Source: Trueperaceae bacterium | GTDB lineage: Bacteria > Deinococcota > Deinococci > Deinococcales > Trueperaceae | Direction: 5' to 3' | Assembly (NCBI GenBank): GCA_020354625.1 | Contig: CP070651.1 | Location: forward strand, 334,369 to 369,464 | Length of the DNA stretch: 35,096 bases | Shown here: in pieces, positions 1 through 35,096 of the stretch | How positions within the stretch are numbered: position 1 is the first letter of the stretch | How the letters are laid out: each line of letters opens with the position of its first letter | Made by a program: the position numbers and the translations under genes | The notes under the pieces: generated by a model | Told to the model about the DNA's origin: nothing | Database searches by the model: none | What the model saw: the letters and a program-made list of their open reading frames with translations, nothing else

Positions 1-1158
1 TCGGCCCGTGCGGAAACCATAGTGGAGTTCTGGCACGCTCAAGATGGAACCCAAGATCTGATCCAGACGTTCGCCGACGAGTTCAATACTTCCCAGAGCA
101 CCTACCGAGTCATCCCCAGCTACGTCGGCAACTACCAAGAGGCTGCCATCAAACTCATCGCTGCCGTCAATAGTGGACGCGCCCCCGTACTGTTCGATGC
201 GGAGCTGACGATCTTCCCACGACTCATCGAAGAAAGCACGGTAATCCACTTCGACGCCCTCACCAAGGAGCTGCCAAAACCCTTCATCGACGATATCTAT
301 CCCGCCCTATGGCAATACGGCCTGGTAGGCGGACAGCGTTTCGGCCTACCCTGGAACATGTCGATGCCAGTCCTCTACTACAACGCCACCGCCCTCGAAC
401 AACGAAGCGTAAGTGTCCCCTCAACTTGGCAGGAGTTCGAGGAAGCGGCCGCGCGTCTGACCACGCGCAACACCCGTGGATATCTCGATTCCGCCTACTC
501 ACTGACCTTCGAAGCGATGGTCACTACCCGAGGCGGCACCATCGTTACCGAGGAAAACCTGCCCGATTTTGACAGCCCCGAGGCTATCGACGCTCTCAGA
601 ATGCTACAGCGCCTGGCCGAGAAGCGACAGCTCATCGCCCGGAGCCTCTCCGAATTCGACCAGTCGCTAGTCGACTTCGCCCGCAGCAAAGTCATGATGG
701 CGATCGCCAGCCAAGCCGTCTTCCCGCAAGGCGAGAGGTTTGCCGTCGCGTTCGAGATCGGCACGGCTCCACTTCCGGTCGGATCGAGCCGCGCCGTCCC
801 CCTCACGGGTGCCCAGTTGGTTATCGTTCGCGAGGCAAGTGAGGCCGAGCAACGCGGTGCCTTCGCCTTCTGGCGATTTTTGATGAGCGTCGACAACATC
901 GAGCGGTGGGTGCAGGCGTCACTTTTCCTACCGGTACGCCGTTCGGCTGCGGACAGGCTCCTAAATTGGTACCAGGCAGCACCAAACCGTTTAGCCGCCT
1001 TCAGCCAGCTCGAACACGCCGTACCGCGCCCTAAGCTGAGTGCCTACACCCTCTGGCAGATCTCGCTGCAAGAAGCCATCGAGCGCGTCACCAAAGGGAA
1101 TCTTTCCCCCGAAGAAGCACTCGCGGAGGCTCAGGCTGCAGCTCTTGAGAGCAGATGA
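1..1158 (+). CDS. ABC transporter extracellular substrate-binding protein (5' truncated)
   Basis: The reading frame is open from the first base, so the start and most of the signal peptide lie outside the window. The first residues (SARAETIVEFWHAQDGT) look like the end of a signal peptide with an Ala-x-Ala cleavage site followed by mature protein. The opening VEFWHAQDG, then a helix ending in ADEFN, and the later GLPWNMSMPVLYYN segment are typical of the UgpB/MalE-like family (solute-binding protein family 1) that binds sugars or glycerol-3-phosphate esters outside the membrane. At least 385 residues are present, close to family length. No permease gene follows, since the next gene is convergent only 4 bp away, so any transporter partners must lie upstream. 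The exact ligand cannot be read from the sequence. Confidence 0.88.
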   Translation, partial: SARAETIVEFWHAQDGTQDLIQTFADEFNTSQSTYRVIPSYVGNYQEAAIKLIAAVNSGRAPVLFDAELTIFPRLIEESTVIHFDALTKELPKPFIDDIYPALWQYGLVGGQRFGLPWNMSMPVLYYNATALEQRSVSVPSTWQEFEEAAARLTTRNTRGYLDSAYSLTFEAMVTTRGGTIVTEENLPDFDSPEAIDALRMLQRLAEKRQLIARSLSEFDQSLVDFARSKVMMAIASQAVFPQGERFAVAFEIGTAPLPVGSSRAVPLTGAQLVIVREASEAEQRGAFAFWRFLMSVDNIERWVQASLFLPVRRSAADRLLNWYQAAPNRLAAFSQLEHAVPRPKLSAYTLWQISLQEAIERVTKGNLSPEEALAEAQAAALESR

Positions 1159-1162
1159 CCGC

Positions 1163-2749
1163 TCAGTAACCTACCGCTTGACCATCTTTGCGGTGATCGG
1201 AACCGGCCACATAGCCATCAGGAGTTTTCAAGATAAGCTGCGCGCCTCCAAACGAGAAGCTCTCTTCGGGTGCTGTTAGTTGGATCTGATGACCGCGCGC
1301 GGTGAGCTCATCGAGCACATCCGAAGCAAATCCCGGCTCCATAGCCACCTTCTTCCCCTCCAAAACACGCCAGCGCGGCGCATCGCTGGCCGTCTGGGGG
1401 TTCTGGTTATAACAACGCAAGCGCACGACCATCTGCACATGCCCCTGCGGCTGCATCGGACCACCCATCACACCGAAACTCATCAGCGGTCTCCCGGAAC
1501 TGGTCAAGAATCCCGGAATGATGGTGTGGAATGGGCGCTTCCGACCTGCCACGCGGTTGGGATGCCCCGGCTCCAAGGTAAAGCCCGCACCTCGATTCTG
1601 CAGGCTAATCCCTGTGTCCGGCACCACGATACCCGAGCCGAAACCAGCATAGTTCGATTGGATAAACGAGACCATCATCCCCGCCTCGTCAGCGGTTGTA
1701 AGATAGACCGTCCCTCCTCTTTGTGGAACACCGTGGCCTGGCGCCTGCGCCCGTTTCATGTCGATAAGGCGTGCTCGTTGTGCCAAATACCCATCTTCGA
1801 GAAGCTGATCGGTTTGGACATCCATGGTGGCCTCGTCCGACACGAAGCGGTACGCATCTACGAAGGCGAGTTTCATCGCCTCGATCTGGAGGTGCAAGCT
1901 ATCAACCGAATCGACGGGGTATGAGGCGAGATCGAAATGACGCAAGATACCCAAGGCGATCAACGCAGCCAAGCCCTGCCCGTTGGGAGGGATCTCGTGA
2001 AGTTCCACCCCGGCAAACGATGCCGAAATCGGATTTACCCAGTCGGGTTGATGGAGTGCGAGATCATCCTCGGTGAGAAGTCCACCTGTAGCCCGGGCGT
2101 GAGAGACGATCTTTTCCGACAGCTCACCACGATAAAAAGCCTCTCCCCTCGTTTGAGCGATATGCTCGAGGGTGTCGGCTTGATCCTCGTAACGAAAGCA
2201 CTCACCGGCCCTGGGGCTACGACCGTCACGCAGAAAGCTCCTCGCAAAGTCAGGGTAATCGGCAAAGGTCTGCTGGGCTATAGCCCAACCCCTCGCCGTG
2301 ATCGGTGACACTTGGAAGCCGCTTCTCGCGTAGCTTACCGCCGGCTCGAACAGTGCCTCGAAAGGGAGTTTGCCAAAACGCTCTGAAAGCGCAACCCAGG
2401 CAGAGACTGCACCGGGTACCGTCACCGTATCCCAGCCACGGTACGGCATCTCCGCTCGACCCGCAAACCGCTCTGGCGTCAGGGCTGAAGGAGACCTGCC
2501 CGAAGCGTTCAGACCGTGCAAGATCTCGCCATCCCAAAGGATGGCGAAGGCATCGCTCCCGATGCCGTTGCTAGTCGGTTCGACAACTGTAAGGGTAATA
2601 GCGGCAGCCAGAGCTGCATCGACTGCATTCCCTCCCTTGAAAAGCATGTGCAACCCCGCTTGTGCAGCAAGAGGTTGCGAAGTGGCCACGAGATTCTTCG
2701 CCATCACAGGCATACGGCGGGAGTGATAGGGGAAGGTATAGCTATCCAC
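1163..2749 (-). CDS. ggt: gamma-glutamyltransferase (YwrD-like)
   Basis: This 528-residue protein belongs to the Ntn-hydrolase gamma-glutamyltranspeptidase family, which cleaves gamma-glutamyl bonds of glutathione and related amides. Visible marks are the N-terminal VATSQPLAAQAGL and GGNAVDAALA segments, SNGIGSD near residue 60, and RGGTVYLTTAD, whose Thr347 should be the self-cleaving nucleophile that starts the small subunit. The motif is GGT rather than the common DTTH, as in YwrD-type members. I chose the GTG at 2749 because GAGAGG lies five bases before it and because the resulting N-terminus fits the family; a GTG two codons upstream is possible. No clear signal peptide is seen, so the protein may be cytoplasmic. 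It converges on the preceding binding-protein gene. Confidence 0.9.
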   Translation of the reverse strand: MDSYTFPYHSRRMPVMAKNLVATSQPLAAQAGLHMLFKGGNAVDAALAAAITLTVVEPTSNGIGSDAFAILWDGEILHGLNASGRSPSALTPERFAGRAEMPYRGWDTVTVPGAVSAWVALSERFGKLPFEALFEPAVSYARSGFQVSPITARGWAIAQQTFADYPDFARSFLRDGRSPRAGECFRYEDQADTLEHIAQTRGEAFYRGELSEKIVSHARATGGLLTEDDLALHQPDWVNPISASFAGVELHEIPPNGQGLAALIALGILRHFDLASYPVDSVDSLHLQIEAMKLAFVDAYRFVSDEATMDVQTDQLLEDGYLAQRARLIDMKRAQAPGHGVPQRGGTVYLTTADEAGMMVSFIQSNYAGFGSGIVVPDTGISLQNRGAGFTLEPGHPNRVAGRKRPFHTIIPGFLTSSGRPLMSFGVMGGPMQPQGHVQMVVRLRCYNQNPQTASDAPRWRVLEGKKVAMEPGFASDVLDELTARGHQIQLTAPEESFSFGGAQLILKTPDGYVAGSDHRKDGQAVGY

Positions 2750-2980
2750 AAACACCTCTCAGCGAAATGCAACCAGACCGAACAGGCCCGCCGCCGAAAC
2801 CGAAAATGCCGACCTTTGCAAAAGACCAAAACAGCTCGAGTAGAATCGTCATTGCACGTATTTCACTCCGCTTTCTTGCCTAAGGAACGCTGCGATCCCC
2901 CCCCATTCACAACCTCAGCGAGGTGCGTCGTTTCCCTGGTGGCAACCTCGTCGCAAACGGGAACCGTCCGAAGACTCCCG

Positions 2981-3469
2981 CTACCTTGCCGTTTGTGAGC
3001 TCCCTCCTCGGTCCAAAACTTGCTTTGACGTCACTGCCGAGCGGGCAAAACGCGACACCAAGAAGAACCCGAAAAGATAGTAACCCATCAGCAGACCGAC
3101 GAGGATCAGCATATAGATGTCCCTAGACTTGATGAGCAGAGCGAAGACCAAATACCACACCGGGGTAGAAAAGAGCACCGCCGCAAGGATCGTTGACGCC
3201 ATCGCCGACCCCTTCCCACCCACTCCCCGCTTCGCCCGACTAAAGATGAGGACCAGGGGCAGCTGAAAGAGTGAGAGGAACACAAGCACCTGGGATAGTG
3301 AGTCGTTCGGACGACCCTCGGGGCCGAATAGGGCCATGACAAGGCCGGTCATCGCCGCCACCACCACTTGCCCGAGAAATGTGACGGCAAATACGAAGCG
3401 CAGAAAAAAAGTCGCTTGATTACGACTTGGAGAAGGATCTCTTATAAATTGACGAAGGGTTGCCAGCAC
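2981..3469 (-). CDS. hypothetical four-helix membrane protein
   Basis: This is a 162-residue protein of unknown function. About four hydrophobic segments are visible, roughly residues 22-48, 60-78, 90-112 and 117-140, with short charged loops (RAKRGVGGKG, IKSRD) and a hydrophilic tail. The size and topology resemble small uncharacterised inner-membrane proteins, but no family motif is recognisable. The start is a GTG with no convincing SD. The gene lies in the same direction as the small membrane protein and the MATE exporter upstream of it; gaps of 77 and 95 bp leave it open whether they form one operon. The 225 bp between it and the gamma-glutamyltransferase start show no further gene. Confidence 0.65.
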   Translation of the reverse strand: MLATLRQFIRDPSPSRNQATFFLRFVFAVTFLGQVVVAAMTGLVMALFGPEGRPNDSLSQVLVFLSLFQLPLVLIFSRAKRGVGGKGSAMASTILAAVLFSTPVWYLVFALLIKSRDIYMLILVGLLMGYYLFGFFLVSRFARSAVTSKQVLDRGGSSQTAR

Positions 3470-3546
3470 TCATATCTCATTTCTTGACCGCTCTTCGCAA
3501 CTCAACGTATCCGTAGGCAGGAGCGCCATACCGACCGCATACCGGG

Positions 3547-3672
3547 CTAGCTTTCAGGCTCCTCGGAGTTGTCGGCAAACCATTTACCGACGAGCACACA
3601 CGCACCGGCCGAAACCGTCAGGCCGAACAACACCAATACACTGTACAGCACAATATCCAAAAAGATGTCCAC
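3547..3672 (-). CDS. small single-helix membrane protein (41 aa)
   Basis: This short gene starts at a GTG preceded by an almost perfect SD (AAGGAGG, six bases away), which decides the start against a longer ORF reading back to 3762. The product begins VDIFLDIVLY, has one transmembrane segment of about 24 residues with several small residues (GLTVSAGAC), and ends in an acidic tail, DNSEEPES. A TACAAT -10-like box lies about 27 bp upstream (3699-3704), so the gene may have its own promoter downstream of the MATE gene. The topology fits a small membrane subunit or regulator, but no family is recognised. It is easily missed by annotation because it is only 41 codons long. Confidence 0.6.
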   Translation of the reverse strand: MDIFLDIVLYSVLVLFGLTVSAGACVLVGKWFADNSEEPES

Positions 3673-3698
3673 GCGATTCCTCCTTCCACAAGCATCCC

Positions 3699-3704
3699 AT
3701 TGTA
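3699..3704 (-). promoter_or_regulatory. possible -10 box for the 41-aa membrane protein
   Basis: TACAAT on the minus strand lies 26 bases before the GTG start, leaving room for the AAGGAGG ribosome-binding site. No good -35 is seen 17 bases upstream, so this is tentative. Confidence 0.3.
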
Positions 3705-3767
3705 CCCCACAGGCGAAACTCAGCGTCTGGGCTCTACCAACGGTCACAGAAGCCAGATCCACCTACG

Positions 3768-5126
3768 CTACGAGGGTATCAAGCCAAAGAGTCGACCTCG
3801 TTCCCGGCGAAACCTCTCGAGCAGAAAGATCGCCGCCACCGTTAGTCCGACCACCAGCCCGAACCATAACCCCGGACCACCCAGCTTCAGACCGAAAGCG
3901 AGCCCGATACTCGTGGGCAAACCTAACAACCAGTACGCGACCAAGGTAAGCAGCATCGGCACTCGGGTATCTTTGAGACCCCTCAGGGCACCGATCGCGC
4001 TGACCTGAATACCGTCTACGATTTGAAACATCGCTGCAATCCCGAGAAAGGTGCGCGCCAGCTGTCGGACTTCCGTCGTTTCAGGCGTTGGCGCACCGAG
4101 GTAAAGAGAGATCACCAAATCTGGGGCCAACCAATAGAGTAGGGACGGGAAACACATCACAGCCACACTGAGTCCCACACCGATGGTTCCGACCCGGGTA
4201 ACCCCGACAGGATCCCTGCGCCCAACCGCTTGTCCCACCCGCACCGATGTCGCGATCGCGAGGCCGGTTGGAACCATGAAAGTGATCGAAGCAGTCTGAA
4301 TAGCGATCTGATGGGCAGCCAGGGCCGTCGCACCGAAAAGACCCATCAACAGAGCGGTAATCGAGAAGAGGCTCGATTCAAAACCGAGGGTCAGGCCGAT
4401 TGGGATACCGACCTTGAGGAGGTTCCTCATCATCCCAAAGTCCGGTCTGCCCAGATTTCGAAAGATCCCATAGTCTCGATGTCTTACGCCGATGTAAGGA
4501 ACGAGCACCAACAGCATGAAGGCGTAGACCAACACGGTACTGTAGGCTGTCCCATTCAGACCGAGTTCTGGCAACCCCCAGTTACCAAACATCAGCGCAT
4601 GGTTGGCGAGCACCTTAAGCAGAACCGCCAGAAGCGTAACAACCATTATCGGCCTTGTATCGCCGATCCCCTCCAAAAAGCTGCGCTGGGAGGTGAAAAG
4701 CAAGGCGGGCAATAGCCCGAACGAGATCACGCGGAGGTAAGAGGAGCTCAACGTCACCGTTTCCGGCTGCTGACCGATCAAAAGGAGTAGGGGGGCGCTG
4801 TTATAGAGCAGTAAAAACCCCGGTACAAAAAGGAGAACTGCCAACCAAAACCCCTGCCTAGCCGCACGTCCGGACTCGTTTCGATCACCCGACCCGTAGG
4901 CCTGAGAGACGAACGGCCCTACCGCAAAGAGTACTGCTGTGGTGAGAATGAGAATAAGCATAAAGACAACGCTACCCAGCGCAATCCCTGCTAGTGCATC
5001 GCTACCGAGTCTACCCACCATCAACGTGTCGATGAAGGTCAACCCCTTCTCAGCAAACTGTGCGAGGATAATCGGACCCGCAAGCAACAGCAAGCTCCCA
5101 AGCTCTTTCCGGAAAGCGGCCAGCAT
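3768..5126 (-). CDS. MATE family multidrug/cation efflux protein
   Basis: This 452-residue integral membrane protein has about twelve hydrophobic segments in two homologous halves, the layout of MATE exporters, which expel drugs or other organic cations in exchange for Na+ or H+. Typical features are LAGPIILAQFAEKGLTFIDTLMVGRLG at the start (broken here only for reading), GPFVSQAYGSGD in the first half, and VRVGQAVGRRD at the matching point of the second half; RGLKDTRVPM is also characteristic of the NorM branch. Length matches the family. The start is an ATG with no SD, but a TAAAGT box ends eight bases before it, fitting a leaderless mRNA. It is divergent from the molybdopterin oxidoreductase, with about 100 bp between. 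The substrate cannot be predicted. Confidence 0.93.
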   Translation of the reverse strand: MLAAFRKELGSLLLLAGPIILAQFAEKGLTFIDTLMVGRLGSDALAGIALGSVVFMLILILTTAVLFAVGPFVSQAYGSGDRNESGRAARQGFWLAVLLFVPGFLLLYNSAPLLLLIGQQPETVTLSSSYLRVISFGLLPALLFTSQRSFLEGIGDTRPIMVVTLLAVLLKVLANHALMFGNWGLPELGLNGTAYSTVLVYAFMLLVLVPYIGVRHRDYGIFRNLGRPDFGMMRNLLKVGIPIGLTLGFESSLFSITALLMGLFGATALAAHQIAIQTASITFMVPTGLAIATSVRVGQAVGRRDPVGVTRVGTIGVGLSVAVMCFPSLLYWLAPDLVISLYLGAPTPETTEVRQLARTFLGIAAMFQIVDGIQVSAIGALRGLKDTRVPMLLTLVAYWLLGLPTSIGLAFGLKLGGPGLWFGLVVGLTVAAIFLLERFRRERGRLFGLIPS

Positions 5127-5134
5127 ACGGGATC

Positions 5135-5140
5135 ACTTTA
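5135..5140 (-). promoter_or_regulatory. leaderless-type -10 box before the MATE gene
   Basis: TAAAGT on the minus strand is followed by eight bases and then the ATG of the MATE gene. No SD is present, so transcription probably starts at or next to the start codon. Confidence 0.4.
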
Positions 5141-5229
5141 CTTCAGATCCGCCTGCAAGGACCGATCGGGGGAGCACGATCGACTTACGTATGATTGGAT
5201 CACACTTTTGCGACGTGCTAGCTTTAGGA

Positions 5230-7248
5230 ATGGTCAAGCTCGCTTCCGTCTGCTCCCTCGACTGCCCTGATACCTGTGCCCTGCGACTCACAGTAGAAAA
5301 GGGGATCGTTACCAAACTCGAGGGGGATCCAGAGCATCCTTTTACGAAGGGGTTTGCTTGCGTCAAGACCTACCGCTACCCCGAACGCCAGAACCACCCT
5401 GACAGGCTCCTCTCACCGCTAAAACGCGTAGGACCCAAGGGCGAGGGGCGCTTCGAAGAAGTGACATGGGACGAGGCGCTCGATGCGATCGCTGCACGCT
5501 TGGGTCGAGTCGTAGAAGAATTCGGTGGCGAGGCGCTCCTACCCTATAGTTACGCCGGCACCATGGGGCTTGTAGAGCGCGATCATCCGCTCGCCTTCTT
5601 TCGGGCGCTCGGAGCTAGCGAGCTCGATTGGACGATTTGCGACGCGACCAGCGAAGCGGGTTGGACAGCCAATTACGGACCCGGCAAGATGGGAACCGAT
5701 CCCGATGATGTGACGCACGCGAAGTTCATCATTCTTTGGGGCGTAAACAGCCTGCGCAGCAACGTGCACCTCACGCCCTTCCTCAAAAACGCTCGCCACC
5801 GTGGTGCCTTCATCCTCCACATCGATCCGTATCGGAACGAAACCAGCCGCTTCGCCGACGAACACTGGCAGGTGAGGGTGGGCACAGATGCCGCGCTGGC
5901 TCTCGCCATGGGCCATGTCATTCTCAGGGAGGGCCTCGAGGACGGTCCCTATCTCAGAGCCTATGCCAACGACCTCAGCGACTACCGGCGAGCGACCGGT
6001 GAATGGACGCCTGAACGTGCAGCAGAGATCTGTGGTCTCGAGGCCGGCCGCATCGAAGAGATCGCCCGAAGGTTTGCCGAAGCCAGGGCTAGTTTCATCC
6101 GGGTTGGCGACGGCCTCAGCCGGAACGAGGGCGGCGGCAACGCCGTTCGCGCGATCACCCTCCTTCCGGCGCTGACCGGAGCCTGGCAAGTTCGTGGTGG
6201 AGGCGCACTCCTCTCAACGGGTGGGGCGTTCAGGTTGAACCGGCGACGCTATAGCGGAAAGCACTTGATACGACCAGGTGTTCGGCACCTCAACCAGAAC
6301 AGACTCGCCAGCATCCTTGAAATGCGCCAACACCCGATCAAGGCTCTGATCGTCTTCAACTCCAATCCAGCGGTGGTAGCGCCAGACTCGAGCCGGGTCC
6401 GCACCGGTCTCGCACGAGACGATCTCTTTACGGTCGTGCTGGAGCATTTTCAGACCGATACTGCCGACTTTGCTGACTACCTGCTCCCAGCAACCACCTT
6501 TTTGGAACACCCCGACATCTACACCGCTTACGGTCATCATTACGTGCAATGGGCGGAGCCGGTGGTCCCACCTCGTGGCCAAGCCAAACCCAACTCGTGG
6601 ATCTTCCGCGAACTCGCCAAACGCCTCGGCCTTACCGATGAAACGCTGTTCTGGTCGGCGGAGGAGGTGGCACGCGACCTCCTCGACAGCGAACACCCCT
6701 TCCTAAAAAACATTACCTTCGAAAAGCTCCGTGCGCAACGGAGCCTCAGACTACGCTTGCCCGCCACCTTCAGACCGTACGCCGACGGGAGCCACTACCG
6801 CAACAAGAAGATCCGCTTCTCCCCCGCCCCCCGGCAGCTGACCTTCGAAGAGCAACCCTCCAAAGCCTTCCCCCTACGCCTTATCTCCCCTCCCGGCTCC
6901 CACCTCCTCAACACCACCATGGGCAATATCGAGCCCCTCTTGCAAGCGGCCGGCGGCGAGCCACGAATGCTCATTCACCCCCTCGATGCGACCCGATATA
7001 ACATCCGTGACGGACATCGGCACCGCATCTCAAGCCGCCAGGGGAGCATTGTGCGCCAATTGATCGTCAGCGAAGACGCTCGCGAAGGGGTATTGATCGC
7101 ACTAGGGCAATGGTGGGCGAAACTCTCTCCCGACGGTAATGGGTTGAATACCCTGACCAGCGAGCGCCTGACCGATCTCGGTGGGGGCAGCACCTTCGGC
7201 AACCTCGTGGTCCGCATCGAACCACTCGATGACTGTACACCTCGATAG
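5230..7248 (+). CDS. molybdopterin-dependent oxidoreductase (DMSO reductase superfamily)
   Basis: This 672-residue enzyme belongs to the Mo/W-bis-pyranopterin superfamily. Cys8, Cys12, Cys16 and Cys44 (C-x3-C-x3-C-x27-C) form the N-terminal [4Fe-4S] motif, in SVCSLDCPDTC and GFACVK. The usual domains follow: WDEALDAIAARL near residue 85, the IILWGVNSLRSN segment, NPAVVAPDSSR, a DYLLPATTFLEH stretch, and a C-terminal beta-barrel dinucleotide-binding domain starting near residue 540. There is no twin-arginine signal, so it is probably cytoplasmic. The open frame extends back to 4939 inside the MATE gene; the ATG at 5230 is chosen because the family starts just before the first cysteine. No electron-transfer subunits are adjacent. 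The substrate is unknown; formate or an S/N-oxide are possibilities. Confidence 0.88.
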   Translation: MVKLASVCSLDCPDTCALRLTVEKGIVTKLEGDPEHPFTKGFACVKTYRYPERQNHPDRLLSPLKRVGPKGEGRFEEVTWDEALDAIAARLGRVVEEFGGEALLPYSYAGTMGLVERDHPLAFFRALGASELDWTICDATSEAGWTANYGPGKMGTDPDDVTHAKFIILWGVNSLRSNVHLTPFLKNARHRGAFILHIDPYRNETSRFADEHWQVRVGTDAALALAMGHVILREGLEDGPYLRAYANDLSDYRRATGEWTPERAAEICGLEAGRIEEIARRFAEARASFIRVGDGLSRNEGGGNAVRAITLLPALTGAWQVRGGGALLSTGGAFRLNRRRYSGKHLIRPGVRHLNQNRLASILEMRQHPIKALIVFNSNPAVVAPDSSRVRTGLARDDLFTVVLEHFQTDTADFADYLLPATTFLEHPDIYTAYGHHYVQWAEPVVPPRGQAKPNSWIFRELAKRLGLTDETLFWSAEEVARDLLDSEHPFLKNITFEKLRAQRSLRLRLPATFRPYADGSHYRNKKIRFSPAPRQLTFEEQPSKAFPLRLISPPGSHLLNTTMGNIEPLLQAAGGEPRMLIHPLDATRYNIRDGHRHRISSRQGSIVRQLIVSEDAREGVLIALGQWWAKLSPDGNGLNTLTSERLTDLGGGSTFGNLVVRIEPLDDCTPR

Positions 7249-7279
7249 CACGTAATCACTCGCTGTGTTCCTACTCTGG

Positions 7280-7285
7280 TAATGT
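7280..7285 (+). promoter_or_regulatory. leaderless-type -10 box before the ankyrin-M23 gene
   Basis: TAATGT is followed by six bases and then ATG. No SD is seen, which suggests a leaderless transcript separate from the molybdopterin oxidoreductase 43 bp upstream. Confidence 0.4.
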
Positions 7286-7291
7286 TGAGTC

Positions 7292-8407
7292 ATGCGCGGA
7301 ATCATCGCCCTTCTTACGGTACTGATCCTGACACTAGGCATAGTGGTCGTGCTCTGGCAGATCGGCACGATCCAACTACCCTTTGCCTCTGCACCAGTCG
7401 AGCCCGAACCGGCTATACCGAGCCTCTTCGATGTGGTCCAGACGAACGACCTTGCGTTCATCAAGCAAGCGTTACAGGGTGGCGCAGACGTAAACGCGCG
7501 CAATGCTTTAGGGCAGACGCCGCTCATGATCGCTGCAAGTACACCGAACAGCTCAGAAGTGTTGCTCACCCTGCTTAAAGCCGGCGCCGAGGTCAACACC
7601 CGTACAGAGGAGGGTTGGACGGCACTAACATTCGCTTCCCGGGATACCAACACCCCAGCGATCCCCTTACTCCTGCTCAATGCGGGAGCGGACCCGACGG
7701 TGCCTAACGTCGAAGGTGAGTTGCCTCTAACCTATGCTGCTGAAAATTCCGCTATTCGCAACTCCGGCCTCTACCCACGCCTGGTGGAGCTGTCAGAGCG
7801 ACCGTTTCACAGCGGCTGGCCGAGTGGTTTCGTAGTCCCGGTGGAGGGAGCGACCATCAGCTCGAGGGCGAGTCACCTTCCAGGCTCACCTCGCAGTTAT
7901 CGGAATGGAACCCATGAAGGATTCGATTTCTACAATGGAACCGTCAGCGTACCGATTACCTACGGAACACCGATCCGGGCCGTGGCCTCCGGCACCGTAG
8001 TCCGAGCAGATACGGGTTATGTGGAGATGTCCCCGGAACAGTACCAAGACGTCATCCGATCGGCCACGCAGAGCCTGAGTACACCGCCCGATGTTTTGGA
8101 CCGCCTGCGCGGTAGACAGGTCTGGATCCGCCACCCTGGAGGATTCATCTCGCGCTACGCCCATCTGGCGAGCGTCCAGGAAGGTCTGGTCGAGGGCATA
8201 AGCATCGTACAAGGGCAGGTGATCGGAACAACCGGTAACTCGGGAACGCTCGAAGCGGCTGAGGGCACACAGGAGGATCCTCATCCCCACATCGAGATCT
8301 GGCGGGGCGATACCTACCTCGGTCAGGGGCTCGAGCCCGCGGCTATCTACGAACTGGCTGCCCAGCTCTTTGGGGAGGCGTCGTTACCGCCGTATACCGA
8401 AGAGTAA
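7292..8407 (+). CDS. membrane-anchored ankyrin-repeat / M23 (LytM) metallopeptidase fusion
   Basis: The protein has 371 residues. Residues 4-26 form one hydrophobic helix (signal anchor or uncleaved signal), followed by a short Pro/Glu linker. Residues about 43-150 hold three ankyrin-like repeats, recognisable from GGADVNARNALGQTPLMIAA, KAGAEVNTRTEEGWTAL and NAGADPTVPNVEGELPLTYAA. Residues about 180-350 form an M23 domain: His208 and Asp212 in HEGFD and His333 in HPH are the expected zinc ligands, while His291 (in YAHL) and His331 are the expected catalytic histidines. All are present, so the enzyme should be an active glycyl or peptidoglycan endopeptidase outside the cytoplasmic membrane. 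An insertion of about 30 residues (near 245-275) interrupts the core. The domain pairing is uncommon; ankyrin repeats may bind a partner or inhibitor. Confidence 0.88.
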   Translation: MRGIIALLTVLILTLGIVVVLWQIGTIQLPFASAPVEPEPAIPSLFDVVQTNDLAFIKQALQGGADVNARNALGQTPLMIAASTPNSSEVLLTLLKAGAEVNTRTEEGWTALTFASRDTNTPAIPLLLLNAGADPTVPNVEGELPLTYAAENSAIRNSGLYPRLVELSERPFHSGWPSGFVVPVEGATISSRASHLPGSPRSYRNGTHEGFDFYNGTVSVPITYGTPIRAVASGTVVRADTGYVEMSPEQYQDVIRSATQSLSTPPDVLDRLRGRQVWIRHPGGFISRYAHLASVQEGLVEGISIVQGQVIGTTGNSGTLEAAEGTQEDPHPHIEIWRGDTYLGQGLEPAAIYELAAQLFGEASLPPYTEE

Positions 8408-8486
8408 AGCAGGTATCATCTGGTCATAGACAAAGTCAGTGGGTGAAATACCATCCTGTAGCCCGTTTCTTGGATGATACCTGCTT
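8407..8486. repeat. 80-bp element bounded by a perfect 14-bp inverted repeat
   Basis: AAGCAGGTATCATC at 8407-8420 is matched exactly in inverted form by GATGATACCTGCTT at 8473-8486, with 52 bases between. The left arm overlaps the last base of the ankyrin-M23 stop codon. A short AT-rich run (ACATAATTTT) follows on the plus strand. It could be a large-looped terminator, a protein-binding pair or a MITE-like relic; no target-site duplication is evident. Confidence 0.55.
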
Positions 8487-8517
8487 ACATAATTTTGGCA
8501 ACCGCTTTAATCAGGGA

Positions 8518-8550
8518 GCGGTCTTCGCCGCAACAAGCAGCGAAGACCGC
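8518..8550 (-). terminator. 11-bp hairpin downstream of hsp20
   Basis: GCGGTCTTCGC and GCGAAGACCGC form a perfect 11-bp stem with an 11-base loop, 25 bp after the hsp20 stop. There is no U-run on either strand, so this may be a transcript-end stabiliser or a non-canonical terminator shared by the convergent genes. Confidence 0.4.
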
Positions 8551-8575
8551 CCTATAGACATGATTTTGAACTACG

Positions 8576-9022
8576 TTAACCGCTGGTAATCTCGATCTTC
8601 TTGACTTTCGATTCGGCGAGCTTCGGCATCGACAAGACGAGCAGTCCATCGGTAACTTGCGCCTCGATGGCATCGACATCGACGCTGGTCGGCAGCTTGA
8701 CGCTACGGTTCATCGCACCTCGTGGGATGCTATGGAGCCAGTAACGGCGCCCTTCCTCGCTGTCTAGCTCAGGAAACGTTGCGCGAATGCTAAGCTGGCG
8801 GCCCTCGATGCTCACATCGATATCTTCTGCCTTTAACCCCGGAACCACCAACTCGAGCACGATCCGATCATCGGTCTCATAGAGATCGGCAGGATAGCCG
8901 ACATTCTCGGTTCGGGACGCAAATGGGGTCGAGACACCCTCGAAAAACCGATCGAATTCATCGAAGAGATTGCTGTTGAAAACGCGACCAGGGAGCGGAC
9001 GTCTCATCTTCACAATCGTCAT
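8576..9022 (-). CDS. hsp20: Hsp20 / alpha-crystallin small heat-shock protein
   Basis: This 148-residue cytoplasmic holdase chaperone captures unfolding proteins without ATP. The alpha-crystallin domain spans about residues 42-138: YPADLYETDDRIVLELVVPG, then GLKAEDIDVSIEGRQLSI, and the closing DGLLVLSMPK strand. The N-terminal arm contains FDEFDRFFEG, and the tail VKKIEITSG holds the I-x-I-type anchor. The start is fixed by the strong SD AGGAGGT six bases before ATG. Upstream is a near-consensus promoter overlapped by a HAIR-like repeat, so heat induction through an HspR-type repressor is plausible. It is probably a single-gene unit; the LOG gene upstream ends about 150 bp before it. Confidence 0.95.
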   Translation of the reverse strand: MTIVKMRRPLPGRVFNSNLFDEFDRFFEGVSTPFASRTENVGYPADLYETDDRIVLELVVPGLKAEDIDVSIEGRQLSIRATFPELDSEEGRRYWLHSIPRGAMNRSVKLPTSVDVDAIEAQVTDGLLVLSMPKLAESKVKKIEITSG

Positions 9023-9091
9023 GTTCTAACCTCCTACTACTCGAGAGAACCATGTAGGCCATGTTCCCTGAATAGTCTTATATCGGATAAC

Positions 9092-9121
9092 ACTATAGAA
9101 TATGAGTCTATCATTGTCAAG
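9092..9121 (-). promoter_or_regulatory. hsp20 promoter with overlapping HAIR-like operator
   Basis: On the minus strand TTGACA (9115-9120) and TATAGT (9092-9097) are separated by exactly 17 bases, a strong sigma-70-type promoter. The same DNA contains CTTGACA-N7-ACTCATA (9101-9121), which matches the HspR-associated inverted repeat CTTGAGT-N7-ACTCAAG at five of seven positions in each arm, with the correct spacer. Binding there would block the -35 region. Confidence 0.65.
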
Positions 9122-9170
9122 TCTGTTAATAACTAGAACTCATTTTCTTTTAGTTTAGATGGAGGCTGCT

Positions 9171-9857
9171 CTATCGCGGCAAGTCGAAGCCCGCGTGCGT
9201 TTCACTCTTGTAGTACGCGTCGATCTCGTCCGGGATATGAGAGACATCATCGACGACTTTGAAGAGGTGTAGATCGGTCTCAGAGACCGTACCCAGTCTC
9301 AGCAGGGTACCCTGAAGCCACTGCACAAGACCCTGCCAGAAATCCACGCCGATCAGATAGACCGGAAACGGCTTGATCTTCCGTGTTTGAATCAGGGTAA
9401 GTGCTTCGAAGAGCTCGTCGATGGTTCCGTAACCGCCGGGAAAGGCCACAAAGGCGGTCGAGTACTTGACCAGCATCACCTTACGGGTGAAGAAATACTT
9501 GAAGTTCAAGGTGTCGGTCTGATACCCGTTCGGCGCCTGCTCGTGCGGAAGATCGATATTCATGCCGATGCTTCGACCGCCGATATCGAAAGCCCCCCGG
9601 TTCGCCGCCTCCATCACTCCGGGCCCCCCACCAGTAATGACGGTATAGCCGCTACGCGATAACTCTTGCGCAAGTTCGATCGCCTTCTGATAGACCGGGT
9701 GTTCAGAGCCCAAACGAGCCGATCCGAAGATGGTGACGGCCTTGCCAACATCACTCATCTCCTCGAAACCCTGAACGAACTCTCCCATGATGCGGAACAT
9801 ACGCCAGGTATCTTCGGCCAGGGCATCGATGACGTATTGCTTCTCCAGATTGTCCAT
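9171..9857 (-). CDS. LOG-family (TIGR00730-type) nucleotide-binding protein
   Basis: This 228-residue Rossmann-fold protein carries GGGPGVMEAAN (residues 76-86) and PGGYGTIDE (140-148), the two signature motifs of the LOG family formerly labelled lysine decarboxylases. Known members hydrolyse nucleoside 5'-monophosphates, including cytokinin ribotides, releasing ribose 5-phosphate; a general nucleotide-salvage role is therefore likely, but the substrate here is not known. Arg125-Lys126 and Glu148 lie at expected active-site places. Length and motifs fit the family. The ATG has no SD, and a TACACT box ends six bases before it, suggesting a leaderless mRNA independent of the upstream phosphatase gene 202 bp away. 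Confidence 0.9.
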   Translation of the reverse strand: MDNLEKQYVIDALAEDTWRMFRIMGEFVQGFEEMSDVGKAVTIFGSARLGSEHPVYQKAIELAQELSRSGYTVITGGGPGVMEAANRGAFDIGGRSIGMNIDLPHEQAPNGYQTDTLNFKYFFTRKVMLVKYSTAFVAFPGGYGTIDELFEALTLIQTRKIKPFPVYLIGVDFWQGLVQWLQGTLLRLGTVSETDLHLFKVVDDVSHIPDEIDAYYKSETHAGFDLPR

Positions 9858-9863
9858 AGGGGT

Positions 9864-9869
9864 AGTGTA
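9864..9869 (-). promoter_or_regulatory. leaderless-type -10 box before the LOG gene
   Basis: TACACT on the minus strand, six bases before ATG, with no SD. No clear -35 is seen. Confidence 0.4.
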
Positions 9870-9924
9870 GCAGCGCCCCCATAACCGCCTACGTAAGCAC
9901 TTTATCGTGACTCACAGCGACCCC

Positions 9925-10002
9925 GAAACGCGTTTCTGCAAAGAAGACCCCATCCCGTTTCGCCCGCCCACCCAAACACACGTGATGGCTCTTTGAAACG
10001 GG
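9925..10002. repeat. cluster of inverted GAAACG/CGTTTC half-sites
   Basis: GAAACGCGTTTC at 9925-9936 is a perfect 12-bp palindrome. CCCGTTTC (9954-9961) and GAAACGGG (9995-10002) form a second 8-bp inverted pair. The four half-sites lie in the 202-bp gap upstream of the LOG gene and could be operators. Nothing else is recognised in this gap. Confidence 0.4.
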
Positions 10003-10059
10003 TTCCCTTGACACTTTTCGCTGGCGCCCAAAACGCCGAGTGGCATCAGACCGTACCTT

Positions 10060-10695
10060 CTAGTCTAGAACCTCCAACAAGGACTCCAAAGAAGGCTCGA
10101 GCCGGTCTGGACCCGCTTCACGCAACGTCGATCCATCTTGTCCTCCCCACGTCACCGCATAGGTCCTGAGCCCGGCAGCCTTGCCGGCTACGATATCGCT
10201 CGCCGAATCCCCCACCATCCAAAGCCCCTCACCCTGAACCGAACGCAGGGCTCGGAAGATCACATCTGGTGCAGGCTTGTGAGGAAAATCGTCGGTTCCT
10301 TGGATGTGATCGAGATAGTGATCCAGACCGAGGGCGGCAACAAACGTACGGGCCGTGGCACTCCGCTTGGTCGTGGCCACCACCAACTTGTACCCACGAT
10401 CCCGCAACACCGTCAAGAGCTCGGGAACGCCTGGAAAGGGTCGTGAGTGATCGGTACAGTGTTGTGAGTAGTGAGATCGGTAGCCAGCCACCAGATCTGT
10501 CACGAGTTCGTGTGGCACAAAGACCGAAAACATCTCCTCGAGTGGTTTGCCCAAAAGAGGCCTTACCAAGGCGGCTTCGGGGGGCTCTACACCCTGTTGC
10601 CTGAAGGCTTCTTGAAAGCTCAGAACGATATCGGGCAACGAATCGACCAAGGTCCCATCGAGATCGAAGACGATCGTCTCGGAATTGAGGGGCAC
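10060..10695 (-). CDS. HAD-superfamily phosphatase (phosphoglycolate phosphatase-like)
   Basis: This is a 211-residue HAD hydrolase. Motif I is DLDGT, with nucleophile Asp11 and general acid Asp13. Motif II is the Thr in VVATTK, motif III the Lys in HKPAPD, and motif IV GDSASD. An alpha-helical cap lies between residues about 15 and 85. The closest recognisable group is Gph/PgmB-like, acting on small phosphate esters such as 2-phosphoglycolate or pyrophosphate; the specific substrate is not readable. The GTG start overlaps the TAG stop of the ZIP transporter by one base, so translation is probably coupled, and the gene is the last of the mutS2-ZIP-phosphatase operon. Phosphoglycolate is also a product of oxidative DNA-strand repair, which makes a link with mutS2 thinkable but unproven. 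Confidence 0.9.
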   Translation of the reverse strand: MPLNSETIVFDLDGTLVDSLPDIVLSFQEAFRQQGVEPPEAALVRPLLGKPLEEMFSVFVPHELVTDLVAGYRSHYSQHCTDHSRPFPGVPELLTVLRDRGYKLVVATTKRSATARTFVAALGLDHYLDHIQGTDDFPHKPAPDVIFRALRSVQGEGLWMVGDSASDIVAGKAAGLRTYAVTWGGQDGSTLREAGPDRLEPSLESLLEVLD

Positions 10696-11435
10696 TAGAT
10701 ACCTCCCAGCAGATACTGGAAGGCGATCATCAATGCAACAGCGAGGGTCAACGCGGCAGCAACCTGCTCTTTAGGAGCATCCGCCAGGGCATCGGGTACG
10801 AGTTCAGAGTGAGCCATCCAGATCATGGCGCCTGCAGCCAGACCCAATCCTACTGCAAGGAACGGCTCGAAAGCCTGGACGAACAGGAATGCCGGTACCG
10901 CCATCAGCGGTTGCGGAAGACTCGAAAAGATGCTCCAACCGGCAGCCTGCCATACTCTTATCCCGCGGGGAACCATCACCAGACTGATCGCCAAACCCTC
11001 TGGAATATTGTGGACCGCAATGGCAGCAGAGATAAAGACACCAAACGATTCTCCACCACCAAAAGAGACCCCGACACCGACGCCCTCGGCAAACGAGTGC
11101 AGGGTCATGACACCGAGGATGAGCAGGGCCTTGAGCGCACCTGCACCCTCGAGCTGGCCGATGCTCAGGTTCTCTCGCCGAGCGACCAACCGCTGGCTCC
11201 ACATGATGAGCACCAGACCGAGCAGAACTCCAACCAGAGTACGCAGCAAGCTATAGGCGAGCCCTTCAAAGATCAGCTGGAAGCTCGCTGCGAGCATGAG
11301 CCCGGCTGCAGCCGCGTTGGCAAGCCCCAACATCCGCCTCGGGAACCCGCGGAAAAACAGAAACGGCAGAGCGCCCAGGCCGGTCGTGATCGCTGTAAGC
11401 ATGGCAAACCAAAAAACAGTGAGTGGTGTCGCCAC
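10695..11435 (-). CDS. ZIP-family divalent metal transporter
   Basis: This 246-residue inner-membrane protein has about eight hydrophobic segments and brings Zn2+ or other divalent metals into the cytoplasm. The two metal-binding helices are clear: TLHSFAEGVGVG (His113, Glu117) in TM4 and AVHNIPEGLAI (His142, Asn143, Glu146) in TM5, the ZupT-like pattern. The loop between TM3 and TM4 is short and not histidine-rich. The GTG start has AGGGAG seven bases upstream. It begins 15 bp after the mutS2 stop and its stop overlaps the phosphatase start, placing it in the middle of a three-gene operon. The metal preference cannot be deduced. Confidence 0.92.
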   Translation of the reverse strand: MATPLTVFWFAMLTAITTGLGALPFLFFRGFPRRMLGLANAAAAGLMLAASFQLIFEGLAYSLLRTLVGVLLGLVLIMWSQRLVARRENLSIGQLEGAGALKALLILGVMTLHSFAEGVGVGVSFGGGESFGVFISAAIAVHNIPEGLAISLVMVPRGIRVWQAAGWSIFSSLPQPLMAVPAFLFVQAFEPFLAVGLGLAAGAMIWMAHSELVPDALADAPKEQVAAALTLAVALMIAFQYLLGGI

Positions 11436-11450
11436 AAAGTCTCCCTAAAG

Positions 11451-13754
11451 TCAGACGCGCAGGTAAGCCACCGTCACCCCGTGACCCCCTTCATAAGGAA
11501 CGGCATCTTCATACCGCTCCACCTTTTTTTCATCCCGGAGATAACTTCGCACGGCATCACGCAAGGTGCCGCTCCCCTTCCCGTGTAGGATGCGGATCTT
11601 TCTCACTCGAAGCGCATGCGCCTCGAGCACATAGTCTCTCACCTTCTCAAGCGCAGGCTCGACACGCTCACCACGAATATTCAGCTCCTCATTCGAAGCC
11701 CGGCGACCCGGCGCCATCTCCACCGCCTGAGAGGACTTCGCCTGCAGCCTCTCGACAAGCTTCACCTCGCTCTTACCGACTTCGACCCTCAAAAGACCGA
11801 GTTGCACCACCAGGTCGTCCCCCCGAACCTCGATGATGGGGCCTTCGGCACCGTAGGATTCGACCCGCACATGTGCTCCAGGCCGATACCCTTCCCGAGG
11901 CTCTGAAACCCGCCTCGGAGATGCTTGCGCACGCTGCTTCGCGCCCCTTCTCAACTGCTGGAGTTCGTCGAGAGCACGTGAGCGCCGCTTCGGGTCGGTA
12001 ACAGCCGCTCGTTTCAGCTCCTTCGCCTGCTGCAACGTATGTTGCAGCATCTCGTCAGCACGCTCCGCAGCCGCCGCGATCACCTCGGCTTCTTTCTCCC
12101 GCAACGTGTCGATCTGCCGACGCAAGATTCGAGCCTCTTCAACGGCTTCATCTCGTGCGATACGCGCCTCGAGTACATCTTCTTCGAGCGCTTCACGTTG
12201 CGATTCGAGCACCTCGAGAAGGGTCTCAAGCCGCTCGCCCTCCGGACCGAGAAGCTCGGAAGCACGACCGAGAAGCTCGCCCGATAATCCGATCCTATCG
12301 GCGATCGACAACGCGTAGGAGCGACCCGGTTGCCCCACCACCAGTTGGAAGGTCGGCCGCAGTTTTTCGACGTCGAAGCGCATCGCCGCATTTCGTATGC
12401 CATCGGTTTCAGAAGCAAACACCTTGAGAGGTGCGAGGTGGGTAGTGACCAAGCCACGAGCTCCACTCGTAAGGATCGTCTCCAGAATCGCTTGGGAGAG
12501 CGCTGCACCTTCAGCAGGATCCGTACCCGACCCCAACTCATCGATAAGGATCAGGACACGCTCGTCGGCCCGCTCGACGATCGCTTTAAGGTTGGTCAGA
12601 TGCCCGGCATAGGTGCTGAGGCTCGCTTCGATGCTCTGCTCATCACCGATGTCGGTCAACAGGGATTCGACGAACGGAAGGTTGGGTCGACTCTCGGCAT
12701 CGGCCGCCACAAATAGCCCAGCATGCGCCATCAAAACGGCCAGACCGAGCATCTTGATGAGAACCGTCTTCCCCCCGGCATTCGGTCCTGTAACCACCAA
12801 CAAACGCTGCGAGCCGTCCAACTCGATCGAGTTTGGAACACAGTTGTCGATAAGGGGATGACGGGCTTCAGCGAGCCGCACGACCCCTTTTTCGTTGAAA
12901 GATGGCTTGACCAAGAGCCAATCCTTGGCGAGCCTCGCGCTCGCCGCCACCAGATCGAGCTGCCCCAAGATACCGAGGGTCTCTTCTAGACCAGGCTCGT
13001 TGGCGAGGCGGTTCCCTAGGGCGGTCAAGATACGCCGAACCTCATCGCGTTCTTCGAACTCGAGCAGGGCCAGTTCGTTGTTCATCGGAACGACCGCTTG
13101 GGGCTCTATAAAGACCGTTGCCCCCGAATCCGATCGATCGAGGACGATACCGGGAACCTTTGCCTGAAAGTTCGCCCCGACCGGGATGACGTACCGGTCT
13201 CGCCTCAACGTAATAAAGGCGTCTTGTACAAAGGCCGAATACGCCTGTAAAAGATTTTGCAGCTTCTGGCGTATTCTATCGCGCAGGGGGTTCAAGCGGC
13301 GGCGTATCTCCCGCAATTTCGGCGTAGCGCCATCACGAACGTTACCGTCGGCATCGAGTTGTTCCCGCACCAAGCGCAACGCTCCATCGAAGCTACCCAT
13401 CTGTCGAGCCAACTCCGATAGAGCGGGTCGCCCAGAAGAGAGGACGGCACGCTTGATGGAGCCAGCAGCGTCCAAGGTATAGGCGATCTCGAGCAGTTCT
13501 TGTCCTTCCAGGACGTGCCCTTGACGCACCTCCTCGACAAGGGGCCGCACATCGTGTACGCCTCCCAACGAAAGATCACCGGAGGTGATGACTTCTTCTA
13601 TACGACTCAGCGAGGCCTCGATCTCTTCACGCGTCAGCGTCGGTGAGAGCGCCAGTACACGCTCCGTCCCTAGGGCGGAAGCGGTCCGAACCGCGAGTGC
13701 CTCCCGAACCCGATCGAATGCTAGCTTTTCAAGCGTGACATCAGTGACCTTCAC
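11451..13754 (-). CDS. mutS2: endonuclease MutS2
   Basis: This 767-residue protein lacks the mismatch-recognition domains of MutS and has the MutS2 architecture: a helical clamp/lever region (about 1-280), an ABC-type ATPase with Walker A GPNAGGKT (323-330) and Walker B LILIDELGSGTD (Asp405-Glu406), a long coiled coil (about 500-610), a KOW-like stretch, and a C-terminal Smr nuclease domain with LNIRGERV and HGKGSGTLR. In Thermus, MutS2 limits homologous recombination; in Bacillus subtilis and others it acts on collided ribosomes. Both roles are family knowledge. The open frame reaches 13805; the GTG at 13754 is preferred because TATACT lies eight bases upstream and the N-terminus then matches the family. 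First gene of the ZIP/phosphatase operon. Confidence 0.94.
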   Translation of the reverse strand: MKVTDVTLEKLAFDRVREALAVRTASALGTERVLALSPTLTREEIEASLSRIEEVITSGDLSLGGVHDVRPLVEEVRQGHVLEGQELLEIAYTLDAAGSIKRAVLSSGRPALSELARQMGSFDGALRLVREQLDADGNVRDGATPKLREIRRRLNPLRDRIRQKLQNLLQAYSAFVQDAFITLRRDRYVIPVGANFQAKVPGIVLDRSDSGATVFIEPQAVVPMNNELALLEFEERDEVRRILTALGNRLANEPGLEETLGILGQLDLVAASARLAKDWLLVKPSFNEKGVVRLAEARHPLIDNCVPNSIELDGSQRLLVVTGPNAGGKTVLIKMLGLAVLMAHAGLFVAADAESRPNLPFVESLLTDIGDEQSIEASLSTYAGHLTNLKAIVERADERVLILIDELGSGTDPAEGAALSQAILETILTSGARGLVTTHLAPLKVFASETDGIRNAAMRFDVEKLRPTFQLVVGQPGRSYALSIADRIGLSGELLGRASELLGPEGERLETLLEVLESQREALEEDVLEARIARDEAVEEARILRRQIDTLREKEAEVIAAAAERADEMLQHTLQQAKELKRAAVTDPKRRSRALDELQQLRRGAKQRAQASPRRVSEPREGYRPGAHVRVESYGAEGPIIEVRGDDLVVQLGLLRVEVGKSEVKLVERLQAKSSQAVEMAPGRRASNEELNIRGERVEPALEKVRDYVLEAHALRVRKIRILHGKGSGTLRDAVRSYLRDEKKVERYEDAVPYEGGHGVTVAYLRV

Positions 13755-13762
13755 AAGAAGAC

Positions 13763-13768
13763 AGTATA
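13763..13768 (-). promoter_or_regulatory. leaderless-type -10 box before mutS2
   Basis: TATACT on the minus strand, eight bases before the GTG chosen as the mutS2 start; no SD. It supports that start over the longer frame at 13805, which would begin upstream of the box. Confidence 0.45.
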
Positions 13769-13828
13769 CGTGCCTCGGATAGCTTTCAGGGTCGCCAGGT
13801 AGCACTCAAAAGGGGTGATGAGTGAGCA

Positions 13829-13970
13829 GTGATGAGTGATGAGTAAGGCAACGGCGGGAGGGTATGGGAAATGAGTAACAGGTATGCGTGGGTAACTAAT
13901 AAAGATTTTGACGTAACCGTCGAATCAGATCGGTTTGAGCGCAACCCTCGCAGCACCCATCACTCATCAC
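13829..13970. repeat. inverted GTGATGAGTGATGRGT repeat in the mutS2 upstream region
   Basis: GTGATGAGTGATGAGT (13829-13844) is repeated in inverted form at 13955-13970 with one mismatch, about 110 bases apart; related TGATGAGTGA copies precede it at 13816-13825. Between the arms are AT-richer bases with further GGTAAC/GAGTAAC words and no ORF of note. The 420 bp from 13755 to 14175 hold no supported gene. It could be a dispersed intergenic repeat or a decayed MITE. Confidence 0.5.
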
Positions 13971-14054
13971 ATGACCCATTACCAAAAAGGCTTTGGAGAA
14001 ACGGTTCTTGCAACTTGCTCTCGTGGCAACGAAACGCTCTCTAAGGACCTCCAA

Positions 14055-14085
14055 CTTACGTTTGAGGTGATACCTCAAACGTAAG
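14055..14085. repeat. perfect 14-bp hairpin (CTTACGTTTGAGGT / ACCTCAAACGTAAG)
   Basis: The two 14-base arms are exact complements separated by the three-base loop GAT. It lies 91 bp after the metallophosphatase stop (minus strand), so it may end that transcript, but no U-run follows on either strand. A repeat-element or protein-binding role is equally possible. Confidence 0.55.
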
Positions 14086-14175
14086 GCTACAGAAGCGAGT
14101 ATGGGTCAGCGGAGCGCCGAGCTTGCGTCCCGCGGCCGCTCGCGGTCCAATTCTGCAAACATAGCTTGGATGTGC

Positions 14176-16362
14176 TTAGTGGCAAACCCCCGAACCCGCA
14201 TCAGAAAAACCGCCACCTGGTTCGGGAACGAACTCCCAATCGTAGCTGCCGGGATGGAGCGTGAGCTTCAACACTCCGAAGGTATCGCCGTCGAACACCT
14301 CACTGTTCGGCTGCAGCGCTGCAAGGCTCCGCAAGCTCTTACCACCGGTACCGACCACAAACTGGCGGATACCGCGCGAACTGTCTGCAACGCCGCTGGC
14401 ATCTTGCGGTGCAAACCGCTCGTAATTATGGTCGTGGCTGGTGAGCACCAATTCGGCCCCATGCTCATAGAGAACTTCCCAGAAGGGAACATATTCGCTG
14501 TGATTGCCGTGCATGCCCGAACTAAAGCGCGGATGGTGCCAGTACGCCAGGGTACAGGCGGTGGGGTTCGCCGCCAGATCGGCCCTGAGCCACTGCTCTT
14601 GGGCCGAGCCGACACCACAGCCACCGACCCGGGAGCAATCGGAGTTGAGCACCACGATATGCCAGCTGCCGAGGTCGAAGCTGTAGTATCCTTTGGACCT
14701 GTCGCCAGCCGCAGACCCAAAATAGTCGTAGTAACCGGTCGCGCCGCTGGTGTAGTATTCGTGGTTTCCTGGCGCCGGATAGGTCATCCCCTTGAATCGC
14801 CCCCAGCTCAGATCGTAGGACGCCATGAACTTGTCAAGGGTGCCATCTTCGTACTGGTTATCTCCCAGAGTAAAAACCGCATCCAGATCCATCCCCTGCA
14901 TCAGTTCTGCTACCGCCTTCATGCGGCAACTCGTTGCGGTACCGTCTCCACCGTTGAAGCTCGTGGAGCTGGGATCACAGGAGATATCGCCTGCAGCGGC
15001 AACGGTGACACTTTGAGCATCGGTAGTGTACTCCACCACCAAGCGCGGTGCCCCCGCAGGATCCCCGTCAAAGGACACAGCTTCCCGGTGACCCGTACCG
15101 GTGATGAAAATCGCAAGCGCATTCCCAGGTTGCCATCCGGGTCGATGCACGACCTCGCGAAGGACGGCAGCAAGGTTAGGAGTTCTTTGTGCCGGTCCGG
15201 CCTCAGCTACGTTCAGCCAAACCTCGGGAGTCCAGGAGACCGAGCTACTCGTCCACGTCCTCGACGAGGGCCTGTTGGAACTGTTGAACGCCGAGGCGTT
15301 ATCGACTGCTTCCGCCTGTATCGTCAACGACGTCGCATCGGTGCTGACGCCATCGACCGTGAACTGCACATACGCGTTGGTGATCGTCGCACCGGTCGGA
15401 ATGCCGATGTTCACAAAACGCAAGCCGATGATCTGGTTCGTCGCCAGGGTGGGATCGAAGGTCAACTCGAGATCGTCACTGGTAGACACGAAACTCCCAT
15501 TATCTCGTTCTTCCACATCGTGGGACGGAGCAGAGATGACCGCCTCGAAGGTTCCGGCTTGCTCGATACCTACCGATACCGTGTTCGAGATGCCACCTAC
15601 ATCGGCTCCGTCATCGTCGATGGCGCTCACCGTGACCCGGTGAGCGAAGCTGTCCCCAGCGTTACCCGTGTGTTCGACCTCGAATGTGCAGCTGATCGCT
15701 CCGCCCGGATCGAGATCATAGGGTAGAGCGACGGCTACCCCGCCCCCATCCTCACACTGTCCGTTCACCGCAAGCGACGCCACATACGCGTCATCGATAC
15801 CCGTAACCGTCGCTACGTCGGCTCCCGATGGGTTGGTCACCTCAGCAGAAAACAGAAACGCACCGCCCGGCTCCACCAGACTCGGCGTCGAGGTTGTACC
15901 CACGACTTCGAGCCGGCTTACACCTCCTTCGATCGGTTGCACGGAGACGGAGACGGTAGCGCTGACAGAAGCGCCCAAAGCGTCTTTCACCAACAACGTG
16001 GCAACGAAGGAGCCTTCATTGGCATAGATATGGGACCTTTGTGCCACGCTCCCACAATCGGAGAGGGCATATTCTGCCGTGCCATCACTATCCACGTCGA
16101 GCGAGCAACTCAGACTCTGCCCTTCCGGATCGGAAGCAGACCAGGAATAGATCATCTCTTGCCCAACTTGTACCGACGCCTGCAAACTAAAAAAGGAATC
16201 GATACGCGGTGGGGTATTCGGGGTCGGCATCGGTCGAACCGTTTCCGTACACCCGAGGAGAAGCGCAGCCGGTAAGACGACCATCGCAAACCAGGAATGG
16301 AATATCCGCGACGTTAGATGAAAAGGTGTTCTCAAGACAATCAATCGTCCTTCGTGACCCAT
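14176..16362 (-). CDS. secreted multi-domain metallophosphatase lipoprotein
   Basis: This is a 728-residue exported protein. A hydrophobic segment ends in the lipobox LLLGC (Cys38), so the mature protein should be lipid-anchored outside the cell membrane. Then come a PKD-like domain (about 50-145, with SASDPEGQSL and DVDSDG), a CARDB-like beta domain (about 150-270), a beta-sandwich of the kind seen in secreted enzymes (about 275-445), and a calcineurin-like metallophosphoesterase (about 450-728). The phosphatase motifs are intact: GDISCD, LGDNQYEDG, GNHEYY, YWHHPRF and SHDHNYERF. The frame extends to 16497; I chose the ATG at 16362 because it gives a normal-length signal region, though it has no good SD. 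The substrate is unknown (phosphomonoesters or nucleotides). Confidence 0.88.
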   Translation of the reverse strand: MGHEGRLIVLRTPFHLTSRIFHSWFAMVVLPAALLLGCTETVRPMPTPNTPPRIDSFFSLQASVQVGQEMIYSWSASDPEGQSLSCSLDVDSDGTAEYALSDCGSVAQRSHIYANEGSFVATLLVKDALGASVSATVSVSVQPIEGGVSRLEVVGTTSTPSLVEPGGAFLFSAEVTNPSGADVATVTGIDDAYVASLAVNGQCEDGGGVAVALPYDLDPGGAISCTFEVEHTGNAGDSFAHRVTVSAIDDDGADVGGISNTVSVGIEQAGTFEAVISAPSHDVEERDNGSFVSTSDDLELTFDPTLATNQIIGLRFVNIGIPTGATITNAYVQFTVDGVSTDATSLTIQAEAVDNASAFNSSNRPSSRTWTSSSVSWTPEVWLNVAEAGPAQRTPNLAAVLREVVHRPGWQPGNALAIFITGTGHREAVSFDGDPAGAPRLVVEYTTDAQSVTVAAAGDISCDPSSTSFNGGDGTATSCRMKAVAELMQGMDLDAVFTLGDNQYEDGTLDKFMASYDLSWGRFKGMTYPAPGNHEYYTSGATGYYDYFGSAAGDRSKGYYSFDLGSWHIVVLNSDCSRVGGCGVGSAQEQWLRADLAANPTACTLAYWHHPRFSSGMHGNHSEYVPFWEVLYEHGAELVLTSHDHNYERFAPQDASGVADSSRGIRQFVVGTGGKSLRSLAALQPNSEVFDGDTFGVLKLTLHPGSYDWEFVPEPGGGFSDAGSGVCH

Positions 16363-16435
16363 ACCGAGGTGACATCTAGTCTCTCCCTGTCTCCTAATTG
16401 TAGGGCTCTTTCTCGCATTGGCAAGTGCATTTGAC

Positions 16436-16981
16436 CTACCGCCGGCGCACGGTACGGCGCCTGCCTCTGGGGATCCGGGGATCCGGCCAGAGTCCATCAG
16501 CGATCAGGTGCAACCACTGCGACAAGTAGTAACCCGCCAAAGCTCCCACGGCCAGATCCAGCCAGTTTCGAGAGAGCTGCGCCTCGATGCTGAAGGTATA
16601 GCCGAGATACGGTCCGAGCGCAGAAATGAGCGAGCACGTTACGAGCCCGAGCATCACCATGTAGAGGAGCCGCGTCAACGGCCCTACCAGCCAGGTGTGC
16701 GATAGACCTCGGTGGCGAAAGATGAGTCCATATGGAACCCACAACAAACCCAGCAACCCCCAATTCGACTTTGCCCGCACATGGCCTTCGGCGAGATCGA
16801 GATCCGGAGTTACCAAGAAGGTCCCAATCAGGTAACTCACCCCGAAAACGAGGCGCATCTGAGGTGAGATATTGGCTGTAAACTCGGTGGCAACGCCGTT
16901 GGCTGTACCGATCACGTATCCGGCTGCCAGCGCCCCGAGCGCTACCAGATTGATGGTTTCGTGGGTTCGCCCCGTCGCCAC
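16436..16981 (-). CDS. DUF2227-like putative metal-binding membrane protein
   Basis: This 181-residue protein has about four hydrophobic segments. Conserved polar residues lie where a membrane metal site would be expected: His7 in RTHETIN, TPDLD (Asp60, Asp62), HRGLSH (His90, His95) and QWLHLIADG. This matches the DUF2227/YdjM-like pattern of membrane-bound putative metal-dependent hydrolases, whose reaction is not established. The tail is very basic (RGRRRTVRRR). The GTG start is preceded six bases upstream by TATGAT and by no SD, a clear leaderless-type layout. The following metallophosphatase starts 73 bp downstream of the stop, so cotranscription is possible. Confidence 0.8.
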   Translation of the reverse strand: MATGRTHETINLVALGALAAGYVIGTANGVATEFTANISPQMRLVFGVSYLIGTFLVTPDLDLAEGHVRAKSNWGLLGLLWVPYGLIFRHRGLSHTWLVGPLTRLLYMVMLGLVTCSLISALGPYLGYTFSIEAQLSRNWLDLAVGALAGYYLSQWLHLIADGLWPDPRIPRGRRRTVRRR

Positions 16982-16987
16982 GATTTC

Positions 16988-16993
16988 ATCATA
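16988..16993 (-). promoter_or_regulatory. leaderless-type -10 box before the DUF2227-like gene
   Basis: TATGAT on the minus strand, one base from consensus, six bases before the GTG. It is the clearest case of this layout in the window. Confidence 0.5.
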
Positions 16994-17102
16994 GCGAACA
17001 GAGGTGGGTAGACGCTCTATGGCATTTCATACCGGTCGAGCTACTCCTTGGGCTGCATGGGAACATCGGCGTCACATGCCTACCTACCCTAAATTATTAA
17101 GG

Positions 17103-17108
17103 TATACT
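17103..17108 (+). promoter_or_regulatory. probable uvrA -10 box
   Basis: TATACT lies 56 bp before the uvrA ATG, leaving a short 5' leader that includes the SD TAGGAG. No good -35 is present at 17 bp spacing, and no LexA box is apparent. Confidence 0.4.
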
Positions 17109-17164
17109 GCCGCAATCTACGTCGCCTCTGGCGGTAATAACCCTCAGCCTGGTAGGAGAACAAC

Positions 17165-20050
17165 ATGGCGAACACGCACCTGACTGTACGCGGCGCAAAG
17201 CACCACAACTTAAAAAACCTCGACGTCGCCATTCCTCGAGACGCCCTGGTGGTCATCACCGGCGTCTCGGGGAGCGGCAAATCCTCTTTGGCATTCGATA
17301 CCATCTACGCCGAAGGTCAGCGCCGTTACGTGGAGAGCCTCTCGAGCTACGCCCGGCAGTTCTTGGGTCAGATGGAAAAACCCAAAGTGGATCACATCTC
17401 GGGTTTGTCACCTGCGATCGCCATCGAACAGAAGACCGTGAGCAAGAATCCACGCTCCACCGTCGGCACCGTGACCGAAGTCATGGATTACTTACGCGTA
17501 CTCTACGCCAACATCGGCCGACCTCACTGCCCCTCTTGCAGCCGAGATGTAACGCCCCAAAGCGCCGAGCAGATTACACAGCAACTCGCCTCGCTCGAGC
17601 CCGGTACGCGCTTCCAGCTGCTCGCCCCGGTGGTCCGTAACCGCAAGGGCACTCACGCCGAGGTACTGGCTGCTGCCAAGGCCGACGGTTTTGCGAGGGC
17701 TCGTATCGATGGCCACGTGACCAGCTTGAACGATGATCTACACCTCGACAAAAAACAGAAGCACAGCATCGAGATCGTCGTCGACCGCCTCAGCATCCCC
17801 GAGCAGACAGACGAGCGTTTCCTATCGCGGCTGACCGATTCAGTGGAGACCACACTGCGTACCACAAGAGGCCTGCTGATCGCCGATCTCGGCGACCGGG
17901 AGCTGCTGATGAGCGAGCACAACGCCTGTCCACATTGTCAGATCTCTTTTCCAGAACTCAGCACGCAGATGTTCAGTTTCAATTCGCCGCTCGGCATGTG
18001 CGAGACCTGTCACGGACTCGGAACCCAGCTGACCGTCGACCCCAACCTCATCATCGACGATCCGAACATCTCGATCAACGACGGCGCCCTACGGTGGTAT
18101 GGGCCGGCCGGTAAGAAAGAAGGGTGGTCGGTCAGTGCCCTGCGGTCTGTTGCCCGCCACTACGAAGTCGATCTCGACACCCCTTGGAAAGAACTCCCCA
18201 CACCCTTTCGCAACGCCCTCTTGCACGGTTCTGGTCGGGAGAAGATCCTCTTCCGACACCGAAGCAAAGATGGCAGCTTTTCGGGCGAATCGAGGCGGAA
18301 GCTTTACGGCATCGTCTACAACATCCGCAGACGATACAAACAGACCCGGTCGGAGGCCATGCGGAGGTACTACCAAAGCTTCATGAGCGAGCAGCCCTGT
18401 CCCGCTTGCCGAGGCGCTCGTCTGCGGCCCGAAGCGCGTGCGGTTACCGTCGGTGGCAAGAACCTCCCCGGCGTCAGCAACCTGTCGATCCGGGAAGCCC
18501 ACCAATGGGTGGCCGAACTCGAGCGTACACTCGACGAACAGCGTCTTGAGATTGCCGGAGAGGTGCTCAAAGAGATTCACGAGCGACTTCAGTTCATGCT
18601 CAACGTCGGCCTTCACTACCTTACGCTCGACCGCAAAGCCGGGACACTCTCTGGAGGTGAAGGACAACGTATTCGCTTGGCGAGTCAGATCGGGAGCGGT
18701 TTGATGGGTGTTCTCTACATCCTGGACGAGCCTTCGATCGGTCTCCACGCCCGCGACAACAGTGCCCTGATCGAAACGCTGACACGTCTACGTGAACTCG
18801 GCAACACCGTGTTGGTGGTCGAGCACGATTCGGAAACCATGTGGAATGCGGATTGGATCGTCGATCTCGGCCCCGGCGCCGGCATCAAAGGTGGAGAGCT
18901 GGTAGCCGAGGGACCTCCCGCCGAGTTGGCGTCCTCACCCACCTCGCTCACAGGTCTCTACTTGAGCGGTCGCTTGGGCATCACCTCGCCCAATCCACAG
19001 CGCCGAAAGACAGATTCCTGGATCGAACTTCGCGGCGCCAGCCTCAATAACCTCAAGGAGATCGATGCCCGCCTCCCCCTACAGGTACTGACTTGTGTCA
19101 CCGGCGTCTCGGGTAGTGGGAAATCGAGCCTGGTGACCGGAACACTCTATCCAGCACTCGCCCGACGTCTCAACGGAGCCAAACTCACGCCGGGAGAACA
19201 CGAGACCCTCCTCGGGCTCGAGCGAATCGATAAAGTCATCCACATCACCCAAGACCCTATCGGTCGAACCCCGAGGAGCAATCCCGCCACCTATGCCGGC
19301 GTATTCGATGAGATCCGGAACGTCTTCACCCTCACACCAGAGGCGCGCAAACGGGGCTACGCCGCCGGCAGGTTCAGCTTCAACGTCAAAGGGGGCCGCT
19401 GTGAGGCTTGTGGAGGACACGGCCAGAACCGTATCGAGATGCATTTCCTGGCCGACGTATGGGTGAGCTGCAAGGAGTGCGGCGGCAAACGGTACAACCG
19501 CGAAACGCTCACGGTCACGTATCAGGGCAAATCGATCGCCGACATACTCGAAATGGATGTCCAAGAGGCGCTCGAGTTCTTCGAAGCACACCCCAAGATC
19601 ACACGGATCTTGACAACGCTTCACGATGTAGGGCTCGACTATATCAAGCTCGGCCAGAGCGCGACGACATTTTCGGGTGGAGAGGCGCAACGCATCAAGC
19701 TCGCCAAGGAACTCGGTAAACGGCACACCGGCAACACGCTCTACATCCTGGACGAGCCGACGACCGGTCTCCATATCGCCGATACGCAAAGACTTCTCGA
19801 TGTCCTCCACCGGTTGGTCGATGCCGGTAACACCGTCGTCGTCATCGAGCACAATATGGACGTCATCAAAACGGCCGACTGGATCATCGATCTCGGACCC
19901 GAGGGGGGCGACGATGGCGGTTCTATCATCGCCGAGGGAACACCAGAGACGATTGCACAAGTCGATGAAAGCTATACCGGAACCTATCTCGCGAAGGTGA
20001 TCGACAACGTCCCGGGCAAACTCGGCTGGCAGAAGTCCGAAGCAGCGTAA
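17165..20050 (+). CDS. uvrA: excinuclease ABC subunit A (UvrA)
   Basis: This 961-residue protein is the damage-recognition ATPase of nucleotide excision repair; a UvrA dimer loads UvrB at lesions. It contains two ABC ATPase modules. The first has Walker A GVSGSGKS (33-40), the signature LSGGEGQRIRLASQIGSG and Walker B LYILDEPSIGLH. The second has GVSGSGKSS near 650, FSGGEAQRIKLAKELG and LYILDEPTTGLH. Zinc-binding Cys pairs are visible in CPSCSRD, CPHCQ, CETC, CPACRG and in CEACGGHG with CKECGG. Length is normal. The ATG is supported by TAGGAG seven bases upstream. The gene stands alone and ends 4 bp from the convergent pta stop. Nothing suggests truncation or loss of key residues. Confidence 0.98.
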   Translation: MANTHLTVRGAKHHNLKNLDVAIPRDALVVITGVSGSGKSSLAFDTIYAEGQRRYVESLSSYARQFLGQMEKPKVDHISGLSPAIAIEQKTVSKNPRSTVGTVTEVMDYLRVLYANIGRPHCPSCSRDVTPQSAEQITQQLASLEPGTRFQLLAPVVRNRKGTHAEVLAAAKADGFARARIDGHVTSLNDDLHLDKKQKHSIEIVVDRLSIPEQTDERFLSRLTDSVETTLRTTRGLLIADLGDRELLMSEHNACPHCQISFPELSTQMFSFNSPLGMCETCHGLGTQLTVDPNLIIDDPNISINDGALRWYGPAGKKEGWSVSALRSVARHYEVDLDTPWKELPTPFRNALLHGSGREKILFRHRSKDGSFSGESRRKLYGIVYNIRRRYKQTRSEAMRRYYQSFMSEQPCPACRGARLRPEARAVTVGGKNLPGVSNLSIREAHQWVAELERTLDEQRLEIAGEVLKEIHERLQFMLNVGLHYLTLDRKAGTLSGGEGQRIRLASQIGSGLMGVLYILDEPSIGLHARDNSALIETLTRLRELGNTVLVVEHDSETMWNADWIVDLGPGAGIKGGELVAEGPPAELASSPTSLTGLYLSGRLGITSPNPQRRKTDSWIELRGASLNNLKEIDARLPLQVLTCVTGVSGSGKSSLVTGTLYPALARRLNGAKLTPGEHETLLGLERIDKVIHITQDPIGRTPRSNPATYAGVFDEIRNVFTLTPEARKRGYAAGRFSFNVKGGRCEACGGHGQNRIEMHFLADVWVSCKECGGKRYNRETLTVTYQGKSIADILEMDVQEALEFFEAHPKITRILTTLHDVGLDYIKLGQSATTFSGGEAQRIKLAKELGKRHTGNTLYILDEPTTGLHIADTQRLLDVLHRLVDAGNTVVVIEHNMDVIKTADWIIDLGPEGGDDGGSIIAEGTPETIAQVDESYTGTYLAKVIDNVPGKLGWQKSEAA

Positions 20051-20054
20051 TGGT

Positions 20055-22214
20055 CTAGCGCAGCTCTTCGATCACCGACTCGTTCACCTGCGCAGCCTGA
20101 ATCGCGGTAAGAGCGATCGTGTAAACGATATCGTCTACCAGCGCTCCCCGAGAGAGGTCGTTGACCGGGCGCCGGAGCCCCTGGAGCATCGGGCCGATGC
20201 TGACCACGTTGGCGCTGCGTTGTACCGCCTTATAGGTGGTGTTTCCCGTATTGAGATCGGGAAAGATCAGCACCGTCGCACGACCGGCAACGGGGCTATT
20301 CGGTGCTTTGGTCCGGGCTACGCTCTCGACCGAAGCAGCGTCGTATTGCAAGGGCCCATCGATCAACAGATCAGGCCGCCGATCTTTAGCAATGCGAGTC
20401 GCCTCGCGAACCTTGTCGACATCGCTTCCCGAGCCCGAAGCGCCGGTACTGTAAGAGATCATGGCGACCCTCGGCGTAATGCCAAACGCTACTGCAGACT
20501 CTGCGCTCTGAATGGCGATATCTGCCAACTCCTCCGCGTTCGGATCGGGGTTGATGGCACAGTCACCGTAAATCAACACCTGTTCGGGCAGGCACATAAA
20601 AAAGATGGATGAGACCAATTCGGCATCGTCACGAGTCTTGATGAGTTGCAGAGCTGGGCGTACCGTATTGGCCGTGGTGTGGGCCGCACCCGAAACGAGA
20701 CCGTCTACCTCTCCCCTGGCAAGCATCATGGTGCCGAGCACAACCGGATCTTCAAGCTGCTCAGCTGCCACGGCAACCGTCATGCCCTTGTGTTGACGCA
20801 ACCTTACCATCGGCTTGACGTAACGGTTGCGAACCCCTGAGGGCTCGATGATTTCGATGTCTGCAGGGAGCGAAATCCCCTGGACCTCGGCTACCCGCCT
20901 CACCTCGCGAGGGTCGCCGATCAACACGCAGTGGGCAATCCCCCGCTGGTGGCAGATCGATGCCGCCTGGACAGTGCGCGGCTCGGTCCCCTCCGGCAAC
21001 ACGATGCGGCGATTCGCCTCAGAAGCTCTTCGGACCAACTGGTACATGAAAGCCGGTGGCGAGAGGCGCGGCTCCCGTTCGCTGGCACATCGCGTACGCA
21101 ACCACTCGCCGTCGAGATCACCCGCCACCATATCCATCACCCGCTCGATGCGCTCGAGGTCGTCGACAGGCACCTCGGGATTCATAGCCGCCGCCCGAGC
21201 AGCGGTCACATACGAGTCCGAATCGACCAGCAGCACCGGCAACCCGGTATCGAGGGCCCTTTCGCAAAACTTGAGGATACGCGGGTCGGGTCGGATACCC
21301 CCGGTAATGACCACCCCAGCCAGCGGCACCCCGTTGAGAGCAGCCAGGCAGGCTGCCACCAAGATGTCGTCACGATCTCCAGGGACGATCAGCAAGGTGT
21401 CCGGACGCAAACGATGGAGCATATTGACCACCGTCCGAGCAACCAAAGAGACGTCGACCACCCGCCGGTACATCAGATCCCCCTGGTAAAGAACGTCTGC
21501 CCCGAGGTGCTTGGCCACGTCCAAGGTTCGTGGAGAGACCATCTGTTGTTGCCAGGAGATCGCCCCGATCAGGTGGATGTTGCCCTGTTGAAAGATACGG
21601 CAGCGCGCCGTCAAAACCTCTGCCGTAATCAGCTCGTCAGGAGGTCTCACCATCGTTCGAGAACTACCCAACACCTCCTGTTGCGGTGCGTTGAGTTTGT
21701 TGACGATACATCCGCAAACTCTCGATCGTTCCGCCTTACCGTAGTGACTCGCAACCAGCTCGAGACGGTCGTTGAACTCGTCCAAGGTACTCTCTCCAAC
21801 GACACTCACCAGAACCACCTCGGCATCGAGCGCCGTGCAGATCTCCTCGTTCAAGGTGTCGAGGCCGGGCTGAAGCGCTGTGGCAACCAACCCCTCGACG
21901 ACCACTACATCTGCCCCGCTGGCGCACTGCTGGTAGCGGCCGACGACTTCCTCGAGCAGTTGCCGGCGCTTCCCTTCTTGCAGCAACGACTCGGCATGTT
22001 GAAAGCTCAGCGGTTCGGACGGATCGAGATCGCTCGTGTTACGAATAAAATGCGTCGAAAGCTCGGGTCCCTCACGTATGCCAGGCTGGCGAATAGGCTT
22101 GTAGAAACCGACCCGCAAACCGAGGCGATCGAGCGCCCGAACAAGTCCGAGGGAGGTCGAGGTGAGCCCCACCCCCGGTCCCGTCGGTACCAGGTAGAAG
22201 ACGTGAGCCGCCAC
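20055..22214 (-). CDS. pta: phosphate acetyltransferase (long form)
   Basis: This 719-residue enzyme converts acetyl-CoA and phosphate to acetyl phosphate and CoA, the first step of acetate formation, and works in reverse for acetate use. It has the long three-part architecture: an N-terminal BioD/P-loop-like domain (YLVPTGPGVGLTSTSLGLVRAL), a DRTGG-type middle domain near 210-330, and a C-terminal PTA_PTB catalytic domain from about 385, with RIVLPEGTEPRT, MMLARGEVDGLVSGA and SYSTGASGSG. The GTG at 22214 follows the aldo/keto reductase stop by 8 bp, so the two form an operon; a TTG at 22229 is an alternative start. No acetate kinase gene is present in the window. Confidence 0.95.
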   Translation of the reverse strand: MAAHVFYLVPTGPGVGLTSTSLGLVRALDRLGLRVGFYKPIRQPGIREGPELSTHFIRNTSDLDPSEPLSFQHAESLLQEGKRRQLLEEVVGRYQQCASGADVVVVEGLVATALQPGLDTLNEEICTALDAEVVLVSVVGESTLDEFNDRLELVASHYGKAERSRVCGCIVNKLNAPQQEVLGSSRTMVRPPDELITAEVLTARCRIFQQGNIHLIGAISWQQQMVSPRTLDVAKHLGADVLYQGDLMYRRVVDVSLVARTVVNMLHRLRPDTLLIVPGDRDDILVAACLAALNGVPLAGVVITGGIRPDPRILKFCERALDTGLPVLLVDSDSYVTAARAAAMNPEVPVDDLERIERVMDMVAGDLDGEWLRTRCASEREPRLSPPAFMYQLVRRASEANRRIVLPEGTEPRTVQAASICHQRGIAHCVLIGDPREVRRVAEVQGISLPADIEIIEPSGVRNRYVKPMVRLRQHKGMTVAVAAEQLEDPVVLGTMMLARGEVDGLVSGAAHTTANTVRPALQLIKTRDDAELVSSIFFMCLPEQVLIYGDCAINPDPNAEELADIAIQSAESAVAFGITPRVAMISYSTGASGSGSDVDKVREATRIAKDRRPDLLIDGPLQYDAASVESVARTKAPNSPVAGRATVLIFPDLNTGNTTYKAVQRSANVVSIGPMLQGLRRPVNDLSRGALVDDIVYTIALTAIQAAQVNESVIEELR

Positions 22215-22222
22215 CCCTAGGT

Positions 22223-23209
22223 CTACCAACGGTGGTGTACTTGATCGCGAATGGTGCGATCGTAGATGTCACGTACTCGTTGCATGGAGGAGGGAGCGAG
22301 CGCCGGCATCTCAGAGGCCTGCACATTGTCTTCGACCTGATCGACCCGCTTGGCTCCGGGGATGACCGTCGATACCGCAGGGTGCATCAGGATCCAACGT
22401 AGGGCCAGCTGCGCCAAGGTCCGCCCTTCTGGCACCAGCTCCTTGAGCTCCTCGACTGCCTGCAGACCCGTTTCAAAGGTCACCCCCGAAAATGTCTCAC
22501 CGATGTCGAAGGCCTCGCCTTGCCGGTTGTAATTTCGGTGGTCGTCTTGAGGAAAGGTTCGTTCCGCTGTCATCTTGCCGGACAACAGGCCGCTGGCCAG
22601 CGGCACGCGAGCGATGATACCCACCTCGTGCTCACGAGCCTGGGCAAAAAACTCGAGGGCGGGCTTGAGGCGAAACATGTTGTAGATGATCTGTACGGAA
22701 GCCACTCCAGGATAGGCGAGTGACAATTCGGCTTCCTCGACCGTCTCCACACTCACCCCGTAATGACGCAACACCCCTTCGCGCTTCAGCCTGTCCATAG
22801 CCTCGAAGGTGTCATCGCGCCGGTAGACGTCGGTCGGTGGACAGTGGAGTTGCACCAAATCGAGCGTCTCGACCTGTAGATTCTCAAGACTACGAGCCGT
22901 AAACGCAGCCAGGTTCTCATAGTTGTAGCCTTCAGGCACATGGGGATCGAGCCGCCTGCCCGCCTTGGTGGCGACGTAGATTCTCTCGCCGCGAAAATCC
23001 TTGAGAATCTGGGCAATAAGCCTCTCGCTACGACCGTCTCCGTAGACATCGGCCGTATCGATAAAGGTCACGCCGCGATCCAAGGCCTCGCGTAGTGCAG
23101 CCAGGGCATCGTCCTCGCTCACGCTCCCCCAATCGGCACCGATCGCCCAGGCGCCAAACCCGACTTCAGACACGTTATAGCCTGTCTTGCCTAGCACACG
23201 AGTATTCAT
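22223..23209 (-). CDS. aldo/keto reductase
   Basis: This 328-residue TIM-barrel oxidoreductase should reduce aldehydes or ketones with NADPH. The catalytic tetrad is complete: Asp51 and Tyr56 in DTADVYGDG, Lys82 in ATKAG and His122 in QLHCPP. The cofactor segment near the end, STVIPGAKRVDQVEDN, is the usual nucleotide-binding loop. The N-terminal RVLGKTGYNVSEVGFG marks the AKR branch with general aldehyde reductases. The ATG has the SD GAGGG four to five bases upstream. It precedes pta in the same operon; the pairing could link aldehyde handling with acetyl phosphate metabolism, but that is inference and the substrate is unknown. Confidence 0.92.
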   Translation of the reverse strand: MNTRVLGKTGYNVSEVGFGAWAIGADWGSVSEDDALAALREALDRGVTFIDTADVYGDGRSERLIAQILKDFRGERIYVATKAGRRLDPHVPEGYNYENLAAFTARSLENLQVETLDLVQLHCPPTDVYRRDDTFEAMDRLKREGVLRHYGVSVETVEEAELSLAYPGVASVQIIYNMFRLKPALEFFAQAREHEVGIIARVPLASGLLSGKMTAERTFPQDDHRNYNRQGEAFDIGETFSGVTFETGLQAVEELKELVPEGRTLAQLALRWILMHPAVSTVIPGAKRVDQVEDNVQASEMPALAPSSMQRVRDIYDRTIRDQVHHRW

Positions 23210-23276
23210 CTTGCCCTCGCAATTCTGTGATTCGTAACGTTGGACCTCGGCGATACATTATCACCGCACCACCCTC

Positions 23277-23282
23277 ATTATA
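23277..23282 (-). promoter_or_regulatory. possible -10 box of the aldo/keto reductase-pta operon
   Basis: A perfect TATAAT on the minus strand lies 67 bp before the aldo/keto reductase ATG. No TTGACA-like -35 is seen at normal spacing, so this rests on the -10 alone. Confidence 0.4.
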
Positions 23283-23366
23283 GCGATTATCGGTCCGTTC
23301 TCCTTCCAAAGATATTGGCTAGTCGGCCAAGTCGAAAACAGGGGACGCGTTTATGTCGCCCAGCTA

Positions 23367-23395
23367 TTGACAGCCGCACAATGAGAAGCTACCTT
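23367..23395 (+). promoter_or_regulatory. thiB promoter
   Basis: TTGACA (23367-23372), a 17-base spacer and TACCTT (23390-23395) form a good sigma-70-type promoter. Transcription would begin near 23402, at the first base-pairs of the TPP riboswitch. Confidence 0.65.
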
Positions 23396-23399
23396 CAGG

Positions 23400-23585
23400 G
23401 TGTCACCAGGGGTGCTCCTCGGAGCTGAGAAAGACCCTTCTATCTGACTTCCCTTTTGACGGCTTGGCTCGCTGAATCGACGATTCCTATGCATTCCATG
23501 GAGTTTATATCGTTCGGTCAAGCCAAACGAAGCAACCGGAAGTCATCTAACCTGATCCCGTTAGTACGGGCGTAGGAAGCGTGAC
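23400..23585 (+). promoter_or_regulatory. TPP (THI-box) riboswitch with extended P3 arm
   Basis: All conserved parts of the thiamine pyrophosphate aptamer are present in order: GGGGTGC (23409-23415), CTGAGA (23425-23430), ACCC, then AACCTGATC (from 23549) and the closing GCGTAGGAAGC. P1 can form from GTCAC (23402-23406) and GTGAC (23581-23585). P3 is enlarged: TGACTTCC (23445-23452) pairs with GGAAGTCA (23538-23545), and inside it GGCTTG (23461-23466) pairs with CAAGCC (23519-23524). TPP binding is expected to lower thiB expression. The gene downstream, a thiamine-binding protein, confirms the assignment. Confidence 0.92.
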
Positions 23586-23605
23586 CGCTTCAGGATCTCA
23601 GGCCC

Positions 23606-23632
23606 TCCTTTCTGGTGACGGAAAGGATTTTT
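23606..23632 (+). terminator. riboswitch expression platform: terminator containing the thiB SD
   Basis: TCCTTTC (23606-23612) and GAAAGGA (23621-23627) form a 7-bp stem with an 8-base loop, followed at once by TTTTT. The 3' arm is also the thiB ribosome-binding site, six bases before the ATG. The fold can therefore stop transcription or hide the SD. Confidence 0.65.
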
Positions 23633-23633
23633 G

Positions 23634-24692
23634 ATGAGAATCCCCTTCAAGCTGCTTATACTTGCCCTCCTCTCGGGGCTCTGTTGGGCCCAGAGACCGC
23701 TCACCGTGATGACGCACGACTCGTTCAGCGTATCGACCGATGTCATCACGGCCTTCACCGAGGAGACCGGTATCGAAGTGCGTTTCCTCGCTGCAGGAGA
23801 CGCCGGAGAGGTCGTCAATCGCGCCATTCTCAGCAAAGGCAGGCCCTTGGCCGATCTCCTCTACGGCATCGACAACAACTTGATTGCCAGAGCGATCGAC
23901 CAAGAAATATTCGAGCCCTACAAGAGCCCGCTCCTTTCCAAGGTCGACCCCAGCTACCGGTTCGATCCCGAGGGATTCGTTACCCCCATAGATGTCGGCT
24001 TCGTCAACTTCAACCTGGACAAGGCGTACTTCGAAGCGAGTGCGCTCCCCTTGCCTCAAGACATAACCGACCTGACCCTAGCGGCCTATCGCGGTCTGAC
24101 CGTTGTCGAAAACCCGGCTTCGAGCAGCCCCGGTCTCGCCTTTATGCTGGCTACGATCGCCCGATTCGGAGAGAACAGGCCCTACTCCTGGCTAGATTTC
24201 TGGGCCGAGCTTCGCGACAATGAACTTCTGGTCACCGACGGTTGGACCGAGGCGTACTACACCGCCTTCTCACTCTACGGCGGCGACCGGCCGGTCGTCC
24301 TGAGTTATGCGAGCAGTCCGGCAGCGGAAGTCATCTTCGCCAGCGAGCCACTCGACAGCGCGCCGACCAGCAACCTGCTATGCACAAAATGTGTCTACCA
24401 ACAGATTGAAGCCGTCGGCATCCTGGCAGGAACCGATCGGCGACAAGCTGCCGAACGTTTTATCGACTTCATGTTGGACAAGCGCTTCCAAGAAGATATT
24501 CCGACAAACATGTTCGTCTATCCGGTCTCCTTGGACGCTGCCCTACCGGCCGAGTTCCGTTTTGGAGCTCTACCCTCAAAAGAGCAGGTCGCTTCACTCG
24601 ATCCCAGAGCAGTAGAGAATCATCAGCTGCGCTGGCTCGATGAGTGGACACAGGTCGTGTTACAAGGGAGAGACCCGGACGAGATCAGATGA
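23634..24692 (+). CDS. thiB: thiamine ABC transporter substrate-binding protein
   Basis: This 352-residue exported protein binds thiamine (and probably its phosphates) and delivers it to the ThiP/ThiQ importer. The signal peptide is short, with a hydrophobic core LLILALLSG and likely cleavage after CWA (about residue 19). The mature N-terminus RPLTVMTHDSFS matches the LTVYTYDSF motif of TbpA/ThiB. Other family marks are DLLYGIDNNLIARA, PIDVGFVNFN and ENPASSSPGLAFMLA. The ATG at 23634 is chosen over the TTG one codon earlier because GAAAGGA then sits six bases upstream. It follows a TPP riboswitch. The cognate permease and ATPase genes are not next to it but 7.3 kb downstream. Confidence 0.94.
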   Translation: MRIPFKLLILALLSGLCWAQRPLTVMTHDSFSVSTDVITAFTEETGIEVRFLAAGDAGEVVNRAILSKGRPLADLLYGIDNNLIARAIDQEIFEPYKSPLLSKVDPSYRFDPEGFVTPIDVGFVNFNLDKAYFEASALPLPQDITDLTLAAYRGLTVVENPASSSPGLAFMLATIARFGENRPYSWLDFWAELRDNELLVTDGWTEAYYTAFSLYGGDRPVVLSYASSPAAEVIFASEPLDSAPTSNLLCTKCVYQQIEAVGILAGTDRRQAAERFIDFMLDKRFQEDIPTNMFVYPVSLDAALPAEFRFGALPSKEQVASLDPRAVENHQLRWLDEWTQVVLQGRDPDEIR

Positions 24693-24698
24693 TCTCTT

Positions 24699-24839
24699 TT
24701 AGTAACGGTCTTCGGAGGCCCGCTGGGACCAACGTCGTAAGGTCTGGCACTCGAGCTTGACCAACTTGGCGGCACTGCGGCCGCGGACCTTTTTCGGTCC
24801 TTTCAATTTCAGCATGAGGGTTCGTATCACAGTTCTCAA
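24699..24839 (-). CDS. possible small helix-turn-helix protein (46 aa)
   Basis: This is a short, strongly basic reading frame. From the TTG at 24839 it encodes 46 residues with GGAGG five bases upstream; an ATG at 24851 would give 50. The C-terminal part contains SAAKLVKLECQTLRRW, which lines up without gaps with MerR-type helix-turn-helix motifs of the form AAKLLGVSxQTLRRW. A well-spaced promoter precedes it. The gene lies between the thiB stop and the terminator of the ABC exporter operon and runs toward thiB. It could be a real small DNA-binding regulator, an antisense-acting transcript, or the remnant of a longer MerR or recombinase gene. The lack of known homologues in my reading keeps this tentative. 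Confidence 0.35.
   Translation of the reverse strand: MRTVIRTLMLKLKGPKKVRGRSAAKLVKLECQTLRRWSQRASEDRY
24785..24800 (+). terminator. weak hairpin after thiB
   Basis: GGACC and GGTCC form a 5-bp stem around TTTTTC, followed by TTTCAATTTC, about 93 bp after the thiB stop. It is the only terminator-like structure for thiB, and it is weak; it also lies inside the possible small reverse-strand gene. Confidence 0.25.
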
Positions 24840-24864
24840 GCACACCTCCATGTGCCGAGATATG

Positions 24865-24893
24865 GTTATACCCTGTTTTATTCGACTCCGCAA
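24865..24893 (-). promoter_or_regulatory. possible promoter of the small HTH gene
   Basis: On the minus strand TTGCGG (24888-24893) and TATAAC (24865-24870) are 17 bases apart. The start site would fall just before GGAGGTG, the SD of the 46-residue frame. Confidence 0.4.
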
Positions 24894-24941
24894 GGGTATT
24901 TGTACTTACACCAGAATGAACGTCCTCGCAGCGGCGCTTTT

Positions 24942-24982
24942 CACAGCAAAAAAGGATAGGCTGAAGGTGACTTCAGCCTATC
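24942..24982 (-). terminator. intrinsic terminator of the ABC exporter operon
   Basis: GATAGGCTGAAG and CTTCAGCCTATC form a 12-bp perfect stem with a four-base loop (24955-24982). On the minus strand it is followed by CCTTTTTTGCTG, a six-U run. It begins two bases after the stop codon of the second exporter gene. Confidence 0.85.
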
Positions 24983-24984
24983 TT

Positions 24985-26769
24985 TCACCCCGCCACTTCA
25001 GGAACTTCCAACCAGAGATGCTGCATCTCCGATGAGGTCTTGAGCAGCTCGCTCAACGTACCGCAAGCCTCCACTCGACCATCTTTGAGAACGATGATCT
25101 GATCCGCTCTCTGGAGGGCTGCGCGGCGATGCGACACCACCAAACAGGTCGCGGTTCCACGAGTGAAAATCCCTTCCCAGAGCTCACGTTCCGTCTCTCC
25201 ATCCAAGGCGCTCGAGAGATCGTCGAACATGAGGAGCTCCGCATCCCGCATGAACATGCGAGCAGCGGCACTGCGCTGCACCTGTCCCCCTGAAAGCTTC
25301 ACGCCGCGCGAACCGACCTCGGTGTCGAGACCGTGCTCGAGCCTATCGATATCGGGAGCGAGCACCGACAACTCCACCGCTCCTTGCAACTGCGCTTCAT
25401 GATGACGTCGACCCATCACGATATTTTCGCGCAGTGTATCGCTGAATAGCCTCGGAACCTGACTGGTATAGGCGCTCCGCGGCGGCACGAAAAAGGAGCC
25501 CGGATCCTCTACGAGTTCACCATTCCACCTGATCTCCCCCCCCTCTTTCGGCAACAAACCTGTGAGGACGCGCAGGAGCGTCGTCTTCCCGGCACCTACC
25601 CGCCCGGTAACGACCGTGAAGCTACCCCGTTCGAGAGTCAAGTCGAGTTCGAAGAGGCCGGTATGGCTACCCGGGTAGGTGAAGTGAAGACCGCGAACGG
25701 TGAGGCGCTCTAGAGGCAACGGAGCCGGGCGCTCCTCCAAAAAGGCCGGGATGGGACCGCTCAGGTGGAGATTCCGCGTCGTGACCAGCGCCACGGGATC
25801 GGCGTCCCGAGCGAGTCGCAAAAGCCGTTCAAACGAGATCCCGGTTCGTTTGTGCTGCACCATCATCGCTCCGATAAACGACATGATATGAGTCAGTCTC
25901 GGCAGATAGGCCACGAACAACGCGAAGTCTCCAACCGTGAAGCTACCGTCTCGGAGGCTGGTCGCCGCAAGGAGCAAAATGATCCCCGTTGCCACATTCA
26001 CCATGTTATCGGTGACCGATTTGAACAGTTCGGTTACGAGGGCATCTTTGAGGGCCGCCTTGCGGCGGCAGTGGTTGAGTTCCTTGAAGTGCTCGAGGGC
26101 CGCCCGTTCACGACCGGCGATCTTGATGGCCTGAGCGCTGCCGAAGAGCTCTCCGATGAAGTCTGTAACCCGACCGGTCGCCTCTCGGCTGCGACGGCGC
26201 GCACTCCGGATGTGGGGCCTGAGCAGGTTGGTCAGGAGGAGCGTCAATCCCAAGGGTATGGAGACCAGCACCGTCAAAAGAGGATGAACCGTAAGCATCA
26301 CGACGAGCGCAACCAACGCAAAGACTGCCAAGCCCCAGAAATCGACCCAGTTCTCCACATATTCGGCGATGTCATTGACATCATCACGAAAGTGCGTCAC
26401 CGCCTCGCCAGGCGATTCCCGTAGCCGGCGAGTACCGGGCGACCTGAGCAAATGACTGAGTAGATTCCGCCGCATGAGCAACACCATCTCCAACCAGTAG
26501 GCGCTCCAGAACCACTCGCCAGCTGCCAGCGTCGTAAGTCGAAGAATGTCTACGCTCAACACCAGCACGAGCAAGGTCCAGGCGGTGAGGCCGGCAGCCG
26601 CCTCCCCTGAGAGAGCGTCGAAGAGAACCTTGATCAATAGACCGTAGGCGACCGGGAGGGCGTGGATTGCCGTCCAGAGGAGACTATTCAAGAGGTAGAG
26701 CCGAGACCGGTGCCTAACCAAACGCAGCGCGAGCCTCAAGGGATCGAGTTTGATCGTATTCGTGGTCAT
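24985..26769 (-). CDS. heterodimeric ABC exporter subunit with degenerate Walker B
   Basis: This 594-residue half-transporter has six membrane helices (about 20-310) fused to an ATPase domain. Walker A is GRVGAGKTT (389-397) and the signature LSGGQVQR (492-499) is canonical, but Walker B reads LLMFDDLSS, with Asp517 where the catalytic Glu should be; His547 is kept. That substitution marks the subunit holding the non-hydrolysing site in heterodimeric exporters such as BmrCD and TM287/288. Its ATG overlaps the stop of the partner gene by four bases (ATGA), so expression is coupled. It is the last gene of the operon and is followed immediately by a strong terminator. The likely role is export of drugs, lipids or peptides; the substrate is unknown. 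Confidence 0.93.
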   Translation of the reverse strand: MTTNTIKLDPLRLALRLVRHRSRLYLLNSLLWTAIHALPVAYGLLIKVLFDALSGEAAAGLTAWTLLVLVLSVDILRLTTLAAGEWFWSAYWLEMVLLMRRNLLSHLLRSPGTRRLRESPGEAVTHFRDDVNDIAEYVENWVDFWGLAVFALVALVVMLTVHPLLTVLVSIPLGLTLLLTNLLRPHIRSARRRSREATGRVTDFIGELFGSAQAIKIAGRERAALEHFKELNHCRRKAALKDALVTELFKSVTDNMVNVATGIILLLAATSLRDGSFTVGDFALFVAYLPRLTHIMSFIGAMMVQHKRTGISFERLLRLARDADPVALVTTRNLHLSGPIPAFLEERPAPLPLERLTVRGLHFTYPGSHTGLFELDLTLERGSFTVVTGRVGAGKTTLLRVLTGLLPKEGGEIRWNGELVEDPGSFFVPPRSAYTSQVPRLFSDTLRENIVMGRRHHEAQLQGAVELSVLAPDIDRLEHGLDTEVGSRGVKLSGGQVQRSAAARMFMRDAELLMFDDLSSALDGETERELWEGIFTRGTATCLVVSHRRAALQRADQIIVLKDGRVEACGTLSELLKTSSEMQHLWLEVPEVAG

Positions 26770-28538
26770 ACGAGCTCCTTTACATCGAGGTCGACGCCGG
26801 AGCGGCGCAACGTGGCGTAGCGGGAACGAGGATCGGCTGCGAGCAGAACTCGAGGTCCAGACTCCACCACGCGGCCGTCCTCGAGCACCAAGATGTCGTC
26901 CGCCCGCTCGACCGTCTCTAGGCGGTGGGCGATGATAATAGCCGTCCGGCCGTGAAGGAGTCGATCGAGGGCCCTTTCGAGCCGCCTCTCGGTCGCCGGA
27001 TCCAACCTCGAAGAGGGCTCATCGAGCACGATCAGCCCGGGATCCTTGAGAAAAACGCGGGCGAACGCGAGGAGCTGCGCTTCACCCGCCGACAGACTGC
27101 TCCCAGACGAGCTGAGAACCGTGTCCAAGCCCTGGGGAAGACCGGCTAACCATCCACCGAGATCCAGCTCGGCCAGGACCTCTTGGATGCGTTCATCTGG
27201 CACATCGTTTGCAAAGAAGGTGAGGTTGTCGCGTACCGAAGCTTGGAAGAGTTGTACCTCTTGAGTAACCATCCCTACCCTCTGGCGCAATACATCGAGA
27301 TCGGCCTCACGGGTATCGACCCCACCGAGTCGCACCGTGCCCTCGGTCGGATCGTAAAGCCGGAAGATCAGACGCGTGAGGGTCGTCTTGCCGCTACCGG
27401 TTCGCCCTAGCAGGCCGAGCACGCGTCCCGGCTCCAGCCGGAAGCTGATCTCCTCGAGGATCGGTCGGTCGTCATAGGCAAAGCCCACGCGGTCGACAGA
27501 TAGGCTCAATGCCGCCGGCGGAAGGACTTTGCCCTTACCTCGCGGGAGCCGGCTGCTGATTTCGAAGAGTTCACGCATACGGCCGATACCCGCTACCGCC
27601 TTCTGCAGCTCTTGAAGTTCGCGCGTGATATGCTCGATCGGCGTCTGTAACATGAGGAGATACTGGAACACCATGTAGCCGGTACCGATGGTGATGTCGC
27701 CTGAACGCACGAAGTAGATCGATGCCCCCAAGGTCACCGCGCTGCCCAGGATAAACAGACCGTAGCTCGACAACCAGATCACGGAGCGCAACATCCAGGC
27801 GCGCCGGGCTCCCCAAAAGTACCCGCGTATGACGCTCATGAACCTGTGCATGGCATGAGCGCCCCCGCCGTTGGCACGCAAGTCTTCGATTCCAGCCAAG
27901 CGCTCTTCGATAAAGCCGAACAGCTTGGCACTCACTTCGCGCTCCAGTTCGCTGGCGGGCACCGCAACCCGGCGGCTACGCCCGAGCAGGGCGAGCTCGA
28001 GCAGAGTAAACGCCGTCAAGGCCAGGCCGATGAACGGCCTCTCGAGCCAGAGTAAGACCAGGATCCCGAGCAGCAAAAGCAGGGCCCCGAGCACCCGTAC
28101 CGAGAACTGGGAGAAGAAGTTGGACAGGGCGGTCACGTCGCCATCGATGCGCTCGATCATCTCTCCCGGAGTCCGGGCATTATGGAAGCTCATGTCGAGC
28201 GACAGGCAGTGCCTGGCAAGGTCTCGGCGCAACAGATTGGTGGCCGTCCAACCGACATCAGCACCGCTGTAGGTGGCCCCAGCGCCGAGGATTTGATTGG
28301 CCAAGGCAGCACCGAGAAAGAGGAGTGCCGTCCGTAACAGCACCTCCGCATCCCCACCTTGCACAGCCGTATCGATAAAGGTTCGTAGAATCTGCGGTAC
28401 CGCGAGTTGCAGGGCGATGCTCCCCAAAAGCAAGCCGGCCATCAAGCTGGCCTTGCGCCACTGCGGTCTCAGGTAGCGCCCAAACAGAGACGTGATCCGC
28501 TCGAGCGCCTTACGGTTTGTCTTTTCATCTACTTTCAT
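26766..28538 (-). CDS. heterodimeric ABC exporter subunit with degenerate signature motif
   Basis: This 590-residue half-transporter has six transmembrane helices (about 30-320) followed by an ATPase domain: Walker A GRTGSGKTT (378-386), Walker B LIVLDEPSS with catalytic Glu507, and H-loop His538. The ABC signature is LSAGEAQ (482-488) instead of LSGGQ. This deviation pairs with the Asp-for-Glu change of the partner: both would fall in the same ATP site of the dimer, leaving the other site canonical. It is the first structural gene of the operon; its ATG has the SD GAGGG four bases upstream. A promoter, a 19-codon leader ORF and a terminator precede it, suggesting attenuation control. Confidence 0.93.
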   Translation of the reverse strand: MKVDEKTNRKALERITSLFGRYLRPQWRKASLMAGLLLGSIALQLAVPQILRTFIDTAVQGGDAEVLLRTALLFLGAALANQILGAGATYSGADVGWTATNLLRRDLARHCLSLDMSFHNARTPGEMIERIDGDVTALSNFFSQFSVRVLGALLLLLGILVLLWLERPFIGLALTAFTLLELALLGRSRRVAVPASELEREVSAKLFGFIEERLAGIEDLRANGGGAHAMHRFMSVIRGYFWGARRAWMLRSVIWLSSYGLFILGSAVTLGASIYFVRSGDITIGTGYMVFQYLLMLQTPIEHITRELQELQKAVAGIGRMRELFEISSRLPRGKGKVLPPAALSLSVDRVGFAYDDRPILEEISFRLEPGRVLGLLGRTGSGKTTLTRLIFRLYDPTEGTVRLGGVDTREADLDVLRQRVGMVTQEVQLFQASVRDNLTFFANDVPDERIQEVLAELDLGGWLAGLPQGLDTVLSSSGSSLSAGEAQLLAFARVFLKDPGLIVLDEPSSRLDPATERRLERALDRLLHGRTAIIIAHRLETVERADDILVLEDGRVVESGPRVLLAADPRSRYATLRRSGVDLDVKELV

Positions 28539-28599
28539 GCTGCCCTCGCTTAACGCTTTCTCGGCTCAAAACCCAAGGTCGGGGCGCGTCGGAGGGCGC

Positions 28600-28635
28600 A
28601 AAAAAAGACCGTGGGTTTCCTCGGGTCGCCCACGG
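28600..28635 (-). terminator. attenuator terminator in the ABC exporter leader
   Basis: CCGTGGG and CCCACGG (28609-28615, 28629-28635) form a stem, then TC and seven T residues (28600-28606) follow on the minus strand. With AAGG added on the 5' side and TCTT on the 3' side the stem reaches 11 bp with one G-U pair. It lies between the leader ORF and the first exporter gene, 62 bp before its ATG, so it must be read through for expression. Confidence 0.75.
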
Positions 28636-28658
28636 CCTTAACGGACTAGTTCAGTCGG

Positions 28659-28718
28659 TTACGAGCAGGCAGACCACTCCCCTGGAAAACCGTTGGAAGG
28701 AATGAGAACGATTGTCAT
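28659..28718 (-). CDS. putative 19-aa leader peptide of the ABC exporter operon
   Basis: The frame encodes MTIVLIPSNGFPGEWSACS and a TAA stop. It has a strong SD (AAAGGAG, eight bases before ATG) and lies 28 bases after the -10 box, in a leader otherwise without a gene. The terminator begins 23 bases after its stop. Two possible pairings involve it. GAGCAGG next to its SD (28723-28729) is complementary to CCTGCTC at its end (28663-28669). CCTTCCAACGG in codons 7-10 (28690-28700) can pair with CCGTTAAGG just before the terminator (28636-28644). These two interleave and so exclude each other in a simple fold. The layout fits a ribosome-sensing leader; translation is not proven. Confidence 0.6.
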   Translation of the reverse strand: MTIVLIPSNGFPGEWSACS

Positions 28719-28745
28719 CAAACCTGCTCCTTTCTACCGACTTTA

Positions 28746-28774
28746 ACCTTAGCGGCTGCCCCACAGTTTGTCAA
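28746..28774 (-). promoter_or_regulatory. promoter of the ABC exporter operon
   Basis: TTGACA (28769-28774) is followed by 17 bases and TAAGGT (28746-28751) on the minus strand. It starts 8 bp after the stop of the molybdoenzyme gene and gives a leader of about 200 bases before the first exporter ATG. Confidence 0.65.
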
Positions 28775-28782
28775 GAGATCGA

Positions 28783-31101
28783 TCAAGCTGGTTGATGAAC
28801 GCTCACCACCACCGACTTCGACGCCGGGGTGTTGCTCCCCTTCGCTACGCTGTCGATCGGCACCAACACGTTCGCCTCAGGGAAATAGGTCGCAACACAA
28901 CCCCGTGGGATCTGGTAGGGCACCACCACAAAACACGTAGCCGAACGTTCTCGGTCGTAGCTGCTCTTCAGATCGACCACCGCCCCCTCTTGGAGACCGG
29001 CAGACGCGATGTCCTCAGGGTGCATCATCACCACCCGCCGCTCGCTGTAGATCCCCCGGTAGCGGTCGTGAAGACCGTAGACAGTGGTGTTGTACTGATC
29101 GTGGCTGCGAATCGTCATCATCAGGTACTGCCCCTGCTCCAGACGTTGTTGCGGAACCGGATGAACCGTAAAGCGAGCCTTGCCTGAGGGCGTCTCGAAG
29201 ATACGCTGGCGTACTGGATTGGGAAGGGTGAAACCTTCCGACCGGCGAACCCGTCGATTGTAGTCTTCGGTGCCGGGAACGACTTTTGAGATCAGCTCAC
29301 GGATGCGGTCGTAGTCAGCGACCAGAGCATCCCAATCGATTGTGTCATCGGCGAGAGTCGCCTCGGCGAGCGCGGCCACGATCGACGGTTCACTCCTAAG
29401 TTGGGGCGAGGCCGGCAGCAGGTGCCCCTGAGATTGGTGAACGATCCCCATCGAGTTCTCCACGCTGACGAATTGCGGTCCGGTCAGCTGCTGGTCCCGC
29501 TCGCTCCGGCCGAGACACGGCAGAATCAGGGCGACCGCTCCGGTAACCAAGTGTGACCGGTTGAGCTTGGTCGACACCTGCACGCTAAGCCGGCAGTTCT
29601 GCAAGGCGGCAGCGGTATATTCGGTGTCGGGCGTGGCCGAGAGGAAGTTGCCACCCATGGCGAAAAACACCTCGATGCGCCCTTCGGTCATGGCCCGGAT
29701 AGCATTCACCGTATCGAGGCCGTGATGGCGAGGCGGATCGAAGTCGAAGGCGGCGCCGAGCCGGTCCAGAAAGGCTTCACTCGGCTTCTCCCAGATCCCC
29801 ATGGTTCGGTCCCCTTGGACATTGCTATGACCACGAACCGGACATACCCCAGCGCCGGGCTTGCCGATGCTCCCTTTGAGCAAGAGCAAGTTGACGATCT
29901 GTTGGATGTTGGCGACCGCATTTTCGTGTTGTGTCAGGCCCATGGCCCAACAGCAGATGATGCGCTCCGAACGCGCAATCCGTTCGGCAACGGGTTGAAG
30001 TTCTTCGCGTCTTAGGCCACTCTGCTGCTCGATCTGTGGCCAGTCCTCCTTGGAGAGATCTTCGACCAGCGCTTCGAAGCCTTCGGTATAGCTCTCGATG
30101 AACGCGTGATCGAACACCGTACCGGGCACCTCGGCCTCCAGCTCGAGCAAGAGCTTCATCAAGCCTTTGAACAGCGCCACGTCGCCGTTGATCCTGACGG
30201 GTAAGTGGAGATCGGCCAACGGGCTACCCTCACCGAGCAGCGTAGTGACCGCTCTGACCGGATGCAGGAAGTCTTGCGGGTTCTTGAAACGCGTAAGACC
30301 GGCCTCCTGCAAGGGGTTGATGCTGATGATGGTAGCGCCGGACGCTTTGGCTTGCTGCAGCGCACTGAGCATGCGCGGGTGGTTGGTGCCGGGATTCTGT
30401 CCGACGATCAGGATCACTTCAGCCCGTTCGAAATCCTCGAGCTGAACGGTTCCCTTCCCCACCCCGATGGTCTCTTTGAGCGCCACACCGCTCGATTCAT
30501 GGCACATATTCGAGCAATCAGGCAAGTTGTTGGTGCCGTAGCGCCGCACGAACAGCTGGTAGAGGAAGGCTGCCTCGTTGCTGGTACGGCCCGAGGTATA
30601 AAAGACGGCTTCGTCCGGCGACTTTAGCGCATTGAGCTCCCGGGCGATGAGGGCAAAGGCGTCTTCCCAAGCGACCGGCCGGTAATGATCGCTGCCCGCT
30701 TCCAGGATCAACGGCTCGGTCAAGCGGCCCTGCTTGCCCAACCAGTAATCCGACTGACGACTGAGTTCCTGGACAGACCAACGCTCGAAGAAGTCTTTGG
30801 TAAGCCGGCGCATCGTGGCCTCTTCCGCCACCGCTTTGGCACCGTTCTCGCAGAACTCGGCGACCGAACGGTCCCCTTCAGGATCGGGCCAGGCACAACC
30901 CTGACAGTCGAACCCACCCTTCTGGTTCAGACGGCTCAGCACCGAAAGACCCCGAAGCGGCCCCATCTCCTCGAGGATGTGCCTGGCAGTCGACACCACG
31001 GCAGGGAGTCCCGCAGACTCTTCTTTGGGCGCTCCGAACCGTAACCCCGTCAACGTTGCCGGCGGCTGAGCGAGGATCCCCTGGCGCTTCGACCTGTTCA
31101 C
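28783..31101 (-). CDS. FdhF/YdeP-family molybdopterin oxidoreductase
   Basis: This 772-residue enzyme matches the FdhF/YdeP branch of the DMSO-reductase superfamily (formate dehydrogenase alpha-like). The N-terminus has MGPLRGLSVL and NQKGGFDCQGCAWPDP; Cys66, Cys69 and Cys84 may bind an Fe-S centre. In DCSNMCHESSG, Cys200-His201 sits where formate dehydrogenases have the Mo-ligating Sec/Cys and catalytic His. PVRGHSNVQGDRTMG and a C-terminal cofactor-binding domain with RSHDQYNTTVYG are also typical. No signal peptide is seen, so it is cytoplasmic. Its GTG overlaps the fdhD stop by four bases (GTGA), a tight pairing with its maturation factor. No electron-transfer subunits are adjacent; formate is the natural first guess, but YdeP-type substrates are not settled. 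Confidence 0.92.
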   Translation of the reverse strand: MNRSKRQGILAQPPATLTGLRFGAPKEESAGLPAVVSTARHILEEMGPLRGLSVLSRLNQKGGFDCQGCAWPDPEGDRSVAEFCENGAKAVAEEATMRRLTKDFFERWSVQELSRQSDYWLGKQGRLTEPLILEAGSDHYRPVAWEDAFALIARELNALKSPDEAVFYTSGRTSNEAAFLYQLFVRRYGTNNLPDCSNMCHESSGVALKETIGVGKGTVQLEDFERAEVILIVGQNPGTNHPRMLSALQQAKASGATIISINPLQEAGLTRFKNPQDFLHPVRAVTTLLGEGSPLADLHLPVRINGDVALFKGLMKLLLELEAEVPGTVFDHAFIESYTEGFEALVEDLSKEDWPQIEQQSGLRREELQPVAERIARSERIICCWAMGLTQHENAVANIQQIVNLLLLKGSIGKPGAGVCPVRGHSNVQGDRTMGIWEKPSEAFLDRLGAAFDFDPPRHHGLDTVNAIRAMTEGRIEVFFAMGGNFLSATPDTEYTAAALQNCRLSVQVSTKLNRSHLVTGAVALILPCLGRSERDQQLTGPQFVSVENSMGIVHQSQGHLLPASPQLRSEPSIVAALAEATLADDTIDWDALVADYDRIRELISKVVPGTEDYNRRVRRSEGFTLPNPVRQRIFETPSGKARFTVHPVPQQRLEQGQYLMMTIRSHDQYNTTVYGLHDRYRGIYSERRVVMMHPEDIASAGLQEGAVVDLKSSYDRERSATCFVVVPYQIPRGCVATYFPEANVLVPIDSVAKGSNTPASKSVVVSVHQPA

Positions 31102-31937
31102 GTCACCACCTCTTTCGCGAGAACGATACGCTCTTCTCCAGCGTAGATGTTGAACGTCATCCCCCGCAAAAATCCGACCAGCGTCATCTCGAACCTGCGC
31201 GCCAACGACACCGCCAAGCTACTGGGGGCTGATAGGGCACAGACCACAGACACCCCCGCTGCCAGCGACTTCTGCACCAACTCGAAGCTGGCCCGGCCAC
31301 TCAAGACCACGACCGCCTCCGAAAGGGGGAGCCTCCCCTCGAAAAGCGCCCAACCGAGGAGCTTATCGAGCGCATTATGGCGCCCGACATCCTCCCGAAG
31401 TGCTAGAAGCTCACCATCAGCAGTAAACAGCGCGGCGGCGTGGAGACCACCGGTCTGGTCGAAGAGGCCTTGGGCATCCCGGAGCTTTCCGGGGAGCTCG
31501 GTGAGTATCTCGCTACCGATACGAACGCCCTGTTCAAGAGGTCTCAAACCTCGCAGCTCGAGCGCCTCCAAAGACACGCGACCACAGACCCCACAGGCGC
31601 TATTGGCGTAGACACTCCGTTCCAGCCTACCGAGCTCGGGCAGCGCTTCGCGCTCGAGTTCCACGGTAACGGTGTTGTAGCGTTGTTCTCCCCAGCGTTC
31701 TTCATCACCCACACCCAAACAGTAGGAGATGCGCCGGATCTCCTCGCGGCTGTTCACCACCCCTTCGGCATACAGAAAACCGGCTGCCAGCTCGAAATCC
31801 GCCCCCGGCGTCCGCATGGTCACGGCTACCGATCTCTCGTCGAGCTCCGCCCGAAGCCGGAGCTCGAGGGGCTCCTCGGTGGTCAGGTGATCCCTCGATA
31901 CACGTGACGCCCCACTCTGCACCTTGACCACGCTCAT
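31098..31937 (-). CDS. fdhD: formate dehydrogenase accessory sulfurtransferase FdhD
   Basis: FdhD moves sulfur from a cysteine desulfurase to the molybdenum cofactor of formate dehydrogenases, which need the terminal sulfido ligand. This 279-residue copy has the key CxxC (SACGVCG, Cys115 and Cys118 from this start), the conserved REDVGRHNALDKL and the RASFELVQK segment. The ATG at 31937 has GGAG eight bases upstream. An upstream ATG at 31979, preceded by TATAAC, would add 14 mostly basic residues and cannot be excluded. The gene is translationally coupled to the molybdoenzyme that it presumably matures, and it is divergent from thiP. Confidence 0.95.
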   Translation of the reverse strand: MSVVKVQSGASRVSRDHLTTEEPLELRLRAELDERSVAVTMRTPGADFELAAGFLYAEGVVNSREEIRRISYCLGVGDEERWGEQRYNTVTVELEREALPELGRLERSVYANSACGVCGRVSLEALELRGLRPLEQGVRIGSEILTELPGKLRDAQGLFDQTGGLHAAALFTADGELLALREDVGRHNALDKLLGWALFEGRLPLSEAVVVLSGRASFELVQKSLAAGVSVVCALSAPSSLAVSLARRFEMTLVGFLRGMTFNIYAGEERIVLAKEVVT

Positions 31938-32025
31938 CTTCGTGCTCCGCTTGGCACGTGCACGAGTTCTTGCGTCCATACACCGTTATACACCGAACCC
32001 TCGCCCCTGCCTCCTTCTTGGAGCG

Positions 32026-32031
32026 TAGACT
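32026..32031 (+). promoter_or_regulatory. leaderless-type -10 box before thiP
   Basis: TAGACT, eight bases before the thiP ATG. There is no TPP riboswitch in the 100 bp between fdhD and thiP, unlike thiB. Confidence 0.4.
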
Positions 32032-32039
32032 GAGCTTCG

Positions 32040-33626
32040 ATGACACGAGCCCATTCCGTTCTCGGCTGGTGGCTAGGGGTCGGCGCCGCGAGTTTTCTCG
32101 CACTCTTTCTGGCTTACCCTCTGACGGTCATCCTCTGGCACAGCATCGACGACCTCGGAGCACTGTTACGAGCTGCCAGCAACCCCTACTACCGGGAGAG
32201 GCTCTGGTTTACCACCTACCAGGCGCTCCTCTCGACCGGCTTGACCGTGATCCTGGCCCTGCCGGCCGGTCTGCTCCTAGGACGTTATGACTTCGCCGGC
32301 AAGCGCCTGTTGCGCAGCGCCCTCACCATCCCCTTCGTCATGCCCACCGTGGTAGTGGCCATCGGCTTTCTGGCCTTGATGGGTCCGCGTGGACTCATCG
32401 GCTTCGACCTCCGCGGCAGCTTCGGCATCATCTTGTTCGCCCACGTCTTTTACAACTACGCGGTGGTGGTCCGCATCGTGAGCAGCTTTCTTGAAACGCT
32501 CACCCCGCGCCTGCGGGAAGCTGCTGCGCTCCTAGGTGCCGGGCCGTGGCGGGTGCTCTTTCGGATCACGCTCCCGCTCGCCTGGCCGGCCATCTTGGCT
32601 GCCGCCACCCTGGTCTTTATCTTCTGCTTCACCAGCTTCGGCGTCATCCTCATCTTGGCCCCCCAACCGGCCTTCGCCACCCTCGAGATCGAAATCTACC
32701 GCCTCACAGCACGCCTACTGCAACTCGACACCGCTGCGGTGCTGGTGCTGGCTCAGCTGCTGGTCATCGCACTCTTCGCCCGGATCTACACCCGGCTGCA
32801 AGCGCGCCTGGCGCTGCCGCTGGCCAGCCACACCCTGCCGCTGGCCTCGCCCAAGGGCTGGGCCAAGCTTCAACTCGGCCTGAACATATCGATCGCAATC
32901 CTGCTCATCCTCTCGCCCCTGCTGGCTTTGACCTATCAAGCGTTTTGGCCTTCGGGTGGGCTGTTCCCCGAACTGAAAAGCTTCCGGTCGCTGGCCGATA
33001 CGCCCCGTACCATCGGCTTCGCCGGTGCGGGGCAGGCCATCCTCAACTCGCTACGCTTCGCAACTGCCAGCACGCTGCTCGCCCTCTTCGTCGGCTTTTC
33101 GTTCGCCTATGCCGTGGTGCGAGCAGGCTGGCGCTGGCTCGACAACCTCAGCCTACTGCCGTTGGCGACGAGTGCCGTTACGCTCGGCTTCGGCTACCTG
33201 CTGGTCTTTCCACAGCTCACCGTGAGCGCCTGGGGCATCACTTTGGCTCACGCCCTCATCGGCTTCCCCTTTGTAACCAGGGCGCTGCTGCCGGCGTTGC
33301 GCAGCCTGTCTCCAACCCTGCTTCAGGCAGCCAGAACCCTCGGCGCCTCTCCTACCCGGATCCTGTTGCGCATCGAACTTCCGCTCTTGCTACCCGCGTT
33401 CATCACCGCTGCCAGCTTCGCTTTTGCCATCTCGATGGGCGAGTTCGGCGCCACGCTCGTCATCACCCGGCCCGAATATGCGACCCTGCCGATGGCGATC
33501 TTCGACCGCTTGGGCCGGCCGGGCGCAGCCAACTACGGCTCGGCCTTGGCCCTGTCAGTGATCCTGATGGCCATCACCGGTGGGGTGATGCTGCTGTTGG
33601 AGCGCTTCGGGCGGAGCGAGCTCTAA
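32040..33626 (+). CDS. thiP: thiamine ABC transporter permease
   Basis: This 528-residue inner-membrane protein has about twelve transmembrane helices and two fused permease domains, as expected for ThiP, so one chain forms the whole channel. Each half has an EAA loop that docks the ATPase: REAAALLGAGPWRVLFRI near residue 160 and QAARTLGASPTRILLRI near 440. The pattern also fits iron(III) FbpB-type permeases, but the neighbours thiQ and thiN, together with the distant thiB, favour thiamine. The ATG has no strong SD; a TAGACT box eight bases upstream suggests a leaderless mRNA. thiQ follows after 80 bp. Codons look richer in G and C, with many CTG, than in neighbouring genes; this was judged by eye. 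Confidence 0.88.
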   Translation: MTRAHSVLGWWLGVGAASFLALFLAYPLTVILWHSIDDLGALLRAASNPYYRERLWFTTYQALLSTGLTVILALPAGLLLGRYDFAGKRLLRSALTIPFVMPTVVVAIGFLALMGPRGLIGFDLRGSFGIILFAHVFYNYAVVVRIVSSFLETLTPRLREAAALLGAGPWRVLFRITLPLAWPAILAAATLVFIFCFTSFGVILILAPQPAFATLEIEIYRLTARLLQLDTAAVLVLAQLLVIALFARIYTRLQARLALPLASHTLPLASPKGWAKLQLGLNISIAILLILSPLLALTYQAFWPSGGLFPELKSFRSLADTPRTIGFAGAGQAILNSLRFATASTLLALFVGFSFAYAVVRAGWRWLDNLSLLPLATSAVTLGFGYLLVFPQLTVSAWGITLAHALIGFPFVTRALLPALRSLSPTLLQAARTLGASPTRILLRIELPLLLPAFITAASFAFAISMGEFGATLVITRPEYATLPMAIFDRLGRPGAANYGSALALSVILMAITGGVMLLLERFGRSEL

Positions 33627-33635
33627 ACATGTCTT

Positions 33636-33666
33636 CTGTTTAGGCCGGCTCCGCCATCCTAAACAG
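33636..33666 (+). repeat. 9-bp hairpin between thiP and thiQ
   Basis: CTGTTTAGG (33636-33644) and CCTAAACAG (33658-33666) are exact complements with a 13-base loop. Only GCAAAA follows, so it is not a classic terminator; it may stabilise the thiP mRNA end or lower thiQ expression. A TATGAT box at 33689-33694, 12 bases before thiQ, could restart transcription. Confidence 0.5.
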
Positions 33667-33706
33667 GCAAAAGCCACACATCGGACGGTATGATGAACCA
33701 GCCCCT

Positions 33707-34705
33707 ATGAGCCTCAAACTCGACAACCTCCACAAGCACTACGCCGAAACCAGGGCGGTGGACGGCGTCACGGTGGAGCTAGCGGGTGGCGAGACGCTCG
33801 CCCTGCTGGGTCCGAGCGGTTGCGGCAAAAGCACGCTGCTCCGGCTCATCGCCGGGCTCGAGCCGGTCGACCGCGGAAACCTCTACTTAGACGGCGAAGA
33901 CATCACCGCGCTCAGCCCCCAGAAGCGCAAGTTCGGCATGGTGTTCCAGGATTACGCGCTCTTCCCCCACCTCAACGTGGCGCAGAATATCGCCTTCGGT
34001 CTGGTCGAGCTCGGTTGGGCGAAGCCGGCCCAAAGGCAACGGGTCGCAGAGCTCCTGTCGCTGGTGGGCCTAAAAGGCTTCGAACGACGCCGCGTACAGC
34101 AACTCTCGGGTGGGCAGCAGCAGCGCATCGCGCTGGCCCGGGCGCTGGCGCCCCAACCAGAGGTCTTACTGCTCGACGAGCCCCTCTCCAACCTCGACCT
34201 GGCCTTGCGCGAATCGCTCAAACTCGACCTCAAAGAGCTCCTCGACACCCTGCAGATCAGTGCGATCTACGTCACCCACGACCAATCGGAAGCGTTCACC
34301 CTGGCCGAGCGTGTAGCCGTCATGCGGCATGGGAGGCTCGAGCAAGTCGCCGACAGAGACCACCTCTTCAAACACCCCAGGACCGTCTGGATCGCCCGCT
34401 TTCTAGGGCACAAGAACCTCTATACCCGCGTCCACTCGGAGCGGGCACGCGAACTGCCCGTGCCGATGCCGGCCCTGCTCCACAGCGAACTGGTCAAGCT
34501 CTCAGGCGACCTGCCGGCCGAGCTGCGCGCTCTGCGCCAAACAGGGCAGATGTGCGAGCTCGAGCTTTTTGTGCCCTCCTGGGGGATCACTCTCCTGTGG
34601 CAAGGCTTCGCCCGCGAGCTGCCCGGAGGCGAGGTCTCCCCCGGAAAGCCCGTGGGCCTGCACGTCCCCGAAGAAGCGTGGGTCCCTTTGGAGGAGGGTA
34701 CGTGA
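33707..34705 (+). CDS. thiQ: thiamine ABC transporter ATP-binding protein
   Basis: This 332-residue cytoplasmic ATPase drives the importer. It has Walker A GPSGCGKST (35-43), the Q-loop GMVFQDYALFPH, signature LSGGQQQRIALARAL, Walker B VLLLDEPLSNLD and the H-loop VTHDQSEA. After about residue 235 comes an extra domain of some 95 residues with beta-rich, TOBE-like character. ThiQ of Escherichia coli lacks such a domain (about 230 residues), whereas FbpC/PotA-type ATPases have it, so the length is closer to iron or polyamine importers. The assignment to thiamine rests on thiP before it and thiN after it. Its stop overlaps the thiN start by four bases (GTGA). Confidence 0.85.
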   Translation: MSLKLDNLHKHYAETRAVDGVTVELAGGETLALLGPSGCGKSTLLRLIAGLEPVDRGNLYLDGEDITALSPQKRKFGMVFQDYALFPHLNVAQNIAFGLVELGWAKPAQRQRVAELLSLVGLKGFERRRVQQLSGGQQQRIALARALAPQPEVLLLDEPLSNLDLALRESLKLDLKELLDTLQISAIYVTHDQSEAFTLAERVAVMRHGRLEQVADRDHLFKHPRTVWIARFLGHKNLYTRVHSERARELPVPMPALLHSELVKLSGDLPAELRALRQTGQMCELELFVPSWGITLLWQGFARELPGGEVSPGKPVGLHVPEEAWVPLEEGT

Positions 34706-35096
34706 AGGCCGTGGTGCTCGCGGGCGGATTCCTAAAGGTCGATCCACGGCTCAAACGGTTCTGCCGCGAGGCGTCGCTGGTGATCGCCGCCGATTCGGGG
34801 CTCAGGCACGCAGCCCCGCTCGACATCACTCCGGACCTGATCACCGGCGACTTCGACTCGGTCGCTGACGACGACCTGGCCACCTTTGCCCACGTCGCCA
34901 AGGAACCCCACCCCGCCGACAAGGACCAGCTCGATTTGGAGCTGGCGCTCGAGGCGGCCCTCGCTCGCGGCGCTTTGAGCGTGCGGGTGCTCGGGGCCTT
35001 GGGAGGACGCTTCGACCAGACGCTCGCTACGCTCCTGATCGCCGCGCGCCTTCGCCGCGAAGGGACCGACATCTCGCTCCACACCGGCACAACCGA
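34702..35096 (+). CDS. thiN: thiamine pyrophosphokinase (3' truncated)
   Basis: The enzyme transfers pyrophosphate from ATP to thiamine, giving the cofactor TPP. The first 131 residues are present and the frame runs off the window. Family motifs are in place: VIAADSGLRHA, PDLITGDFDSV, DKDQLDLELAL (usually D-x-T-D-x-E-x-A-L) and GALGGRFDQTLA, in which the usual GGRxDH has Gln for His. The GTG start overlaps the thiQ stop and has a very strong SD, GAGGAGGG. The gene ends the importer operon, so imported thiamine is converted directly to the cofactor that controls the thiB riboswitch. Conservation of the acidic residues suggests an active enzyme. Confidence 0.9.
   Translation, partial: MKAVVLAGGFLKVDPRLKRFCREASLVIAADSGLRHAAPLDITPDLITGDFDSVADDDLATFAHVAKEPHPADKDQLDLELALEAALARGALSVRVLGALGGRFDQTLATLLIAARLRREGTDISLHTGTT

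Follow-up and report, generated by a model that had tools for sequence, protein, structure and literature searches.

In the trp and his leaders of E. coli, four RNA segments pair in alternative ways and the position of the ribosome is the switch. The leader that we analysed appears to share this four-segment logic but has no regulatory codons and precedes an exporter operon.

Bacillus subtilis provided the first demonstrated case of a multidrug ABC exporter under ribosome-mediated attenuation (PMC4191407). In bmrB-bmrCD, three stem-loops lie within the 162-nt coding sequence (Reilman et al., 2014, PMC4191407). The Trueperaceae leader resembles this system in its short ORF and in its predicted terminator, antiterminator, and anti-antiterminator before a heterodimeric ABC exporter operon, and the signal proposed for both is slowed ribosomes and no particular amino acid (PMC4191407). 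However, the bmrB terminator is inside the coding sequence, whereas that of the Trueperaceae leader is past the stop codon. The putative Trueperaceae anti-antiterminator, unlike that of bmrB, uses the Shine-Dalgarno (SD) or start region, and we saw no sequence relation between the two leaders. Family-wide conservation, with SD-led and leaderless versions, is another difference. Because of the terminator placed past the stop codon, we regard the leader as probably working like bmrB and do not file it as the same element. Of the BmrCD-like layout in the original prediction, the order of ORF, terminator, and exporter is conserved, but the terminator is placed otherwise than in bmrB. The prediction also suggested independent evolution. 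An origin separate from bmrB is probable, though not proven, given the different terminator placement and the lack of leaders outside the family in our searches.

The PatAB attenuator of Streptococcus pneumoniae is likewise a predicted terminator/antiterminator/anti-antiterminator before an ABC exporter operon (PMC4319486). It has no described leader ORF, whereas the Trueperaceae leader has one. In the open literature searched, we found no description of a leader-peptide attenuator in Deinococcota, this one included, or of a leader peptide for Truepera, in line with the original remark that such control was not known to be described for this lineage. Neither Deinococcus nor Thermus appears in a 2010 attenuator survey.

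Organization of the leader and the exporter operon

The window, a stretch of 35,096 nucleotides, is part of a 4.29-Mb single-contig Trueperaceae genome (Deinococcota), whose named relatives are Truepera and Trueperaceae. The promoter, SD, ORF, stem, seven-U tract, and exporter gene of the original prediction were all found in their places on the minus strand (Table 1). The two exporter genes overlap by 4 nt on that strand.

Table 1. Features of the leader region and its flanking genes in the window
Feature	Position	Strand	Details
Promoter TTGACA-N17-TAAGGT	28746..28774	-	-35 TTGACA 28774-28769, 17-nt spacer, -10 TAAGGT 28751-28746
SD AAAGGAG and segment 1	28722..28733	-	SD 28733-28727; segment 1 GAGCAGGT 28729-28722, 5' strand of the putative anti-antiterminator
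Leader ORF	28659..28718	-	19 codons, MTIVLIPSNGFPGEWSACS, stop TAA
Segment 2	28663..28682	-	Conserved RNA motif GGGGAGTGGTCTGCC (28682-28668) and TGCTC
Segment 2 part GCCTGCTC	28670-28663	-	Predicted to pair with segment 1
Segment 2 parts GGTC and GCCTGC	28675-28672, 28670-28665	-	Predicted to pair with segment 3
Spacer hairpin UAAC.CGACU/AGUC.GUUA	28639..28661	-	Between segments 2 and 3; sequence not conserved
Segment 3 GTGGGCGACC	28624..28633	-	Apical terminator 5' arm and loop; motif partner in the putative antiterminator
Predicted intrinsic terminator	28600..28639	-	Stem 28639-28629/28615-28605, 13-nt loop, seven U 28606-28600
ABC exporter subunit 1, 590 aa	26766..28538	-	TMD and NBD, catalytic Glu (LDEPSS), degenerate signature LSAGE
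ABC exporter subunit 2, 594 aa	24985..26769	-	TMD and NBD, FDDLSS (Glu to Asp), canonical LSGGQ
YdeP-like molybdopterin oxidoreductase	ends at 28783	-	Upstream gene

Generic scans of the window missed both signals of the leader: the promoter, whose -10 matches TATAAT at 3/6 positions, and the terminator, whose loop exceeds 8 nt. The single-sequence fold of the window leader was unremarkable, slightly more stable than shuffled sequences (z = -1.6). The evidence for a leader switch from this one sequence is modest to weak, and the support comes from comparison.

The exporter consists of half-size subunits with asymmetric ATP sites. As originally predicted, it is of the heterodimeric type. Subunit 1 has the degenerate LSAGE and subunit 2 has Asp-Asp, and alignment showed the same asymmetry in the relatives checked. 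TM287/288, TmrAB, and EfrCD are heterodimeric exporters that likewise have two half-size subunits with asymmetric ATP sites, and TM_0288 was among the best half-size PDB matches. The Trueperaceae exporter differs from these in its leader, which was absent from the other Deinococcota families searched. It is likely a defence against translation inhibitors, and we know of no drug-response circuits in Trueperaceae organisms.

Terminator-like hairpins with T-runs also lie about 50-206 nt before the exporter homologues of L107, L110, L087, L075, and L111, which are from Paenibacillus, Alicyclobacillus, Anaerolineae, and Chloroflexi. These are possibly separate attenuators.

Conservation of the leader in Trueperaceae

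The comparison covered the 450 nt that precede the exporter orthologue in relatives, which are mostly MAGs. The same layout precedes the orthologous exporter in Trueperaceae genera with 56-70% protein identity, with both the ORF and the terminator kept in front of the exporter. A common plan was found in 25 leaders and the divergent L024, covering 12 genera. TTGACA with a 17-nt spacer is present in 23/23 leaders long enough to show them, and the -10 is nearly always TANNNT. TANNNT is the Deinococcota -10 motif, and leaderless genes in which the -10 adjoins the ORF are common in the phylum (PMC12340547). The start codon of the leader ORF is either 6-11 nt past the -10, apparently leaderless, as in about half of the genera and in the GC-rich ones, or behind an SD. 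The ORF has 19-41 codons, or 78 in L024. Near its end is the nucleotide motif GGGAG[A/T]GG[T/A]CTGCC, and the stop codon follows 3-17 nt past the motif in all clades (6 nt in the window). The terminator 5' arm CCGTGGG is invariant in 24 leaders, and A-U to G-C changes in the outer pairs of the stem are compensated between leaders.

Genome searches tie the leader to the exporter. Across 39 family genomes, the pattern motif-N25-55-CGTGGG matched 19 times and its reversed control once. A covariance model, only briefly calibrated, found the leader in 27 genomes with E-values down to 3e-15, although only at E = 0.002 in the divergent G010. Among the 111 phylum genomes, its matches outside the family, at E 0.02-0.08, were not above noise. 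The leader is present in 27 genomes and absent in 11/11 family genomes without the exporter (Fisher p = 7e-9), and in the sole exporter-bearing genome without it, the exporter is at a contig edge. CCGTGGG-N3-20-CCCACGG occurs once in the 4.29-Mb genome, and pattern and stem searches of the source genome found no further leader copies.

The window alone could suggest that the hairpin is the terminator of the oxidoreductase gene, with an unrelated promoter and a chance ORF behind it, since that gene ends 8 nt before the leader -35 on the same strand. The gene upstream of the leader varies by genus, however, and the oxidoreductase is common only to the nearest relative. The same leader is found in relatives whose upstream gene is another one, and the leader tracks the exporter. 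This variation of the neighbouring gene assigns the leader to the exporter; synteny refutes the upstream-terminator reading, which is hardly conceivable.

L024 (G010:C229) is an AT-rich divergent leader with a 78-codon ORF (MIKTRNQ...KGNLPIA), a terminator, and an 8-bp start/end helix, ATAGGCAA/TTGCCTAT, so that the architecture is preserved even where the motif sequence is not. In G009, contigs C89 and C120 carry identical copies of the exporter locus and leader, likely an assembly duplicate (9% contamination reported).

Pairing of the start region with the ORF end

In the window, GAGCAGGT can pair with GCCTGCTC (helix 1:2). Segment 1 lies around the SD or the start codon, and in most clades the helix is rebuilt with different letters: GGCAGACCAC with GTGGTCTGCC in g5, GGCAGACCTC with GAGGTCTGCC in L125, GGGCAGGCGCA with TGTGCCTGCTC in g2, and the start/end helix given above in L024. 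In the ten leaderless leaders tabulated, the base at the A/T position of the motif has its match in segment 1. With segment limits drawn by hand on sequences already seen, the 1:2 duplex energy against shuffles gave z = -3.8 in the window and Stouffer Z = -6.8 over 12 clades. Cognate partners were better than swapped ones, with 0/5000 permutations as good. Since the motif is nearly constant within clades, swapped-partner means in short gapless registers differed little there. By the shuffle test, a convincing helix is missing in g17 and g3 and weak in g14 and g15. The originally proposed pairing of the SD with the ORF end (GAGCAGG/CCTGCTC) is thereby borne out by its z-score in the window and by compensatory changes across clades. 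This comparison demonstrates the predicted 1:2 helix and the conserved parts of the leader.

Predicted antiterminator and terminator

In the window, segment 2 contributes GGTC and GCCTGC to the predicted antiterminator (helix 2:3); their partners in the terminator loop and 5' arm are GACC and GTGGGC. The counterparts are GAGTC/GACTC in g6, GTGCC/GGCAC in g2, and CTGCC/GGCAG in g8. For g12/g15 they are GAGGT/ACCTC versus GTGGTC/GACCAC, placed just before the terminator. The register shifts between clades. The cognate permutation gave p = 0.013, and comparison with shuffles gave Stouffer Z = -2.7 to -3.5, with values near zero in several clades and z = -0.3 in the window. A 2:3 antiterminator overlapping the ORF end is moderately supported by these comparisons. 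When more of the ORF is free, UUCC...GGUU.UCCA of the ORF can pair with the same terminator arm in the window, which may give the antiterminator an alternative form.

A different second pairing, CCTTCCAACGG/CCGTTAAGG, had been proposed. Its letters are present in the window, but it is no better than shuffles (z = -0.4) and is not conserved; CCGTTA pairs better with local TAAC. Over 23 leaders this pairing had no general signal against shuffles, and lower energies were confined to the GC-rich g12, which has a long ORF of high GC content. We rejected it as the antiterminator, since pairing of the motif with the 5' arm and loop of the terminator fits better.

We folded the window RNA under constraints at the stage when the terminator 3' arm is still missing. 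The free RNA formed mainly helix 1:2, with about 4 bp of helix 2:3; masking of the 5' part, with the first codons, gave 10 bp of 2:3, and a ribosome at the stop gave 0 bp of 2:3 and no 1:2 either. With the ribosome placed further along the ORF, the antiterminator lost strength beyond codon 10 and no longer formed by about codon 13. At equilibrium with the ORF start masked, the terminator still beats 2:3, with a terminator probability of 0.97 in the window. Since the terminator is the most stable form at equilibrium, read-through would have to be kinetic. Kinetic switching is the rule in other attenuators. A probability-based score for an occupied arm was uninformative because it also counted local pairs.

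The U-tract is good in the window and poor in GC-rich genera (GUUUC, GUUCG). Leaders of g8, g12, and g17 (e.g., L019, L015, L017, and L014) keep the stem with U-tracts such as GUUUC, GUUCG, and GUACU. Either termination is unusual in these GC-rich genomes or the hairpin works with a factor.

RNA conservation versus peptide conservation

The motif is read in the same frame by 10/12 genus-level clades, mostly as [R/G]-E-[R/W]-[S/T]-A. In g5 and three g8 genomes, the ATG is in another frame and the motif is read as GEDCL or GVVCPE, with the ORF end kept. Since the motif is read in different frames, it is the RNA rather than the peptide that is conserved, and a conserved leader peptide is rejected by this frame analysis. 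Outside the motif, the peptides are unrelated. No repeated regulatory codon or conserved peptide was found among the leader ORFs. For a stop codon in the 3-17 nt window, shuffled ORFs gave a chance product of about 4e-12 over 11 clades, a figure that serves as a guide and not as a formal p-value, with start codons chosen by position.

These data bear on nascent-peptide arrest, in which the leader peptide with a small molecule would stall the ribosome (ErmCL, MsrDL, or TnaC type), with ERSA(C) as the arrest motif. The shared frame speaks for it, and so does the RER of the leader peptides, which we take to resemble the Arg-X-Arg macrolide motif. However, the genomes with the other frame dispense with this peptide, a ribosome stalled at the motif would cover segment 2 and favour termination, and the motif A/T position covaries with the pairing partners. 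We consider arrest quite improbable.

An amino-acid attenuator of the trp/his type, sensing charged tRNA, would have the same 1:2, 2:3, and 3:4 architecture, and several genera have a Cys codon near the ORF end. This codon, however, is within the 1:2 helix and absent in GC-rich genera; there is no regulatory codon run, the codons before the motif are wholly different between genera, and the controlled operon encodes an exporter. This explanation is very unlikely.

Conservation of an RNA motif without its peptide, together with the putative status of the ORF, would also suit a riboswitch or protein-bound attenuator with an incidental ORF, or constitutive dampening by a leaky terminator. We find this improbable: start codons, leaderless or SD-led, and the stop position past the motif are kept in all clades, and no aptamer-like fold is conserved in the 5' part. 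Rfam gave no match at gathering score over the leader. A sub-threshold match to ncS54, a Burkholderia sRNA, covers the terminator hairpin (28576-28648, minus strand; 25.1 bits vs gathering 43); it is absent in six relatives and was taken as chance.

Proposed mechanism

The leader has hallmarks of an attenuator: in all clades a short ORF with start signals lies between the promoter and the hairpin, and a predicted terminator stands upstream of the first structural gene. We think it likely, judging from the comparison of leaders, that the 245 bp form a ribosome-mediated transcription attenuator, in which the short ORF would read ribosome position and stalling would open the exporter operon. RNA polymerase would start just upstream of the ORF. 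Segment 3 could pair either with segment 2 or with segment 4, the latter pairing (3:4) being the terminator stem. Without a ribosome, 1:2 would form and 3:4 would terminate transcription. During free translation, the ribosome would reach the stop codon and cover segment 2, and 3:4 would again terminate. An early stall or slow elongation in the ORF would cover segment 1 and leave segment 2 free; 2:3 could then form while segment 4 is still to be synthesized, and RNA polymerase would read on into the exporter operon.

We infer that the leader senses ribosome position and not peptide sequence, and that it is translated, terminates transcription, and is induced by drugs. Because of the exporter type and the bmrCD precedent, the natural signal would, by analogy, be stalling by ribosome-targeting antibiotics, the inducer class of the BmrCD type (lincomycin, erythromycin, and chloramphenicol). 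Conservation, compensatory changes, and co-occurrence with the exporter support the original interpretation as a BmrCD-like leader-ORF attenuator, and the comparative evidence for a predicted bmrB-like logic across a whole Deinococcota family is strong. The natural series of SD-led and leaderless leaders, two frames, and rebuilt helices would allow ribosome-position sensing to be separated from peptide effects.

A further, rather doubtful idea is that the leader ORF might have moved between SD-led and leaderless initiation, with the RNA switch rebuilt around a peptide-blind sensor. If true, exporter induction in leaderless genera would report 70S leaderless initiation and early elongation. Leaderless and SD-led genera would then differ in inducer spectrum, for instance with initiation inhibitors such as kasugamycin.

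In L012 (G014:C135), the leaderless start region is tandemly duplicated. The first copy, MIDRAPLHLTKLFPT, ends in ATGA, overlapping the second copy, MIERAPLHLTMLL..., which runs on through the motif, giving two coupled leader ORFs in one putative attenuator.
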